From NCBI RefSeq assembly GCF_903970965.1, contig NZ_CAJCKW010000004.1, positions 186,001 to 250,000 on the forward strand: a DNA stretch of 64,000 nucleotides. Reading direction: 5' to 3'. Made by a program: the position numbers and the translations under genes. Below, one piece after another: positions 1-64,000 of this stretch. Below the pieces are notes generated by a model. That model did not search any database and was not told where the DNA came from. It saw nothing but the letters and a program-made list of their open reading frames with translations. The stretch's first letter is position 1, and each line of letters opens with the position of its first letter. The stretch comes from Aureimonas sp. ME7. GTDB taxonomy: Bacteria > Pseudomonadota > Alphaproteobacteria > Rhizobiales > Rhizobiaceae.

Positions 1-1
1 A

Positions 2-1489
2 GAGGGCCTCAGCCTCGCGCAGGTGGTGGAAACCGTTCACCCCGACGACCGGGAAGGGCTGGCCAGGGCCATCAACGAGGCGATCGCGCGGGGCGGCGCC
101 TATGCCCACCAGTACCGAACGCGCCGGGCGGACGGGAACTACTACTGGCTGGAAGCCAACGGACGCGTCGATCGCGCACCGGACGGAACGCCGCTGAGCT
201 TTCCCGGCGTTCTGCTCGACGTCGAGGAGCGTCGGGCCGCCGAGGCCGAGCGGCGCCGCGTCACCGAGATGCTGCGCGAGTTGAACGAGACGCTGGAACA
301 GCGCGTCGCCAGCCAGACGGCCGAACTCATGGCCGCCGAGGAGGCGTTGCGCCAGTCTCAGAAGATGGAGGCCGTCGGACAGTTGACGGGCGGTCTCGCG
401 CACGACTTCAATAACCTCCTGGCCGGCATTTCCGGCTCGCTCGACCTGATGCAGTCCCGGCTGGCCCAAGGACGCTACGGGGAGCTCGACCGCTACATCA
501 ACGGCGCGCAAGGCGCGGCAAGGCGCGCTGCCGCGCTGACGCACCGTCTTCTCGCGTTCTCGCGGCGTCAGACGCTCGACCCGAAGCCCACCGACGTCAA
601 CCGGCTGGTGGCGGAGATGGAGGACTTGATCCAGCGAACGGTGGGTCCGCAAATCGCCGTGGAAGCGCATATGCAGGAGGACCTCTGGAGCACCCTGGTC
701 GATCCGAACCAGCTCGAGAACGCGCTCCTGAACCTCAGCATCAACGCGCGCGACGCGATGCCCGACGGTGGTCGGATCGTGATCTCGACCGCGAATCGGA
801 CGCTTGACGCGCGGGCGGCCAAGGACCTCGACCTGCCGGCCGGCGAATATGTCGCCATGTGCGTGTCCGACACCGGCACCGGCATGACGCCGGACGTGAT
901 CGCCAAGGCGTTCGACCCGTTCTTCACCACCAAGCCGATCGGCGTCGGCACCGGGCTTGGCCTGTCGATGATCTACGGCTTCGTCCGGCAGTCCGGGGGG
1001 CATGTCGAGATCACGTCGGAGGTCGGCCGGGGAACGCAGATCTGCATCTATCTGCCGCGCGGTCTGGCCGCCGAGGCTCCGGCGCCCGCTCCGGAACCGC
1101 TGCCCGTTTCCACCAAACCGCAGGACAAGACCGTGCTCGTGGTGGACGACGAGATGCTGGTTCGCATGCTGGTGGTGGACGCGGTGGAAGATCTCGGCCT
1201 CACCGCACTCGAAGCCGGCGACGGGCCGCAGGCCATGAAACTTCTGCGCTCCGACGTCCGGATCGACCTTCTCGTCACCGATGTCGGCCTGCCCAACGGG
1301 ATGAACGGACGGCAGGTGGCAGACGCGGCGCGCGAACTGCGACCTGACCTGAAGATCATCTTCGTGACCGGCTATGCCGAGAACGCCGTTCTAAGCCACG
1401 GCCATCTGGACGCCAACATGCAGATCGTGACCAAGCCGTTCGACATGGCGGTTCTGTCCAACCGTATCCAGGGAATGGTCGGGGACTGA
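2..1489 (+). CDS. Hybrid sensor histidine kinase/response regulator, 5' end cut by the window
   Basis: The frame is open to the first base, so the N-terminus lies outside. Counting from the first possible start at base 23, residues 1-70 are the end of a PAS/PAC sensor fold (HPDDREGL, then YRTRRADGNYYWLE). A short coiled linker follows. The HisKA H-box GGLAHDFNNLL has the phospho-accepting His at 127. The ATPase has an N-box at about 233-250, DTGTGM at 283-288 and GTGLGLSM at 309-316. A C-terminal receiver domain starts near 370, with acidic DDE at 375-377, phospho-acceptor Asp 420 and a TKPF lysine near 472. Autophosphorylation followed by transfer to the attached receiver is the family behaviour. 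There is no DNA-binding output domain, so the signal must pass to another protein. The stimulus cannot be read from this fragment. It converges on purN with a 4-base gap. Confidence 0.93.
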   Translation, partial: EGLSLAQVVETVHPDDREGLARAINEAIARGGAYAHQYRTRRADGNYYWLEANGRVDRAPDGTPLSFPGVLLDVEERRAAEAERRRVTEMLRELNETLEQRVASQTAELMAAEEALRQSQKMEAVGQLTGGLAHDFNNLLAGISGSLDLMQSRLAQGRYGELDRYINGAQGAARRAAALTHRLLAFSRRQTLDPKPTDVNRLVAEMEDLIQRTVGPQIAVEAHMQEDLWSTLVDPNQLENALLNLSINARDAMPDGGRIVISTANRTLDARAAKDLDLPAGEYVAMCVSDTGTGMTPDVIAKAFDPFFTTKPIGVGTGLGLSMIYGFVRQSGGHVEITSEVGRGTQICIYLPRGLAAEAPAPAPEPLPVSTKPQDKTVLVVDDEMLVRMLVVDAVEDLGLTALEAGDGPQAMKLLRSDVRIDLLVTDVGLPNGMNGRQVADAARELRPDLKIIFVTGYAENAVLSHGHLDANMQIVTKPFDMAVLSNRIQGMVGD

Positions 1490-1493
1490 CGCG

Positions 1494-2174
1494 TTAATTG
1501 TCGCGCGCGTCGGGCGCGAGAAGGATCGAGGTCGGGTTCCGAGGCGGCGCCTCGCTTTCGAAGACGGCCGTGTTTCCGGCCTGTCGGACCGCACCGTCCA
1601 AGACGAGACGCAGGGCATGCGGGTAGAGCCGATGCTCAGCGCGCAGGAGGCGCTCGGCGAGCGAATCGGGCGTGTCGCCACGCTCCACCGGGATCGCCGC
1701 CTGCGCGATGATCGGACCTTCGTCCATATCCTCGGTTACGAAATGCACGGTGCAGCCGTGGATGCGCATGCCCGCTTCCAAAGCGCGCTCGTGCGTGTGC
1801 AGCCCAGGGAAGAGCGGCAGGAGGGACGGGTGAATGTTGATCATCCGCCCCGCATAATGGCCGACGAAGCGAGGCGTCAGAAGTCGCATGTAGCCCGCGA
1901 GGCAGACGACGTCCGGCTTGTGGACGTCGAGCGCCTCGATCAGCGCCGCCTCGTGTGCTTCCCGATCCGGGAAGGCTCGCTGGTCCACCGCCTGGGCATG
2001 GATGCCGTAGCGCCCGGCGGTGGCGAGACCGCCGGCGTCCGGCTTGTTGGACAGGACGGCGACGATCTCACCCGGAAAGCCCGGATCCATCGCGGCGCCG
2101 ATCAAGGCGCTCATATTGGACCCACGCCCGGAAATCAGAACCGCGACGCGCTTGCGGGGCGAGGCGTCGTTCAC
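1494..2174 (-). CDS. purN: Phosphoribosylglycinamide formyltransferase
   Basis: PurN transfers the formyl group of 10-formyltetrahydrofolate to glycinamide ribonucleotide, the third step of IMP synthesis, in the cytosol. The 226-residue product has the N-terminal [12 protein letters not shown] nucleotide loop, [12 protein letters not shown] carrying the catalytic Asn and His, and the [15 protein letters not shown] segment with the catalytic Asp. These are the three landmarks of the family, and the length is normal. The GTG start overlaps the purM stop (GTGA), so the two genes are translationally coupled. The open frame continues further upstream inside purM, but that extension has no family similarity and was left out. 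Confidence 0.97.
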
Positions 2175-3241
2175 AGCGCGAGCTGCCCGTTGAAGGTGAC
2201 CGCAGCCTCGCTCCCGCGCGGGAGAATGCGCCCGAGCGGCACGACGGTCTCGCCTTCGCCCTGCAGGATCGCGGCGACGGACGCCGCCTCCGCTTCGCTG
2301 ACGACGACGATCATGCCGATGCCGCAGTTGAAGGTACGCAGCATCTCGCTTTCCGCGATGCCGCCCTGTTCGGCGAGCCAGGAGAAGACGGGCGGCACGG
2401 AAACGGCGCCGAGATCGATATCGGCGCGCAGCGCCTCGGGCAGGACGCGCGGGATGTTCTCCGGGAAGCCGCCGCCCGTGATGTGGGCCAGCGCCTTGAT
2501 GCCGTCGTTCGCCTTCAGCGCGACCAGGAGCGAGCGGACGTAGATGCGCGTCGGCTCGATCAGGGCGGCCGCCAGCGTCCGGTCGGGATCGAACGGGGCG
2601 GGGGCGTCGTAGCTGGCACCCGCTGCCTCGACGACGCGCCGTACCAGCGAATAGCCATTGGAATGGACGCCGGACGAAGCGAGGCCGAGGATCACGTCGC
2701 CGGACACGAGATCGGCGCTCGGCAGGAGGCGGCCGCGCTCGGCGGCACCCACCGCGAAGCCCGCGAGGTCGTAGTCCTTTTCGGCATAGAGCCCCGGCAT
2801 CTCGGCCGTTTCCCCGCCGATCAGCGCGCAGCCTGCCTGCCGGCACCCGTCCGCGATGCCCGACACGATCGCCTCTCCCTGCGCCGGGTCGAGCTTGCCG
2901 GTGGCGAAATAGTCGAGAAAGAACAGGGGCTCGGCGCCCTGAACGACGAGATCGTTGACGCACATGGCTACGAGATCAATGCCGATCGTATCGTGCAGGC
3001 CGGTTTCGATCGCGATCTTCAGCTTGGTGCCGACGCCGTCGTTGGCGGCCACGAGAACGGGGTCCGTGAAGCCTGCGGCCTTCAGGTCGAACAGACCGCC
3101 GAAGCCGCCGATCTCGCCGTCTGCACCAGGACGCCGGGTGGAGCGCACCAGCGGCTTGATGCGATGCACCAGTTCGTTGCCGGCGTCGATGTCGACGCCT
3201 GCGCTCCGATAGGTCAAACCCTTGGCGTTTTCAGCGGTCAT
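2171..3241 (-). CDS. purM: Phosphoribosylformylglycinamidine cyclo-ligase (AIR synthetase)
   Basis: PurM closes the imidazole ring of formylglycinamidine ribonucleotide using ATP, the fifth step of purine synthesis. The 356-residue product starts [20 protein letters not shown] and shows the classic [12 protein letters not shown] opening. It also has the dimer/ATP segment GGFGGLFDL, the catalytic-region [10 protein letters not shown] and [19 protein letters not shown], and [13 protein letters not shown] near the C-terminus. The ATG at 3241 was chosen because conserved similarity starts immediately after it; longer in-frame starts add only non-homologous sequence. purM-purN form a two-gene operon. 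The 293 bases between this start and the divergent permease gene must hold both promoters, but no clear operator was seen there. Confidence 0.97.
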
Positions 3242-3534
3242 GGCTCGGTCCCCTTTGGGGGCGAGTTCGCACGATCGCGAAGCCTGGGCAAGTCTTGCGG
3301 CCCCCGGCGGACCGCAAAAGTGGCGCCGAACCCGAGTGGCAATGCATCGACGCTCGCCGCACCCGCGCCAGCTTGTGGAAAGCGGGCATCGATCACCGGG
3401 AAGCCGGCACGCGGATGCCCGACCCGTTCTGCGAGAGCGAACCGACACTTGACCCGACTTTGCCGCCCTGCCTATCTCGAATCCATTCGCCCGCGCACCC
3501 GTTTCGTTCGCGCTCGGGGATGCGGAGCCAGCCT

Positions 3535-4707
3535 ATGATCCGAGACAGAAGTCGGCTTCTCAAACGTCAGATCCTGTTCTGGAGCCTGGCCGCGCTCGGC
3601 GTCGTTCTGTTCCTGTGGCTGTTCCGTGGCATTCTCCTGCCGTTCGTTCTCGGCATGGTCATGGCCTATTTCCTCGATCCGATCGCGGACTGGCTGGTGC
3701 GTCGCGGCTTCTCGCGCGTGGCGGCCAGCATCGTCATTCTCATCATGTTCGTCATCGTGATCGCGCTGGTGCTTCTCGTCCTGGTGCCGGTGATCGGCGG
3801 GCAGATCGCAGGCTTCGTCCAACGGCTGCCGCAATATCTCGGCCGGTTGCAGGAACTCGCGGTGGACCTGCGCAACGGCCCGCTGTCGCGCTTCGTGGAA
3901 AACGATCCGCAGACGATCCAGCAGGATTTCCAGGCCGTCGTCCGCCAGCTGTCGGGTTTCGTCACTTCGCTCGTCGCCTCGCTTTGGACGTCGAGCCTTG
4001 CGGTCGTGAACTTCCTGTCGCTGTTCGTCGTCACGCCCGTCGTCGCCTTCTATCTCCTGCTCGACTGGGATCGCATGATCCTGAAGATCGATGCGCTCGT
4101 GCCGCGCGAGCATGTCGCCACCGTGCGCCGGCTGGCGCGCGAGATCGATCGCTCCGTCGCCGGGTTCGTGCGCGGGCAGGGCAGCGTCTGCCTGATCCTC
4201 GGCACCTATTACGCCGTGGGGCTGACGCTGGTCGGCCTGAACTTCGGCCTCCTGATCGGCTTCTTCGCAGGGCTGATTTCCTTCGTGCCTTATGTCGGCT
4301 CGGCGCTCGGGCTGGTGATCGCGCTGGGTGTGGCGCTCGTCCAGTTCTCGCCGGACTGGGTCTGGGTCGCGGCGGCCGCCGGCGTCTTCTTCACCGGCCA
4401 GTTCGTCGAGGGCAATATCCTCCAGCCCAAGCTTGTCGGCGCGTCCGTCGGGCTTCATCCGGTCTGGCTGATGTTCGCGCTCTTCGCATTCGGCGCGATC
4501 TTCGGCTTCGTCGGCCTTCTGATCGCAGTGCCGGCGGCCGCGGCCGTTGGCGTCTTGGTGCGCTTCGCCATCCAGAAATATCTCGACAGCGAGATGTACT
4601 TCGGACGTGAGATCACAGCCGCGCCCGCCGCCGCGCGCATCGAAAGCGACACGCTCGGAACCGCGATCCGCGAACAGTTCGATCCGCGCGCAGGGAAGAC
4701 GGAATGA
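3535..4707 (+). CDS. AI-2E/PerM family membrane transporter
   Basis: A 390-residue inner-membrane protein of the PerM/YdiK/TqsA (AI-2E transporter) family. Hydrophobic segments occur in the family arrangement: two near the N-terminus (about 15-50), one at 60-90, a soluble helical hairpin (QRLPQYLGRLQELAVDLRNG), then a C-terminal block of four to five segments including FFAGLISFVPYVGSALGLV, which carries the family's PY motif, and a GNILQPKLVG loop. The ATG at 3535 follows GGAG at a good distance. Known members move autoinducer-2, indole-3-acetic acid or ions; the substrate here cannot be inferred. Its stop overlaps the next ATG (ATGA). Pairing of a PerM-like gene with an Hda-type gene, ppk and ppx is common in alphaproteobacteria. 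Confidence 0.9.
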   Translation: MIRDRSRLLKRQILFWSLAALGVVLFLWLFRGILLPFVLGMVMAYFLDPIADWLVRRGFSRVAASIVILIMFVIVIALVLLVLVPVIGGQIAGFVQRLPQYLGRLQELAVDLRNGPLSRFVENDPQTIQQDFQAVVRQLSGFVTSLVASLWTSSLAVVNFLSLFVVTPVVAFYLLLDWDRMILKIDALVPREHVATVRRLAREIDRSVAGFVRGQGSVCLILGTYYAVGLTLVGLNFGLLIGFFAGLISFVPYVGSALGLVIALGVALVQFSPDWVWVAAAAGVFFTGQFVEGNILQPKLVGASVGLHPVWLMFALFAFGAIFGFVGLLIAVPAAAAVGVLVRFAIQKYLDSEMYFGREITAAPAAARIESDTLGTAIREQFDPRAGKTE

Positions 4708-5381
4708 CCATGCGTCGCCCCGCGCAGATCCCGCTGGATCTTCCGGCCAATTCCTCGCTGACGCGCGACGACCTCGTCGTCGGCGCGGCCAATTCGCTCG
4801 CCGTGGATGCCGTGGATGCGTGGCCCGCTTGGCCGCACCCCGTCGTCGTGATCGTCGGGCCGCCGGGATCGGGCAAGACGCATCTCGCCGCCGCATGGAG
4901 CGAGACGAGCGGCGCCGTCGACTGGACGGGGGACCTGCCGGACGAAACGCCCTTCGCCGTTCGCGTCGAGGACATCGACCGCGCACCGTACGACGAGTCC
5001 GCGCTGTTCGCGCTGGTGAATGCCGCGCGTCTCGGCGGCGGCAGCGTTCTCCTGACATCGCGCACCCCGCCGTCGGCGCTCGATATCAAGCTGCCCGACC
5101 TGCGCTCGCGCGTTCGCGCCGCGACGGTGGTGGAACTCCAGGTTCCCGACGAGGACCTCCTGTTCGGCGTCATCGTCAAGCTGGCGGCCGATCGCCAGAT
5201 CGGGATCGACCCGAAGATGATCGCCTACGCGCTGGCCCGCATGGAGCGCTCGTTCCAGGCGGCCAGCGAGTTCGTTGCGCGGGTCGATCGTGAGGCGTTG
5301 GCCACGAAGGAGAAGATCGGGCGACCCCTGGTGCAGCGGATTCTCGCCGAGATGGAAGTGGAAACGAAATCCTCGTCATGA
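4704..5381 (+). CDS. hdaA: Hda-type DnaA regulatory inactivator
   Basis: A 225-residue DnaA-related AAA+ protein. Walker A GPPGSGKTH lies at 52-60, an acidic Walker B region VEDIDRA near 90, and an arginine/sensor segment LLTSRTPPS near 114. It has the DnaA-like C-terminal lid but no DNA-binding domain IV, which separates it from DnaA. Near the N-terminus, QIPLDL fits the beta-clamp binding motif of Hda/HdaA. Known family members bound to the loaded sliding clamp stimulate ATP hydrolysis by DnaA and prevent re-initiation of replication. Translation is coupled to the preceding permease gene through the ATGA overlap. Confidence 0.88.
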   Translation: MTMRRPAQIPLDLPANSSLTRDDLVVGAANSLAVDAVDAWPAWPHPVVVIVGPPGSGKTHLAAAWSETSGAVDWTGDLPDETPFAVRVEDIDRAPYDESALFALVNAARLGGGSVLLTSRTPPSALDIKLPDLRSRVRAATVVELQVPDEDLLFGVIVKLAADRQIGIDPKMIAYALARMERSFQAASEFVARVDREALATKEKIGRPLVQRILAEMEVETKSSS

Positions 5382-5438
5382 AACAGTCGCCGAACGCACG
5401 TAGGTGGCCATATCTGCGTTCGAAAGCCCGAGTTTCCG

Positions 5439-7802
5439 ATGAGCGAAGCGATCACCCCCGCGCAACCCAAGCCAAGCCGCCCGTCGAGCCGCCGCCGGAC
5501 GCCCAAGACCGACGCCGCCCAGGTTTCCGACGCCGCCGCCGAGGAGTTCGAACCGGTCCTGTCGGACGACGATACCGGCGAGCCGGAGCCCGATCAGCCG
5601 CTGATGGAGGCGATCGGCATCGTCCCGGTGCCCGCCGCGCCGCCACCGCCCGTCGCGCCGATCGTCGAACTGCCGGCCGATCGGTACATCAACCGCGAAA
5701 TCTCCTGGCTCCAGTTCAATCGGCGCGTTCTGGAGGAGTCGCAGAACCTCAACCATCCGCTTCTCGAGCGCGTTCGCTTCCTGTCGATCTCGGCCGGCAA
5801 TCTCGACGAGTTCTTCATGGTGCGCGTGGCGGGGCTCGCGGGCCAAGTGCGCGCCAGCCTTTCGGTGCGCAGCGACGACGGCCTGCTTCCGCAGGAGCAG
5901 CTCGACCGGGTGCTGACCGAAGTGACGCAGTTGCAGGAGGAGCAGCAGGCATCGCTCGCCGAGCTGGTCAAGGCGCTGCGCGCGGAAAACATCCTGATCG
6001 TGGGCGCGGGCGAGCTTAAGAAGGACGATCGCGCTTGGCTTGAGCGCTATTTCGACGATGCGATCTTCCCCGTCCTGACGCCGCTATCGATCGACCCGGC
6101 CCATCCGTTTCCGTTCATTCCGAATCTCGGCTTCTCCATGGCCCTGGCGCTCGTCCGCGAGCGGGACTCGCAGGGCATGAACGCGCTTCTGCGCCTGCCG
6201 ACCGCGCTGCAGCGCTTCGTCGAGATGCCGCTGACGGAGGCGGGCGTCGCGCGCTTCGTGCCGCTGGAAAGCGTCGTCGCCCTCTTTATCGCCAAGCTCT
6301 TTCCGGGATACCGGGTGCGCGGGCAGGGCACGTTCCGCATCATCCGCGACAGCGATATCGAGGTGGAGGAAGAGGCCGAGGATCTCGTCCGCCTGTTCGA
6401 ATCGGCGCTCAAGCGCCGTCGTCGCGGCTCGGTGATCCGCATCGAGTTCGACCATGTCATGCCGGAAGGTCTGCGCAACTTCGTCGCCAGCGAGCTCAAC
6501 GTTTCGGAAAGCCGCATTTCGGTGATGGACGGCATGCTGGCGCTAGACGCCGTGTCGCAGATCGTCAGGGTGCCGCGCGACGACCTGAAGTTTTCGCCCT
6601 ACATCCCGCGCTTCCCCGAGCGCATCCGGGAACACAACGGCGACTGCTTCGCCGCGATTCGCGAGAAGGACATCGTCGTCCATCACCCCTACGAGAGCTT
6701 CGACGTGGTGGTGCAGTTCCTGCGCCAGGCGGCGTTCGACCATAACGTCGTCGCCATCAAGCAGACGCTCTATCGCACCTCCAACGACTCGCCGATCGTG
6801 CGCGCTCTGATCGACGCGGCGGAGGCCGGCAAGTCGGTGACGGCGCTGGTCGAGCTGAAGGCGCGCTTCGACGAGGAAGCCAACATCAAATGGGCGCGTG
6901 ATCTGGAGCGCGCCGGCGTTCAGGTCGTGTTCGGCTTCATCGAGAAGAAGACCCACTCGAAGCTCTCGCTCGTGGTCCGCCGCGAGGAGGGCAAGATGGT
7001 GTCCTTCTGCCATATCGGCACGGGCAACTATCACCCGATCACGGCGAAGATCTACACCGACCTGTCCTACTTCACCGCCGATCCGGACATCGCGCACGAC
7101 GTCTCGCATATCTTCAACTACATCACCGGCTATGCCGAGCCGACCGAACTGCGCAAGGTCGCGATCTCCCCGCTGACGCTGCGCAAGCGCATTCTCCAGC
7201 ACATCGAGGAGGAGATCGCGCACGAGAAGGCGGGGCGTCCGGGCCAGATCTGGATGAAGATGAACTCGCTCGTCGATCCCCAGATCATCGACGCGCTCTA
7301 CCGGGCGAGCCAGGCCGGGGTCGAGATCGATCTCGTGGTGCGCGGCATCTGCTGTCTGCGGCCGCGTGTCGCCGGCCTGTCGGACAACATCCGCGTCAAG
7401 TCGATCGTCGGGCGCTTCCTGGAGCACAGCCGCATCTTCTGCTTCGGCGCGGGCCACGGGTTGCCATCGGAAAAGGCCATCGTCTACATGGGGTCCGCCG
7501 ACCTGATGCCCCGAAATCTCGATCGGCGAGTCGAAACGCTGGTGCCTATCACGACGCCCACGGTCCACAGTCAGGTCCTGTCGCAGATCATGCTCGCCAA
7601 CATCCTGGACAACCAGCAGAGTTGGTCGGTCCTGTCGGACGGCACCTCGCGGCGGATCGAACCTTCGGAAGGCGAGCAGCCTTTCAACGCCCAGCGCTAC
7701 TTCATGACCAATCCAAGCCTCTCGGGACGAGGAAAGGCCCTGAAATCGAATGCGCCCAAGCTCATTGCCAGACAACGCGCGGAGCATTCCCGCTTCGATT
7801 GA
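5439..7802 (+). CDS. ppk: Polyphosphate kinase 1
   Basis: PPK1 polymerises the gamma-phosphate of ATP into inorganic polyphosphate, reversibly. The 787-residue product is slightly longer than typical because of a proline- and acid-rich N-terminal extension of about 75 residues. The PPK core begins at [19 protein letters not shown]. The head domain and the two catalytic domains follow in order, with [24 protein letters not shown] and the HIGTGNYHP motif containing the histidine that becomes phosphorylated. A second PLD-like motif lies in [10 protein letters not shown]. The gene overlaps the next gene by 53 bases, which points to joint expression with ppx. Confidence 0.97.
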
Positions 7803-9309
7803 CGAACCGGCGCACGGACGCATTCCCGACCGCGAGCCGGTGGCGGTCGTCGATATCGGCTCCAATTCCGTCCGCCTCGTGATCTACGAGGGCAACACCC
7901 GCGCGCCCACCGTCCTCTTCAACGAAAAGGTGCTGAGCGGCCTGGGGCGCGGGCTCGCCGACACCAATCGGCTGGACGACAAGGCGGTCGCGAGCGCCAT
8001 TGCCGCGCTGACCCGATTCCGGGCTTTGTGCGATCAGTCGCGCGTGCGCGAGATCCATCCGATCGCGACGGCCGCCGCGCGCGAGGCCGTCAACGGGCCG
8101 GAGTTCGTGGCCGCCGCCGAGCGCGCGATCGGCTGCCCCATCACCATCCTGTCCGGCGCCGACGAAGCACGGTTCGCCGCCGAGGGCGTGATCGCCGGTT
8201 TTCACGCCCCCAACGGCATCACCGGGGATCTGGGCGGCGGCAGCCTCGAGATCGTGGACGTCGCGGATGGCAAGATCGGCAACGGCATCACGATGCCGCT
8301 CGGCGGCCTGCGCCTGCAGGACCTGTCGGGCGGCGACGTGTCCAAGGCGCGGGGTATCGCGGACAGCCATGTCGGCGGCTCGGGCTTCGGGCCGATCGCG
8401 ATTGGCCGGCCTTTCTACGCCGTGGGAGGAACCTGGCGTAACCTCCTGAAGCTCCACATGGAACAGACGGGTTATCCGATCCATGTGATGCACGGATATT
8501 CGGTGAAGCCGGGGGAGATCGCCGAGTTTCTGGCGGCGGTGGTGAAGAGCGATCCGGAAAAGCTGCCCGGGATCGCGGCCATCTCGCGCAGCCGTCGCTC
8601 GCTCTTGGCGTTCGGCGCGGTCACGCTCCAAGCCGTGATCCAGCATTTGAAGCCGTCCGAGATCGTCCTTTCCGCCTACGGCGTTCGCGAGGGCTACCTT
8701 CACGAGCGCCTGTCGGCCGAGGAAAAGGCCAAGGACCCGCTGATGGAGGCGGCGAGGGAGCTTTCGTTCCTGCGATCGCGCTCGCCCCGCCACAACGAGG
8801 AACTGATCGACTGGTCGACGCGCACCTTCACCGCGCTCGGCATTGCCGAGTCGGTGAACGAGCAGCGCTTGCGCAAGGCGGCCTGCCTCCTGACCGACAT
8901 CGCATGGCGCGCGCATCCCGATTATCGCGGCACGCAGGCCTTCTCGATCGTCGTCAACGCGGCCTTTCCCGCGATCGACCATCCGGGGCGTGCCTATCTC
9001 GGCCTCGCCAACTATTATCGATACGAGGGCAACTTCGACCCCGTCTCGCTCGATCGGATGAACGGTGTCGTCGATCCGCGCATGCTGCAGCTCGCAAGAC
9101 TCCTGGCAGCTCTGTTCCGTGTCACGTATCTCCTGACAGCCGCCATGCCGGGCGTTCTGGAGCGCCTACGCTGGGCGCAGGACCCGCGAGGCGGCTTCAC
9201 GCTGGCGGTGCCCAAGGACCTGGCCGGGCTCCTCGGCGAACGGCCGGAGGCTCGCTTGCAGGCCTTTGCCAAGGTGGTGGAGCGAACGCTGCGGTTGGAG
9301 GTTCGCTAG
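7750..9309 (+). CDS. ppx: Exopolyphosphatase (Ppx/GppA family)
   Basis: Ppx/GppA enzymes remove terminal phosphates from polyphosphate or hydrolyse pppGpp. The 519-residue product has the ASKHA-fold phosphate-1 loop [18 protein letters not shown], the [13 protein letters not shown] segment, and the second loop [14 protein letters not shown] long C-terminal helical (HD-like) part follows. The start at 7750 lies inside the end of ppk. A start nearer the conserved core would also be possible, because the first 25 residues are not conserved. The combination with ppk gives the cell synthesis and degradation of polyphosphate from one transcript. Confidence 0.95.
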
Positions 9310-9378
9310 GGGCGTCCGGCGTTCAGACGTTGCGAGGTCTCTCGACCTGCCGGCGGGCGATGGCGCAAGGGCGCTTTT

Positions 9379-10323
9379 CTACCAGCGTTTCGCCTGGGCA
9401 GGCGCCGTGATCGGCTCGAAGCGCGATGCGTTGAGATCGGCGACGAGATGCAGGGCGCTCTCGCCATCGTCCGGGTATCGCCGGAAATCGCTCTTTCGCA
9501 AGCGGAAGAGTTTGCCGTCTCGCGCCATTAGAAGGTCGCCCCGGTCCCAGTCCGCCCAGTCGGTGGCCGGTAGGTCGAACAAGGGCGTCTCCTCGCCATC
9601 GAGAACGCGAAAGCTCGTCCCGTACCAGGGATGGCCACGCCGCCCGACGGAATGGAGATGTTCTTCCAGAAGCCGGCCGTTGCGCCCGCGCTTGCGCCAG
9701 ACCTGAGGGGGCTCGATGGTCCAGCCACCACTGTATGGATCGTAAGGTAAGCTGCTTCCCTCGCAAACGAGGCTCCAGCCATCCCGTCGCCGTCGATGCG
9801 ACAGGATGGGCTCGTCCTCTCCGCGGCCGGAAACGGGGTCGAGCGGGGCGACGGTCATTCCCCGTTTCAGTTGGAACCCCGCCGCCAGATCTCGTTCGTC
9901 TTCCCGATGGTTCAGAAGAAGACGCGTTTCGTCCTCGAACAGGCCGCCACCGCCATAGGTGCCGTTCCGCTTCGGCCAGAGAGCCAGGGCGGTCAGATAG
10001 GGCGGGCGCGAGACCGCCGTCCAGGCCTCGAACTCGTTCGGGTATTTCGTGGCGAGATAGACGAGGAGGTCGCCGGACGGCGAGAGATCGCAGCGTCGTT
10101 CGTAGATTCGACCTTTAAGCCACTGGCCGGAAGTCACGCGATCCGTTCGCAGATCCCAGCTGAGAAGCTGCACGTGTTTCGAGGGGCCGCGTCGAAACAC
10201 GACCCCCGTCGGAGCGTCCCGAGCCAGGATGACGTAGAGGCGCGTCGCCGCTGCGCGTTCCCCACCGTCGCCGTCCTCGTCGGGGGAAGCGGCTATGGGG
10301 GGCTCCGATGGTGCTTCGACCAT
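9379..10323 (-). CDS. Uncharacterised 314-residue protein
   Basis: No family was recognised. The reading frame is convincing: codon use matches its neighbours, and a GGAGG sits four bases before the ATG at 10323. The product is soluble, lacks a signal peptide and membrane segments, and is rich in Trp, Arg and Gly. Several stretches look like beta-propeller blades (LSWDLRTDRVTSG, CDLSPSGDLLVYLA, HPWYGTSFRVLDGEETPLFDL), but no repeat is regular enough for a firm call. It lies convergent to ppx and downstream of rnd on the same strand, 55 bases after the rnd stop, so it may be the second gene of an rnd transcript. A longer frame upstream overlaps the rnd end and is less likely. Confidence 0.75.
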   Translation of the reverse strand: MVEAPSEPPIAASPDEDGDGGERAAATRLYVILARDAPTGVVFRRGPSKHVQLLSWDLRTDRVTSGQWLKGRIYERRCDLSPSGDLLVYLATKYPNEFEAWTAVSRPPYLTALALWPKRNGTYGGGGLFEDETRLLLNHREDERDLAAGFQLKRGMTVAPLDPVSGRGEDEPILSHRRRRDGWSLVCEGSSLPYDPYSGGWTIEPPQVWRKRGRNGRLLEEHLHSVGRRGHPWYGTSFRVLDGEETPLFDLPATDWADWDRGDLLMARDGKLFRLRKSDFRRYPDDGESALHLVADLNASRFEPITAPAQAKRW

Positions 10324-10378
10324 GTGGCCTCCATGCTTTTCGACGGGGATCGCCGGGCCTTCGCCGAGGGAGCGAGGT

Positions 10379-11530
10379 CTAAAGCTTGACGACCTCGACC
10401 CGCCGGTTGCGGTAGACGAGCGCGGCATCGCCCGCCAGAAGCTCCAGCGCGCGGTTGCCGAACAGCTCGCGGCGCCAACCCTCCAGGGCCGGAACCTCGG
10501 CGCTCTCGCCGCGAACGGCCAGCTTTTCGAGATCGTCCCCGGAAGCGATCAAGCGTCCGGCGACGCCGCGCTCGTCCACCACGATCTTGAGAAGGACGCG
10601 CAGGAACTCCACGGCCGAAGCGGTGCCTTCGGGAAGGTTCGGGGGCTTTGGGATGGCGGGGAGGTCGGCCTTCGGGATCGCCAGCGCGCGGCCGACGGCC
10701 GCCAGGATCTCTCGGCCCGCGCTCGAGCGCTCGAAGCCCTTGGAGAGCGTCCGCAGACGGCCGAGCGCCTGCTCGTCCTTGGGCTGTTGCTGGGCGATCT
10801 CGTAGACCGCGTCGTCCTTCAGAATGCGCGAGCGCGGCTGGTCGCGCCCACGCGCTTCCCGCTCGCGCCACGCCGCGACCTCTTTCAGGACGGCCAGTTC
10901 AATCGGTTTCCTCACGCGCAGCTTGAGCCGCCGCCAGGCGTCGTCCGGGTGGATGTCGTAGGTGCCTGGGTCGGTAAGCACCGCCATCTCGTCGGCAAGC
11001 CAAGCTTCACGGCCCTCCACGGCCAGCGCCGACTTTAGGAAACGATAGGCGTCGCGCAGGTAGGTGACGTCGGCGAGCGCATAGTCGAGCTGCTCCTTCG
11101 ACAGGGGGCGGCGGCGCCAGTCGGTGAAGCGTGAGGACTTGTCGATGTGGCCCTTCGATGTGCGGGCGACGAGCTGGTCGTAGGCGATCGACTCGCCGAA
11201 GCCGCACACCATGGCGGCGACCTGGGTGTCGAACAAGGGCTTGGGGATCAGCCCGCCAAGCTTGTGGACGATCTCGACGTCCTGGCGCGCGGCATGAAAG
11301 ACCTTCACGACCCTCTCGTCGGCCATCAACTCAAAGAAGGGAGCGAGATCGATCCCCTCGGCGAGCGGGTCCACCAGGACGGCCAGTTCGTCCGACGCCA
11401 TCTGGACGAGGCAAAGCTCCGGCCAGAACGTCGTCTCGCGAATGAATTCGGTGTCCACCGTGACGAATTCGGCGCGGGCAAGGGTTCGGCACGCTTCGGC
11501 AAGGGCGGCGGTCGTGGTGATCGGTTCCAT
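10379..11530 (-). CDS. rnd: Ribonuclease D
   Basis: RNase D is a 3'-5' exonuclease that trims tRNA and other stable RNA. The 383-residue product has the DEDD nuclease domain: FVTVDTEFIRE (Exo I, Asp and Glu), VFHAARQDVEIV (Exo II, Asp) and LDYALADVTYLRDAY (Exo III, Tyr and Asp). An HRDC helical domain lies around 210-290 (LKEVAAWREREARGRDQPRS). Size and order match the family. The ATG at 11530 is preceded by a divergent intergenic region shared with aspS. Confidence 0.95.
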   Translation of the reverse strand: MEPITTTAALAEACRTLARAEFVTVDTEFIRETTFWPELCLVQMASDELAVLVDPLAEGIDLAPFFELMADERVVKVFHAARQDVEIVHKLGGLIPKPLFDTQVAAMVCGFGESIAYDQLVARTSKGHIDKSSRFTDWRRRPLSKEQLDYALADVTYLRDAYRFLKSALAVEGREAWLADEMAVLTDPGTYDIHPDDAWRRLKLRVRKPIELAVLKEVAAWREREARGRDQPRSRILKDDAVYEIAQQQPKDEQALGRLRTLSKGFERSSAGREILAAVGRALAIPKADLPAIPKPPNLPEGTASAVEFLRVLLKIVVDERGVAGRLIASGDDLEKLAVRGESAEVPALEGWRRELFGNRALELLAGDAALVYRNRRVEVVKL

Positions 11531-11613
11531 GCGTTCTTATAGATCACGAAATCGGTAGGCGTGCAGGCCGCTCGCACGAGGTCACGGAGAATCCACCGCT
11601 TTCCGCGCCGCAA

Positions 11614-11630
11614 TGTCAGAATTGTTGACA
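11614..11630. promoter_or_regulatory. TGTCA-N7-TGACA palindrome in the rnd/aspS divergent region
   Basis: Seventeen bases with two perfect inverted half-sites (TGTCA and TGACA). The right arm also makes a TTGACA that would serve as a -35 box for aspS; the matching -10 is weak. Overlap of a palindrome with a -35 element suggests a repressor operator, but no regulator is indicated and chance occurrence is possible. Confidence 0.3.
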
Positions 11631-11719
11631 TAACGGGACCCGCATGCGCTTTTCCGCGAAAATTCGAAGCCGGGCCGAGCGCGCCCGGCTATGCCGGACA
11701 AGCCCGAGAGATGACCGCG

Positions 11720-13510
11720 ATGCACCGTTACCGCTCCCACACCTGCGCCGAGCTCCGTCCCAGCCATGTCGGGCAGTCGGTTCGCCTGTCGGGTTGGGCG
11801 CACCGCGTTCGCGACCACGGCGGCCTTCTGTTCATCGATCTGCGCGACCACTACGGCCTGACCCAGATCGTGGTCGATCCCGAATCGCCGGCCTTCAAGA
11901 CGGCGGAAGCCGTTCGCGGCGAGTGGGTGATCCGCATCGACGGCGAGGTGAAGGCGCGCACGTCCGAGACCGTCAACGCCAAGCTGCCGACGGGCGAGGT
12001 CGAGGTTTTCGCCCGCGAGATCGAGGTCCTTTCCCAAGCGAAGGAGCTGCCGCTCCCCGTCTTCGGGGAGCCGGACTATCCGGAGGACGTGCGCCTCAAG
12101 TACCGCTTCCTCGACCTTCGCCGCGACACGCTGCACCGGAACATCGTTCGCCGCACGCAGATCATCGCGGCGATGCGCCGGCGCATGCAGGACACGGGCT
12201 TCACCGAGTTCTCGACGCCGATTCTCACCGCCTCTTCGCCCGAGGGCGCGCGCGACTTCCTGGTGCCGAGCCGCATCCACCAGGGCAAGTTCTATGCGCT
12301 GCCGCAGGCGCCGCAGCAGTACAAGCAGCTGATCATGATGAGCGGCTTCGATCGCTACTTCCAGATCGCGCCCTGCTTCCGCGACGAGGACCCGCGCGCC
12401 GACCGCCTGCCCGGAGAGTTCTATCAGCTCGATCTCGAAATGAGCTTCGTCGAGCAGGAGGACATCTTCCAGACGATGGAGCCGGTGATCCGCGGCATCT
12501 TCGAGGACTTCGCCGAGGGCAAGCCGGTGAGCCAGGAGTTCCGCCGTATCCCTTACGCGGAATCCATGCGCAAGTACGGCTCCGACAAGCCGGACCTTCG
12601 CAACCCGATCGAGATGGAGGCCGTGACCGAGCACTTCGCGGGCTCCGGCTTCAAGGTCTTCGCCAACATGATCGCGAACGACCCGGCGGTCGAGGTCTGG
12701 GCCATTCCAGCCAAGACCGGCGGAAGCCGGGCGTTCTGCGACCGGATGAACGCCTGGGCGCAAGGGGAAGGCCAGCCGGGCCTCGGCTACATCTTCTGGC
12801 GCGAGGAGAACGGGGCGCTCGGCGGCGCCGGGCCGCTCGCCAAGAACATCGGCGAGGAGCGCACGGAAGCCGTTCGCACGCAGCTCGGCCTTGGCGCGGG
12901 CGATGCCTGCTTCTTCGTGGCCGGCAACCCGAAGGCCTTCGCGCCTTTCGCCGGCGCCGCGCGCACCCGCGTCGGCGAGGAGTTGAACCTCGTCGATCGC
13001 GACCGGTTCGAGCTCGCCTGGATCATCGACTTCCCGTTCTACGAATGGGACGAGGAGTTGAAGAAGGTCGACTTCGCGCACAACCCGTTCTCCATGCCGC
13101 AGGGCGGCATCGAGGCGCTGAACAGCCAAGAACCGCTGTCGCTCAAGGCGTTCCAGTACGACATCGTCTGCAACGGGTTCGAGATCGCGTCGGGCGGCAT
13201 TCGCAACCAGCTGCCCGAGACCATGGTCAAGGCCTTCGAGATCGCCGGCTACGCCCAAGCCGATGTCGAGGAGCGTTTCGGCGGCCTCTACCGCGCTTTT
13301 CAGTACGGTGCCCCGCCGCATGGCGGCATGGCGGCCGGTGTCGATCGCATCGTGATGCTTCTGTGCGGGGTCAAGAACCTGCGCGAGATCACCATGTTCC
13401 CGATGAACCAGCAGGCCTTCGACCTCCTGATGAACGCGCCCTCCGAGGCGACGCCGACGCAGCTCCGGGAACTGGCGATCCGCCCCATCCCGCAGGCCCC
13501 CAAGGCCTGA
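11720..13510 (+). CDS. aspS: Aspartate--tRNA ligase
   Basis: A 596-residue class II aminoacyl-tRNA synthetase of the bacterial AspRS type. The N-terminal OB anticodon-binding fold begins [18 protein letters not shown] and includes [19 protein letters not shown]. Motif 1 falls near [20 protein letters not shown], motif 2 is [19 protein letters not shown], the bacterial GAD insertion is around 300-410, and motif 3 is [14 protein letters not shown]. No asparaginyl synthetase was seen in the window, and alphaproteobacteria often use a nondiscriminating AspRS with GatCAB; the sequence alone does not decide this. The ATG at 11720 was preferred over 11711 because of the conserved MHRYR start and a GAGAG nine bases upstream. 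Confidence 0.97.
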
Positions 13511-13520
13511 ACCAGACGAC

Positions 13521-13550
13521 GAGAAGGGCGCATCGAGCGCCCTTTTTCTC
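13521..13550. terminator. Bidirectional intrinsic terminator between aspS and a 2H phosphoesterase gene
   Basis: AAGGGCGC and GCGCCCTT pair around an ATCGA loop, followed by T residues on the + strand. GAGA/TCTC flanks extend the stem and give a T tract on the other strand too. It lies 10 bases after the aspS stop and 6 bases before the end of the convergent gene. Confidence 0.85.
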
Positions 13551-13555
13551 GTGCC

Positions 13556-14065
13556 TCAGCCGGTGAACGCGTATTCGCCCGCCGGCTCCCAGGGGCCGCC
13601 GCGATAGTGCCAGAGAAGAAGGCCGGTCGCGGATGCGTCGAAGGGCGAGAAGGTCGCCTTGAGATCCGCGAACAAGGTCTTGGCTTCGCCAGAGGGTGCC
13701 TTGTTCTGGATCGTGACGTGCGGCGAGAAACCTTGCGCATCCTGGCGCCCGAGATCGGCCGCCCACGCTTCGGCTAGGTCGGCGCGCAGGCGCTTCAGCT
13801 CCGGTGATTGGATCGTGTAAGCGGAGCCGTACCCTAAGAACCGCAGGCCATCGACCCGCAGCGGCAGGGGGCCGGCCGTCGAAGCGAGCGTAGTGAGCTT
13901 GCGATGAATTGCGGCCCAGCGCTCGGCCGGCAGCTTGTGGAACAGCGTCAGATGCGCGGGGATGTGGTTTCGCGCAGGCGGAAAGTGCCGCCTGCGCATC
14001 GTGTCGAAGCGCTCGAAGCTCACCTCGTCGAACCGCAGCGTCAGGATCAACGGATCGTCGTTCAT
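13556..14065 (-). CDS. 2'-5' RNA ligase-like 2H phosphoesterase
   Basis: A 169-residue soluble protein with the two signature motifs of the 2H superfamily: HLTLF at about residue 38 and HVTIQ at about 120, roughly 80 residues apart. The members closest in size act on 2',5'-linked or cyclic phosphodiesters of RNA or nucleotides. Which substrate applies here is not known; the family is annotated as RNA ligase/cyclic phosphodiesterase from biochemistry on distant members. It lies 18 bases upstream of the next minus-strand gene and may share its transcript. The start ATG at 14065 is the only reasonable one. Confidence 0.82.
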   Translation of the reverse strand: MNDDPLILTLRFDEVSFERFDTMRRRHFPPARNHIPAHLTLFHKLPAERWAAIHRKLTTLASTAGPLPLRVDGLRFLGYGSAYTIQSPELKRLRADLAEAWAADLGRQDAQGFSPHVTIQNKAPSGEAKTLFADLKATFSPFDASATGLLLWHYRGGPWEPAGEYAFTG

Positions 14066-14083
14066 CCCGGCGCCTCGCTTCGA

Positions 14084-15259
14084 TCAGCCGCCGGACTTGA
14101 CCGAAAGGTTGAGCACCTGCGGCAGGGTCTGCGGCGCGCCCATCGCGGCACCCATGATCTGCGTCACGGGAACCGCGCTCGGTGGCGCGATGGCGATCGT
14201 CAGCTGCTCGGGGTTTTCGAGGAAGCTCTTCACCGCGGCCGTCACGTCGGCCTGGAACTGCGGGTTCTGGAGATAGCCGAGCGCGAGCGGCAGCGAGCCG
14301 AGGACACCGGACACCATCTGCTCGCGCGTCTGGTTGTTCTGCTTGGCGAAGTAGTCCAGCACGCGGTTGGTGAGCGAATCGTCGGCGAAGCTGAGGTTGG
14401 CCGACTGGAGGTTGAGCTGCGACAGGAGGCCGATCACCGCCATGCCGGACCCTTCCGACTGGCCGCCGCTGGCTTTCATCTGCTCGCTCATCTGCGACAG
14501 CGACTGGATGAACGACGGCGTGTAGCCGGTGATCGTGTAGGAGAAGTCCAGCTTGCCCGCGTCATTGACGACGACCTGCAGCGGATCCAGCGTCAGGGCG
14601 CCGCTCTTGGGATCCCAGGACGCGTTGCCGCTCATGTTGCCGGTCAGCGTCTCGTAGCCGAGCTCCTTCAGCGTCGAGGAAGCGGGCTGATCGCCGGCGG
14701 TATCGGCCGTGAAGGAGCCGACGCCGAACGTCGTCCGATAGGCTTCGCCCTCGGCGCCCTCGTTCTTCAGGTCGATGTTCTCGACGCTCAGGACGGACTT
14801 GCCGTTTCGCTCGGCTGCGACGGAGGCGATGCTCGCCCGCTCGAAGAAGATCGGCGAAAGTGCCTTCGTCGTGGCGTTCGTTCCCTGGATTGTCAGGCCC
14901 TCGACCGCGATGCCGCCGATCTGCGTGCGCATGTCGCCGTCCGTCCGGTCGATGTCGGCGGGCGCTACGCGTGTCGCCTTCCAGCCGTCTGGTGTCGAGC
15001 CTGTGACGCCCTCGAAGTGGAGGTCGCCGAGTGCCACGGGATCCTCGCCCGGCTGATTCCCGCGGACGCGGACCTCCGGCAGCACGACGTCGTCGCCCTC
15101 GCTCGCGGGCGTTCCCGTTTCGAGCGTGACGTTCTGCTCGCCCATCACGGCCTTCAGGCGGTCTGCGAATGCCTGCGCATCCGCCGCAAGCGACGAGGTC
15201 GCGCTTGCCAAGACCAGAGCCAGGCTTGCGACGATGCGGCGGGAAGGCAGGACGATCAT
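14084..15259 (-). CDS. Exported protein of unknown function, 391 residues
   Basis: A signal peptide is clear: positively charged MIVLPSRR, a hydrophobic core IVASLALVLASATSS, and an Ala-x-Ala type cleavage site near residue 25 (SLAADA). The mature part is rich in Ser, Thr, Asn and Gly with few Cys, and reads like an extended beta structure (YRTTFGVGSFTA, LTGNMSGNASW, KLDFSYTITGYTPSF) followed by an alpha-helical end. No enzyme motif was seen. I do not recognise a named family. The ATG at 15259 has AAAGG upstream. A much longer upstream extension of the same frame runs antisense to parC and has no signal, so it was rejected. Confidence 0.8.
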   Translation of the reverse strand: MIVLPSRRIVASLALVLASATSSLAADAQAFADRLKAVMGEQNVTLETGTPASEGDDVVLPEVRVRGNQPGEDPVALGDLHFEGVTGSTPDGWKATRVAPADIDRTDGDMRTQIGGIAVEGLTIQGTNATTKALSPIFFERASIASVAAERNGKSVLSVENIDLKNEGAEGEAYRTTFGVGSFTADTAGDQPASSTLKELGYETLTGNMSGNASWDPKSGALTLDPLQVVVNDAGKLDFSYTITGYTPSFIQSLSQMSEQMKASGGQSEGSGMAVIGLLSQLNLQSANLSFADDSLTNRVLDYFAKQNNQTREQMVSGVLGSLPLALGYLQNPQFQADVTAAVKSFLENPEQLTIAIAPPSAVPVTQIMGAAMGAPQTLPQVLNLSVKSGG

Positions 15260-15451
15260 GCGGTAACCTTTCGGATGGGACCCACACCTAACAGGCCGAG
15301 TCGGGGGTAGCGGACTTCGCCAATCGGAAAACGTCGGTAATATGGCTCGGCTATCGCGCAGGAAAAGGCCCGAACCGCCCGAGTGGTGGCGCCGGGTCTC
15401 GGTTTGTTCCGGTCTTGTTCCGGTTCGGCCTTTCGGATATGGCCTGAGCCC

Positions 15452-17701
15452 ATGGGTAAGCCAGTGGACACACCGCCCGGCGGCGGCGACATCGAACCGA
15501 TCGACCTGAAGACGGCGCTGGAAGAGCGCTATCTCGCCTATGCGCTGTCCACCATCATGGGGCGCGCGCTGCCCGACGTTCGCGATGGGTTGAAGCCCGT
15601 CCACCGGCGGATAGTCCATGCGATGCGCGTGCTGCGGCTTGATCCGGGGCAGGGCTACAAGAAGTGCGCCCGCATCGTCGGCGACGTGATGGGCAAGTTC
15701 CATCCGCACGGCGACGCCTCGATCTACGACGCGCTGGTACGCCTCGCGCAGGACTTTTCGATCCGTTATCCGCTGATCGACGGGCAGGGCAATTTCGGCA
15801 ACGTGGACGGCGATAGCGCGGCGGCCATGCGCTACACCGAAGCGCGGATGACCGACGTGGCGACTCTGCTTCTGCGCGGCATCGACGAGAACGCCGTCGA
15901 TTTCCGACCGACCTACAACGAGGAGGATCGCGAGCCGATCGTCCTGCCGGGCGCCTTCCCGAACCTCTTGGCCAACGGCGCCTCCGGCATCGCGGTCGGC
16001 ATGGCGACTTCGATCCCGCCGCACAACGCGGCCGAGATCTGCGACGCCGCGCTCAAGCTGATCGAGGAGCCCGATGCGGGGCTCGACGCGCTTCTCAAGT
16101 TCGTCCAGGGGCCGGACTTCCCGACGGGCGGCGTGGTGGTCGATGGTCGCGATACCATCCGCGAAGCCTATGCGACGGGGCGCGGCTCGTTCCGCGTCCG
16201 CGCCAAGTGGGAGCGGGAAGAACAGGGGCGGGGCGGCTATGTCGTGGTCGTCACCGAGATCCCGTATCAAGTCCAGAAGTCTCGCCTGATCGAAAAGATC
16301 GCCGATCTCCTGTCGGCCAAGCGACTGCCGCTTCTGGCCGACATTCGCGACGAGTCGGCGGAGGACGTTCGCATCGTCCTGGAGCCGAAGGCGCGCACCG
16401 TCGATCCCGTGCTTCTGATGGAATCGCTGTTCCGGACGACCGATCTGGAATCGCGCATCTCGATGAACATGAACGTCCTGTCCGGCGGCAAGGTGCCGAA
16501 GGTGCTGTCGCTGAAGGAGGTTCTGACGGAATGGCTCGCGCACCAGCGCGAGGTGCTGGTCCGGCGCTCGCAGTTCCGGCTCGACCAGATCGAGCGACGG
16601 CTGGAGATCCTATCCGGCTACATCATCGCCTTCCTGAACCTCGACGAGGTGATCCGCATCATCCGCGAGGAGGACGAGCCGAAGGCCGTCCTCATGTCCA
16701 CCTTCGAGCTGACGGACACGCAGGCCGAGGCGATCCTCAACATGCGCCTGCGCTCGTTGCGCAAGCTCGAGGAGTTCGAGCTGAAGCGCGAGTTCGACAC
16801 GTTGAGCGAGGAGCGGGCCGACAAGCAGGCGCTGCTGGCTTCGACCGAGATGCAATGGGCGCGCGTGGCGGCCGAGGTTCGGGAGGTTCGCGAGACCTTC
16901 TCGAAGAAGACCAAGCTCGGCAAGCGGCGCACCCAGTTCGCCGATGCCCCGGAGCATTCGTCGGACGACATCGCCGTCGCGCTGATCGAGCGGGAGCCGG
17001 TGACGATCGTCCTGTCGCAGAAGGGGTTCCTTCGTGCGCTTCGCGGGCACCTGACGGACCTGTCGGGCTTGACCTTCCGCGAGGGCGACAAGCTGAAACT
17101 CGCCTTCCCGGCGCTGACCACCGACAAGCTCGTGTTCCTGTCCACCAACGGACGAGCCTTCACGCTAGGCGCCGACAAGCTGCCGGGCGGGCGCGGGCAC
17201 GGCGATCCCATTCGCCTCGCCATCGAACTCGAGGACGACCAGGACATCGCGCTCGGCTTCGTTCCGGACGCGACAGCCAAGCGGCTTCTGGTATCGAGCG
17301 ACGGCAACGGTTTCATCGTCGCGGAGAGCGAGTTGATCTCGTCCACCCGCAAGGGCAAGCAGATCCTCAACGTCGCAAGCCCCGTCAGCCTGGCGCGCGC
17401 CGAGCCGATCGGCGGCGGCGACACGGTGGCGGTCGTCGGAGACAACCGCAAGATGCTGGTGTTTCCGCTGGCGCAGATCCCCGAGATGGTGCGCGGCAAG
17501 GGCGTCCGCCTCCAGCGCTACAAGGACGGTGCGCTTCTCGACATCCGCGTCTTCGCCCTGGCGAACGGCCTGACGTGGACCGATACGGCCGGCCGCGTCT
17601 TCAACCGCGGGGATGCCGAGCTGATGGAATGGAAGAGTGACCGGGCGCAGGCCGGGCGTCTGGTGCCCAAGGGTTTCCCGAAGAGTGGCCGGTTCGGATA
17701 A
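15452..17701 (+). CDS. parC: DNA topoisomerase IV subunit A
   Basis: ParC cuts and rejoins DNA to unlink daughter chromosomes, working with ParE. The 749-residue product begins the conserved core at [36 protein letters not shown]. The winged-helix region has [20 protein letters not shown] (the quinolone-resistance-determining segment), and the catalytic Tyr is residue 128 in [11 protein letters not shown]. The C-terminal part has a beta-pinwheel domain with ParC-like rather than GyrA-like spacing; no GyrA box (QRRGGKG) is visible, which favours ParC over GyrA. ParE is not in the window. Confidence 0.95.
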
Positions 17702-17839
17702 GGGGGGGCTGCGACCCTCTGGGGTCGTTCCGATCGCAGAACTTGCGAACCGAAGGCGTGCGCCTGTCCTGGCAGCTTCCCCAGCTGCGTCTCGGGCGTT
17801 AGGAAGCCCCGAGAACTCAGAACCAAGGATCGCGGCCGC

Positions 17840-19051
17840 ATGTCGCCTGGTGTCCCTCGCGGTCGCATCGTCCTCTACGCGCTTCTCACGGCTCTGACCG
17901 CCGTCAGCATCGACGCTCTTCTTCCAGGATTGCGTGATATCGGCGTAGAGTTCGGCGCCGCGCCGCCCTTCTCGACGCAGCACGTCGTGTCCCTGTTCAT
18001 CTTCGGCATGGTGTTCGGCGAACTGGCTCTCGGCCCCATCTCGGATGCGATCGGGCGGAAGCGGGCGCTGGTCGCCGGGCTCGGCGTCTATGCGATCGGT
18101 ACGCTTATAGGTCTGTTCGCCTCCTCGCTCGAAGTGCTGATCCTCGGGCGCGTCTTGCAGGGCGTCGGCGTGGCGGGTCCGAAGATCGCCACCCGCGCCA
18201 TGATCCGTGACCAGTTCGAGGGCGAGGCGATGGCTCGCGTCATGTCCTTCCTGTTCTCGCTCTATATCCTCGTGCCCATGATCGCTCCCGCGATGGGGCA
18301 AGGCGTGATCGCGCTGGGAGGATGGCGGGCGATGTTCGCCGTCTACCTTGGGCTGGCTGTGTTGATGGGAGCCTGGCTGATCTGGCGTCAGCCCGAGACC
18401 CTCCCGCCCGGGCGACGCATTCCGTTTCGCCCGCGCATCCTTTTCGCCAACGGTGTCCGCATTCTGGCCAACTGGCGTGTGACGCTTCTGATCGCGGCGA
18501 CCGGTTTCGTGTTCGGCGCGCAGCTGCTGTATCTCAGCGTCGCCGCCGATCTCTTCGCAGACGTCTATGAAGTGCGCGAAAGCTTCCCGTTCTACTTCGC
18601 ACTGCTCGCCGGCGGCGTTGGCCTTGCCTCCTATTTGAACGCGCACCTCGTCGGGCGCTTCGGCATGGACGCCATGGCGCGGTTCGGCTTCCTCGGCCTG
18701 ACGCTGGCCGGATTATCGATGCTGGCCGTTTCGGTCGCCTTCGGCGGCCGACCGCCGCTCGTGCCGCTTCTGGCGTTCGGCTTCGCTGCCTTCTTTTCGA
18801 TCGGCATTCTGTTCGGCAATCTCAACGCCATGGCGATGCGCTCGCTGGGCGAGGTCGCAGGCCTCGGCGCATCGCTCATCGCATCCGGGTCGAGCCTGGT
18901 CGCGACCCTTTTCGCAGTCGGGCTGGGCGCCTTCTACGACGGCACCGTCACGGTTCTGGCAGGCGGTATCTTCCTGGCGGGCATTGCTTCGCTCCTGCTA
19001 GGAGCGTTGTCGGCCCGTGGACGCGATGGGAACGTCGCCGCGGTCCGGTGA
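17840..19051 (+). CDS. MFS multidrug efflux transporter, Bcr/CflA type
   Basis: A 403-residue membrane protein with about twelve hydrophobic segments. The family landmarks of the 12-TM drug:H+ antiporters are present: an acidic residue in TM1 (SIDALLPGL), GPISDAIGRKRAL (motif A loop between TM2 and TM3), and LQGVGVAGPKIATRAMIRD (the Bcr/CflA version of motif C). Exported compounds are unknown; relatives confer bicyclomycin or chloramphenicol resistance. No regulator gene is adjacent, so expression is probably constitutive or controlled from elsewhere. The ATG at 17840 is preceded by AAGGA at a rather long distance. Confidence 0.93.
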   Translation: MSPGVPRGRIVLYALLTALTAVSIDALLPGLRDIGVEFGAAPPFSTQHVVSLFIFGMVFGELALGPISDAIGRKRALVAGLGVYAIGTLIGLFASSLEVLILGRVLQGVGVAGPKIATRAMIRDQFEGEAMARVMSFLFSLYILVPMIAPAMGQGVIALGGWRAMFAVYLGLAVLMGAWLIWRQPETLPPGRRIPFRPRILFANGVRILANWRVTLLIAATGFVFGAQLLYLSVAADLFADVYEVRESFPFYFALLAGGVGLASYLNAHLVGRFGMDAMARFGFLGLTLAGLSMLAVSVAFGGRPPLVPLLAFGFAAFFSIGILFGNLNAMAMRSLGEVAGLGASLIASGSSLVATLFAVGLGAFYDGTVTVLAGGIFLAGIASLLLGALSARGRDGNVAAVR

Positions 19052-19096
19052 CCGCCGAGAAGGGGTCTCAACGGCAGGTTGGCGGTTCCGCCGACA

Positions 19097-19846
19097 TCAA
19101 CCGCCGTATCTCTCCCAACCCTTGGCCATCAGGTGCTCCTGCGGCTGGAAGCGGATCTTGTAGTCCATCTTGCGCGAGCCGTGGACCCAGTAGCCGAGAT
19201 AGAGATAGGGGAGTCCGAGTTCCCTCGTGCGTTGGACGTGGTCGAGGATCATGTAGGTCCCGAGGCTCCGGTCCGCTTCCTCCGGACGATAATACGAGTA
19301 GACCATCGACATGCCGTCGGCCATCACGTCGCTGAGGGCGACGGCCATCAGATCCTCGTCGGATCGGCCGTTGATCCGGTAGTCCGGACCCTTGCGGCGA
19401 TACTGGATCAGGCGCGTGTCGACCTGGCTGTCCTCCACCATCATCGCGTAGTCCATGGCGGACATTTCGGCCATGCCGCCATGGGCGTGACGCGATTCCA
19501 GATATCGGCGGAACAGGGCGAACTGCTCGGAGGTCGGCTCCGCGTCGCCCATGCGGCCGAAAAGATCGCCGTTGGTCTGGAGAACGCGCTTCATGGAGCG
19601 CGTCGGCTCGAACTCGTCGACGAGGATGCGCACCGATATGCAGGCGCGGCAGCGCTCGCAGGCGGGACGGTAGGCGATGTTCTGGCTGCGGCGGAATCCG
19701 CCTTGCGTCAGAAGGTCTAGGAGGGCGGGCGCGCGCGATCCGGTCAGATGGGTGAAGACTTTCCGCTCGAACTGCCCGTCGAGATAGGGGCAGGGCGAGG
19801 GCGCCGTCAGAAAGAATTGCGGGCTTTGCGGATGGTGAGCGGTCAT
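19097..19846 (-). CDS. bpt: Aspartate/glutamate leucyltransferase (Bpt-type L/F transferase)
   Basis: Bpt attaches Leu from Leu-tRNA to proteins starting with Asp or Glu and so marks them for ClpSAP degradation (bacterial N-degron pathway). The 249-residue product has the [16 protein letters not shown] opening, the Cys-rich [15 protein letters not shown] segment and the ATE-related core ending [20 protein letters not shown]. The sequence is closer to eukaryotic-like arginyltransferases (ATE1) than to Aat, as is known for Bpt. Assignment to Bpt rather than an arginyltransferase follows from alphaproteobacterial precedent. It converges on the MFS gene. Confidence 0.93.
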
Positions 19847-19965
19847 GCTGCCCGGACGCCTCGAACCACGGACGGCGACAGCGCCCGAACCCGATCAATG
19901 TGAGGTCTGCGCTCGCCCGTGGAAAGCGAAACCATCCCGGGCGAGCGCAAAAATTTAGGTGTCGG

Positions 19966-20433
19966 TTAGCGCCGGCGCACCACCACGGTACCGAGCAGAA
20001 GGTCCTGAACCAGTTGCTTGCGGGGGGTGAACAGGGCGACGAGGACGATGAAGCCGGACGTCACCGCACCCGCCACCCAGAACAGGACGGAATGCGCTAC
20101 GCCGATCGCGGGATCGACGCGGGCGCCGTCCAGCCGCTCCAAGCGCAGGCCGAAGAGGCGCATGCCGGGCGTCGCCTGCGCGCGGCCGCCGAGCGTAAAG
20201 GCGACATAGGGAAGGGCGACCAGCGGAAACAGGATGGCGTAGAGACCCCATCCGATGCCGAGCGTCAGGATGCCGAGAACGCCGATCACGAACCAAGCGG
20301 GAATGCAGAGCGCGAGAACGATCGCATAGTCCACGAGGAACGAGAGGATGCGCCGCGTCCGGACCCCCTCATAGGCGCGGGGCTCGTCCAGCCAGCCGTT
20401 GGCCGCACCGTCCAGCGTCGTCGCGTTCGTCAT
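19966..20433 (-). CDS. RDD family membrane protein
   Basis: A 155-residue protein with the RDD domain: RTRRILSFLVDYAIVL (the Arg...Asp motif of TM1), a second pair of hydrophobic segments, GMRLFGLRLERLDG, and a last membrane segment ending KQLVQDLLLGTVVVRR (the conserved Asp). The N-terminal 25 residues are soluble. Proposed roles for RDD proteins include ion exchange, but the family is heterogeneous and no function is assigned here. It lies 80 bases upstream of the hemB end, on the same strand, and may be co-transcribed with hemB. Confidence 0.9.
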   Translation of the reverse strand: MTNATTLDGAANGWLDEPRAYEGVRTRRILSFLVDYAIVLALCIPAWFVIGVLGILTLGIGWGLYAILFPLVALPYVAFTLGGRAQATPGMRLFGLRLERLDGARVDPAIGVAHSVLFWVAGAVTSGFIVLVALFTPRKQLVQDLLLGTVVVRRR

Positions 20434-20513
20434 GGTTCGAAATCCTCTGCATGTTCCTTGAGCCTTACGGGAACAACATGGGTCTCGATCCGGGGCCTCG
20501 CAATGGCCTGGAG

Positions 20514-21536
20514 TTAGCCGCGATGCAACGCCTCGGCGACCTTCGGGGCGAAATAGGTGAGGATGCCGGCGGCGCCCGCGCGCTTGAAGGCGCGAAGGCT
20601 TTCGAACATGGCGCGGTCGCCGTCGATCCAGCCGTTCTGCGCCGCCGCCATGATCGTCGCATACTCGCCCGACGTCTGGTAGGCGAAGGTCGGCATGCGG
20701 AACTCGTCGACGAGGCGTGCCAGAACGTCGAGATAGGGGAGGCCGGGCTTGACCATGATCATGTCGGCGCCTTCCGCGATGTCCTGCGCCGCCTCCCGCA
20801 GGGCTTCGGCCGTGTTGCCCATGTCCATCTGGTAGGTCCGCTTGTCGCCCTTCAGCGCGCCGGCGGAGCCGACCGCGTCGCGGAACGGGCCATAGAAGGC
20901 GGAGGCGTATTTTGCGGCGTAGGACATGATCATCGTGTCACCGAACCCATCCCCGTCCAGCGCCGCGCGGATGCAGGCGACACGCCCGTCCATCATGTCG
21001 GACGGGCCGACGATGTCGCACCCGGCACGCGCCTGCACGAGCGCCTGCCGGCAAAGGACGTCCACCGTCTCGTCGTTGAGGATCACGCCGTTACGCACCA
21101 ATCCGTCGTGCCCGTGGGTCGTGTAGGGGTCGAGCGCCACATCGCACAGGATGCCGATCTCGGGTTCCGCATCCTTGATCGCGCGGGTCGCGCGGCAGAC
21201 GAGATTGTCGGGGTTGAGAGCTTCGCTTCCCGTCTCGTCGCGCTGCGAAGCGTCCGTATAGGGGAAGAGGGCGACGACGGGGATGCCGAGCGCAGCCGCC
21301 TCGCGTGCAGCCTGCGCGCAGCCCTTGACCGAGCGGCGGAAGACGCCGGGCATGGAAGCGACCGGTTCGGGATCGCCGTCCCCCTCGCGCACGAAGATCG
21401 GCCAGATCAGGTCCTCGACGCGGATGTCGGTTTCGCGAACGAGACGGCGCACCCAGTCGCTCCGACGCAGGCGCCGCAGACGCGTGCCGCCCGTCACCCG
21501 GTCGATCGTGCTGGTGGTCGCGCTGCGCTCTGCCAT
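20514..21536 (-). CDS. hemB: Delta-aminolevulinic acid dehydratase (porphobilinogen synthase)
   Basis: HemB condenses two 5-aminolevulinate molecules to porphobilinogen for haem, cobalamin and other tetrapyrroles. The 340-residue product shows MSYAAKYASAFYGPFRDA with the first active-site Lys and MIMVKPGLPYLD with the second. The metal-site region DVALDPYTTHGHDGLV lacks the triple-cysteine zinc motif of the zinc enzymes, in keeping with the Mg-dependent type found in alphaproteobacteria. The ATG at 21536 follows GGAAG four bases upstream; a possible start 15 bases earlier is less likely. A 243-base divergent gap separates it from the next gene. Confidence 0.97.
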   Translation of the reverse strand: MAERSATTSTIDRVTGGTRLRRLRRSDWVRRLVRETDIRVEDLIWPIFVREGDGDPEPVASMPGVFRRSVKGCAQAAREAAALGIPVVALFPYTDASQRDETGSEALNPDNLVCRATRAIKDAEPEIGILCDVALDPYTTHGHDGLVRNGVILNDETVDVLCRQALVQARAGCDIVGPSDMMDGRVACIRAALDGDGFGDTMIMSYAAKYASAFYGPFRDAVGSAGALKGDKRTYQMDMGNTAEALREAAQDIAEGADMIMVKPGLPYLDVLARLVDEFRMPTFAYQTSGEYATIMAAAQNGWIDGDRAMFESLRAFKRAGAAGILTYFAPKVAEALHRG

Positions 21537-21779
21537 CGTTCTTCCATGCATTCCAGACTACGGCTCGGTCGGCGCACCTATGCGCGCGATCGACGGTGGA
21601 GAACAACCCCGAAAACCGTTCGCATTTGAGCGATCGTTGACCTCGCGCCGAAGCACCCCTAGCCTTCACGCATCGCGCGGCGCGCTCGAAAGGGCGGACC
21701 GTGCCCCGGCAGGACCCTTCATGACCGCATACGTAACCGAGCTTCCGGTTCGCCGAAGCCATGCCCGCCGCACGCACGC

Positions 21780-22208
21780 ATGACCCTCGAAATCTTCGAG
21801 CGCGACAAGGACGAGACCCTCAACCGCCGACTGACCATCTGGCTTTGCCGACTGGTCGGGTTGGCGCTCTTCGGCATGGGCCTTCTCTACTGGTCGCGGC
21901 TGATCGGTGTGTTCGACGGAGCGCTGTGGCGTTTCGACCTGATGCCGGTCTGGTGGCGCGTCGCCGCGCCCGTGCTGGCCGTTCTCTATCCCGTGGCGGG
22001 GGCGGGCATGTGGATGACTGCGTCCTGGGGAAGCGTGATCTGGATCCTGGTTGCCGCCTGCGAAGGTGTGATGCGGGTTGGTTTTCCACAGCTCTACGGC
22101 GCCGATCCGCTGACCGTGGGGCTGCACGTCTTCGGGCTGGCGCTGTTTGCGACGCTTCGCACGGTTGCCTTCGTCGAGCGGCGGCGGCGTCTCACCGGTC
22201 CGAAATAG
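21780..22208 (+). CDS. Small membrane protein, DUF6163-like
   Basis: A 142-residue protein with about four hydrophobic segments (WLCRLVGLALFGMGLLYW, VAAPVLAVLYPVAGAGMWM, SVIWILVAACEGVMRV, LTVGLHVFGLALFATLRTVAF). The charged N-terminus and the position directly upstream of ldtR match a small Rhizobiales membrane-protein family (DUF6163) that I associate with this locus; that link is from memory. Function is unknown. A role in the ldtR/ldtP envelope pathway is inference from neighbourhood only. Confidence 0.72.
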   Translation: MTLEIFERDKDETLNRRLTIWLCRLVGLALFGMGLLYWSRLIGVFDGALWRFDLMPVWWRVAAPVLAVLYPVAGAGMWMTASWGSVIWILVAACEGVMRVGFPQLYGADPLTVGLHVFGLALFATLRTVAFVERRRRLTGPK

Positions 22209-22383
22209 GCGTTTGGCGGCATTTGGCCGCTTGGGGAAAGGTTATGTTCAGCAAGAACAGAGCTTTGCCCTGTCAAGATGGCATTAAGGCTGAGGTTTAA
22301 GTCGAATTTTAGAGGCCGAAACGTAGGTTGTTGCTCAAGACGAGGTCGAACAAGAACCTCGAAAAGCAACAGCGGGGCCTATC

Positions 22384-22899
22384 ATGAACAATACGGCAGC
22401 CAAGCGCGCGCCCGACTTGCAGCGGCAGGACGGCAAGGTCGAGTTGAAGTCGCTCTATCTGGAAACCCTGCAGCTGGTGGAGCGTCTCCATCGCCGCCTG
22501 CTCGACGTCATCAAGGACGAGTTCGACCGCGCCGGGCGCACGGACATCAACGCCGTCCAGGCGCTGCTCCTCTTCAACATCGGCGACTCGGTGCTGACGG
22601 CGGGAGAGCTTCGGACGCGCGGCTTCTACCTCGGCTCCAACGTGTCCTACAATCTGAAGAAGCTCGTCGAGCTCGGCTTCATCGATCACCAGAAGTCGCG
22701 GGTCGATCGACGCGCGGTGCGCGTGTCGCTGACGAAGGCCGGGCTCGAAGTGGCCGAGATCGTAGCGGACCTCTACGACCGCCATATCGGCTCGATCGAC
22801 AAGGTCGGCGGCCTCGACGAGGGCGAATTCCAGAAGATGAACAAGTCGCTGCAGCGCCTCGACCGCTTCTGGAACGATTCGATCATGTATCGATTGTAG
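22384..22899 (+). CDS. ldtR: MarR family transcriptional regulator LdtR
   Basis: A 171-residue winged-helix protein of the MarR family. The HTH covers LLLFNIGDSVLTAGELRTRG and YLGSNVSYNLKKLVELGFI, with the wing DHQKSRVDRRAVRVSLTKAG. It lies immediately upstream of a YkuD-domain L,D-transpeptidase gene, as in Liberibacter and Sinorhizobium, where LdtR is known to activate ldtP and to respond to small molecules such as phloretin and benzbromarone. The identification rests on both sequence and synteny. The upstream 175 bases contain an AT-richer stretch around 22255-22325 with an imperfect GAGGT/ACCTC inverted repeat at 22342-22360, a possible autoregulatory site. Confidence 0.9.
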   Translation: MNNTAAKRAPDLQRQDGKVELKSLYLETLQLVERLHRRLLDVIKDEFDRAGRTDINAVQALLLFNIGDSVLTAGELRTRGFYLGSNVSYNLKKLVELGFIDHQKSRVDRRAVRVSLTKAGLEVAEIVADLYDRHIGSIDKVGGLDEGEFQKMNKSLQRLDRFWNDSIMYRL

Positions 22900-22950
22900 G
22901 AGCAACCTCCCGGCGGGTCGCGCCCCTCCAGTCCGCGACCAACCCTCGAA

Positions 22951-22983
22951 CCCCACGAGCGTCGTCCCGCTCGTGGGGTTTTT
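22951..22983 (+). terminator. Strong intrinsic terminator after ldtR
   Basis: CCCCACGAGCG pairs perfectly with CGCTCGTGGGG around a six-base loop, followed by five T. It separates ldtR from ldtP, so ldtP must have its own promoter in the 200 bases that follow. Confidence 0.92.
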
Positions 22984-23182
22984 CGCAACACCCGACAAAA
23001 ACCTGCTACCCGTCAGACGCTTAAGCCCGCCATCCACGGTTTCGCCGTATTCGGATGCGCATCGAACGGCATCTGCCGACATCGATGATATCGGCTCCGT
23101 GATTGCCCGTTACGCATTGGTTTACCAAGCCGCCCCTATGTTGCGGCGCAAGTGGGCAAGACTTGCCGAAGGGGTTTCGAAA

Positions 23183-24511
23183 ATGACCGAGGACGCCGCC
23201 AACCATCCGTTCCGCCTGAGCCGTCGCCGCTTCGTCACCGGTGCCGCCTCGCTCCTGGGTGCCGGTGCGTTCGCGGGCGCAGCCCGTGCGCAGTCGGCTC
23301 TCGACGGCGTTCTGGCCGCGCCGAACCGTGGCGGATGGAACGACCAGTTCGATACCCGCCAGGCGAGCGTGCGCAATGTCGCGTCCAACCAGCCGGTGTT
23401 CTCCGAGAACACGCTGTATGCGATGCAGTCGGCCGGCAATCAGTACAACCAGATCGTCATGGCCGGCGGCTGGCCGAACGTGCCGGACTCCGCCAAGCTC
23501 GAGCTCGGCGCGCAGAACGGCGCCGTGCCCTATCTGCGCCAGCGCCTGATTGCGTCGGGCGATCTCGATCGCTCCGCCGGCACCTCCGCCGCGTTCGACA
23601 CCTATGTCGAAGCCGGTGTGAAGCGCTTCCAGGCGCGCCATGGCCTGCCGGCGGACGGCAAGGTCGGCGAGTACACGTTCAAGGCGCTCAACGTGCCAGC
23701 CGACACGCGGCTGAACCAGCTCCGCACGAACATTCAGCGCCTGTCGGCCATTCAGGTCGATCCCGGCCGCTTCGTGATGGTGAACATCCCTGCCGCCTCG
23801 ATCGAGGCGGTGGAGAACGGTCGCGTCGTGCAGCGGCACACGGCCGTGGTCGGCAAGATCGACCGCCAGACGCCGATCCTCGATTCCAAGATCACCAACC
23901 TCAACCTCAACCCCTACTGGCATGCGCCGGCGTCGATCGTCCGCAAGGACATCATCCCGTTGATGCAGAAGGACCCGACCTACCTCACGCGCAACGACAT
24001 CATCATCTATGCGTCGGACGGCAGCGTGATCCCGCCCGAGACGATCAACTGGAACACGGACGAGGCGGTGAAGTACCTTTTCCGCCAGAACCCGGGCCGA
24101 ATGAACGCGATGTCCTCGGTGAAGATCAACTTCCCGAACCCCTACGCGGTCTACATGCACGACACGCCGCAGCAGAGCGTCTTCTCGCAGCTGATGCGCT
24201 TCGAATCGTCCGGCTGCGTGCGTGTTCAGAACGTGCGTGACCTGATCGTCTGGCTGGCGCGCGACACGCCGGGCTGGGACCGCGCCGCGATCGAGAAGAC
24301 CATCTCCGCCCGCACGCGCCAGGACGTGAACTTCGTCAATCCGGTGCCGCTGCACTTCACCTACCTGACGGCCTGGGCGACGGACCCGACCGTCGTCCAG
24401 TTCCGCGACGACATCTACCGCCGCGACGGCTCGGAGCAGCTGGTGATGACCGACGCACAGCCGACGGCCTATGCCGCCGGCGAACAGGCTTCTGCCGACC
24501 TGCCGTACTGA
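23183..24511 (+). CDS. ldtP: L,D-transpeptidase (YkuD domain), exported
   Basis: A 442-residue exported enzyme that forms 3-3 cross-links in peptidoglycan or attaches proteins to it. The N-terminus has a twin-arginine-like signal, RLSRRRFVTG then a hydrophobic stretch and AAARAQ-type cleavage site near residue 35. A peptidoglycan-binding segment follows at about 145-175 (YVEAGVKRFQARHGLPADG), then the YkuD catalytic domain at about 195-375 with HDTPQQ and the SSGCVRV motif carrying nucleophile Cys 345. The ATG at 23183 has AAGGGG eight bases upstream; upstream in-frame codons give no signal peptide. In Rhizobiales, L,D-cross-links dominate at the growing pole, which fits a role in polar growth. 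It is probably controlled by the adjacent LdtR. Confidence 0.93.
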   Translation: MTEDAANHPFRLSRRRFVTGAASLLGAGAFAGAARAQSALDGVLAAPNRGGWNDQFDTRQASVRNVASNQPVFSENTLYAMQSAGNQYNQIVMAGGWPNVPDSAKLELGAQNGAVPYLRQRLIASGDLDRSAGTSAAFDTYVEAGVKRFQARHGLPADGKVGEYTFKALNVPADTRLNQLRTNIQRLSAIQVDPGRFVMVNIPAASIEAVENGRVVQRHTAVVGKIDRQTPILDSKITNLNLNPYWHAPASIVRKDIIPLMQKDPTYLTRNDIIIYASDGSVIPPETINWNTDEAVKYLFRQNPGRMNAMSSVKINFPNPYAVYMHDTPQQSVFSQLMRFESSGCVRVQNVRDLIVWLARDTPGWDRAAIEKTISARTRQDVNFVNPVPLHFTYLTAWATDPTVVQFRDDIYRRDGSEQLVMTDAQPTAYAAGEQASADLPY

Positions 24512-24533
24512 TCGGCTCGACATCGCTCGATCC

Positions 24534-24563
24534 AAACGGCCGGGCAGGGATGCCCGGCCGTTT
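24534..24563 (+). terminator. Intrinsic terminator after ldtP
   Basis: AAACGGCCGGGCA pairs perfectly with TGCCCGGCCGTTT around a four-base loop, then T-rich sequence. It ends 93 bases before glyA and isolates that operon from ldtP. Confidence 0.9.
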
Positions 24564-24656
24564 CTCGTTTCGTTCCCGTCTGTGGCATCGCGCGGCGGAA
24601 CATGGTAAGGCGCCGCCCATCGCGGCCGGAGGCCGCCGAAGCGAGGAACCTCGGAA

Positions 24657-25976
24657 ATGTCGCACGCACACGCCATCGATTCGATTCCGAACGCGAACGG
24701 CTTCTTCTCCGAGGGTATCGCCTCCGTCGATCCCGGCCTGTTCGGCGCCATGCGCGACGAGCTGCACCGCCAGCAGTATGAGATCGAACTGATCGCCTCC
24801 GAAAACATCGTCTCGCGCGCTGTCCTGGAAGCGCAGGGCTCCGTTTTGACCAACAAGTATGCGGAAGGCTATCCGGGCCGCCGCTACTACGGCGGCTGCG
24901 AGTTCGTCGACGTGGTGGAGCAACTGGCGATCGACCGCGCCAAGGCGCTGTTCGACTGCGGCTTCGCCAATGTCCAGCCGAACTCCGGCAGCCAAGCCAA
25001 TCAGGCCGTACTTCTGGCGCTGTCGAAGCCCGGCGCGACCATCCTTGGCATGAGCCTCGACGCGGGCGGCCACCTGACGCACGGCGCCAAGCCCAACCTG
25101 TCCGGGCGCTGGTTCAACGCCGTCCAGTACGGTCTCGACCTCGCCACCGGCCTCATCGACTACGACGAGGTCGAGCGTCTGGCGCATGAGACCAAGCCCG
25201 ACATCATCGTGGCGGGCGGCTCCGCCTATTCGCGCGTGATCGACTTCGCGCGGTTCCGCGCGATCGCCGACGCGGTTGGTGCCTTCCTCTGGGTGGACAT
25301 GGCGCACTTCGCCGGTCTCGTCGCCGGCGGCCAGCATCCGAGCCCATTCCCGCATGCCCATGTCGCGACCTCGACCACGCACAAGACCCTGCGGGGCCCC
25401 CGCGGCGGCCTGATCCTCACCAATGACGAGGACATCGCCAAGAAGATCAATTCCGCGATCTTCCCCGGCCTGCAAGGCGGCCCGCTGATGCATGTCATCG
25501 CCGGCAAGGCGGTGGCCTTCGGCGAGGCGCTGCAGCCGGCTTATCGCAGCTATATCAAGGCGGTCGCCGACAATGCGAAGGCTTTGGCCGAGGTTCTGGT
25601 GGCGGGCGGGCTGGATATCGTTTCGGGTGGCACGGACACGCATCTGATGCTGGTGGACCTGCGCCCCAAGATGCTGACGGGCAAAGCGACGGAAGTCGCG
25701 CTCGGCCGTGCCGGGATCACCTGCAACAAGAACGGCGTTCCCAACGACCCGGAAAAGCCGACGATCACGTCCGGCATCCGCGTCGGCACGCCGGCGGCAA
25801 CGACGCGCGGCTTCGGCACGGAAGAGTTCCGCGAAGTCGGCCGTTTGATCGTCGAGGTGTTGGACGGCTTTAAGTCGTCGAACTCCGAGGACGGCAACGC
25901 CGCGACGGAAGCGCGCGTCAAGGAAAAGGTCCTCGCGCTGACCGAGCGCTTCCCGATCTACGCCAATCTCGGCTGA
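24657..25976 (+). CDS. glyA: Serine hydroxymethyltransferase
   Basis: GlyA interconverts serine and glycine while loading tetrahydrofolate with a one-carbon unit. The 439-residue PLP enzyme has the [19 protein letters not shown] start, the [16 protein letters not shown] segment, the cofactor-binding [14 protein letters not shown], and the PLP lysine at residue 243 in [12 protein letters not shown]. Length and order are normal. It is followed nine bases later by nrdR and then the riboflavin genes, so it is probably the first gene of a one-carbon/vitamin operon. No riboswitch was seen in the short upstream region. Confidence 0.97.
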
Positions 25977-25985
25977 TCGCTCCGC

Positions 25986-26465
25986 ATGCGCTGCCCCTTT
26001 TGCGGGTCGCCCGACAGCCAGGTGAAGGATTCGCGCCCCGCCGAGGAAGGCGGGGCGATCCGTCGCCGCCGTATCTGCCCGGATTGCAACGGACGCTTCA
26101 CGACCTTCGAGCGCATCCAGCTGCGCGAGCTGGTCGTGGTGAAGAAGTCCGGCCGGCGCGTACCCTTCGAGCGCGAGAAGCTCGCGCGCTCCATTCACAC
26201 CGCCTTGCGCAAGCGGCCGGTGGAAGAGGAGAGGGTGGAGCGGATGATCTCGGGGATCGTCCGCCAACTGGAATCCACCGGCGAGACCGACATTCCCTCC
26301 GAAGCCATCGGCCGCCTGGTGATGGAGGCGCTGCGCGGCTTCGACGATGTGGCCTATGTCCGCTTCGCTTCCGTGTATCGCGACTTCCGCGAGGCGCGAG
26401 ACTTCGAGTCCGTGATCGGCGAATTGACCGCGTCGCTGGATGCGACGCCGGAAGACCGTGGCTGA
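25986..26465 (+). CDS. nrdR: Transcriptional repressor NrdR
   Basis: NrdR senses ATP/dATP and represses ribonucleotide reductase genes. The 159-residue protein has a zinc ribbon with Cys 3, 6, 31 and 34 (MRCPFCG and CPDCNG) followed by an ATP-cone ([20 protein letters not shown] to about residue 140). Size is typical. The gene lies between glyA and ribD, a common arrangement in alphaproteobacteria. Its end overlaps the likely GTG start of ribD by eight bases. Confidence 0.96.
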
Positions 26466-27567
26466 TCGGGACGACGGTCGGGCCGAGGAGGATCGTCGCT
26501 TCCTCGCCGCCGCCGCGCGTCTGTCGCGCCGGCATTTGGGGCTGACATCTGAGAATCCATCGGTCGGCGCGATCCTGGTTCGGGGAAGAGGCGCCGAAGC
26601 GCGCATCGTCGGTCGCGGCGTCACCGCGCCGGGCGGGCGTCCGCACGCTGAGCGCGTCGCCTTGGCCGAGGCCGGCGATGCGGCCCGAGACTCTACAGCC
26701 TACGTCACCCTCGAACCCTGTGCCCATCATGGCCGGACGGGTCCCTGCGCCGAAGCGCTCGTTGAAGCGGGCGTCTCGCGCGTCGTGATCGGCGCGTCCG
26801 ATCCCGATCCCCGAGTGGACGGGCGCGGTGTAGCGATTTTGCGGAATGCGGGCGTCGGGGTAGTCCGGCTCGAAGGATGCGATTGTGAGCGCGCGTTCGA
26901 AGGGTTCCTGTCCCGCGTAACGCGGGGACGCCCCTTCGTGACACTGAAGATGGCGATCTCCGTGGATGGCGCCGTGGGGCGCTCGGGCGTCGGGCGCGTC
27001 GCGATCAGCGGTCCGATCGCCAACCGGCAGGTTCACCTCCTGCGCGCCGAAAGCGATGCGATCATGATCGGCATCGGAACCGCGATCGCCGACGAGCCGC
27101 TCCTCACGTGTCGCCTGCCGGGGCTCGATGCACGCTCGCCGGTGCGCATCGTAGTCGATCCCTCGCTGCGTCTGCCGCTCGGCAGCCCGCTCGTGCGCAC
27201 CGCGAAGGCAACGCCGACCTGGATCGCGACGGGTGTGGACCCATCCGAGTCAGTCGCTGCACCGTTCATGGAGGCGGGGTGTCGTTTGGTGCCGCTATCG
27301 GGAACCGGCGCGGTTGAGCTCGCCGAGTTCATGCAGCGTCTCACAGCTCTCGGCGTCGGGACCCTCCTCGTCGAGGGCGGGCCGACCCTTGCCGATGCGC
27401 TGCTGAGAGCCGATCTGGTGGATCGATCGATCATCGTTCGCGCGCCGCTCGTCATCGGAAATGGCGGTGTGGCTGCCCCCGCCGAGCTGCTGAGGTCAAC
27501 CCGCTTCGTGCTCGGCCCGCGGGAATATTTCGGGCCGGACGTCTGGTCCGAATGGGAAAGGATCTGA
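26458..27567 (+). CDS. ribD: Bifunctional riboflavin deaminase/reductase RibD
   Basis: RibD deaminates and then reduces the pyrimidine intermediate of riboflavin synthesis. In the 369-residue product, the N-terminal deaminase has the zinc motif [12 protein letters not shown] (His/Glu) and [15 protein letters not shown] (two Cys). The C-terminal reductase begins about [17 protein letters not shown] and contains [14 protein letters not shown]. The GTG at 26458 is preceded by GGAAG and overlaps nrdR by eight bases. An ATG 18 bases upstream is an alternative that gives six extra residues. Both domains are complete. Confidence 0.95.
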
Positions 27568-27569
27568 CC

Positions 27570-28184
27570 ATGTTCACCGGGATCGTGTCGGACGTCGCGC
27601 GTGTGGCCTCCGTCGAGCAACTCAAGGAAGGCCGGCGCTACCGGATCGAAACCGCCTACGATCCGAGGACCATCCTGATCGGCGCTTCGATCGCCTGCTC
27701 GGGCACCTGTCTGACCGTGACGCGGCTGCCGGAAGAGGGTGCCAACGAGCGCTGGTTCGAGGTCGAAGCCTGGGAGGAGGCGCTGCGCCTGACGACGGCG
27801 GGGCGCTGGAGCGAGGGCACGCGTCTGAATCTCGAGCGGGCGCTGAAGGTGGGTGACGAACTCGGCGGTCATCTCGTGTCCGGTCATGTCGACGGAACCG
27901 CTTTGATCGTTTCGCGCACCGACGAAGGCGACGCCGTGCGCTTCGTGATCGAGGCGCCGGCGGAACTTGCTCGTTTCGTCGCGCAGAAGGGCTCCGTCTG
28001 CCTCGACGGGACGTCGCTGACCGTCAACCGCGTCGAGGGCAATCGCTTCGACGTTCTCCTGATCCGCCACTCGCTGGAGGTGACGACTTGGGGCGAAAGG
28101 CGGGAAGGTGATTCCGTGAACCTTGAGGTGGATCAGATTGCGCGCTATGCGGAGCGCCTGTTCGGGCTCGGGCAGGCCGCGTAA
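27570..28184 (+). CDS. ribE: Riboflavin synthase, alpha subunit
   Basis: The enzyme dismutates two 6,7-dimethyl-8-ribityllumazine molecules to riboflavin. The 204-residue product begins MFTGIVSD, the family hallmark, and consists of two tandem lumazine-binding domains. The first has ACSGTCLTVT and the second VCLDGTSLTVN; both end in short domain-swap repeats (LGGHLVSGHVDG). The ATG at 27570 follows AAAGGA. It lies two bases after ribD and is thus coupled to it. Confidence 0.96.
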   Translation: MFTGIVSDVARVASVEQLKEGRRYRIETAYDPRTILIGASIACSGTCLTVTRLPEEGANERWFEVEAWEEALRLTTAGRWSEGTRLNLERALKVGDELGGHLVSGHVDGTALIVSRTDEGDAVRFVIEAPAELARFVAQKGSVCLDGTSLTVNRVEGNRFDVLLIRHSLEVTTWGERREGDSVNLEVDQIARYAERLFGLGQAA

Positions 28185-28322
28185 CGACGGAACCCCGCTG
28201 CTCCCGGCATCGGCTTTCGACTGGTCTGACCGCCCACCCCTAGCGTTTCCGTTCGTTCGCATCGCGGATCTCGGCGCCATCGCGCGTCGGAACCGCGATC
28301 GACTGCCGTTTGAAAGGTCACC

Positions 28323-28769
28323 ATGTCCGCGCCCCACCTCCTGATCATCGAGGCTCGTTTCTACGACCATATCGCCGACCATCTCCTGAACGGGGCGAAA
28401 GCCCGGCTGGAGGAGGCGGGGGCGACCTATGACGTGGTCACCGTGCCCGGTGCTTTGGAAGTTCCGGCGGTGATCGGCTTCGCGCTTTCGGGCGCGGACG
28501 AGGGGGGCAAGCATTACGACGGGTTCGTCGCGCTCGGCTGCGTCATCCGAGGCGAGACCTACCATTTCGACATCGTCGCCAATGAATCCTGCCGGGCCAT
28601 CATGGACCTTTCGGTTCAGGAGGGCGTTGCGGTGGGGAACGGCATCCTGACCGTCGAGAACGAGGAACAAGCCTTGGAGCGCGCGATCCCCGAGCGGAAG
28701 AACAAGGGCGGTGACGCCGCCTCGGCCGCGCTCACGATGATTTCGCTGCGCGAACGATTCGGAGCCTAA
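28323..28769 (+). CDS. ribH: 6,7-Dimethyl-8-ribityllumazine synthase
   Basis: RibH condenses the diaminopyrimidine with dihydroxybutanone phosphate and forms pentamers or 60-mers. The 148-residue product has [31 protein letters not shown] (conserved GxTxH active site), [14 protein letters not shown] and a normal C-terminus. It is 138 bases downstream of ribE, a larger gap than elsewhere in the operon. The gap shows no clear terminator and may hold an extra promoter. GAAAGG precedes the ATG. Confidence 0.96.
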
Positions 28770-28770
28770 G

Positions 28771-29271
28771 ATGACCGGAACTGCCGCCCGCCAATTTCGC
28801 CCGGCCAATAAACGAGGCGCCGCTCGCCTCGCCGCTGTGCAGGCCCTCTACCAGATGGACGTCGGGGGAACCGGCCTTCTGGAGACCGTCGCCGAGTACG
28901 AAGCGTTCCGCCTCGGCCAGGAACTCGACGGCGAGACCTACCGCGATGCCGACGCCGCCTGGTTCCGCGACATCGTCTCGGGCGTCGTGCGGGGGCAGAC
29001 CTTCATCGACCCTCTCATCCATTCCTCGCTGACCAACGACTGGCCGCTCGCCCGCCTCGACACGACGCTTCGCGCCATCCTTCGCGCGGGCACCTACGAG
29101 GTCACGGCCCGCAAGGACGTGCCCGTCGCTGTGATCGTCAGCGAATATGTCGATATCGCCCGGGCCTTCTACGAGGAGGAGGAGCCGCGGCTCGTCAATG
29201 CCGTGCTCGACCGGGTCGCGCGCCGCTCGCGCGGCGAGGGCCGGGGGCAGGACCCCAAGGCGGACGACTGA
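28771..29271 (+). CDS. nusB: Transcription antitermination factor NusB
   Basis: NusB binds boxA RNA with S10 and supports rRNA antitermination. The 166-residue all-helical protein has [20 protein letters not shown] at the N-terminus and [19 protein letters not shown] followed by [18 protein letters not shown] in the C-terminal half, which match the family. It starts one base after ribH stops. The ribH-nusB order is standard in proteobacteria. A strong terminator lies just downstream. Confidence 0.96.
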
Positions 29272-29278
29272 GACCGGA

Positions 29279-29314
29279 CATGAAAAAGGCCAGCGAATGC
29301 TGGCCTTTTTCATG
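29279..29314. terminator. Intrinsic terminator after nusB, usable from both strands
   Basis: A 16-bp perfect stem (CATGAAAAAGGCCAGC with GCTGGCCTTTTTCATG) around a GAAT loop, with A and T runs on either side of the core. It lies between the convergent ends of nusB and bamE and can stop both transcripts. Confidence 0.92.
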
Positions 29315-29329
29315 TCTTTCCGGGCCGCC

Positions 29330-29833
29330 TCAGCGCCCGGGCGAGATGCCGCTCGAGCGACCGCCCATCGTGTCGAGGATGTTACCCTTGCCCGGACCCT
29401 CGTCGGACAGGATCGAGCCGAGGAAGCTCGTGTCGCGGCCGCCGGTCGGCGTGGTGCGCGAGATGAAGTCGAAGACCTTGCCGTCCTGCAGGCCGTAGTT
29501 GGCGATCTGGCGGACCGTGTTGTCCTTGCCGAAGTAGATCGCGAGAATGCGCTGATCCACGAGCTTGGGCTTCATGAAGGCGACCTGCCGAACCCGCTTC
29601 TGCGAGATGTAGTAGAACACCTCGTTGTCGAAGGTCGCGGTGGTGGAGGGGGTGCCGAGGGCGAGGAGAACCTGGTCGCGGCTCGACCCGACCGGCACCT
29701 GCGCCAGCGCCTGCTCGTCGACGATGTAGCCCTGGTTGTAGACTTGCGACGTCTGACAACCCGTCAGGGCGATCATGGCGCAAGCGCCGGTCGCCAGGAC
29801 CATGCGACGCAACGGACGATGGATCTCGATCAC
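29330..29833 (-). CDS. bamE: Outer membrane protein assembly factor BamE
   Basis: BamE is a lipoprotein of the BAM complex that folds outer-membrane beta-barrels. From the GTG at 29833 the product has 167 residues: a signal peptide ending in the lipobox ALTGC (Cys near residue 25), then the BamE fold with VPVGSSRDQVLLALGTPSTTATFDNEVFYYISQK. The E. coli protein is about 113 residues; this one has a Gly/Ser-rich C-terminal tail of about 40 residues. GGAG precedes the GTG at ten bases. An internal ATG ten codons later would also leave the lipobox intact. It is divergent from the CBP3 chaperone gene. Confidence 0.92.
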   Translation of the reverse strand: MIEIHRPLRRMVLATGACAMIALTGCQTSQVYNQGYIVDEQALAQVPVGSSRDQVLLALGTPSTTATFDNEVFYYISQKRVRQVAFMKPKLVDQRILAIYFGKDNTVRQIANYGLQDGKVFDFISRTTPTGGRDTSFLGSILSDEGPGKGNILDTMGGRSSGISPGR

Positions 29834-29854
29834 GCGGATGCTACTCCTTCCGAG

Positions 29855-29885
29855 GGAATCGGATTGGCCGAAGGAATCGGATTGG
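29855..29885. repeat. Tandem 13-base direct repeat upstream of bamE
   Basis: The sequence GGAATCGGATTGG occurs twice, at 29855-29867 and 29873-29885, exactly 18 bases apart. Each copy includes GAATC, a GANTC site that CcrM methylates in alphaproteobacteria. It sits in the divergent region between bamE and the CBP3 gene and may be a regulator site. Confidence 0.5.
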
Positions 29886-30024
29886 GCGTTCGGTAGGCGC
29901 GTTTTGGTCTGAAATTGAGGCGCGACCACCATCCCGAAGGTTGCGACTTGGTAAAGCACCTTTCCGACCGTTGCAATCCGGCCCCATGCGTGCGAGGCGA
30001 ACGGCGGAAACACGGGAGAGCGAA

Positions 30025-30570
30025 GTGGGACTTTTCGCCAGCCTGCGGAACGGGCGCCAGAACCGGCAGATCGTCGACGCGCTGTGGGATCAGGTCGTTT
30101 CCAGCGCCCGCGACCCCCGGCGCTTTCTGGAAGGCGGCCTTCCCGACACGGTGCAGGGCCGCTTCGAATCCCTGTCGCTCGAGATGATCCTCGTGCTCCG
30201 GCGATGCGGGCAGGACGAGCGCCTGAAAGAGTTGTCGCAGGATCTGGTGGATCGGTTCATGACCGATCTCGACCATTCCATGCGCGAGTTCGGCATCAGC
30301 TATCTCGCCGTGCCCAAGCGGATGCGCAAGTTCGCGGCGCGCTTCTATACGCGGGTTCGCGACCTCGAACCCGCGATCGAGGCCGGCGATGCCGATGCCC
30401 TTCGCGCTGGGTTGGTGGCGTCGAGCTTCCGCGACGCGGAAGGCGGTCGCCCCGATGGCGCGCCTTGGCTGGCCCACCATATGTTGCTGCAAAAGGATCG
30501 ATATCAGGCGCTGTCGACGGACGGCATCCTGGCGGGCGCGCTTCTCGATCCGCCGCCGCAGGAGACTTGA
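30025..30570 (+). CDS. Ubiquinol-cytochrome c chaperone (CBP3 family)
   Basis: Members help assemble the cytochrome bc1 complex by binding newly made cytochrome b. The 181-residue product has the CBP3 core: ARDPRRFLEGGLPDTVQGRF, then LEMILVLRRC, DLVDRFMTDLDHSMREFGIS and VPKRMRKFAARFYTRV. GGAGAG four bases upstream makes the GTG at 30025 the best start; an ATG 13 codons earlier has no such site. The gene directly precedes a DUF177 gene with which it is usually found in Rhizobiales. Confidence 0.88.
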   Translation: MGLFASLRNGRQNRQIVDALWDQVVSSARDPRRFLEGGLPDTVQGRFESLSLEMILVLRRCGQDERLKELSQDLVDRFMTDLDHSMREFGISYLAVPKRMRKFAARFYTRVRDLEPAIEAGDADALRAGLVASSFRDAEGGRPDGAPWLAHHMLLQKDRYQALSTDGILAGALLDPPPQET

Positions 30571-31140
30571 ATGAAAACGCATGACGACATCGACGAGCCG
30601 GGGCCGATCACCCTGCCGGTCAGCGTGAACAGGCTGCCGCAGAACGGGATGCCCGTCGAGTTCGTTGCCGACGACGCGCAGCGCGCGGCACTGGCCGACC
30701 ACCTCGATATCGTCGCGGTCGAGACGCTGGCGGTGGACCTTACCGTGCGCCGCTGGAAGCGCGACGGGATCGCCGTGGACGGTCGGATTCGCGGGCAGGT
30801 GGTCCAGGCCTGCGTCGTGACCCTCGACCCCGTTCCCGAAACGGTGGACGAGGAGGTCGACCTCATCTTCGTGCCCGAAACGTCGCGGCTGGCGCGCATC
30901 GAGCCGACGAGCGACGGCGAGCTCCATCTCGATCCGGAAGGGCGCGACATTCCGGAGACCTTTCGAGGCGATACGATCGACCTCGGGCCGTTCATCGTGG
31001 AACTTGTCGGTTTGTCGCTCGACCCCTATCCCCGTTCGCCGGGCGTCGAGTTTTCCGAGCACGATACCGACCCCGACCCGTCCGGTGGCAAGGTTTCCCC
31101 CTTCGCCGCGCTCGGGCGTCTGAAGGCCTCCGATGTCTGA
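30571..31140 (+). CDS. YceD family protein (DUF177)
   Basis: A 189-residue protein of the YceD/DUF177 family, linked in other bacteria to 23S rRNA maturation or ribosome assembly. The typical core is present: [44 protein letters not shown]. In many proteobacteria the family precedes rpmF and plsX; here it directly precedes plsX without an rpmF copy. It starts next to the stop of the chaperone gene and overlaps plsX by eight bases, so all are probably one transcript. Confidence 0.9.
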
Positions 31141-32263
31141 CGGCAGAGGCCGGGCGTCATCGAACGAAAGCAGGAACTCCTTGTTGTCGAAACCTTCGAT
31201 CACCATCGCCATCGACGCCATGGGCGGCGATCACGGCCCGTCCGTGATGCTGGCGGGGGCCGCCACCGCTCTCGATCGCCACCCGGATGCCCGCTTCGTT
31301 CTGTTCGGCCAGGAGGGGGAGGTGCTCCCCATCCTCGATACGTTTCCCAAGCTGAAGCAGCGGGCGGTTTTCCACCACTGCGACGTGTCGATCCGCATGG
31401 ACGACAAGCCCTCTCAGGCGCTTCGGCAGGGGCGTTACAAGTCGTCGATGTGGAAGGCGATCGAGGCGGTGAAGACGGGCGAGGCGGATGTCGCGGTGTC
31501 CGCCGGCAACACCGGTGCGCTGATGGCGATGGCCAAGTTCTGCCTGCGCACCATGGCCAATATCGAGCGTCCCGCGATCGCCGCGATCTGGCCGACGCTT
31601 CGGGGCGAGAGCATCGTGCTGGATGTCGGCGCGACGATCGGCGCGGATTCGCAGCAGCTGATCGACTTCTCCGTGATGGGTGCGGCCATGTCGCGTGCCC
31701 TGTTCCAGATCGAGCGCCCGACCGTCGGCCTTCTCAACATCGGAGTCGAGGAGGTGAAGGGCCAGGACGACATTCGCGAAGCCGGCCGCCTCCTGAAGGA
31801 GACGGAGATCGCGGGGCTCGAATACAAGGGTTTCGTGGAAGGAACCGATCTCGGCAAGGGGACGGTCGATGTGGTGGTGACCGAGGGGTTCACCGGCAAT
31901 ATCGCATTGAAGACCGCCGAAGGCACGGCACGCCAGATCGGCTCGTACCTGCGCGCGGCGATGACGCGGACGTTGATGGCGCGGCTCGGCTATCTCTTCG
32001 CCAAGAGCGCCTTCGATCGGCTGCGCGACAAGATGGACCCGCGAAAGGTCAACGGCGGCGTGTTCCTCGGGCTCAACGGCGTGGTGATCAAGAGCCATGG
32101 CGGATCGGACGCGGAAGGCACGGCTGCGGCCATCGACGTCGCCTATGCCATGGCCTCCAACGGCTTGCTGGCGAAGATCGAGAACGATCTCGGCCGGGTC
32201 TATGCGAGCGAAGTTTCGAGCCCGGCGCCCGATGCGCCCGGGACCCAGGAGAGCGTCCAGTGA
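31133..32263 (+). CDS. plsX: Phosphate acyltransferase PlsX
   Basis: PlsX makes acyl-phosphate from acyl-ACP at the membrane surface to start phospholipid synthesis. The 376-residue product has the hallmark [18 protein letters not shown], the [14 protein letters not shown] motif and [14 protein letters not shown]. The family normally begins only a few residues before IDAMGGD. A TTG at 31181, with AGGA five bases upstream, may therefore be the true start; the ATG at 31133 overlaps the DUF177 stop. The gene overlaps fabH by four bases. Confidence 0.95.
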
Positions 32264-33234
32264 ACGAATTTCGCTCGGTCGTCCTCGGGACGGGCTCGGC
32301 CCTGCCGCGTCAGGTCGTCACCAACAAGGATCTCGAAGCGCGCGTCGATACGAGCGACGAGTGGATCCAGCAGCGCACCGGCATCACGCAGCGCTATATC
32401 GCGGGCGAGGGGGAAACCACCGTTTCGCTTGGCGAGGCGGCCGCGCGCCGCGCGCTGGAGGCGGCGGGACTTGAGACCGCCGATATCGATCTCGTGATCG
32501 TCGCCACGGCGACGCCGGACAACACGTTTCCCGCCTCCGCCACGCAGATCCAGCGCCGCCTCGGCATCACCCATGGCTTCGCCTTCGACATCCAGGCCGT
32601 GTGCAGCGGCTTCGTCTATGCGATGACGACGGCCGACCTTTACCTGAAGGCCGGCATGGCGCGCCGCGCGCTGGTGATCGGCGCCGAAACCTTCAGCCGC
32701 ATCATCGACTGGAGCGACAGGACGACCTGCGTCCTCTTCGGCGACGGAGCGGGAGCGCTCGTTCTGGAGCGGCAGGAGGCCATCGCCGGCGAGGGAGCCG
32801 GCGTTCTCATCGCGCGCCTTCGCGCCGACGGCTCGCACGGCGACAAGCTCTTCGTGGACGGCGGCCCTTCGTCCACCGGCACGGTCGGCCGGTTGCGGAT
32901 GGAGGGGCGCGAGGTCTTCAAGCACGCGGTCGGCATGATCACCGATGTGGTAGAGGATTCGCTGGGCGCCCTCTCGATCTCTGCGGAAGAGATCGACTGG
33001 TTCGTGCCCCATCAGGCCAATCGGCGGATCATCGAAGCGTCCGCGAAGAAGCTTGGAATTCCCTTGGGGAAGGTCGTCGTCACCGTCGATCGGCACGGGA
33101 ATACGTCGGCGGCCTCTATTCCCCTGGCGATCGATCACGCCGTCAGGGACGGGCGTATCAAGCCGGGCGATCTCGTTCTCCTGGAAGCGATGGGTGGCGG
33201 GTTCACTTGGGGCGCCGTCGTCGTCCGCTGGTGA
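32260..33234 (+). CDS. fabH: Beta-ketoacyl-ACP synthase III
   Basis: FabH starts fatty acid synthesis by condensing acetyl-CoA with malonyl-ACP. The 324-residue product carries the catalytic triad: Cys 115 in [10 protein letters not shown], His in VPHQANRRI and Asn in [12 protein letters not shown]. The GTG at 32260 overlaps the plsX stop (GTGA), with AGGAGA seven bases upstream. Joint transcription with plsX balances chain initiation and phospholipid entry. Confidence 0.97.
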
Positions 33235-33342
33235 CGGCCACGCTTGATTCAGCCTTTCTTTTCGGTATTTTCGCCTGAGTTGACCGAGACACGCCGGTGG
33301 CTCGGGCGGGGGATACGGTTCGGTTTTCTCAAGGGGATATGC

Positions 33343-33684
33343 ATGGGAGACAGGACGGTCACGCGCGCCGATCTGGCGGAGGCGGTTTTCCGCAAGATCG
33401 GACTTTCGCGTTCCGAATCGGCGTATCTCGTCGAGTCGATCCTCGAGGAAATCTGCGCCACCATCGCGCGCGGCGAATCGGTGAAGATCTCGTCCTTCGG
33501 ATCGTTCCTGGTCCGCGACAAGAACGAGCGCGTCGGCCGCAATCCCAAGACCGGTGAAGAAGTGCCGATCTCGCCGCGCCGCGTCGCGGTGTTCAAGCCG
33601 TCCAACGTGATGAAGGATCGCATCCTCGAAGCGCACGAAGCGCGCGCCCAAGGCGCGACTGCCGTTCTGAAGGCTGCCGAGTGA
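33343..33684 (+). CDS. ihfA: Integration host factor subunit alpha
   Basis: IhfA with IhfB bends DNA sharply at promoters, origins and recombination sites. The 113-residue product has the family core [47 protein letters not shown] (the DNA-intercalating arm with Pro) and [12 protein letters not shown]. It is about a dozen residues longer than E. coli IhfA at the C-terminus, which is usual in alphaproteobacteria. AAGGGG precedes the ATG at 33343. The 108-base gap after fabH may hold its own promoter. Confidence 0.96.
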
Positions 33685-33700
33685 AGGCTTCGATCGCCCC

Positions 33701-34243
33701 ATGACGGACAAGAGCGCGGACGCGTTCCGCACCATCGGCGAAGCGGCGGAGGAGCTCGATCTGCCGCAGCATGTCCTGCGTTTCTGGGAAACGCGGTTTC
33801 CGCAGATCAAGCCGATGAAGCGTGGCGGCGGGCGCAGGTATTACCGGCCCGACGACGTGCAGCTTCTGAAAGGCATCCGCTACCTCCTCTACGTGCGCGG
33901 CTTCACCATCAAGGGCGTGCAGCGGATCCTGAAGGAAAGCGGCAACCGCTCCGTCATGGCGATCGGTGCCGGCGATCTGTCGGGACTGGAGCGATTGCAG
34001 TCGGGGCGTGGTGCGCGCGAGGACGCAGTGGAACTCGAAGCACCGGACGAGGTGCCGGAACTCGACGAGACCATCGTTGCCGAGAAGCCGAGGGGCGGTC
34101 TGTCCAACCTCCTGCGTCGCGACCGCGATTCGTACCCCGCAGCGGGCGTCGGTGCCGCGCTCTCGGGCGAGGGCACGCGTAAGCTGAACAGCGTCATCCT
34201 GGAGCTTCTGGAGCTCAAGCGGCTCCTCGATCAGGTTCGCTAG
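33701..34243 (+). CDS. MerR family transcriptional regulator
   Basis: A 180-residue protein with an N-terminal MerR winged-helix domain: [33 protein letters not shown] then [22 protein letters not shown]. It lacks the Cys residues of metal sensors. The centre (about 100-145) is low in order, and a short C-terminal helix ([18 protein letters not shown]) may mediate dimers. This gene follows ihfA in most Rhizobiales; its regulon is not known to me. A tRNA gene lies 74 bases downstream. Confidence 0.9.
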
Positions 34244-34317
34244 GCCTAAGCTTTCGGTGGAAGCCGTCGCTTCCGCCTTGCCAACCGCCTTCGCTTTCAT
34301 TAGGGAACGTCCTGTGT

Positions 34318-34394
34318 CGGAGCGTAGCGCAGCCTGGTAGCGCACCTGAATGGGGTTCAGGGGGTCGGAGGTTCGAATCCTCTCGCTCCGACCA
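34318..34394 (+). tRNA. tRNA-Pro(GGG)
   Basis: A 77-base cloverleaf with the CCA end encoded. The acceptor stem pairs CGGAGCG with CGCTCCG. The anticodon stem CCTGA/TCAGG carries the loop ATGGGGT, giving anticodon GGG. The T arm has GGTTCGAATCC. The position after ihfA-merR is conserved in Rhizobiales. Confidence 0.97.
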
Positions 34395-34416
34395 TCTAAC
34401 CATCATCCTTCGCCCG

Positions 34417-35052
34417 TCAGGTTTCGGCCAGCTCTTTCGAGTGCGCCCATGCCTTGATGATCATGTCCGTCGTTACCGTTTCGATCTGCTGACCGTAGCG
34501 TCGGCGATAGACAGACAGAAGCGCGTCGTGCATCTCGTCGGACGACGAGCAGAGCGCGTCCACCGCGACGATCACCCTGTACCCCCGATCCACCCCGCCG
34601 AGCACCGTGCCCAGCACGCAGACGTCGGTTTCGCCTCCTGTAACGATCAGCGTATCGGCGCGTCGCTGCTTCAAGCGGGAAGCCAGTGTCGGCTCGCACC
34701 AAGGCGAATAGGCGGCCTTGTCGATGATTTCGCCCGGCGGACAGAGTTCGACGAGCGAGGGGAGAAGGTCCACCATCTCCTCGCCCATGCGCTCGATCGT
34801 CAGGGACGACCAGCGTTCGTAATAGCGTCGCCAAGTCCCTTCGCCCTGGCCGGCTCGTTCGACCGGCAGGAAGCGCGTGTAGATGGTGCGATCGGGAGCC
34901 GAGCGTGCCAGCGCCTCGACCTTGGGCAGGACACGCTCCATCCACGGCGTTTGCCATTCCGTGTCCTCGGCGAACATGCGTTGCATGTCCACGCACAGAT
35001 GGATGCAGTTCGGCCCGAGCGGGCCGAAGCGAAATTCCAGGTCATTGGGCAT
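34417..35052 (-). CDS. Isochorismatase-like cysteine hydrolase
   Basis: A 211-residue protein of the isochorismatase/nicotinamidase superfamily. The catalytic triad positions are clear: Asp 22 in LCVDMQRMF, Lys 112 in IIDKAAYSPW and Cys 145 in TDVCVLGTV. A cis-peptide VTGGETD precedes the Cys. It could be a nicotinamidase, and it is transcribed divergently from nadE, but it lacks the metal-binding pattern typical of PncA (D-x-H...H), so other amide substrates are equally possible. GGAGG lies seven bases before the ATG at 35052. Confidence 0.87.
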   Translation of the reverse strand: MPNDLEFRFGPLGPNCIHLCVDMQRMFAEDTEWQTPWMERVLPKVEALARSAPDRTIYTRFLPVERAGQGEGTWRRYYERWSSLTIERMGEEMVDLLPSLVELCPPGEIIDKAAYSPWCEPTLASRLKQRRADTLIVTGGETDVCVLGTVLGGVDRGYRVIVAVDALCSSSDEMHDALLSVYRRRYGQQIETVTTDMIIKAWAHSKELAET

Positions 35053-35205
35053 GGGTCCTCCTGCGAGGGGAAGGCCCCGCATCCAATTGCGGTTCCTGCG
35101 ACATCCGAGCGCCGGCTAAGGTTCGCTCGGGTGCTGGAACGGGCAAGGCGAATCGGACTTACATCACCATGAGCTCGGTCCAGTCGCTGGAGCGAGGGAA
35201 GGAGC

Positions 35206-37305
35206 ATGCCAATGAGCGTTCGGCGAGACGATATCGAGACACGGGCCGAGCGGTTCGCCGCGATCCATACCCATGGCCTCGTGCGCGTCGGCGTCGCGAC
35301 CCCGCGCGTCCATGTCGCGGACCCCGAGCGCAACGTCGATGCCATTCTTGCCGAGGCGCGGCGGGCCGGGGCGCAGGGCGTCGACCTTCTCATCTTCCCC
35401 GAACTGTCCGTATCGGCTTATGCGATCGACGATCTCCACCTGCAGGAGGCGCTCTTGGACGGTGTGGAGGATGGGCTCGTTCGCCTTCGGGATGCGAGCG
35501 CCGATCTTTCGACCGTGTTCCTCGTCGGCGCACCGATCCGTCGCAACTCGCGGCTCTACAACTGCGCCGTCGCGATCGCGCACGGGCGGGTGCTCGGCAT
35601 CGTGCCGAAGGTCTTCCTGCCGAACTACCGCGAATATTACGAGAAGCGGTGGTTCTCCTCCGGCCACGGGATCGTCGGCGCCGAGATCGAACTCGGCGAG
35701 GAGGTGGTGCCCTTCGGCACCGATCTCCTGTTCGAAGCCGAGGACCTTCGCGACTTCGTCTTTCATATGGAGGTTTGCGAAGACTTCTGGTCGCCGGCTC
35801 CCCCCTCGATCCGGGGCGCGCTCGCCGGCGCGTTGGTTCTTTGCAACCTGTCGGCTTCCAACATCGTGGTCGGCAAGTCGGCCGATCGGCACCTCCTGTG
35901 CGCCTCGCATGCGATGCGGTGCACCAGCGCCTACATCTATTCGGCGGCGGGAGCGGGAGAAAGCACCAACGACCTGTCCTGGGACGGGCAGGCGATGATC
36001 TACGAGATGGGCGATCTCATGGGCGAGTCCGAGCGCTTCGCTCGTGACCCGCAACTCACCGTCGCTGACATCGATCTTCAGCGGATCCGCCAAGAGCGGC
36101 AGCGCACGCCGACCTTCAACGACGCCGCCGCCGCCGAGGGACACCCGGAACAGGCGTTTCGGCGCGTGCGCTTCCGCCACCGGCCGAGCTATGCGGACCT
36201 CGGGCTCCTTCGCCCGATCCGGCGTTTTCCCTATGTGCCAAATGCGGCCGATCGTTTGAACGCGGACTGCTACGAGGCTTTCAACATCCAGGTTCATGGA
36301 CTCGTCAAACGCTTCGAAACGACGCCCGGCGATCGGATGGTGATCGGTGTGTCCGGTGGGCTGGATTCCACACACGCGTTGATCGTCGCCGCCAAGGCTT
36401 GCGACTGGCTCGGCATTCCCCGCTCATCGATCCTCGGCTTCACCCTACCGGGTTTCGCGACGGGCGAAGGGACGAAGGCGAATGCCTGGAAGCTGATGCG
36501 AGCGCTGGAGATCGAAGGGGCGGAGATCGACATACGCCCGACGGCGCGGCAGATGCTGTCCGAGATGGGCCATCCGTTCTCGCAAGGCGAGCCGGTCTAC
36601 GACATCACGTTCGAGAACGTGCAGGCGGGTCTTCGTACGGACTATCTCTTCCGACTCGCCAACCAGCGCAACGGGTTCGTGATCGGAACGGGCGACCTAT
36701 CCGAACTCGCGCTCGGCTGGTGCACCTATGGTGTCGGCGACCAGATGAGCCACTACAACGTCAACGGCGCGGTTCCGAAGACGCTGATCCAGTATCTGAT
36801 CCGCTGGACGGTCGCGAGCGGGCAGTTCGACGAGTCGACGGGCGAGGTGCTGACCTCGATTCTGGACACCGAGATTTCGCCCGAACTGGTTCCCGCCGAC
36901 GAAACAGGGGCGATCCAGAGCACGCAGGCCAAAATCGGGCCCTACGAACTGAACGACTTCTTCCTCTTCCACATGATGCGCTACGGCCTGCCACCGTCCA
37001 AGGTCGCGTTTCTCGCGTGGCATGCGTGGCGCGAGGCTGCGTCGGGCCAATGGCCGGCGCATTTCCCGGAAGCGGGGAAGAATGCCTATGATCTGGCGAC
37101 GATTCGGCATTGGCTGGAGCGGTTTCTCGTGCGCTTCTTTCAGACAAGCCAGTTCAAACGGACGGCGATGCCGAACGGGCCGAAGGTCTCGGCCGGCGGC
37201 AGCCTTTCGCCGCGCGGCGACTGGCGCGCACCGTCCGACGCGACATCGCGCGCATGGCTGGCCGATCTGGCGGCCGTACCGCTGGAAGAGCCGATGACGA
37301 ACTGA
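35206..37305 (+). CDS. nadE: Glutamine-dependent NAD+ synthetase, two-domain type
   Basis: NadE amidates nicotinic acid adenine dinucleotide to NAD+, taking ammonia from glutamine. The 699-residue product joins an N-terminal nitrilase-type glutaminase (IFPELSVSAYA, VPKVFLPNYREYYEKRW, and EVCEDFW with the catalytic Cys) to an ATP-pyrophosphatase synthetase whose P-loop VSGGLDS lies at 382-388. The long central linker and total length match the large glutamine-using form, not the 270-residue ammonia-using form. Two ATGs six bases apart share one GGAG; 35206 was used. The neighbouring cysteine hydrolase is divergently transcribed, which allows a link to NAD salvage. Confidence 0.96.
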   Translation: MPMSVRRDDIETRAERFAAIHTHGLVRVGVATPRVHVADPERNVDAILAEARRAGAQGVDLLIFPELSVSAYAIDDLHLQEALLDGVEDGLVRLRDASADLSTVFLVGAPIRRNSRLYNCAVAIAHGRVLGIVPKVFLPNYREYYEKRWFSSGHGIVGAEIELGEEVVPFGTDLLFEAEDLRDFVFHMEVCEDFWSPAPPSIRGALAGALVLCNLSASNIVVGKSADRHLLCASHAMRCTSAYIYSAAGAGESTNDLSWDGQAMIYEMGDLMGESERFARDPQLTVADIDLQRIRQERQRTPTFNDAAAAEGHPEQAFRRVRFRHRPSYADLGLLRPIRRFPYVPNAADRLNADCYEAFNIQVHGLVKRFETTPGDRMVIGVSGGLDSTHALIVAAKACDWLGIPRSSILGFTLPGFATGEGTKANAWKLMRALEIEGAEIDIRPTARQMLSEMGHPFSQGEPVYDITFENVQAGLRTDYLFRLANQRNGFVIGTGDLSELALGWCTYGVGDQMSHYNVNGAVPKTLIQYLIRWTVASGQFDESTGEVLTSILDTEISPELVPADETGAIQSTQAKIGPYELNDFFLFHMMRYGLPPSKVAFLAWHAWREAASGQWPAHFPEAGKNAYDLATIRHWLERFLVRFFQTSQFKRTAMPNGPKVSAGGSLSPRGDWRAPSDATSRAWLADLAAVPLEEPMTN

Positions 37306-37474
37306 GAGCGACGTTCTGATCGGGGGAGGCGGACACGCCGCCCCCTCGTCCGGATCAGTCGATGAGATCGAGCCTATGGCCGAACTCACGTCGGACCAGC
37401 TGAGGCACAACGGAATCGAACTGTGAAAATGGTAGGATCGTGAAAGGAAATGGCAGCGCCTCGGGCGCTGAGAA

Positions 37475-37549
37475 TGGTGGGCGATACTGGGATTGAACCA
37501 GTGACCCCTGCAGTGTGAATGCAGTGCTCTCCCGCTGAGCTAATCGCCC
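37475..37549 (-). tRNA. tRNA-Val(CAC)
   Basis: A 75-base cloverleaf on the minus strand, CCA encoded. The acceptor stem pairs GGGCGAT with ATCGCCC. The anticodon arm is CTGCA-TTCACAC-TGCAG, giving anticodon CAC, which reads GTG codons. The T loop is GTTCAATCC. It is located between nadE and gph. Confidence 0.97.
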
Positions 37550-37630
37550 GTCGCCGCCGGCCGGGGCCGCTTGCGAACGAAAGTGGCTATAAGTCCGAAC
37601 CGGGGTCGTCGTCAATCCGCCTCGACCGGT

Positions 37631-38428
37631 TCAGCCGAAACTCCGTGCATTTCCATCGTGTCGGCGGTCGTCTTCCAGAAGGCGCAGCATCAGCGCCGGG
37701 TCGATGCCGTCGAAATGCGAGACGGTGACCGAGGCTTTTTCGCGGGCGCATGCATCCGGGTCGTAGCCGAAGTCCAGGAGAACGGACGGCATGGAGAGCC
37801 GGTGCGCGGCCTCCATGTCGGTGTCCGTGTCGCCGATCATGACGGCGCGCTCCACCGAGCCGCCGGCCGCCAGAACGGTGCTTGCGAGGTGGACGGGATT
37901 CGGCTTGCGCTCGGCAAACGTATCGGCGCCGCAGATCGCGGCGAACCGATCGGCAAGCTCCAGTTCGGCGAGAAGCCGAAGAGCCAGCGCTTCCGTCTTG
38001 TTCGTGCAGATGGCGAGGGTCGCGCCCTCGCGGACCAAGCGGTCCAGCGCGGCGACCGCTCCGGGAAAGGGGCGCGACGCGACGGCGATGTGCTCGGCGT
38101 AGAAGGCGAGAAAGCGAGCGGTCTGCTCGACCAGCTCTTCCGAGTTCATAAGGCGCCCGGCTCGCTCATAGGCCGCCAACAGCATCGCGCGCGCGCCGCG
38201 CCCGGCGTCCGGTCGCACTTGGGCGATGGTGGTGGCCTCCACCCCCGCTTGGGCGAGACAATGGTTGAGTGCGCCCGTCAGGTCCGGTGCCGTATCGACG
38301 AGGGTCCCGTCGAGGTCGAAGACGATCGTCGAACCACGCAGGGCACGATGCGGCGAGGGTTTCGTCGCGAATCGTCCAGCGCGATCGAAGGGACGGGCCG
38401 TCCGATGGATGGGTTTGGCTACGCTCAT
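37631..38428 (-). CDS. gph: Phosphoglycolate phosphatase (HAD family)
   Basis: Gph removes phosphate from 2-phosphoglycolate, which arises in DNA repair or photorespiration. The 265-residue product has the HAD motif [14 protein letters not shown] after an N-terminal extension of about 30 residues, motif [11 protein letters not shown], a Lys in [10 protein letters not shown] (motif III) and motif [14 protein letters not shown]. The helical cap follows motif I directly (C1 type). The extension carries no signal peptide. Related HAD phosphatases with other substrates cannot be excluded. Confidence 0.9.
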
Positions 38429-38651
38429 CGTTCCGACCCTTGGCGAGGACGGGAGGCGGGTCAAGCAAGCCGGGATGCCCGAACCCCCATCCATGGCCGC
38501 CGCGCGTCGATTGGCTCGATCGCTGGCGTATTCGGGCCACAGGTTAGTTGATCATTCACCAAGAAAGCGTTGCCCCGCGCGTCGGTCGGCGCTTTGCCTT
38601 CTGCCCGGTGATGCACTAGAGCCGAAGCCCCATCGCTTGGAAGGACATGCC

Positions 38652-39347
38652 ATGAATGCCGCGTCGATGAAGGAACGTGTCGGGGAAGCGGCCGTCGGCC
38701 ATGTCGAGACGGGCATGCGGCTCGGCATCGGAACCGGCTCCACCGCCGAAGCCTTCGTCCGTGCCCTGGCACCCCGCGTTCAGGACGGCCTTCGCATTGT
38801 CGGCGTGCCGACGTCGGAGCGCACGGCTGCCCTGTGCCGCGAACTCGGCATTCCGTTGGCGACGCTCGAGGAGATTCCCGAACTCGATCTCGTGGTGGAC
38901 GGCGCGGACGAGATCGATGGGCAGTTCCGCCTGGTGAAGGGCGGAGGCGGCGCGCTTCTGCGCGAGAAGATCGTGGCAGCGGCTTCGGCTCGCATGCTCG
39001 TGATTGCCGATGCCAGCAAGAAGGTGGACATGCTCGGCACCTTTCCGCTGCCGATCGAGGTGAACGGGTTCGGCGTCGTCGCGACGCTCCTTGCCATCGA
39101 GCGCGCGGGTACGCTGCTCGGCCTGTCCGGCGATCTTGCCTTGCGCAAGGTCGGCGAGTCCGCCTTCATCACCGATGGCGGGCATCTCGTCATCGACGCA
39201 TCTTTTGGCCGTATTCCCGATCCAGAAGCGCTGTCGGCTGCCCTTCACGCTATTCCGGGCGTGGTGGAGCATGGATTGTTTCTGGGTCTTGCGGATGCCG
39301 TCCTCCTGGCGGGTCCGGACGGGATCGAGCATCTGCAAGCGAATTGA
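38652..39347 (+). CDS. rpiA: Ribose-5-phosphate isomerase A
   Basis: RpiA interconverts ribulose-5-phosphate and ribose-5-phosphate. The 231-residue product has the phosphate-binding [42 protein letters not shown] (catalytic Asp/Glu/Lys region) and LPIEVNGFG. Its orientation, divergent from gph, is a normal arrangement for the pair. The ATG at 38652 is the only one that fits the family start. Confidence 0.96.
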
Positions 39348-39441
39348 GGGCGACTTGCGGGCCGAATGGTCGGCCTTGCGAGGAACGCCAGAGTTTGGCA
39401 TTCGGGCGGCAACGTCCGATCGATGGGAATGGAGTGGGAAC

Positions 39442-39966
39442 TTGAAGCTTTCTAGCGAAACGTTGCGTCGCGGACTTTGCGTTTCCGCCGCCTTTCTGGC
39501 CCTGTCGGCGGCTCCTGCCTTCGCGCAGGAGACGAGCCCGGCGCACCTGACGGCCGCGCGCGAAGCCGTGGACGCGCTCGACACGACCGAGCAGTTCGAC
39601 CAGATCCTTCTCAACGCCGCGACGCAGATCAAGGCGGAGCTGATCGTCAACAACCCGAATCTCCAGAACGAGATCTCGAACATGGTGGACGACAGCGCTC
39701 TTGCGTTGGCGCCGCGTCGCGGCGACCTCGAAAACGAGATCGCGCGCATCTATGCCAAGCTCTTCACCGAGCAGGAACTGCGCGAGATCGCCCAGTTCTA
39801 TGGGTCGGAAGCGGGCAAGAAGCTGATCCAGCAGGGCCCGACCGCCTCGCGCGAGATGCTGGCGGCAGCCGATGTCTGGTCCAGCGGCATTGTGCGTGAT
39901 CTGCGCAACGCCTCGATCAACGGTATGGCCAAGCTCGCGCCGCCGGCCACCGCCTCGGCTCAGTGA
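39442..39966 (+). CDS. Exported DUF2059 protein
   Basis: A 174-residue exported protein. The signal peptide KLSSETLRRGLCVSAAFLALSAAPAFA is cut after AFA. The mature protein is helical and matches the DUF2059 pattern, with ELREIAQFYGSEAGKKLIQQGP at its heart. The TTG start at 39442 has GGAG nine bases upstream. No biochemical role is established for the family. It follows rpiA by 94 bases and ends in a terminator, so it may share the rpiA transcript. Confidence 0.85.
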   Translation: MKLSSETLRRGLCVSAAFLALSAAPAFAQETSPAHLTAAREAVDALDTTEQFDQILLNAATQIKAELIVNNPNLQNEISNMVDDSALALAPRRGDLENEIARIYAKLFTEQELREIAQFYGSEAGKKLIQQGPTASREMLAAADVWSSGIVRDLRNASINGMAKLAPPATASAQ

Positions 39967-39996
39967 CTTCGGCAAACCCGGACCTGTCAATTCCCG

Positions 39997-40022
39997 AAGG
40001 GCGGCCATGTGCCGCCCTTTTC
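39997..40022 (+). terminator. Intrinsic terminator after the DUF2059 gene
   Basis: AAGGGCGGC pairs with GCCGCCCTT around a five-base loop, followed by T residues. It lies 20 bases before the gor start codon, so gor needs a promoter overlapping it or read-through. Confidence 0.85.
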
Positions 40023-40041
40023 CCATCCTGAAAGGGCAAGC

Positions 40042-41442
40042 ATGACCAGCGGCGGTTTCGACTTCGACCTTCTCGTGATCGGCGGCGGCTCGGGCGGCGT
40101 GCGGGCCGCCCGGCGTACGGCGGCTCTTGGACACAGGGTCGCGATCGCCGAGGAATACCGCTTCGGCGGCACATGCGTCATTCGCGGCTGCGTCCCCAAG
40201 AAGCTTCTCGTCTACGCCTCGCAATTCGGCGAGCAGTTCGAGGATGCGGCCGGTTTCGGCTGGACGGTGGGGGAAAGTTCGTTCGACTGGGCGCAGCTGA
40301 TCGCCAACAAGGATCGCGAGATCGACCGGCTGGAGCAGATCTACAGCCGCAATCTCGAAAGCGCGGGCGCGGAGCTTCTGAAGTCCCGCGCCGTTCTTGA
40401 AAGCGCGCACGAGGTTCGGCTTCTCGAAACCGACAAAGTGGTCACCGCCGAGCGCATTCTTCTGGCGGCCGGTGGGCGGGCCAACCCGTTCGCGGGCCTG
40501 CCGGGCGCGGAGCACTGCATTACGTCGAACGAGGCGTTCCACCTGAAGCGTCTGCCCGGATCGATCGTGATTCTGGGCGGCGGCTACATCGCCGTCGAGT
40601 TCGCCAACATCTTCCACGGGCTCGGTTCGGACGTTACGCTCGTCTATCGCGGCAAGAAGATCCTCGGCGGCTTCGACGACGATCTGCGTGACGCCCTGCA
40701 GGAGGCGATGACCAAGAAGGGCATCCGCATCCTGTGCGAGGACACGATCGTTGAGGTGGCCGGGAAGGCCGACGGCCGGTTCCAGGCCAAGCTCAAGGGC
40801 GGCGCGGTTCTGGATGCCGACGAGGTCATGCTGGCGATCGGCCGCCAGCCCAACACGCTGGATCTCGGATGCGAGAAGGCCGGCGTGGAACTCGACGAGA
40901 AGGGCGCGGTGAAGGTCGATGCCTTTTCCAAGACCACGGCCGACAACATCTGGGCGCTCGGCGACATTACCAACCGCATCCAGTTGACGCCGGTCGCGAT
41001 CCACGAGGCGATGTGCTTCGTCGAGACCGTGTTCCGCGATCGTCCGACGCAGCCCGACTTGGAGGACATTCCGACCGCCGTGTTCTCGCAGCCCGAGATC
41101 GGCACGGTCGGCATGACGGAAGCGGAGGCGTCAAAGGAGTTCGCCGAGCTCGAAATCTACCGCACCACTTTCCGCCCCATGCGCAACACCCTGTCGGGGC
41201 GCGATGAGCGGACCTTGATGAAGCTCGTCGTGGATGCCGCCTCGCGCCGCGTCGTCGGCGCCCATATCCTCGGACCGGACGCGGGCGAGGTGGCGCAGAT
41301 CCTCGGCGTCTGCGTCAAGGGTCGCCTGACCAAGGACGTGTTCGACCGCACCATGGCGCTCCATCCGACGGCGGCGGAGGAACTCGTCACGATGTACGAG
41401 CCGAGCTACCGGGTCCGGGACGGAAAGCGGGTCGATGGCTGA
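40042..41442 (+). CDS. gor: Glutathione-disulfide reductase
   Basis: Gor reduces glutathione disulfide with NADPH and FAD. The 466-residue product shows the FAD loop DLLVIGGGSGGVRAAR, the redox-active pair Cys 45/Cys 50 in GGTCVIRGCVPKK, an NAD(P)H loop GGGYIAVEFANIFHGLG, the ALGDITNRIQLTPVA segment and the His-Glu pair in MALHPTAAEELVTM at the dimer interface. GTCVIRGCVPKK fits the glutathione reductase pattern rather than lipoamide dehydrogenase. It overlaps the following gene by eight bases. Confidence 0.96.
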   Translation: MTSGGFDFDLLVIGGGSGGVRAARRTAALGHRVAIAEEYRFGGTCVIRGCVPKKLLVYASQFGEQFEDAAGFGWTVGESSFDWAQLIANKDREIDRLEQIYSRNLESAGAELLKSRAVLESAHEVRLLETDKVVTAERILLAAGGRANPFAGLPGAEHCITSNEAFHLKRLPGSIVILGGGYIAVEFANIFHGLGSDVTLVYRGKKILGGFDDDLRDALQEAMTKKGIRILCEDTIVEVAGKADGRFQAKLKGGAVLDADEVMLAIGRQPNTLDLGCEKAGVELDEKGAVKVDAFSKTTADNIWALGDITNRIQLTPVAIHEAMCFVETVFRDRPTQPDLEDIPTAVFSQPEIGTVGMTEAEASKEFAELEIYRTTFRPMRNTLSGRDERTLMKLVVDAASRRVVGAHILGPDAGEVAQILGVCVKGRLTKDVFDRTMALHPTAAEELVTMYEPSYRVRDGKRVDG

Positions 41443-42025
41443 GGCACCGGTGCCGGCGGTTCACGAGGACCATCCGGACCTCGCCGCGCTGGCCGCCGAT
41501 GGGCACGTCGTCGCCTATTTCGGCTATGGCTCGCTGGTGAACCGCCGTACGCTGCGCACCCGGTTCCTCGGCCTCCGTCGTGCCTCGGTCACAGGCTGGC
41601 GCCGCTTCTGGATGCCGCGCACGGCGCCCCTGCCGGCGCTTCTCTCGGTTCGGCCCGTGGACGGGTTTCGAACCGATGGGGTCGTGGTCTACGATCTCGC
41701 CGATCATCTGCCGGCCGTCGACGAGCGAGAAGCGGGCTACCATCGCCGCGTCGTCATGCCGGACCATGTGCGCATCGAAAACGCGCTGGCGACCGAGGCT
41801 CCTCTCTTCATCTACGAAGCCGCGCCGACGCAGCCGGACGCGGCCGAGGTCGGCGCCGTGATCTGGCAATCCTATCTCGATGCGGTGCTCCAGGGTTTCT
41901 CGACCCTTTACGGCGAGGATGGTGTGCGGCGCTTCGTGTTGGAAACGGAAGGCTTCGAGACCGTGCTTCTCGCCGACCGGGACGCGCCTCGCTATCCGAG
42001 GGCCGTCGATATCACAGAGGACTAA
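41435..42025 (+). CDS. Gamma-glutamylcyclotransferase-like protein
   Basis: A 196-residue protein with the signature FGYGSLVN at residues 29-36 and a later acidic segment REAGYHRR (Glu 99 as candidate catalytic base), as in the BtrG-like GGCT fold. Such enzymes release 5-oxoproline from gamma-glutamyl compounds. Its eight-base overlap with gor suggests action on glutathione or a gamma-glutamyl derivative, but the ChaC subgroup motif YGSLMW is not an exact match. Activity is therefore inferred from fold and neighbour. Confidence 0.8.
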   Translation: MAEAPVPAVHEDHPDLAALAADGHVVAYFGYGSLVNRRTLRTRFLGLRRASVTGWRRFWMPRTAPLPALLSVRPVDGFRTDGVVVYDLADHLPAVDEREAGYHRRVVMPDHVRIENALATEAPLFIYEAAPTQPDAAEVGAVIWQSYLDAVLQGFSTLYGEDGVRRFVLETEGFETVLLADRDAPRYPRAVDITED

Positions 42026-42226
42026 GCGCTTCTGTTCGACCGCCTGGTCGCCCAGCGCGGCGCGCGAACGACGCTGCCTCCGGCCGACGTGCCCGCAACC
42101 CTTTGGTGACAAACGACGGCGTTCGTGCCACTAAGCCGCGATCGATCGCCCGGCTATGAAGGCCGCGCAGAACCGCGCCATTCCAACTCAAAGCGTGCGG
42201 ACAGGCGGTCGACGAAGGAGAAAAGC

Positions 42227-43609
42227 ATGGCAAAGGATTGGTCCCCGTCCAGCTGGCGCTCGAAGCCGATCGAGCAGGTGCCCGCCTATCCCGATCTCGG
42301 CGCGCTCGCCGAGACCGAAAAGCGCCTCGCCACCTTTCCTCCGCTGGTTTTTGCAGGTGAAGCGCGCAAGCTGAAGAAGGCGCTCGGCGAGGTCGCCGAG
42401 GGGCGCTCCTTCCTGCTGCAGGGCGGCGACTGCGCCGAAAGCTTCGCCGAGCATGGCGCCGACAACATCCGCGACTTCTTCCGCGCCTTCCTGCAGATGG
42501 CCGTGGTGCTGACGTTCGCGGCTTCATCGCCGGTGGTCAAGGTCGGGCGTATCGCCGGGCAGTTCGCCAAGCCGCGATCGTCCGGCTCCGAAACCAAGGA
42601 CGGCGTGACGCTGCCGAGCTACCGTGGCGACATCATCAACGGCATCGAGTTCGACGAGAGCCAGCGCATCCCCAGTCCGGACCGGCAGGAGATGGCCTAC
42701 CGCCAGTCGGCGGCGACGCTGAACCTCCTGCGCGCCTTCGCGCAGGGCGGCTACGCCAATCTCGACAACGTCCACCAGTGGATGCTCGGCTTCGTGTCGG
42801 GCAGCCCGCAGGCCGAGCGCTACGGCCAGTTGGCGGACCGCATCTCCGAGACGATGAATTTCATGCGGGCGATCGGCATCAATTCCGACAGCTACCCCGC
42901 GCTGCGCGAGACAGATTTCTTCACCAGCCACGAGGCGCTGCTTCTCGGCTACGAGGAGGCCCTCACACGCGTCGATTCGACCAGCGGCGAGTGGTACGCA
43001 ACCTCCGGCCACATGATCTGGATCGGCGACCGCACGCGCCAGCTCGGCAACGCCCATGTCGAATACTGCCGCGGCATCAAGAACCCGATCGGCCTCAAGT
43101 GCGGGCCTTCGCTGGGGGCCGACGACCTGATCCGCCTAATCGACGTCCTGAACCCGCAGAACGAGGCGGGCCGCCTGACGCTGATCACTCGCTTCGGCCA
43201 CGAAAAGGTCGGCGATCACCTGCCGCGCCTCGTGCGCGCTGTGGAGCGGGAAGGGCGCAAGGTCGTCTGGTCCTGCGATCCGATGCATGGCAACACGATC
43301 ACGGTCAACGACTACAAGACGCGCCCCTTCGACCGCATCCTGGCCGAGGTGGAGGCGTTCTTCGACGTTCACCGCGCGGAGGGAACGCATGCCGGCGGCA
43401 TCCACATCGAGATGACCGGCAAGGACGTGACGGAATGCACCGGCGGTGCGGCGCGCCCGGTCCTCGCAGAGGACCTGTCCGATCGCTACCACACGCATTG
43501 CGACCCGCGGCTGAACGCCAGCCAGGCGCTGGAACTCGCCTTCCTGACCGCCGAGCGGATCAAGAAGGAGCAGGAAGCGCACCGCCCGTCGCAGGCCGTC
43601 GGCTTCTGA
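42227..43609 (+). CDS. aroF: 3-Deoxy-7-phosphoheptulonate synthase, class II
   Basis: DAHP synthase condenses phosphoenolpyruvate with erythrose-4-phosphate, the first step to chorismate. The 460-residue product is of the plant/Mycobacterium class II type: [19 protein letters not shown], then [14 protein letters not shown] (metal-binding Cys), [15 protein letters not shown], and [19 protein letters not shown] and [11 protein letters not shown] downstream. The symbol follows common naming in alphaproteobacteria. GGAG lies eight bases before the ATG at 42227. No aromatic amino acid gene is adjacent, and no leader peptide was seen in the 200-base upstream region. Confidence 0.95.
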
Positions 43610-43633
43610 GACGTATCGCGAGTTCGAATATGC

Positions 43634-43662
43634 AAAAGGCCGGGTTCATCACCCGGCCTTTT
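43634..43662. terminator. Bidirectional terminator between the DAHP synthase gene and dedA
   Basis: AAAAGGCCGGGT pairs with ACCCGGCCTTTT around a TCATC loop. With A and T runs on each side it can end both convergent transcripts. Confidence 0.9.
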
Positions 43663-43691
43663 CGTTTGTGCCCTATGCGCCGCGCGGCACT

Positions 43692-44327
43692 TCACTCCCC
43701 GGGCTTGCGCTCCGCCTGACGGCTCCGCTCGGCCCGCTCCTCGCGTGAGAACAGCCGGTCGCGGATGACGGAGCCGCCCTGCTGCCAAGCGAAGAACAGC
43801 GCGAGCAGGAGGACGATGACGCCGATGCCGATCATCACGCCCTGTTCCATCATCTCCAGCCGCTGGAACACGGTGGTTATGGAATAGCCGAAGACGTAGC
43901 CGATGGTCGTGAAGATGCCGGCCCAGATGCCGGCACCGATGAAGTTCAGCGCCAGGAACCGTGGAACGGTGATCGAAGAAAGCCCCAGTGCGATCAGCCC
44001 GGGCATCCGCAATCCGTAGACGTACCGGTTCACGATCACGAAATAGGCCTGGAAGCGGTCGACGAGACGAAGAGCCTTGGCGAACTTGGGCTTCTTCGTC
44101 CACTTCACGACCCACCGGCTGTCGGAGAAGTAGCGCGCGAACAGGAACACCGCGAGATCACCGCAGAAGGACCCGACAAAGGCGAGGCTCGCCATCAGCT
44201 CGATCGGATAGGCCCCGCGATAGGCCAGGAAACCTCCGATGATGGCGAAGACCTCACCCTCGAAGAACGTCCCGACGAACACGATGCCGAGGCCGAACCG
44301 GTCGATCAAAGAAAGGATTTCGTACAC
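43692..44327 (-). CDS. DedA family membrane protein
   Basis: A 211-residue inner-membrane protein of the DedA/VTT family. Typical segments are GIVFVGTFFEGEVFAIIGGFLAYRG (the acidic residue in the first re-entrant region), VGSFCGDLAVFLFARYFSDSRW and NRYVYGLRMPGLIALGLSSI (the conserved Arg-rich loop). Members are lipid scramblases for undecaprenyl phosphate or phosphatidylethanolamine, so a lipid flipping role is likely. The GTG start is preceded by GGAGA. A charged C-terminal tail extends into the cytoplasm. Confidence 0.92.
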   Translation of the reverse strand: MYEILSLIDRFGLGIVFVGTFFEGEVFAIIGGFLAYRGAYPIELMASLAFVGSFCGDLAVFLFARYFSDSRWVVKWTKKPKFAKALRLVDRFQAYFVIVNRYVYGLRMPGLIALGLSSITVPRFLALNFIGAGIWAGIFTTIGYVFGYSITTVFQRLEMMEQGVMIGIGVIVLLLALFFAWQQGGSVIRDRLFSREERAERSRQAERKPGE

Positions 44328-44387
44328 GCGGTCTCCGATGGCGCGGGCGAGGTCGAGCCTCGTCCTGCCCTATGTCGGGCGGGATGC

Positions 44388-44397
44388 TGCAATTGCA
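44388..44397. promoter_or_regulatory. TGCAATTGCA palindrome in the dedA divergent region
   Basis: A perfect ten-base palindrome 60 bases upstream of dedA. Two further GCAAT/ATTGC partial copies (CGCAATGG at 44418 and TTGCAATC at 44449) follow. It might be an operator, but a ten-base palindrome can arise by chance. Confidence 0.25.
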
Positions 44398-44509
44398 AAC
44401 ATCCGATATTCAGATCGCAATGGTTTGACGATCCGGAGGCGAATGGTTGCAATCGTCACCCGTGTCGTGGAAACCCGGCGCAACGTCAACCGCGCGCCAC
44501 GGCCATTCG

Positions 44510-44797
44510 ATGCAAGTTCCGCCGCTTCCCGATGCCGTCATGGCGCTCGTGCTTCTCGGCTTCCTGTTTCTCCTGCGCTTCCACCTCTCCATGCGCCGGA
44601 TTTGGAGCGAAACCGGTCTACCGGAAGGCCGCTGGATCGAACGGTACCGAGCGCCGACGCGGCCGATGAGCTTCGGACGCGCGCTGGAGCCGAATCGGCG
44701 CCATGCCGTGCGGCAATTGGTGGTCGCGCTCGTTTGCCTCGCCCTGGCATTCGTTCTCGGCGTCTGGCTCGGTCTCGGTCTCCTTCTCGGCTGGTAG
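44510..44797 (+). CDS. Small membrane protein of unknown function
   Basis: From the ATG at 44510 the product has 95 residues, with a hydrophobic segment (MALVLLGFLFLLRF) at the N-terminus and another (LVVALVCLALAFVLGVWLGLGLLLGW) at the extreme C-terminus. The loop between is rich in Arg and Pro. No family was recognised. Codon use is typical. An upstream in-frame ATG at 44447 would add 21 polar residues. It ends 52 bases before gltX, on the same strand, and may be read together with it. Confidence 0.6.
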   Translation: MQVPPLPDAVMALVLLGFLFLLRFHLSMRRIWSETGLPEGRWIERYRAPTRPMSFGRALEPNRRHAVRQLVVALVCLALAFVLGVWLGLGLLLGW

Positions 44798-44848
44798 CGT
44801 CCGCCAAAGCGTTTGCCAGTTCGGCAAATCCTGCGCTATCGCGAAGGA

Positions 44849-46222
44849 ATGACTGTATTCGTCCGCTTCGCACCGTCGCCCACGGGCTATCTTCACATCG
44901 GCAACCTGCGGCCGGCGCTGTTCAACTGGATCTTCGCCCGGCGCCACGGGGGCCGGTTCCTCCTGCGCTACGACGATACGGACACGGAGCGCTCCCGGCC
45001 GGAATATGCCGAGGCGATTGCCGAGGATCTTGCCTGGATCGGCATTGTGCCGGATGTCGTGGACCGGCAGTCCGACCGCCTTTCGCGCTACGAGGCAGCC
45101 GCCGAGATGCTGCGCGAAAGCGGCTTCCTCTACGCTTGTTACGAGACGCCCGACGAACTCGACCGCATGCGCAAGCGGCGGATGGCGCGCGGCCAGCCCC
45201 CGGTCTACGGACGCGAGGGCCTGGCGCTGTCTCCGGAGGAGCGAGCGAGATACGAGGCGGACGGGCGCCGTCCGTACTGGCGCTTCCGTCTGCCGAACGC
45301 GTCCGCCGACCCTCTGGTGCCCCAGCGCACCGAAGTGCATTGGGATGATGTGGCGCGAGGACGGCAAACGGTCGATCTCGGCTCCCTGTCCGACCCGGTC
45401 CTGGTGCGCGAGGACGGCACGTTTCTGTATACGTTCTGCTCCGTCGTCGACGACGGGGACATGGGCATCACCCATATCCTGCGCGGTGACGACCACGTCA
45501 CCAACACGGGCGTCCAGATCGCGATCTTCGAGGCGCTCGGATACGCCGTCCCGCATTTCGGCCACTTCAACCTGCTGACGACGATCGACGGCGAGGGGCT
45601 GTCGAAGCGCAGCGGTGCCCTGTCGCTGCGCTCCCTGCGCGAGGATGGGGTGGAGCCGATGGCGGTCGCCTCGCTCGCCGTCCTCACCGGCCTTTCCGGC
45701 TCGATCGAGGCGATGCCGAGCCTGAATGCGTTGGGCGAACGGGTGGACTTCGCCGGCGTTTCCACTTCGAATTCGAAGTTCGATCCGACTGAGCTCCTAC
45801 GCCTCAACGCAGAAATCGTGCACGCCATGCCCTACGAAGAGGCGGCCGACCGCCTGACGGAGATCGGCGTGTCCCAGGTCCACGGGGAGGCGTTCTGGCT
45901 CGCGGTGCGCCGTAACTGTGCCAAGGTCTCCGATGCCCAGGAATGGGCCGCGATTGCCTTCGGCGATCTTTCCGCCACGCCCGCTCTGTCGGGTGAGGAC
46001 GAAGGCTTCGCGCGCGAAGCCTTCGATGTCCTGCCGCCTGCCCCTTGGGACGGCACGACCTGGAAGACGTGGACCGAGGCCGTAAAAGCCAAGACCGGGC
46101 GCAAGGGGCGGGCGCTGTTCATGCCCCTCCGTCTGGCGCTGACCGGCGTGGATCACGGACCGGAGCTGGCCGACCTGCTTCCGTTGATCGGGCCCGAACG
46201 GGCGGCTTCGCGCCGCCCGTGA
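44849..46222 (+). CDS. gltX: Glutamate--tRNA ligase
   Basis: A 457-residue class I synthetase. The HIGH-type motif is in [19 protein letters not shown] and the KMSKS-type motif is GLSKRSG. An anticodon-binding helical domain follows from about 310. Its length excludes the truncated Glu-Q-tRNA synthetase (about 300 residues). Many alphaproteobacteria carry two GluRS genes, one of which misacylates tRNA-Gln for the transamidation route; which of the two this is cannot be judged here. It ends four bases before the end of maeB. Confidence 0.94.
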
Positions 46223-46226
46223 ACGC

Positions 46227-48545
<2,319 letters not shown>

Positions 48546-48736
48546 GAGAACTCCTGCGCTGTTCGGGCGGAGGCGTTTTCGCGCCGGCGCGCGATCCTCC
48601 CGCCCGATGTCTAATGCAAGCTGCCATCCGGTGAAGCAACCCTTCGTATCGGCGCCGAGGGCAAAGGTGCGTCATACCGCTGAAATACAAACCAGCGAGG
48701 GTCGGATGAGTTTCGGCGGCCAGGGAGAGCGCGCCC

Positions 48737-49561
48737 ATGACGACGATTCGCCCGTCCGGCACCATCCGTCACTTTCGCACACTCTTCATCTCCGATCTGC
48801 ATCTCGGCTCGAAAGCCGCCCAGGCCGAGCAGCTGATCGACTTCCTCGCGGTTCACGACGCGGAGAAGATCTATCTCGTCGGCGACATCATCGACGGCTG
48901 GCGCCTCAAGCGCGTGTGGCACTGGCCTCCGTCGCACAACGACGTGGTCCAGGCGTTCCTGCGCAAGGCGCGGCAGGGAACCGAGGTCGTCTACATTCCC
49001 GGCAACCACGACGAGTTCCTGCGCGGCTTCCTCGGCCAGCATTTCGGGGGCATCGAGGTGCGCCTGACCGACATTCACCAGACGGCGGACGGGCGGCGGC
49101 TTCTCGTCATGCATGGCGACGAGTTCGACGTCGTCGTTCGGAACGCGCGCCTGATCGCCTATCTCGGCGACTGGGCCTATGACGCGGCCATCGCGATCAA
49201 CCTCGTCTTCAACCACCTGCGCCGCCGCTTCGGCTTCGGCTACTGGTCGTTTTCGTCCTGGGCCAAGCTGAAGGTCAAGAACGCGGTCAACTTCATCGGA
49301 GCGTTCGAGAGGGCGCTCGCTTCCGAAGCCGAGCGCATGGGGTGCGACGGCGTCGTGTGCGGCCACATCCACCACCCGCAGATCGCCGAGCGCAGCGGCA
49401 TCCTCTACGTCAACAGCGGCGACTGGGTGGAAAGCTGCTCCGCCATCGCCGAACGCAACGACGGCTCGCTCGAACTCCTGCGCTGGACGGGGGTCGCGGA
49501 GGAACCCGTCCCCGGCCTCGAAGGACAGATCGCAAGGATCGCCCCGGCAAGAGCCGCCTGA
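48737..49561 (+). CDS. UDP-2,3-diacylglucosamine diphosphatase-like metallophosphoesterase
   Basis: A 274-residue calcineurin-like phosphoesterase with all family motifs in order: FISDLHLGS, VGDIIDGW, IPGNHDEF, VMHGDEFD and VCGHIHHPQ. It resembles the LpxH/LpxH2 group that cleaves UDP-2,3-diacylglucosamine in lipid A synthesis, but lpxA, lpxB and lpxD are not adjacent and many alphaproteobacteria use LpxI instead. The substrate is therefore uncertain. It converges with the epimerase gene, with nine bases between. Confidence 0.85.
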   Translation: MTTIRPSGTIRHFRTLFISDLHLGSKAAQAEQLIDFLAVHDAEKIYLVGDIIDGWRLKRVWHWPPSHNDVVQAFLRKARQGTEVVYIPGNHDEFLRGFLGQHFGGIEVRLTDIHQTADGRRLLVMHGDEFDVVVRNARLIAYLGDWAYDAAIAINLVFNHLRRRFGFGYWSFSSWAKLKVKNAVNFIGAFERALASEAERMGCDGVVCGHIHHPQIAERSGILYVNSGDWVESCSAIAERNDGSLELLRWTGVAEEPVPGLEGQIARIAPARAA

Positions 49562-49570
49562 TCCTCGGGG

Positions 49571-50557
49571 CTACCCCCAAAGCGACGCTTGTGGAGGATG
49601 GACCCTCGAGCCTTCGTAGGTCAGGCCGTTCGGCCGGTCCTCGCGCAGGAGAAGGGGGCCGTCGAGGTCCACCAGTTCGGCGCCCTGCGCCAGGAGCACG
49701 GCGGGCGCCATCCCCAAAGAACTCCCCACCATGCAGCCGACCATGACGCCGAACCCATGACGCCGAGCCTCGGCGAGGAAGCGCAGTCCTTCCGTCAGGC
49801 CGCCCGTCTTGTCGAGCTTGAGGTTCACGTAGTCGTATCGGCCGACCAGCGAGCCGAGGTCCGCGCTTCCGTGCACCGCTTCGTCGGCGCAGACGGGCAC
49901 GGGGCGCGGCATGCGGGCGAGCAGTTCGTCCCGGCCGGCGGGAAGCGGCTGCTCGACGACGAAGGCGCCGATCGAAGCCGCCGCCAACATGTTGTCGCGG
50001 ATCGTGTCCGGCGTCCAACCCTCGTTGGCGTCGATGATCAGCCGCGCTTGGGGCGCGGCCGCGCGCACGGCGCGCATCCGCTCGCCGTCGCCTTCGCCGC
50101 CGACCTTGACCTTCAAGACCGTGCGCTCGCCCGCCTCGCGCGTCGCGCGCGCCATCTCGTTCGGCGTGCCGAGGGAGATGGTGAAGGCCGTATCGACCGG
50201 GGCCGCTCCAGCGCGGCCGATCGTCTCGGCGACCGAACGACCGCTTCGCTTGGCTTCCAGATCCCACAGCGCACAGTCGACCGCATTGCGCGCAGCGCCC
50301 GGCGGCAGAAGCGATTGCAGGGTGTCGAGACCTTCCCCGGCCTCGATCGCCGCGCGGATGCCCTCGATCGCGGCCGTCACGCTTTCCACGGTCTCGCCGT
50401 AGCGCGCATAGGGAACGCACTCGCCTCGCCCGGAATTCGAGCCTTCCAAGACGGTGCAGGTGACCACAACGGCCTCGGTTTTTGAGCCTCTCGCGATGGT
50501 GAACTGGCGGGCGAGGGGGAAGCGGTCCACTGTGACCGAAAGACGACGCACGATCAT
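49571..50557 (-). CDS. Dipeptide epimerase (enolase superfamily, L-Ala-D/L-Glu type)
   Basis: A 328-residue enzyme of the muconate-lactonising subgroup. Catalytic residues are visible: LKVKVGGEGD (KxK motif), IIDANEGW (metal Asp), VVEQPLPAGRD (metal Glu), VCADEAVH (metal Asp) and VNLKLDKTGG (general base Lys). It has the L-Ala-D/L-Glu epimerase look, used in recycling murein peptides. DgcA and related N-acyl racemases share the same motifs, so substrate is not certain. The ATG at 50557 fits the conserved start RRLSVTVDRFPLARQFTIA. Confidence 0.86.
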   Translation of the reverse strand: MIVRRLSVTVDRFPLARQFTIARGSKTEAVVVTCTVLEGSNSGRGECVPYARYGETVESVTAAIEGIRAAIEAGEGLDTLQSLLPPGAARNAVDCALWDLEAKRSGRSVAETIGRAGAAPVDTAFTISLGTPNEMARATREAGERTVLKVKVGGEGDGERMRAVRAAAPQARLIIDANEGWTPDTIRDNMLAAASIGAFVVEQPLPAGRDELLARMPRPVPVCADEAVHGSADLGSLVGRYDYVNLKLDKTGGLTEGLRFLAEARRHGFGVMVGCMVGSSLGMAPAVLLAQGAELVDLDGPLLLREDRPNGLTYEGSRVHPPQASLWG

Positions 50558-50688
50558 AATCCCTCGACAAATCTTAACGGGCATTGCATCGCACACGACG
50601 CAAGTTAACTCTGCGGTTTCGGCGCGTCCTGCGCCATAGCCGGATATGCGGCGATCCCATAACGCAAACACCGGATCCGAGCGACCGA

Positions 50689-51879
50689 ATGCTGGATACC
50701 CCACGATCCGACGATTCTTCGGGAAACGGCGCGCAGCCTAAGAATGCCGCGCCCACTCTCGAAGCCGATAAGGCCGACGGGGGCGTAATCCTGCATTTCG
50801 GCGGCGACTGGCTGGCGCGCACCATCGGCGGCGTGGAAGACACGGTGGCCGAAACGCAGAAGTCGGATCTCGGCAAGTCGATCACCTTCGACCTCGCAGG
50901 GGTTGGCCGCCTCGACACGTCCGGCGCGCTTCTCGTCGAGAAGCTTTCGCGCGGGCTGACGGAAGGGGGCGCCAAGGTCACAATCGAGGGCACCGGCGAC
51001 AGCGAATCCATGCTGTTCGACGCGGTGCGCAAGGCCCTCGACACGAAACGGCCGGAAAAGAAGGTCGCGCAGTCGTCCGTCGTCGTCGATCTCGTGGCCA
51101 AGCTCGGCGAGAACGTCATCGCCGCAGGCCGCGAGTTCATGATGGGCCTCAACATCGTCGGCGCCTCGCTCTACGGCGCGGGGCGGCGCATCACCGGCCA
51201 GACCCGGTGGCGCCCGGCCGCCATCGTCAGCCAGATGGATCGGATGGGTGTGCGCGCCGTGCCCATCATCGCGCTCATGAGCTTTCTCATCGGCGCGGTG
51301 ATCGCACAGCAGGGCGCGTTCCAGCTTCGCAATTTCGGCGCCGAGATCTTCGTCGTCGATCTCGTCGGTATCCTGCAGCTGCGCGAGATCGGCGTGCTTC
51401 TCACCGCGATCATGATCGCCGGCCGCTCGGGCAGCGCGATCACCGCCGAGATCGGCTCCATGCGCATGCGCGAGGAGGTGGACGCCCTTCAGGTCATCGG
51501 GCTCAACCCGATCGGGGTCCTGGTGTTTCCACGCCTCGTGGCGCTGACGATCGTTCTGCCGCTGCTTGCCTTCATCGCGGATCTCGCCGGCCTTCTCGGC
51601 GCGATCGTGGTGACGTGGGTCTATTCGGGTGTGACGCCGGAAGCCTTCATCACGCGCATGCGCAGCGCCATCGACATCGGCACCGTCTTCGCGGGACTGA
51701 TCAAGGCGCCGTTCATGGCCATCGTCATCGGCGTCGTTGCGTCGATGGAAGGGTTGAAGGTGGGCGGCAGTGCCGAAAGCCTCGGCCAGCACGTCACCGC
51801 CTCCGTCGTCAAATCGATCTTCCTGGTCATCCTCCTCGACGCTGTTTTTGCGATTTTCTATGCCGCCATCGGATACTGA
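50689..51879 (+). CDS. mlaE: MlaE family lipid ABC transporter permease with N-terminal STAS domain
   Basis: A 396-residue fusion. Residues about 25-130 form a STAS-like domain (GDWLARTIGGVE, ITFDLAGVGRLDTSGALLVEKL) similar to MlaB, and the rest is an MlaE permease (VPIIALMSFLIGAVIAQQGAFQLRNFGAE, MIAGRSGSAITAEIGSMRMREEVDAL). In E. coli MlaB is a separate protein. The start at 50689 is tentative; a longer N-terminus is possible. First gene of the mla operon; it overlaps mlaF by 20 bases. Confidence 0.93.
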   Translation: MLDTPRSDDSSGNGAQPKNAAPTLEADKADGGVILHFGGDWLARTIGGVEDTVAETQKSDLGKSITFDLAGVGRLDTSGALLVEKLSRGLTEGGAKVTIEGTGDSESMLFDAVRKALDTKRPEKKVAQSSVVVDLVAKLGENVIAAGREFMMGLNIVGASLYGAGRRITGQTRWRPAAIVSQMDRMGVRAVPIIALMSFLIGAVIAQQGAFQLRNFGAEIFVVDLVGILQLREIGVLLTAIMIAGRSGSAITAEIGSMRMREEVDALQVIGLNPIGVLVFPRLVALTIVLPLLAFIADLAGLLGAIVVTWVYSGVTPEAFITRMRSAIDIGTVFAGLIKAPFMAIVIGVVASMEGLKVGGSAESLGQHVTASVVKSIFLVILLDAVFAIFYAAIGY

Positions 51880-52687
51880 GACGACCAAGGCCGACGAGCG
51901 CGAGGTCATCATTCGCGCCAGCGACGTGACGGTTCGCTTCGGGTCGAAGACGATCCTCGAAGGGCTGTCGCTCGACGTGCGACGCGGCGAGATCCTCGGG
52001 TTCGTCGGCGCGTCGGGCACCGGCAAGTCGGTGCTCCTACGCACCATCCTCGGCCTCAACCAGAAGCAGAGCGGCACGATCGAGGTCTTCGGCATCGACT
52101 ACGAGCGCGCCGACGAGGTCGAGCGCCTCTCGGTCGAGCAGCGCTGGGGCGTCCTGTTCCAGCAGGGTGCGCTGTTTTCGTCGCTGACGGTTCTGGAGAA
52201 CATCCAGGTTCCCATGCGGGAATATCTCGATATCTCGCCCAAGCTGATGGAAGAGCTCGCCCGCCTGAAAATCGACCTCGTCGGTCTCGCACCGGATGCG
52301 GCGGAGAAGTATCCGTCCGAGCTTTCGGGCGGCATGATCAAGCGTGCGGCGCTCGCCCGCGCTCTGGCGCTCGATCCCGATATCGTCTTCCTCGACGAGC
52401 CGACTTCGGGCCTCGATCCCATCGGCGCCGCCGACTTCGACGAGCTGATCATGACCCTGCGCGATACGCTGGGGCTGACCGTCTACATGGTGACGCACGA
52501 TCTCGACAGCCTGTTCCAGGCCTGCGACCGCATCGCCGTTCTCGGCAAGAAGAAGGTGCTGGTCGAGGGACCTCTCCAGACCATGCTGGATAACGACGAT
52601 CCGTGGGTGAAATCCTACTTCCACGGCAAACGGGCGCGGTATGTCGTGCCCAAAGAAGACAATCCGTACTACGACGGGAATGAGTGA
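51860..52687 (+). CDS. mlaF: MlaF lipid ABC transporter ATPase
   Basis: The ATPase of the MCE lipid transporter. In its 275 residues are Walker A GASGTGKSVLL, Q-loop LFQQGALFSSLTV, signature LSGGMIKRAALARAL, Walker B DIVFLDEPTSGLDP and the switch THDLDS. The C-terminal tail (YFHGKRARYVVPKEDN) is typical for the group. The start at 51860 overlaps mlaE, and the stop overlaps the mlaD start by one base, showing tight coupling. Confidence 0.96.
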   Translation: MPPSDTETTKADEREVIIRASDVTVRFGSKTILEGLSLDVRRGEILGFVGASGTGKSVLLRTILGLNQKQSGTIEVFGIDYERADEVERLSVEQRWGVLFQQGALFSSLTVLENIQVPMREYLDISPKLMEELARLKIDLVGLAPDAAEKYPSELSGGMIKRAALARALALDPDIVFLDEPTSGLDPIGAADFDELIMTLRDTLGLTVYMVTHDLDSLFQACDRIAVLGKKKVLVEGPLQTMLDNDDPWVKSYFHGKRARYVVPKEDNPYYDGNE

Positions 52688-54354
52688 TGGAAACCAGAGC
52701 GAACTACATCCTCGTCGGCGTCTTCACGCTGGTGGTGCTTCTGGCCAGCTTCGGCTTCGTCTACTGGTCGGCCAACGTCTCGGACCGCGATTCACGCGTG
52801 CCGCTGCTCGTCCGCATCGAAGGCTCGGTGTCCGGTCTCAGCCAGGGTAGTCAGGTTCTCTTCAACGGTCTGGCCGTCGGTTCCGTCACCAACCTGCGCA
52901 TCGACCCGAACAACCCGCGCGTCGTGATCGCGACGACGCAGGTCGATCGCGCCACGCCCGTGACGACCTCCACCACCGCGACGATCGGCTTCCAGGGTCT
53001 GACCGGCATCGGCTTCATCGGGTTGACCGGCGGCAACGTCAACGATCGCAACGTGATCCAATCGGCCCTTGAACAAGGCGCGACGCCCGTCATCACCGCT
53101 GATCCTTCGGATGTGACCGACATTCTGGCGACGGCTCGCGACATCGCCGACCGCGCCAACAACATCCTTGGCGAGTTCGAGGAACTGGTGCAGGCGGTCG
53201 GGCCGTCCGTACGGACCACGGCGGACAACGTCGCCCAGACGTCCACCAACGTGCGCACCTTCACCGACAGCCTCGCGGCCAACGCCGATCAGATCGACGA
53301 CTTCCTCGCCAGCTTGGCCGACCTTTCTCGCAGCGCCAACAACGTGGCGGAGCGACTGCCGAGCCTGATGGATCAGGCGAGCACCTTCATCGCCGCGCTC
53401 AATGTCGGCGCCGTCAACCAGTCGATCGAGAACGTCGCAACGATCACGCAGGCGCTGCGCGACCAGACGGATAATTTCTCGGCCGCGATCGAATCCGTTT
53501 CCACCACCGCGCGCGCCTTCGGCTCGGTCGGCGATGCGGTCAACCAGAGCCTGCCGAGCGTCCAGGCCTTCCTCTCCCGCCTCGGCCCAATTTCGGAAAC
53601 CGCGACCAGCGTCGCCTCGCGTCTCGATACGACGCTGGCGGACGTCAAGAATATCACGGCAGCGGTGAACCCGGATCAGGTCCGCTCCACGGTGGAAAGC
53701 GTGTCCGGCTTCACCAGCGCGCTCAACGCGCAGTCGGGCCGCGTAGGCTCGGTCGTCGCCGGCGCCGATACGGTCCTCCAGACCTTGAACGGTGCCTTGG
53801 ACGGGCTCAACGGCACCCGCGCGCGGATCGACACGCTGCTGGCCGCCGTCAGCGCCAGCACGGTCAACCGCGCCATCAACGACGTGTCTTCGGCGACCAA
53901 CAACATCGCGGCGGCGGCGCAGTCCGTTCGCGGGGTCGCCGACAATATCGGCAACCGTCGCGAGGACATCGATCGGATCATCACCAATGTCGAGGACACG
54001 AGCGGCAATCTGCGCGTCGCCTCCGCGCAGGTGCAGAACCTGATCAATTCGGTCAACGGCCTCGTCAACAGCCCGGACGGCCAAGGCCTCACGGCCGAAG
54101 CGCGCGCCACGCTGCAAAGCATCCGCCAGACGGCGGAGACGATCCAGCGCTCCGTCGGCCCGATCGCCGCCAACCTGCAGAACTTCACCGGCCAGGGCCT
54201 GCAGGACGCACGCAACCTCATTCGCGAAACGACGCAAGCCGTGACGCGGATCGAGCGCGCGATCATCGAGCTCTCGAACAACCCGAGCCGGGTGCTGTTC
54301 GGCGGCGAGGGTAACGGCGAGGTCCGCCAGTTCGATGGGCGCGTCCGGCGCTGA
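52687..54354 (+). CDS. mlaD: MlaD/MCE domain protein with long helical C-terminal region
   Basis: A 555-residue inner-membrane anchored protein: one TM segment at 6-28 (YILVGVFTLVVLLASFGFVYW), a single MCE domain at about 38-120 (VSGLSQGSQVLFNGLAVGSVTNLRID), then about 420 residues of Asn/Ser/Ala-rich amphipathic helix. E. coli MlaD has only about 180 residues, so this is the long form that can build a helical periplasmic needle. Short motifs of the type V-N-x-[ST]-[IV] recur near residues 241, 330 and 391. A GTG three bases upstream could also start the gene. Partners are mlaE and mlaF. Confidence 0.93.
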   Translation: METRANYILVGVFTLVVLLASFGFVYWSANVSDRDSRVPLLVRIEGSVSGLSQGSQVLFNGLAVGSVTNLRIDPNNPRVVIATTQVDRATPVTTSTTATIGFQGLTGIGFIGLTGGNVNDRNVIQSALEQGATPVITADPSDVTDILATARDIADRANNILGEFEELVQAVGPSVRTTADNVAQTSTNVRTFTDSLAANADQIDDFLASLADLSRSANNVAERLPSLMDQASTFIAALNVGAVNQSIENVATITQALRDQTDNFSAAIESVSTTARAFGSVGDAVNQSLPSVQAFLSRLGPISETATSVASRLDTTLADVKNITAAVNPDQVRSTVESVSGFTSALNAQSGRVGSVVAGADTVLQTLNGALDGLNGTRARIDTLLAAVSASTVNRAINDVSSATNNIAAAAQSVRGVADNIGNRREDIDRIITNVEDTSGNLRVASAQVQNLINSVNGLVNSPDGQGLTAEARATLQSIRQTAETIQRSVGPIAANLQNFTGQGLQDARNLIRETTQAVTRIERAIIELSNNPSRVLFGGEGNGEVRQFDGRVRR

Positions 54355-54491
54355 GCGCCGCGCGGCGACCGCCGGTGGTCCATCGGCAACACCTATCGGC
54401 CAACCATCCGCGAAGGACGGTCGGCCTCTTTGAAACCCACGGGAACCGCGCCAGCTTCGGTGTCTCGAAAGTACACGCGTCGAGGATGAAC

Positions 54492-55088
54492 ATGGCACGA
54501 GTTCGGGCGGCAAGATGGACGGGCTTCGCCCTGGTGGCGCTTTCGCTCAGCGCGTGCGCGTCGTTGAAGACGCCGCCGGCGACCTTCGAGCTTTCACCTC
54601 CGCCCGCTGCGGAACGGGTGGGCTCCTCCACACGCTCGCAGATCCTTCTGCCCGAGCCCACGGCAACGCGCGCGCTCGACAGCGACCGCATCGTTATCAA
54701 GCCGACGCCGCAGACCATTGAAAACCTTGCCGATAGCCAGTGGAGCGATCGTCTTCCACGCCTCGTCCAGCTCCGCTTGCTGCAGGCCTTCCAGAACACC
54801 GGGCGGATCGGTGCTGCGGGCGTGCCGGGGCAGGGACTGGCGATCGACTACCAGGTCGTCACCGAGCTTCGCCGCTTCGAGATCGCCTTCGAGCCGCAGC
54901 CGACCGCCGTGGTCGAGATTTCGGTGAAAGCCCTCAACGATCGCACCGGCGTCGTGCGCGGATCGCGCGTCTTCACCGCCAAGGTGCCTGTCGCGGACGG
55001 CCAGCCCTCCGGCTACGTCACCGCACTGGACGGTGCCTTCGCTCAAGTTGCGGACCAGATCGTCACCTGGATGATCCGGCTGATCTGA
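54492..55088 (+). CDS. ABC-type transport auxiliary lipoprotein (PqiC/YmbA family)
   Basis: A 198-residue lipoprotein: signal peptide WTGFALVALSLSAC with lipobox LSAC, then the YmbA/PqiC-type domain with IVIKPTPQTIENLADSQWSDRLPRLVQLRLLQAFQ. In PqiABC and related MCE systems such lipoproteins sit at the outer membrane end of the lipid channel. The ATG at 54492 follows GAGG by six bases; an ATG two codons earlier is also possible. Last gene of the operon, followed by a terminator. No MlaC- or MlaA-type gene is present here. Confidence 0.9.
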   Translation: MARVRAARWTGFALVALSLSACASLKTPPATFELSPPPAAERVGSSTRSQILLPEPTATRALDSDRIVIKPTPQTIENLADSQWSDRLPRLVQLRLLQAFQNTGRIGAAGVPGQGLAIDYQVVTELRRFEIAFEPQPTAVVEISVKALNDRTGVVRGSRVFTAKVPVADGQPSGYVTALDGAFAQVADQIVTWMIRLI

Positions 55089-55111
55089 GCGTCCCTACCC
55101 GACGTTTTTCG

Positions 55112-55136
55112 AAAGGCCCGCTTCGGCGGGCTTTTT
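55112..55136 (+). terminator. Intrinsic terminator of the mla operon
   Basis: GCCCGC pairs with GCGGGC around a TTCG tetraloop, flanked by A and T runs with five T following. It lies 24 bases after the lipoprotein gene stop. Confidence 0.9.
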
Positions 55137-55930
55137 GCTGTGCGTAGTAGGCTGGACGTCTGTCCGCCTCCCAAGGTGACACGGCTTGTTCCGAAAAAAT
55201 CGGGTGACGCGGGTGTCATGGACTGGCCTGTTTCGATGAACCCTTCCGCCGAGACGGGTTTCCGACGCGTTCGCTTGGATTGCTGACCCAAACACCCGTT
55301 TTCTAGATCACTTTCCGACCGGATTGGACGGTCGTTGTCGTCCAGAGGACGCCCGCGCCCGCGGCAGGGCGCTTTCGCTCCGCGGCAGCGCTACTCGCCG
55401 GTTACGATGCGGGGGCAGCGCTTCCTCCTCGCGCCTTGTCGCGACCCCAAATCACTTGCCTGCCGACGATACAAACTGGTCGGAAAGTGCTCCAGCTTAT
55501 CAACAGGGCTAGCCTCAGCGAGGTTTCGTTGTTCGTCGAAACGCAGCACAAGCCCTATCGATCGACGCCACGTTCCACATATCACTCTCGATGGCCAGCC
55601 TTTGCGCGAAGCGACAGCGCGAAAAGTTCAAGCGCCACACGAAGATACCGTCCGGTCGGAATGTTGTTCTGTCGCGCGTATGAGGCGACGCATATGTGGC
55701 GCGCAGGCTCGTCTGTCAGCTTGCAGGACCGAGTTCGCGTTGTCGAACAGTCTTCAATCCGATCGGGCAAGTAGCTTGGGAGGCAAACGAGCGTATTGCA
55801 TCTCCCGCAATCGACCCCTCATTGCTTGCCGAACGGATGAGCATTCGGATGCCGATAATTTCCTGTGACAAGGCGTGCCGATCCGCAAGCTAGCAAGGCG
55901 CTGCGGCGCCTTCGCCGGCAAGACCCCAAA
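55137..55930. other. Gene-poor stretch of lower GC content
   Basis: Almost 800 bases between two terminators with no convincing gene. By hand count, the lines from 55501 to 55860 average about 56% G+C, against about 65% in the genes on either side, and short frames on both strands lack family similarity and normal codon use. One exception is a short minus-strand frame at 55582-55770, described separately. No tRNA-like end, tmRNA, 6S RNA, SRP RNA or RNase P signature was found. A decayed acquired segment or an unrecognised RNA are both possible. Confidence 0.6.
55582..55770 (-). pseudogene. Short frame resembling a ribbon-helix-helix domain, possible remnant
   Basis: The frame is open over 78 codons; the first possible start is TTG at 55770, giving 62 residues. 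The stretch CKLTDEPARHICVASYARQ followed by NNIPTGRYLRVALELF has the spacing of a CopG/MobC-like ribbon-helix-helix: a beta strand, helix A, a polar turn, then helix B ending in a hydrophobic Leu/Phe pair. No ribosome-binding site precedes the TTG. Low GC and isolation suggest a leftover of a mobile or plasmid gene. The resemblance was judged by eye only. Confidence 0.3.
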
Positions 55931-55963
55931 GAAAAGGGCGGGATCGAGGATCCCGCCCTTTTC
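55931..55963 (-). terminator. Intrinsic terminator of the growth-pole-ring gene
   Basis: GAAAAGGGCGGGATC pairs perfectly over 15 bases with GATCCCGCCCTTTTC around a three-base loop. It lies 23 bases after the stop codon of the minus-strand gene and can also act on the other strand. Confidence 0.9.
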
Positions 55964-55985
55964 TTATTTTCACACGTCGACGTCC

Positions 55986-58900
55986 TCAGTCGAAGCGCCC
56001 GGATGCGTGCGCCAGCATCGTGTAGACCTTGCCCGTGTCCGAGGTAAGGTAGGACTTGGTCCGGGTGTTGTCCGGGTCGCGGCGGGACGCATCCTGCAGA
56101 AGCGACTCGAAGTCGGCGATGTAGCGGTCCACCGCATGGCGGAAATCCGCGTCACGCTGGTACTTGCGACGGATCTCGTCGAACGTCTGCTGTCCCTTCA
56201 TCGTGTAGAGACGACGGGTGAAGACGTTGTGCTCGCCGTTTCGATAGCGGTCCCAAAGCTCGACCGACACGTTGTGATCGATGGCGCGCGCGATATCCAC
56301 TGACAACGAGTTCAGCGACTCAACGACGTGTGCCTGCGAACGGTCGATGCGGGGGGCGGGGGCTGCAGGCTGAGCCGCGGCGACCGGAGCCTCCTCGTCG
56401 CCGTCCTCATCCTCGGAAGCGCGACGCAGGAGATCCGACACCCAGCCGGCCTGCGCCTCGTCCGCCTTGGCGCTGGGAGCGCGGGAGGAGGCGGGCTGGG
56501 CGGCTGGCGTTGCAGGGCGAAGCGGCGAGAAGTCGCCGGAGCGCGCCTGGGACGGTGCGCTTTCCGCCGTGCGCCCGACCTGGACCCGAGGCGTTTCACC
56601 GCCCGAACGCGTGTCCAGCGCAAGATTCCCGCTGACCGCCGAGCCGGTTGCCTGGCGGCGCTCAGCTTCCTGCTGCGCGTCGCGACGCTCTGCCACTGCG
56701 GGCTGCGAAGCCGGGGTCGCCACGGAGCGTGCCGACCGTGCCGCTTCCGAAGCTGGGCCTCGCACATCCAGCGAACGGCCGGACTGGGTGACGATGTCCC
56801 CGAGCTCGCGCAGGGCGCGGATCTGGTCCGTCACCGCGCGGCGCATGGCACGCGTGCTTTCGCGCGTCTCCTCCGGCAGCTCGAACACGCCGCGACGAAT
56901 CTCCGTACGGGCATTCTCGAGTTCGCGGCGGATGTCGCTGGCTGCGCGGCGCATCTCGTTCGTCGCGCCGCCGAAACGCTCGGTCGCCTCTTCGAGGACG
57001 CTGCGGACCGCTTCGCGGATTTGCTCGGCACTGGCCTGGCTCCGACGCTCGGTTTCCTCCAGCTGCTGCTCGGCCTCGCTGAGCGAGCCGCCGACCTCGC
57101 CTGTGATCGTGCTCGCGACCGCCTTGGCCCGGGCCTCCGCCTCGCCGAACAGCTTCTCGACGACGCCTTCGAACGAGCCGAGCATCGCCGCGATGTCCTG
57201 CGAGCGCTGAGACAGGGTCTGCGCCAGGGTGTTGAGCCCCTCGTGACGCTCGTCGAGCGTCGCCTGGAGGTTGGTCTGCGTGCCGTCGAGAAGGGCGGCC
57301 GCTTCCGAAAGAAGACGCCCGTGATCGGCGAACTTGTCGGTCAGCGCGCCGATCTGCGCGAAGGCCGAGGTCGTCACCACGTCCATGCGCGACATGGACT
57401 GGTCGAGGCGGTCGGACGACGAGGCGATCTCGTCGCCGACGCGCTCCGCTTCGGTGCGGAAGCGGCCGCCGGTGTCGAGAAGCGTGGATTCGGCGCGGGC
57501 GAAGTTGCCGCCGGCCTCGTCCAGCATTTCGCGCAGGGTCGTGTTGCTGGTGCCCAGACGCTCGACCAGCGTCTCGATCTGCGCGCCGAGGCTGCCTTGA
57601 GCCTCGACCACGCGGGTGACCGCCGCGCTGGCGCGCTCGTCCAGCGAGGACAGGAGCTCGTTGGAGGAGCGGCCGAGCCGGTCGACGGTTTCTTCCGTAC
57701 GGCGCACGAATTCGGAAACGATCGAGGAGTTTTCCGAGCGCAACCGGTCCGCGACCTGCTGCGAGGTACCTTCCAGCGCCTGCACGGCGAGGGTGCCGCT
57801 TTCCGACAGGCGTTCGATGATCGGCTGGGTTTGCGTTTCGATCAGGTGGGCGATCTCGGCGTTGCGGTCGGCCAGCATCTGCGACAGGGCGCGAGTACGC
57901 TCGGTCACGGCGGAGCCGATGCGGTCGGCGCTCGAGGTCAGGTCGCGCTCGGACACCGAGACGCGCTCGGCGATCTCGTTGCCGAACGCGGCGGTCGCGT
58001 CCGACATCTGCTCGCGGACCTTTTCGGCCTCGACGCGGATGGCCGTGGCGACGCCCGACAGGCTGAGGGCGATCTCCGACCCCTCCTGAACCAAGGCGGC
58101 GCGCGCCGTTTCGGCATCGCGCAGGATATGGCCCGACACGTCGGCCGTCTCGTCGCGGATGCTGCCGGCGACGGAAACGATCTCGCCGCGAATGCGCTCG
58201 GCCGTTCCTTCGATCTCGCTCCGCAGATCTGCTGCTGCGCGCGCCAGATCCTCGTTGAGCCCCGTCGAGGCGGACCCGAGAAGGCCGGACAGGCGATCGG
58301 ACAGACCGGCGAGCTCGCCGACGAACCGGTCGGCATGTTCGCCGAGAGTGGAGGTGCTGCGATCGGTTTCGCCGTGGATCAGAGCGGCCGTATCGCGAAC
58401 ACGCAGTGCGAAGCTTTCCGCGTCGCCGAGGAGGCGCAGGCGCGCGGCCTCTGCCTGCTCCGACATGGATGCGGCAACGGCGTCGAGTTCCTCGGTGAGG
58501 CGCGTCGCGTCGGTCGCCAGACGCTGGCGGCTGTCGCCGGACGTCGCTTCGAGCCGGTCCGTCGCGCTCGACAGGTCGGCGACGAGCTGGCCGGCCGCCG
58601 ATCCGATCTGCTCGCGCACCCGGTCGGTCTCTCCGCGCATGGCTTCCACGACATGCCCGACCTCGCTCGCGATCCGCCCTGCATCCTCCAGAAGCGTCCG
58701 GCGGGAAACCTCGCCGGTTTCGCGAAGGCGGGTGCTGGCGTCGGTGAACTCGGCGGCGATCGCGGCCGTCTGGTCGGCGACCTCGCGGCGGAGGCCGTCG
58801 GACTGCTCGCGGATCTGGATGGCAGCGGACGCCACTTCCTCGCGGATCTGCGATGCATCCACCGCGAACTGTTCGCGGCTCTTGTCGCCGACGATGCGCA

Positions 58901-61900
58901 GGCGCTCGGCGGCGTGCTCCAGATCGCCCGACAAGGCGCCGGTCTGATCCACCACGATCTGGCGGGCAGCTTCGGCGTCGTTGCGCAGCTGCTTGGCCAT
59001 GGCTTCCAGACCACCGGCGAACTCGCCGGCCACTTCGGCCAGACGCTCGCGCGCGGCCTCGGCCTCGGTGCGCATCGCCAGCGACGCGCCGCCGATCTGG
59101 GTCGCGAAGGCATCGCCTTCGAGAGCGAAGGCCTCGCGCAGCTCTTCCGTCTCGCCTCGCATGCGGGAGGCGACTTCCGCCACGCGGCGGCCGAGCGTTT
59201 CGGCTTCTTCCGTGAAGCGTGCCTGTGCCTCGGCGCCGATCGCGCGGATCGATTCCGCCGACGAGACGATGCCTTCCGCGATCCGGGCGCTTTCGCCCGT
59301 CAGTTCGTTGCGGGCTGCCTCCGACGTTTCCTGGACCGACTGAGTGACCGCGCGGATCCGTTCCTCGAAGCGCTCGGCTTCGGCGACGAAATCGGCCTGC
59401 GCGTTCTGCGAGGCGCTGCGGAAGGTCGAGCCGAGTTCACCGATGACGATGGCGATCTTCTGCGTCTCGGTTTCGAGGCCGGCACGGGCACGGTCCGCCT
59501 GCTCGCCCATGGTGGCGGAGGCGCTGACGATGGTCTCGCGCAGCGTATCGGCGATCAGCGAAGTGCGTCCCGACAGCGTGCGCTCGACATTGCCGAGACC
59601 GCGCTCCAGGCTGGCGGCGATCGCCTCCGTGCGCTGATCGACGGCAGCCGCAAGGCTTTCCGTGCCGGCGGCCAGCGCTGCCGCGATCTCGTCGCGCTTG
59701 GTTTCCAGCGCAGCGGTGACGTTGCCCGCGCTCTGCTCCAGCACGCGGCGAACATCGTCCGCGCGGTCGCCGAGCGTGGCGGCCAGCGAGCCGGCGACAT
59801 CTTCGATCGCGAGCGTCAGGTTGTCCCGGCGCTCGTCCATCGCGGTGGCTAGCTGGCCGTCGGACTCCACGAGCGCTTCGCGCAGTGCCTGGATCCGCGA
59901 GTCGAGCGTCGAGACGATGGTCGCGTTGCCGCCTTCCAGCGTCGTGGCAAGCTTGGTCGCGCGCTCGTCGAGGTCGGAGATGAGCGAGGTTTCCGAGGCG
60001 TCCACCAGCTGGCGCATGGACAGGATGCGCTCGTCCAGACCGTCCAGGATGGCGCCGCGCGCCTTCTCCACCGCGTCGCGCAGCGTTGCGCCGCGCCCGT
60101 CGAGACCTTGGATCAGCAGGGACAGCGCATTCTCGACGGCGGACAGGATCGTGCCGGCATTGTGGTCGATGTCGCGGGCGAACTGGCCGGTGCGCTCGTC
60201 GAGCGTGGTGACGAGGCCGGCCTGCGACGTTCCGATGGTCGTCGAAAGGTCCTGGATGCGGGACGCCAGCTCGGAAACCACGCGCTCGACGGACTGTTCG
60301 AAGCCGGCTTCGATCCCGGCCGTGCGCATTTCGAGACGCGCCAGGAACTCCTGCCGCTTGTCGTCGCCGGTCATCAGCGCCGTCTCGAGCCGACCGATCA
60401 CATCGTCGCCGACGCGTGCGGTGTAGAGATCGAGCGAACTGGACAGGCGCTCGCCGCTGTCGCGCATGAAGGCTTCGCTGGCGGCCAGGCGGTCGGAAAG
60501 ACCGGCCGACAACGACTGGTTGCGTTCGTCGAAGTTCGAGAGAAGCCGCTCCGTGCGCTGATCCAGCATCCGGTCAAGCGACTCGGTGCGGGTCTCGATC
60601 TCGCGGGCCATGGTCTCGGCGCGACCGTCGAGGGCGACGTTGATCGCGGAGGTGCGCTCGGCGAGCAGCGCGTTCATGCGCTCGAGACGATCCTCGAAGC
60701 GATCGGTCACGTCGCGGTCGACGCTGGAAAGCGCAGCCTCGAGGCGGGTCGCCCGCTCGTCCACCCCATTGGTCAGACGGCCTTCGGCGCCTTCGATCAG
60801 CGTCTCGAAACGCGTCACGTTCTGCTCGATCGTCTGGGTCAGCGCCGCGCCGCGCTCCTCGAACTGCGCCAGCAGCGTCTGCTGGGCGAAGGCGAGGGAC
60901 GTGTCGATATCGGCCGCACGGTCGCCCAGCGTCGCGCCGAGCGCGCCGATATGGGTATCGAAGCTCGAACGCAGGTGGTCCGAATGCGCCGCGAAGCTCG
61001 CGTCGATCTCGGAGCGCGCGGTGGACGCGACGCCGGAAAGATCTTCGCTCCCTTGCGTGATCGCGTCGCGAACCTCGCCGGTGCGAGCGGCAAGCGCGCG
61101 AACGAATTCGCTCGACGCATCCTGCAAAGTGGCCGTCATCTCGGTTGCCGAGCGATCGATCGCCAGCGCCTGACCCTCGATCGTCTGGACGAGCTGGGCG
61201 CCCTTGCCGGTCAGCGCCGTTTCCAGGGCGGCTAGGCGCTCGTCGAAGCGGCTGATGATGTCGTCGTTGCGGTTGCGCAGGAGCTCGCTCGCGCGGGTGA
61301 CTCGGGTCTCGAACGCTTCGTCGACCTGCTGCAGGAAGCGCTGCGTCTCGTTCGACAGGAACGACAGGCGCTCGTCGAGACCCGCGGTCAGCGAGGCGGC
61401 GAGCGTCGAGTTGTCGGTCTGGATCCGTGCTGCGCGCTCGTCCAGCGTCTCGGCAAGCTGACGGTCGAAGGACTGCGAGCCTTCGATCAACGTGTCGGTG
61501 CGCTCGCCCAGGATGCGAAGAACCGCGTCGTTGGAGGAACGGAGACGCTCGCCGGCCTCGTCGCCGATGGTGGCGACGCGCTGGACCAACTCGTCGGAAC
61601 GCGCCTTGAGGATATCCGCTTGGGCGGAAAGCGAGCGTGCCAGCTCTTCGCTCGTCGCTTCGAGGCGACGCGTCGTCTCGTCGGCGGTCTCGCCGATACG
61701 GCGGATCACGCTCTCGCTGCTGCCGCTGAGCGCCTCGTCCACGGCGCGGCTGCGCTCGTCGAACAAGGTGCCGAGTTCCTGGCTGCGACTTTCATAGGCG
61801 CGCGAAAGCGCTTCGCCGCGCTCGTCCAGAAGGGTGTGGAAGCGCTGCGTCGCGTCTTCGACCTGCGCCAGAATGCGCGAGGAGGCGCTGTCGACGTCGC

Positions 61901-63008
61901 CGATCAGACGGTCGTGCGAACCGACGACGGACGAGCGCAGGCGCTCGGCGTGAGACAGCATCGCTTCGCGCTCGCTGGCGAGATCGTTGACGAGCGAACG
62001 GATCTTGACCTCGTTGTCGGCATAGGCGCGTTCCAGCGACGACACTTCCGAATGAACGATGCCTTCGAGTTCGCCCATGCGCGAAAGCGCGCGCTCGACA
62101 CCCTCGCCGAGCGCCGCGACCTCGCGGCGGATCGCGTTGCCGACGCTGGTCACCTTTTCGGAAGCGATGTTCTCCGGCTCGGCGAGACGCAAGGCCACTT
62201 CGGCCAGCGAGCGGCTCATCAGGCGAAGGTCCTGCGAGCGGCGAACCATCACCGCGAAGGCGAGAATCAGGAGGGCCGGCAGGATGATGGCGCTGGCGAC
62301 GATCGCCAGCGTCACGCCCGCGGCGTTTCCGGCTCCCGTCCCATTGGCGCCGAGGAACGCGACGGCGGCCGCCGTCGCCAGGGCGACCCAGGCGGCTGCG
62401 ACGGCCGCACCGACGACGAGTGTCTTGCGGGACGAGCGTCGGTTCAGAAGCGCGTCCGCCATGACGGCAGCCGAGCGCTGCTCGTCGTTGGCAACGGTGG
62501 ACTTGAAGTCGCGAGTGCGCGAAGCGCGAGCAAGGGGCGGTTCGTTGCCGGGTTCGGACTGACGTGGCATTTCCGGCGAAACGCGCGGCGTCGCCGCAGC
62601 TGCGGTTGCTGCGGCTGTCGCCGTAGCCGCGTTCAGCCGGTCGCCGGAGGTCGGCGGATCGATCGTGTCGGCCGGAGCGCTCGAAGCGATCAGCTGCTCC
62701 TCGCCGAGATGGAAGGGGGCCTCTTCGGAAGCCGCCTCGGGCTCATCCGGTTTGGCGGGCGCGTCGTCCTCGGCCTCCGCCTGATCGCCGCTGGTCGCTT
62801 CCTCGACGGACCGGTCGAATTCGCTGAGTGCGAAGTCGATGGACACTTCGTCCGCCGTCAAGCTTTCTTCCTCGACATGCCCCTGGGCCTGCCCGGAAAG
62901 CCGAGGTTCGCCCCCCTCGGTCGACATGAAGTCGGTATCCTGAAGCGCCGCTTCGAGTTCGTTGACCGCTTCTTCGGAAAGCTGTTCCGCCGTCTTGATC
63001 TTCGACAT
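55986..63008 (-). CDS. Giant coiled-coil membrane protein, growth pole ring (GPR/RgsE) homologue
   Basis: A 2340-residue protein. Residues 1-190 are acidic and low-complexity; TM helices lie at 196-219 and 230-254 with a Gly-rich turn; a rod of almost unbroken helix runs from about 260 to 2100; a Pro/Ala/Ser linker follows; and a conserved-looking domain of about 121 residues closes it (SLSVDIARAIDHNVSVELW, then DADFRHAVDRYIADFESLL). Size, two TM segments and the apolipoprotein-like rod match GPR of Agrobacterium (about 2100 residues) and RgsE of Sinorhizobium, which form a ring at the growing pole and are needed for polar growth; this match is from memory. The rod has a strict 22-residue repeat up to residue 1166 and a 29-residue repeat from 1167. 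The gene is monocistronic and ends in a strong terminator. Automatic names such as kinesin-like are not supported. Confidence 0.88.
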   Translation of the reverse strand: MSKIKTAEQLSEEAVNELEAALQDTDFMSTEGGEPRLSGQAQGHVEEESLTADEVSIDFALSEFDRSVEEATSGDQAEAEDDAPAKPDEPEAASEEAPFHLGEEQLIASSAPADTIDPPTSGDRLNAATATAAATAAAATPRVSPEMPRQSEPGNEPPLARASRTRDFKSTVANDEQRSAAVMADALLNRRSSRKTLVVGAAVAAAWVALATAAAVAFLGANGTGAGNAAGVTLAIVASAIILPALLILAFAVMVRRSQDLRLMSRSLAEVALRLAEPENIASEKVTSVGNAIRREVAALGEGVERALSRMGELEGIVHSEVSSLERAYADNEVKIRSLVNDLASEREAMLSHAERLRSSVVGSHDRLIGDVDSASSRILAQVEDATQRFHTLLDERGEALSRAYESRSQELGTLFDERSRAVDEALSGSSESVIRRIGETADETTRRLEATSEELARSLSAQADILKARSDELVQRVATIGDEAGERLRSSNDAVLRILGERTDTLIEGSQSFDRQLAETLDERAARIQTDNSTLAASLTAGLDERLSFLSNETQRFLQQVDEAFETRVTRASELLRNRNDDIISRFDERLAALETALTGKGAQLVQTIEGQALAIDRSATEMTATLQDASSEFVRALAARTGEVRDAITQGSEDLSGVASTARSEIDASFAAHSDHLRSSFDTHIGALGATLGDRAADIDTSLAFAQQTLLAQFEERGAALTQTIEQNVTRFETLIEGAEGRLTNGVDERATRLEAALSSVDRDVTDRFEDRLERMNALLAERTSAINVALDGRAETMAREIETRTESLDRMLDQRTERLLSNFDERNQSLSAGLSDRLAASEAFMRDSGERLSSSLDLYTARVGDDVIGRLETALMTGDDKRQEFLARLEMRTAGIEAGFEQSVERVVSELASRIQDLSTTIGTSQAGLVTTLDERTGQFARDIDHNAGTILSAVENALSLLIQGLDGRGATLRDAVEKARGAILDGLDERILSMRQLVDASETSLISDLDERATKLATTLEGGNATIVSTLDSRIQALREALVESDGQLATAMDERRDNLTLAIEDVAGSLAATLGDRADDVRRVLEQSAGNVTAALETKRDEIAAALAAGTESLAAAVDQRTEAIAASLERGLGNVERTLSGRTSLIADTLRETIVSASATMGEQADRARAGLETETQKIAIVIGELGSTFRSASQNAQADFVAEAERFEERIRAVTQSVQETSEAARNELTGESARIAEGIVSSAESIRAIGAEAQARFTEEAETLGRRVAEVASRMRGETEELREAFALEGDAFATQIGGASLAMRTEAEAARERLAEVAGEFAGGLEAMAKQLRNDAEAARQIVVDQTGALSGDLEHAAERLRIVGDKSREQFAVDASQIREEVASAAIQIREQSDGLRREVADQTAAIAAEFTDASTRLRETGEVSRRTLLEDAGRIASEVGHVVEAMRGETDRVREQIGSAAGQLVADLSSATDRLEATSGDSRQRLATDATRLTEELDAVAASMSEQAEAARLRLLGDAESFALRVRDTAALIHGETDRSTSTLGEHADRFVGELAGLSDRLSGLLGSASTGLNEDLARAAADLRSEIEGTAERIRGEIVSVAGSIRDETADVSGHILRDAETARAALVQEGSEIALSLSGVATAIRVEAEKVREQMSDATAAFGNEIAERVSVSERDLTSSADRIGSAVTERTRALSQMLADRNAEIAHLIETQTQPIIERLSESGTLAVQALEGTSQQVADRLRSENSSIVSEFVRRTEETVDRLGRSSNELLSSLDERASAAVTRVVEAQGSLGAQIETLVERLGTSNTTLREMLDEAGGNFARAESTLLDTGGRFRTEAERVGDEIASSSDRLDQSMSRMDVVTTSAFAQIGALTDKFADHGRLLSEAAALLDGTQTNLQATLDERHEGLNTLAQTLSQRSQDIAAMLGSFEGVVEKLFGEAEARAKAVASTITGEVGGSLSEAEQQLEETERRSQASAEQIREAVRSVLEEATERFGGATNEMRRAASDIRRELENARTEIRRGVFELPEETRESTRAMRRAVTDQIRALRELGDIVTQSGRSLDVRGPASEAARSARSVATPASQPAVAERRDAQQEAERRQATGSAVSGNLALDTRSGGETPRVQVGRTAESAPSQARSGDFSPLRPATPAAQPASSRAPSAKADEAQAGWVSDLLRRASEDEDGDEEAPVAAAQPAAPAPRIDRSQAHVVESLNSLSVDIARAIDHNVSVELWDRYRNGEHNVFTRRLYTMKGQQTFDEIRRKYQRDADFRHAVDRYIADFESLLQDASRRDPDNTRTKSYLTSDTGKVYTMLAHASGRFD
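58293..59510 (-). repeat. Fourteen consecutive 29-residue coding repeats in the GPR rod
   Basis: Residues 1167-1572 of the giant protein divide without gaps into 14 units of exactly 29 residues. Each begins with a hydrophobic residue followed mostly by Arg (MRGET, MRTEA, LRNDA, LRIVG, IREQS, LRETG) and has Arg or another polar residue near position 9. A length of 29 equals two 11-residue units plus one heptad, or eight helical turns. After the array, units of 22, 22 and 40 residues follow. Confidence 0.85.
59511..60104 (-). repeat. Nine consecutive 22-residue coding repeats in the GPR rod
   Basis: Residues 969-1166 divide without gaps into nine units of exactly 22 residues, each opening with a hydrophobic residue-Asp-x-Arg-like motif (LDGR, LDER, LDER, LDSR, MDER, LGDR, LETK, VDQR, LSGR). 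Similar units start at residue 394 and occupy most of 394-968, with breaks of 18, 15, 11 or 62 residues. The 11-residue base period is that of hendecad coiled coils and apolipoproteins. Confidence 0.88.
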
Positions 63009-63506
63009 GATCCGCCGCGCCCCGTACTCGTTACATTCGGAAGGACGGGTTCGCGCCTCGTAACCGCGAAACCACCCGCCTGATCCGTCTGCCTGACCCG
63101 CTCGCCGGAAGGCGGAACGCGGGCATGCTACTGAGCGTCAAATTAGATACCGCCGCGTGCGAAGGAAACCTTAAAAACGGGCGTTAGATACAAGTTTAAA
63201 CATTTGGTTAACGACATGGCGAAGATGCCCTCAATTTTCGACATCTTTCGTTTGCCATGCAAACCGTCCGTTGGACGGAACGGGGCTCCGGCGGAGACGC
63301 GCGGGAAGCCAGCGTTTGCGCCCGTTTCGATGGGTTCGTGACCTGAAGGCCGTACCGGGCGCGAATTGGAAGGGCGATCCTACCCGAACTCCACTGCGTT
63401 CCAAACCGCTAGGGGTGCGTTGGGTGCGGGAGCTGTTGATAACCTTCTCACAAGCGGGAATCGGGCATGCTGTTGACCCCAATCCTCGGCCGGTCTACGC
63501 GCAGCA
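63009..63506. other. Divergent intergenic region of the GPR and ferredoxin genes
   Basis: About 500 bases without a gene; short frames here lack codon bias and similarity. The part from 63140 to 63250 is AT-rich for this genome and holds three TTAA boxes at 63171, 63196 and 63208. The last two are eight bases apart, one more than the CtrA consensus TTAA-N7-TTAA. Promoters for both flanking genes must lie here. Confidence 0.5.
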
Positions 63507-63827
63507 ATGACCTCGATCATCTTCATCGCCCATGACGGTACACGCTACGACGTCGATGCCGCCGACGGCTCCAGCGTCATGCAGAACGCGATCCGCAACG
63601 ACATACCCGGCATCGACGCCGATTGCGGCGGTGCCTGCGCTTGCGCCACGTGCCACGTCTATGTGGAAGAGGGTTTCCTCGACCGGCTTCCGCCGATGGA
63701 GCCGATGGAAGAGGACATGCTCGACTTCGCCGTCGACGTGCGCGCCAATTCCCGACTTTCGTGCCAGATCCGGGTTCGCCCGGAGCTCGACGGGCTGACG
63801 GTCAGCGTGCCCGCACGTCAAGGCTGA
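63507..63827 (+). CDS. [2Fe-2S] ferredoxin, adrenodoxin type
   Basis: A 106-residue electron carrier. Cluster ligands are Cys 40, 46 and 49 (C-x5-C-x2-C, in DADCGGACACATCHVY) and Cys 86 in NSRLSCQIRV, the spacing of vertebrate-like/bacterial adrenodoxin-type ferredoxins used for cytochrome P450 or Fe-S cluster assembly. No partner reductase is adjacent, so the partner is unknown. The start ATG at 63507 is typical in position (MTSIIFIAHDG). Confidence 0.95.
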   Translation: MTSIIFIAHDGTRYDVDAADGSSVMQNAIRNDIPGIDADCGGACACATCHVYVEEGFLDRLPPMEPMEEDMLDFAVDVRANSRLSCQIRVRPELDGLTVSVPARQG

Positions 63828-63842
63828 CGCGCGGGCCTTGGC

Positions 63843-64000
63843 TTACCTGGCGGCGGCTACGCGGCGGTTCTGCTCTGCGTTAAGCTTGTCGCGGAGCCGG
63901 GCATCGACGACCTTGGCTTCCTGCATGTCGAAGTCGCGCTGAGCCTTTTCGTGGGCGAGCAGCAACTGATTGGACCGGCGGGTGGCGATCGCCTCCATCT
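63843..64000 (-). CDS. C-terminal end of an unidentified protein, cut by the window
   Basis: The minus-strand frame is open from the window edge to a TAA at 63843. At least 51 residues are visible, all strongly helical and charged, for example QLLLAHEKAQRDFDMQEAKV and then LRDKLNAEQNRRVAAAR. The frame runs convergent to the ferredoxin gene with 15 bases between. No family can be named from such a short end, and an ATG near the window edge may or may not be the real start. Confidence 0.5.
   Translation of the reverse strand, partial: MEAIATRRSNQLLLAHEKAQRDFDMQEAKVVDARLRDKLNAEQNRRVAAAR

Follow-up and report, generated by a model that had tools for sequence, protein, structure and literature searches.

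The growth-pole ring proteins of Agrobacterium tumefaciens (GPR) and Sinorhizobium meliloti (RgsE) are localised to the growing pole, comprise about 1700 residues of continuous helix and have homologues across all Rhizobiales families (PMC8262873 and excerpts of PMC7327166). In S. meliloti 2011 a mutant that lacks rgsE is able to grow (PMC7327166). The family carries two N-terminal transmembrane domains (PMC8262873, section 5), and its rod has been treated as a run of apolipoprotein-like domains (PMC8262873); the words repeat, hendecad, periodic, heptad and amphipathic are absent from the main text of that paper. In an excerpt of PMC9858780, Scy from Streptomyces is a coiled-coil cytoskeletal protein of more than 1000 residues consisting almost entirely of hendecads, while FilP, from the same genus, has a heptad start that is extended by hendecads. 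FilP thus already provides an example of a period change within a rod of this kind. Scy and FilP differ from GPR in their DivIVA-like N-terminus and in forming dimers and, to our knowledge, have no membrane segments. SF-assemblin, the striated fibre protein of algae, is eukaryotic with a rod of about 240 residues, and its 29-residue unit is made up of four heptads and one skip residue rather than 11+11+7. The stalks of trimeric autotransporters, such as EibD, contain right- and left-handed coiled-coil segments in one stalk (excerpt of PMC7247746); EibD differs in being a trimeric adhesin with a named saddle domain between the two handed segments. No account of a switch from a 22- to a 29-residue period was found in the literature searched.

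The window analysed here, a 64,000-nucleotide stretch of the Aureimonas sp. ME7 genome, encodes a 2340-residue protein that is the growth-pole scaffold GPR/RgsE. Its coordinates and translation were checked and are correct.

55986-63008, minus strand: GPR/RgsE-like protein, 2340 residues (stop included)
62244-62423, minus strand: two hydrophobic stretches that presumably span the membrane (about residues 196-255), read from the translation
55989-56330, minus strand: conserved C-terminal helical domain (residues 2227-2340), identified by family-wide matches

The protein shares with GPR and RgsE the two N-terminal hydrophobic segments, the conserved C-terminal domain and a long helical rod matched by the Pfam apolipoprotein family PF01442, which covers 13 stretches of this homologue (E 1.2e-58). 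The C-terminal 114 residues, used as a query, gave matches in 284 of the 297 genomes of the order, with loci of Agrobacterium rubi and Sinorhizobium at 78% identity; the N-terminal 603 residues have one match in the genome. A PDB library search with the C-terminal domain returned no fold at E 0.001 or better, and residues 190-261 weakly match DUF805, below the cut-off. Residues 1528-1818 match the NCBIfam ZorA model (E 4e-11, profile positions 315-601 of 619), but membership of this Zorya anti-phage family is rejected on a score of 41.9 bits against a cut-off of 190 and the alignment of only the later part of the model; the match probably reflects a resemblance of helical repeats only. A literature search on Zorya tails provided nothing useful, turning up Vibrio defence islands. 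Neighbouring genes include MCE/Mla-like lipid-transport genes. On balance we favour a view of the GPR/RgsE rod as a series of arrays and landmarks in which one element, termed J, is an in-phase adaptor and a probable docking site.

Self-similarity within the one rod has a period of 22 residues before residue 1167 and 29 after it, as the first-pass annotation had read by hand. Residues 969-1166 scored z = 9.2, 9.3 and 9.7 at lags of 22, 44 and 66, respectively (60 shuffles), and against 1000 shuffles lag 22 reached z 10.1, with none as high, while lag 29 was absent (z 0.7). For residues 1167-1572, lags 29, 58 and 87 gave z = 10.4, 12.9 and 15.1 (60 shuffles) and 11.1, 12.1 and 12.5 (1000 shuffles). 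When residues were exchanged only inside hydrophobic, small and polar classes, which retains the amphipathic pattern, these three lags scored z 3.0, 4.3 and 4.1 (2, 0 and 0 of 1000 shuffles as high), and lag 22 scored z 4.5 (0 of 1000). In a profile of 11 Aureimonas-clade proteins the predicted 29-residue signal was again present, lag 29 exceeding all others between 15 and 43 in 13 of 13 unit-to-unit comparisons starting from 1167 to 1515, the first of which is won only narrowly (0.66, lag 22 scoring 0.64). The shuffles, the within-class shuffles and the 13/13 lag test rule out a switch produced by chance or by hand-fitting.

59511-60284, minus strand: 22-residue array (residues 909-1166), from lag scores and Viterbi segmentation; the nine units at residues 969-1166 occupy 59511-60104
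58293-59510, minus strand: 29-residue array (residues 1167-1572), made of 14 units of 11+11+7 without gaps, from lag scores and unit consensus

Both the count of fourteen 29-residue units and their end at residue 1572 were correct, because lag 29 loses at start 1544. Of the nine 22-residue units that had been proposed the period stands and the number does not: the exact-22 array begins near residue 909 (Viterbi path 909-1180), and nine is therefore a partial count. Automatic segmentation placed the switch at 1180/1181 and let the 29-residue state run to 1666; as the automatic and hand boundaries differ, the switch can be positioned no more precisely than to about half a unit. The derivation of both unit lengths from hendecads, with 29 as 11+11+7, was borne out, core positions of the 29-residue unit being 1, 5, 8, 12, 16, 19, 23 and 26 (840 units from 77 proteins). 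The core stripe, close to the 3.667 residues per turn of 11-residue units, is the one expected in sequence for a coiled coil of the hendecad type. As anticipated, the stripe shifts at the junction, from 3.663 to 3.623 residues per turn, and a change of twist across the switch is predicted. The mechanical or docking boundary that the annotation suggested is likewise a hypothesis.

Comparisons with relatives used the best 80 of at least 553 confirmed loci. Two cut at contig ends (L064 and L080) and three with frames below 900 residues (L048, L052 and L062) were left out, and the remaining 75, with the ME7 protein, form a near set of 76. Twenty Agrobacterium-genus proteins, chosen from 39 genomes, bring the clade sample to 96, and 20 distant proteins, mostly long frames, represent 19 families (f42 twice) among the C-terminal matches listed. 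The tree was built without 19 near-duplicates. Five landmarks (N, I, J, K and C) interrupt the tandem arrays, each of which has its own unit length.

61893-62156, minus strand: landmark N (residues 285-372), conserved rod start, in 96/96 clade members
60996-61262, minus strand: landmark I (residues 583-671), within a 22/33-residue region, in 96/96 with the iterated profile
59409-59675, minus strand: junction element J (residues 1112-1200), containing the 1166/1167 switch, from profile searches; best-conserved core about 1120-1178
58011-58292, minus strand: irregular hendecad tail of the 29-residue block (residues 1573-1666), from segmentation and lag scores
57588-58010, minus strand: 22-residue block (residues 1667-1807), whose first part is landmark K (1666-1754)
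57150-57587, minus strand: 25-residue block (residues 1808-1953), stripe 3.55 residues per turn
56811-57074, minus strand: landmark C (residues 1979-2066), conserved rod end, in 96/96 clade members

The round-0 profile of landmark I was accepted in 86 of the 96 clade members, and K was located in 94, being missed in L047 and L053. Array units measure 22 or 33 residues (hendecads), 29 (11+11+7), 18/36 (11+7), 25 (11+7+7) or 40, each spanning nearly a whole number of helical turns. Across the complete set of proteins, the median stripe was 3.663, 3.630, 3.565 and 3.597 residues per turn for units of 22, 29, 25 and 36, against expected values of 3.667, 3.625, 3.571 and 3.600, respectively. The 22-to-29 switch is one of several, the 25-residue block near the C-terminus shifting the stripe more (3.55).

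As the annotation had predicted, the sequence at the junction is conserved, and profile searches find J in the homologues. After iteration J was present in 96 of 96 full-length clade members, as 89 residues without gaps, and in none of the 20 distant proteins. A whole-genome search, in which at most 17 candidates per genome were scored, recovered it from 12 of 13 genomes of its own family and from 0 of 284 others of the order. In round 0, with a profile from 11 Aureimonas-clade proteins, J was the unique match in 80 of the 96 clade members, a count that includes those 11 proteins; elsewhere in residues 412-1640 the matches numbered 15-49, except for landmark I (86) and the overlapping segment 1096-1184 (78). 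Later rounds recruit ordinary segments as well (94/96 for 469-557, 87 for 754-842 and 89 for 1039-1127), which leaves round 0, the best-minus-second margins and the whole-genome search as the only evidence that discriminates for J. The margins and the whole-genome search rule out J as a generic repeat match. Outside Aurantimonadaceae J is recognisable at 16-30% identity to the ME7 protein, with R1126 and R1157 invariant and N1140 nearly so (26/30). Within the Aureimonas clade residues 1145-1195 are barely more conserved than their surroundings (0.762 versus 0.750 and 0.687). A PDB search with J alone gave a best E of 0.3.

The arrays that flank J differ between clades, drawn here by genus name: 22|29 in Aurantimonadaceae and 18|29, 29|18 or 29|22 elsewhere, as judged from lag scores and from automatic segmentation, in which multiples of 11 are confused with one another. 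By row tally the best lag in all 26 Aurantimonadaceae is 22 or 44 on the side preceding J and 29 or 58 on the side following it, while 11 of the 96 proteins have the same best-lag class on both sides. The proposed 22-then-29 junction thus holds in Aurantimonadaceae and fails as a general rule, the pairing being particular to some lineages. Two Hoeflea-type proteins (L060 and L063) contain J without any 29-residue block; as J also adjoins differing periods, it is not simply a 22-to-29 adaptor. Junction matches were obtained in 84 proteins, and in 19 of the 65 comparable with an automatic boundary the two agree within 29 residues, namely 14 of the 15 Aurantimonadaceae outside the model's own clade, the ME7 protein, L094, L104, L107 and L111; in those without agreement the first 29-residue block lies elsewhere. 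J stayed single, whereas the neighbouring arrays were lengthened by amplification or gave way to arrays with other periods.

It is a real possibility, if somewhat short of probable, that J is only a protein-binding site that lies in the rod by chance, the period change having no structural role. Homogenisation of the arrays by recombination would then stop at J, so that differing arrays pile up on either side, as is seen across clades. The invariant arginines and near-invariant asparagine suggest a specific surface, and two-hybrid data link RgsE with RgsA, TolQ and, more weakly, RgsS (excerpt of PMC7327166). Against this, no partner is mapped to J in the literature searched, and landmarks I, K and C, whose regions are conserved as much as J or more, are equally candidate sites.

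The arrays between landmarks lengthen and shorten mostly by whole units, as seen in indel lengths and landmark spacings, and the core stripe thus stays in phase whatever the array length. Among 26 non-overlapping close pairs all 12 gaps in 22-residue blocks are multiples of 11; of the 18 in 29-residue blocks, eight are multiples of 29, three equal 29n+36, three are of 11 residues and the remaining four are of 16, 6, 4 and 1. K was found in 14 of the 16 Aureimonas-type proteins, where the J-K distances are 380, 554, 844 and 1192, all congruent modulo 29; in other Aurantimonadaceae, the clades again being drawn by genus name, they are 378, 400, 427, 505 and 641, only the last congruent with Aureimonas modulo 29. 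Overall, I-J spans 296-1151 residues and J-K 93-1192. A 29-residue block was called in 74 of the 76 near proteins (61 directly after a 22/33 block), in 20 of 20 Agrobacterium-genus proteins and in only 2 of 20 distant ones, one of these, in L113, being an N-terminal stretch (238-331). Its position and length are not conserved, ranging from 0 to 35 units. The expectation of a fixed boundary position was not borne out, since absolute position and flanking lengths vary widely, and a family-wide 22-to-29 switch at one position is ruled out.

Such variation would also follow if insertions simply survive only near whole turns (18, 22, 25, 29, 33, 36 or 40 residues), chance deciding which unit is amplified where and the boundary having no function. 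The periods and most indels fit whole turns, the array type adjoining J varies between clades, and near-identical adjacent units in some species show recent amplification (L042, residues 1735-1928, 80% DNA identity). We regard this neutral explanation as rather unlikely; it leaves unexplained why an 89-residue boundary stretch remains single, gapless and recognisable at such low identity. Least probable is the proposal that the rod lies on the membrane as apolipoprotein-like amphipathic helices, with J the border of the membrane-bound part and the 22- and 29-residue arrays differing in the drift of the nonpolar face round the helix (PMC8262873, sections 5 and 10, for lipid binding). It fits the PF01442 match, a weak PDB match to apolipoprotein A-IV (E 0.00056) and the adjoining MCE/Mla-like genes. 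The unit consensus speaks against it: strong hydrophobes dominate no more than 4 positions of the 22-residue unit and 4 to 6 of the 29-residue unit, separated by small residues, in a narrow coiled-coil-like stripe instead of a broad nonpolar face. The Pfam match, too, may come from nothing more than the 11/22 periodicity that both have in common.

J is most likely a docking or adaptor site, and the favoured reading of an in-phase adaptor comes with a likely mechanism. GPR chains would assemble side by side in a long coiled coil, the 22-residue array winding slightly to the right, the 29-residue array running nearly straight and the C-terminal 25-residue block being left-handed. J would be a fixed adaptor that joins two supercoils of different pitch in phase and probably docks a pole partner or a neighbouring GPR chain, while the flanking arrays would be spacers, fixing how far it is from both the membrane anchor and the C-terminal domain. 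An AF2 model of residues 1080-1290 (single chain, modest confidence with a mean pLDDT of 72) has an uninterrupted helix through 1167, arguing against a helix break there; its break at 1197-1200 may be an artefact.

J and short 29-residue blocks also occur in GPR and RgsE. The 2115-residue proteins of the Agrobacterium genus differ from the ME7 protein in that the two 29-residue blocks preceding their 40- and 25-residue blocks are short, in most at 1123-1193 and 1326-1393 (about 2.4 units each). In five of the latter J is at 1247/1248-1335/1336, wholly within A-IV-1 (1036-1381), a mapping onto A. tumefaciens made through these Agrobacterium-genus proteins rather than a C58 record. The A-IV-1 deletion retains very little function and abolishes paired foci (PMC8262873, sections 7 and 10); as it removes 346 residues, the phenotype cannot be pinned on J. 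A variant lacking the 20 residues of A-IV-1cc (1100-1120), which do not belong to J, gave back cells of mostly normal form, with paired foci, when it was present alone, and led to ectopic poles in trans to wild type (PMC8262873). It is attractive to view the 'surprising' severity of the small A-IV-4cc deletion as a helix-phase error, although this is not decidable because the published extents disagree (20 residues, 21 residues, 413-433 and, spanning 22 residues, 413-434; PMC8262873).

The findings bear on the way in which a giant scaffold, anchored in the membrane, forms a ring at the growing tip in Rhizobiales. The rod is now mapped as five landmarks with arrays of stated period between them. 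The location of J at a period switch, inside a published deletion that destroys paired foci, reduces a 346-residue question to one of 89 residues. The suggested rule for deletions is that whole units keep the helix in phase, and the rods found in nature, which carry anything from 0 to 35 units of a single type, offer a test of rod length versus twist. A bolder reading, which we consider doubtful, is that J is the splice and docking collar of the growth-pole ring and that its flanking arrays are independently evolving, unit-quantised rulers. If true, the collar would be a conserved adaptor between two supercoils of different twist, joined in phase, and would fix the attachment point of a ring partner or a neighbouring GPR chain, and the arrays would set its distance from the membrane and the C-terminal domain.

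The window's 2340-residue protein has a rod of mosaic repeat periods, in which arrays change length mostly by whole units, landmarks stay fixed and a junction element, J (residues 1112-1200), lies at the switch from 22- to 29-residue units at 1166/1167. Its C-terminal domain is present in 284 of 297 genomes of the order and matches the named homologues of Sinorhizobium and Agrobacterium rubi at 78%, which identifies the protein as a homologue of GPR/RgsE, described in PMC8262873 and PMC7327166 as a growth-pole protein. Among the best matches of a longer list the closest relatives are Aureimonas spp. (97% over the C-terminal 114 residues), as in the tree, and the N-terminal 603 residues have no second match elsewhere in the genome. 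The C-terminal domain itself (55989-56330, minus strand; ∼110 residues) is predicted to be all-helical, with a mean pLDDT of 82.5 over 134 residues, and matched no PDB fold at an E-value of 0.001 or better. The features are as follows.

55986-63008, minus strand, GPR/RgsE homologue, 2340 residues, including the 22/29 region
60996-61262, minus strand, landmark I, residues 583-671, which partitions the rod like J
57747-58013, minus strand, landmark K, residues 1666-1754, which partitions the rod like J
57150-57587, minus strand, 25-residue block near the rod end, stripe (residues per turn of the hydrophobic core line) 3.55

Self-similarity analysis with controls recovered both the period of 22 that the first-pass annotation had assigned to residues 969-1166 and the period of 29 assigned to 1167-1572. 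The fourteen units proposed for the latter also hold: in 13 of 13 successive comparisons on a profile built from 11 Aureimonas-clade proteins, 29 ranked top of the 29 lags (offsets in self-comparison) tested. It loses between the fourteenth unit and the sequence that follows, fixing the end of the array at 1572. The 11 proteins align across rod residues 331-2059 with a single indel, of 11 residues at 749, and none within 969-1572; mean pairwise column identity is 0.75 in the 22-block and 0.69 in the 29-block. As neighbouring units of the window protein are only ∼20% identical, the array is old, with its exact unit length preserved. Family-wide consensus units, built from 2838 22-units (94 proteins) and 840 29-units (77 proteins), place the core at positions 1, 5, 8, 12, 16 and 19 in the former and at 1, 5, 8, 12, 16, 19, 23 and 26 in the latter, with small residues frequent at positions 5 and 16. 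These positions bear out the suggestion that the units are built from hendecads, 22 as 11+11 and 29 as 11+11+7. In the Fourier analysis that had been proposed as a check, the peak for strong hydrophobes lies at 3.663 residues per turn in the 22-block and at 3.623 in the 29-block, and the power at 3/11 drops from 31.4 to 1.3 across the switch.

J is conserved. Fifteen Aurantimonadaceae that do not belong to the model's own clade matched a profile of residues 1101-1230 with 77-125 bits, against 9-18 bits for the second-best site in the same protein, and the boundary that the profile implies lay within 20 residues of the automatic one in 14 of the 15. When 66-residue profiles were slid along the whole protein, 1121-1186 was the only segment within ∼700-1650 whose matches were clearly unique in Rhizobiaceae (median 29 bits, margin 21) as well as in Phyllobacteriaceae/Brucellaceae (median 27 bits, margin 22). 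Among 96 clade members (the window protein, 75 related loci and 20 Agrobacterium-genus proteins), a first, non-iterated round with 89-residue windows recovered J in 80, the overlapping window 1096-1184 in 78, landmark I in 86 and controls in 15-49; most windows from 1666 onward reached 94-96, and those within 1723-1868 reached 67-69. After iteration J was found in all 96 full-length members with zero gap columns; none of 20 distant proteins, drawn from 19 families, had a match. With a 33-row J alignment as query, a six-frame search of 297 genomes (E 1e-8, at most 17 candidates scored per genome) located a single copy of J in 12 of the 13 genomes belonging to the window's family and none in the other 284. 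G164, a 1.5-Mb genome of that family, keeps the GPR C-terminal domain and gave no J match. Arg1126, Leu1134, Gly1137, Arg1157 and Ala1171 are invariant in a 30-protein sample and again in the 33-row alignment.

The claim of a 22-to-29 switch at a conserved junction stands for J, and for the periods in Aurantimonadaceae, but other clades carry different periods. Hand counts of the best lag on either side of J in the 96 proteins gave 22 or 44 before J, followed by 29 or 58, in all 26 Aurantimonadaceae; in 12 of 13 Mesorhizobium relatives the preceding lag was 18 or 36 and the following one 29. Lag 29 precedes J in all eight Sinorhizobium/Ensifer proteins, five of which have 18 after it, and in all 19 Brucella and Phyllobacterium relatives, where 22/33/44 (nine), 29 (eight) or 40 (two) follows. 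In Agrobacterium a lag of 22, 18 or 40 precedes J, and the lag behind it is mostly a weak 29. Six of six clades show a change of majority period across J; in 11 of the 96 individual proteins both sides fall into one class. Presence of a 29-block changes four times on a quick 77-row tree with long branches, on which gain is indistinguishable from loss; this is consistent with the block having been gained near the family base and lost in Hoeflea, locus L118 being a separate case. The Hoeflea-type proteins L060 and L063 have J and lack the 29-block, and the longest 29-array observed, ∼35 units, occupies residues 1184-2205 of L049 (Aureimonas sp. Leaf427).

In 26 close pairs without shared members, 12 of 12 gaps in 22-blocks were multiples of 11, and the 18 gaps in 29-blocks comprised eight multiples of 29, three gaps of length 29n+36, three of length 11 and four of other lengths (16, 6, 4 and 1); non-rod gaps were nearly all 1-10 residues, with one each of 15, 22 and 56. 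Rod gaps among the 20 Agrobacterium-genus proteins, taken from all pairs so that one event is counted repeatedly, were of 11, 18, 22, 29, 33, 40, 44, 66, 80, 88, 99 and 132 residues, apart from nine 4-residue gaps and a single 7-residue gap, and non-rod gaps were of 1-13 or 18. Landmark spacing is a test with few alignment choices, although the compared pairs are not independent. For N-I (N being a further conserved landmark), 38 of 38 distinct-distance pairs within clades, from two clades only, differed by 0, 4 or 7 modulo 11 (chance 0.27); I-J showed a weaker excess (100 of 190 at 0, 4 or 7 modulo 11), and for J-K the difference was divisible by 29 in 16 of 59 pairs (chance 0.03). Moduli 10, 13 and 7 gave no clear excess for these spacings. 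Aureimonas-type J-K distances of 380, 554, 844 and 1192 (all but 554 in one protein each) are congruent modulo 29, and of the other Aurantimonadaceae distances 641 alone is congruent with them. Some arrays are recent, as in locus L042, where neighbouring units in 1735-1928 share 80% DNA identity.

Automatic segmentation of the window rod placed 22/33/40 mixtures from 355, 22 from 909, 29 from 1181, 22 from 1667, 25 from 1808, 29 from 1954 and 18 from 2014, low-score calls being noise, as shuffled rods also yield calls, mostly below 0.6. In all proteins the stripe of every block type agrees with the expected whole-turn value. The greatest stripe change is at the 25-block and not at the 22/29 junction; it is both larger and more widely spread than the 22-to-29 switch. 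The 25-block recurs across the order: by hand count, 18 of 20 distant proteins have one in their C-terminal half.

L048 (Jiella pelagia) and L052 (Aurantimonas manganoxydans) have short open frames around the C-terminal domain, of 725 and 533 codons respectively, so at these loci either the gene is disrupted or there is an assembly error. Convergent with the GPR gene and adjoining it are genes for an MlaF-like ABC ATPase and an MCE/MlaD-like protein (51770-54354, plus strand), both matching below the models' curated cut-offs. Of 71 GPR loci spanning 19 kb or more, 54 have an MCE homologue in the flanking sequence, which fits a connection of GPR with lipid transport.

Coiled coils whose period changes along their length are already known, in FilP (PMC9858780) and adhesin stalks (PMC7247746), as are 29-residue repeats, in SF-assemblin. 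The titles and abstract openings found, with subscription literature mostly outside their scope, mention neither a period switch nor J in the GPR/RgsE family. The kind of feature is thus known; the combination of a conserved splice element and exchangeable arrays is new within the literature searched.

The rod chains would form a supercoil. Taking 3.63 residues per turn as the straight helix, the value used in PMC9858780, a stripe of 3.667 would give a right-handed pitch of ∼545 Å, 3.571 a left-handed pitch of ∼332 Å, and the 29-array (3.625) would be practically straight; a reference of 3.60 would leave the 29-array with a weak right-handed twist, so its sign is not secure. An AlphaFold2 model of 1080-1290 as a single chain (mean pLDDT 72, five models 51-72), which cannot give twist, has helices at 1081-1196 and 1201-1289 with a break at 1197-1200, and no break at 1167. 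J lies within A-IV-1, an internal domain of GPR whose deletion left GPR with hardly any function and abolished paired foci, a phenotype that cannot be assigned to J itself as the domain holds 257 other residues; a small neighbouring deletion, 1100-1120, allowed significant complementation, yet disturbed growth in trans to the wild type (both from PMC8262873). Together with its conservation, the A-IV-1 deletion suggests that J may be a docking or adaptor site in this growth-pole protein.
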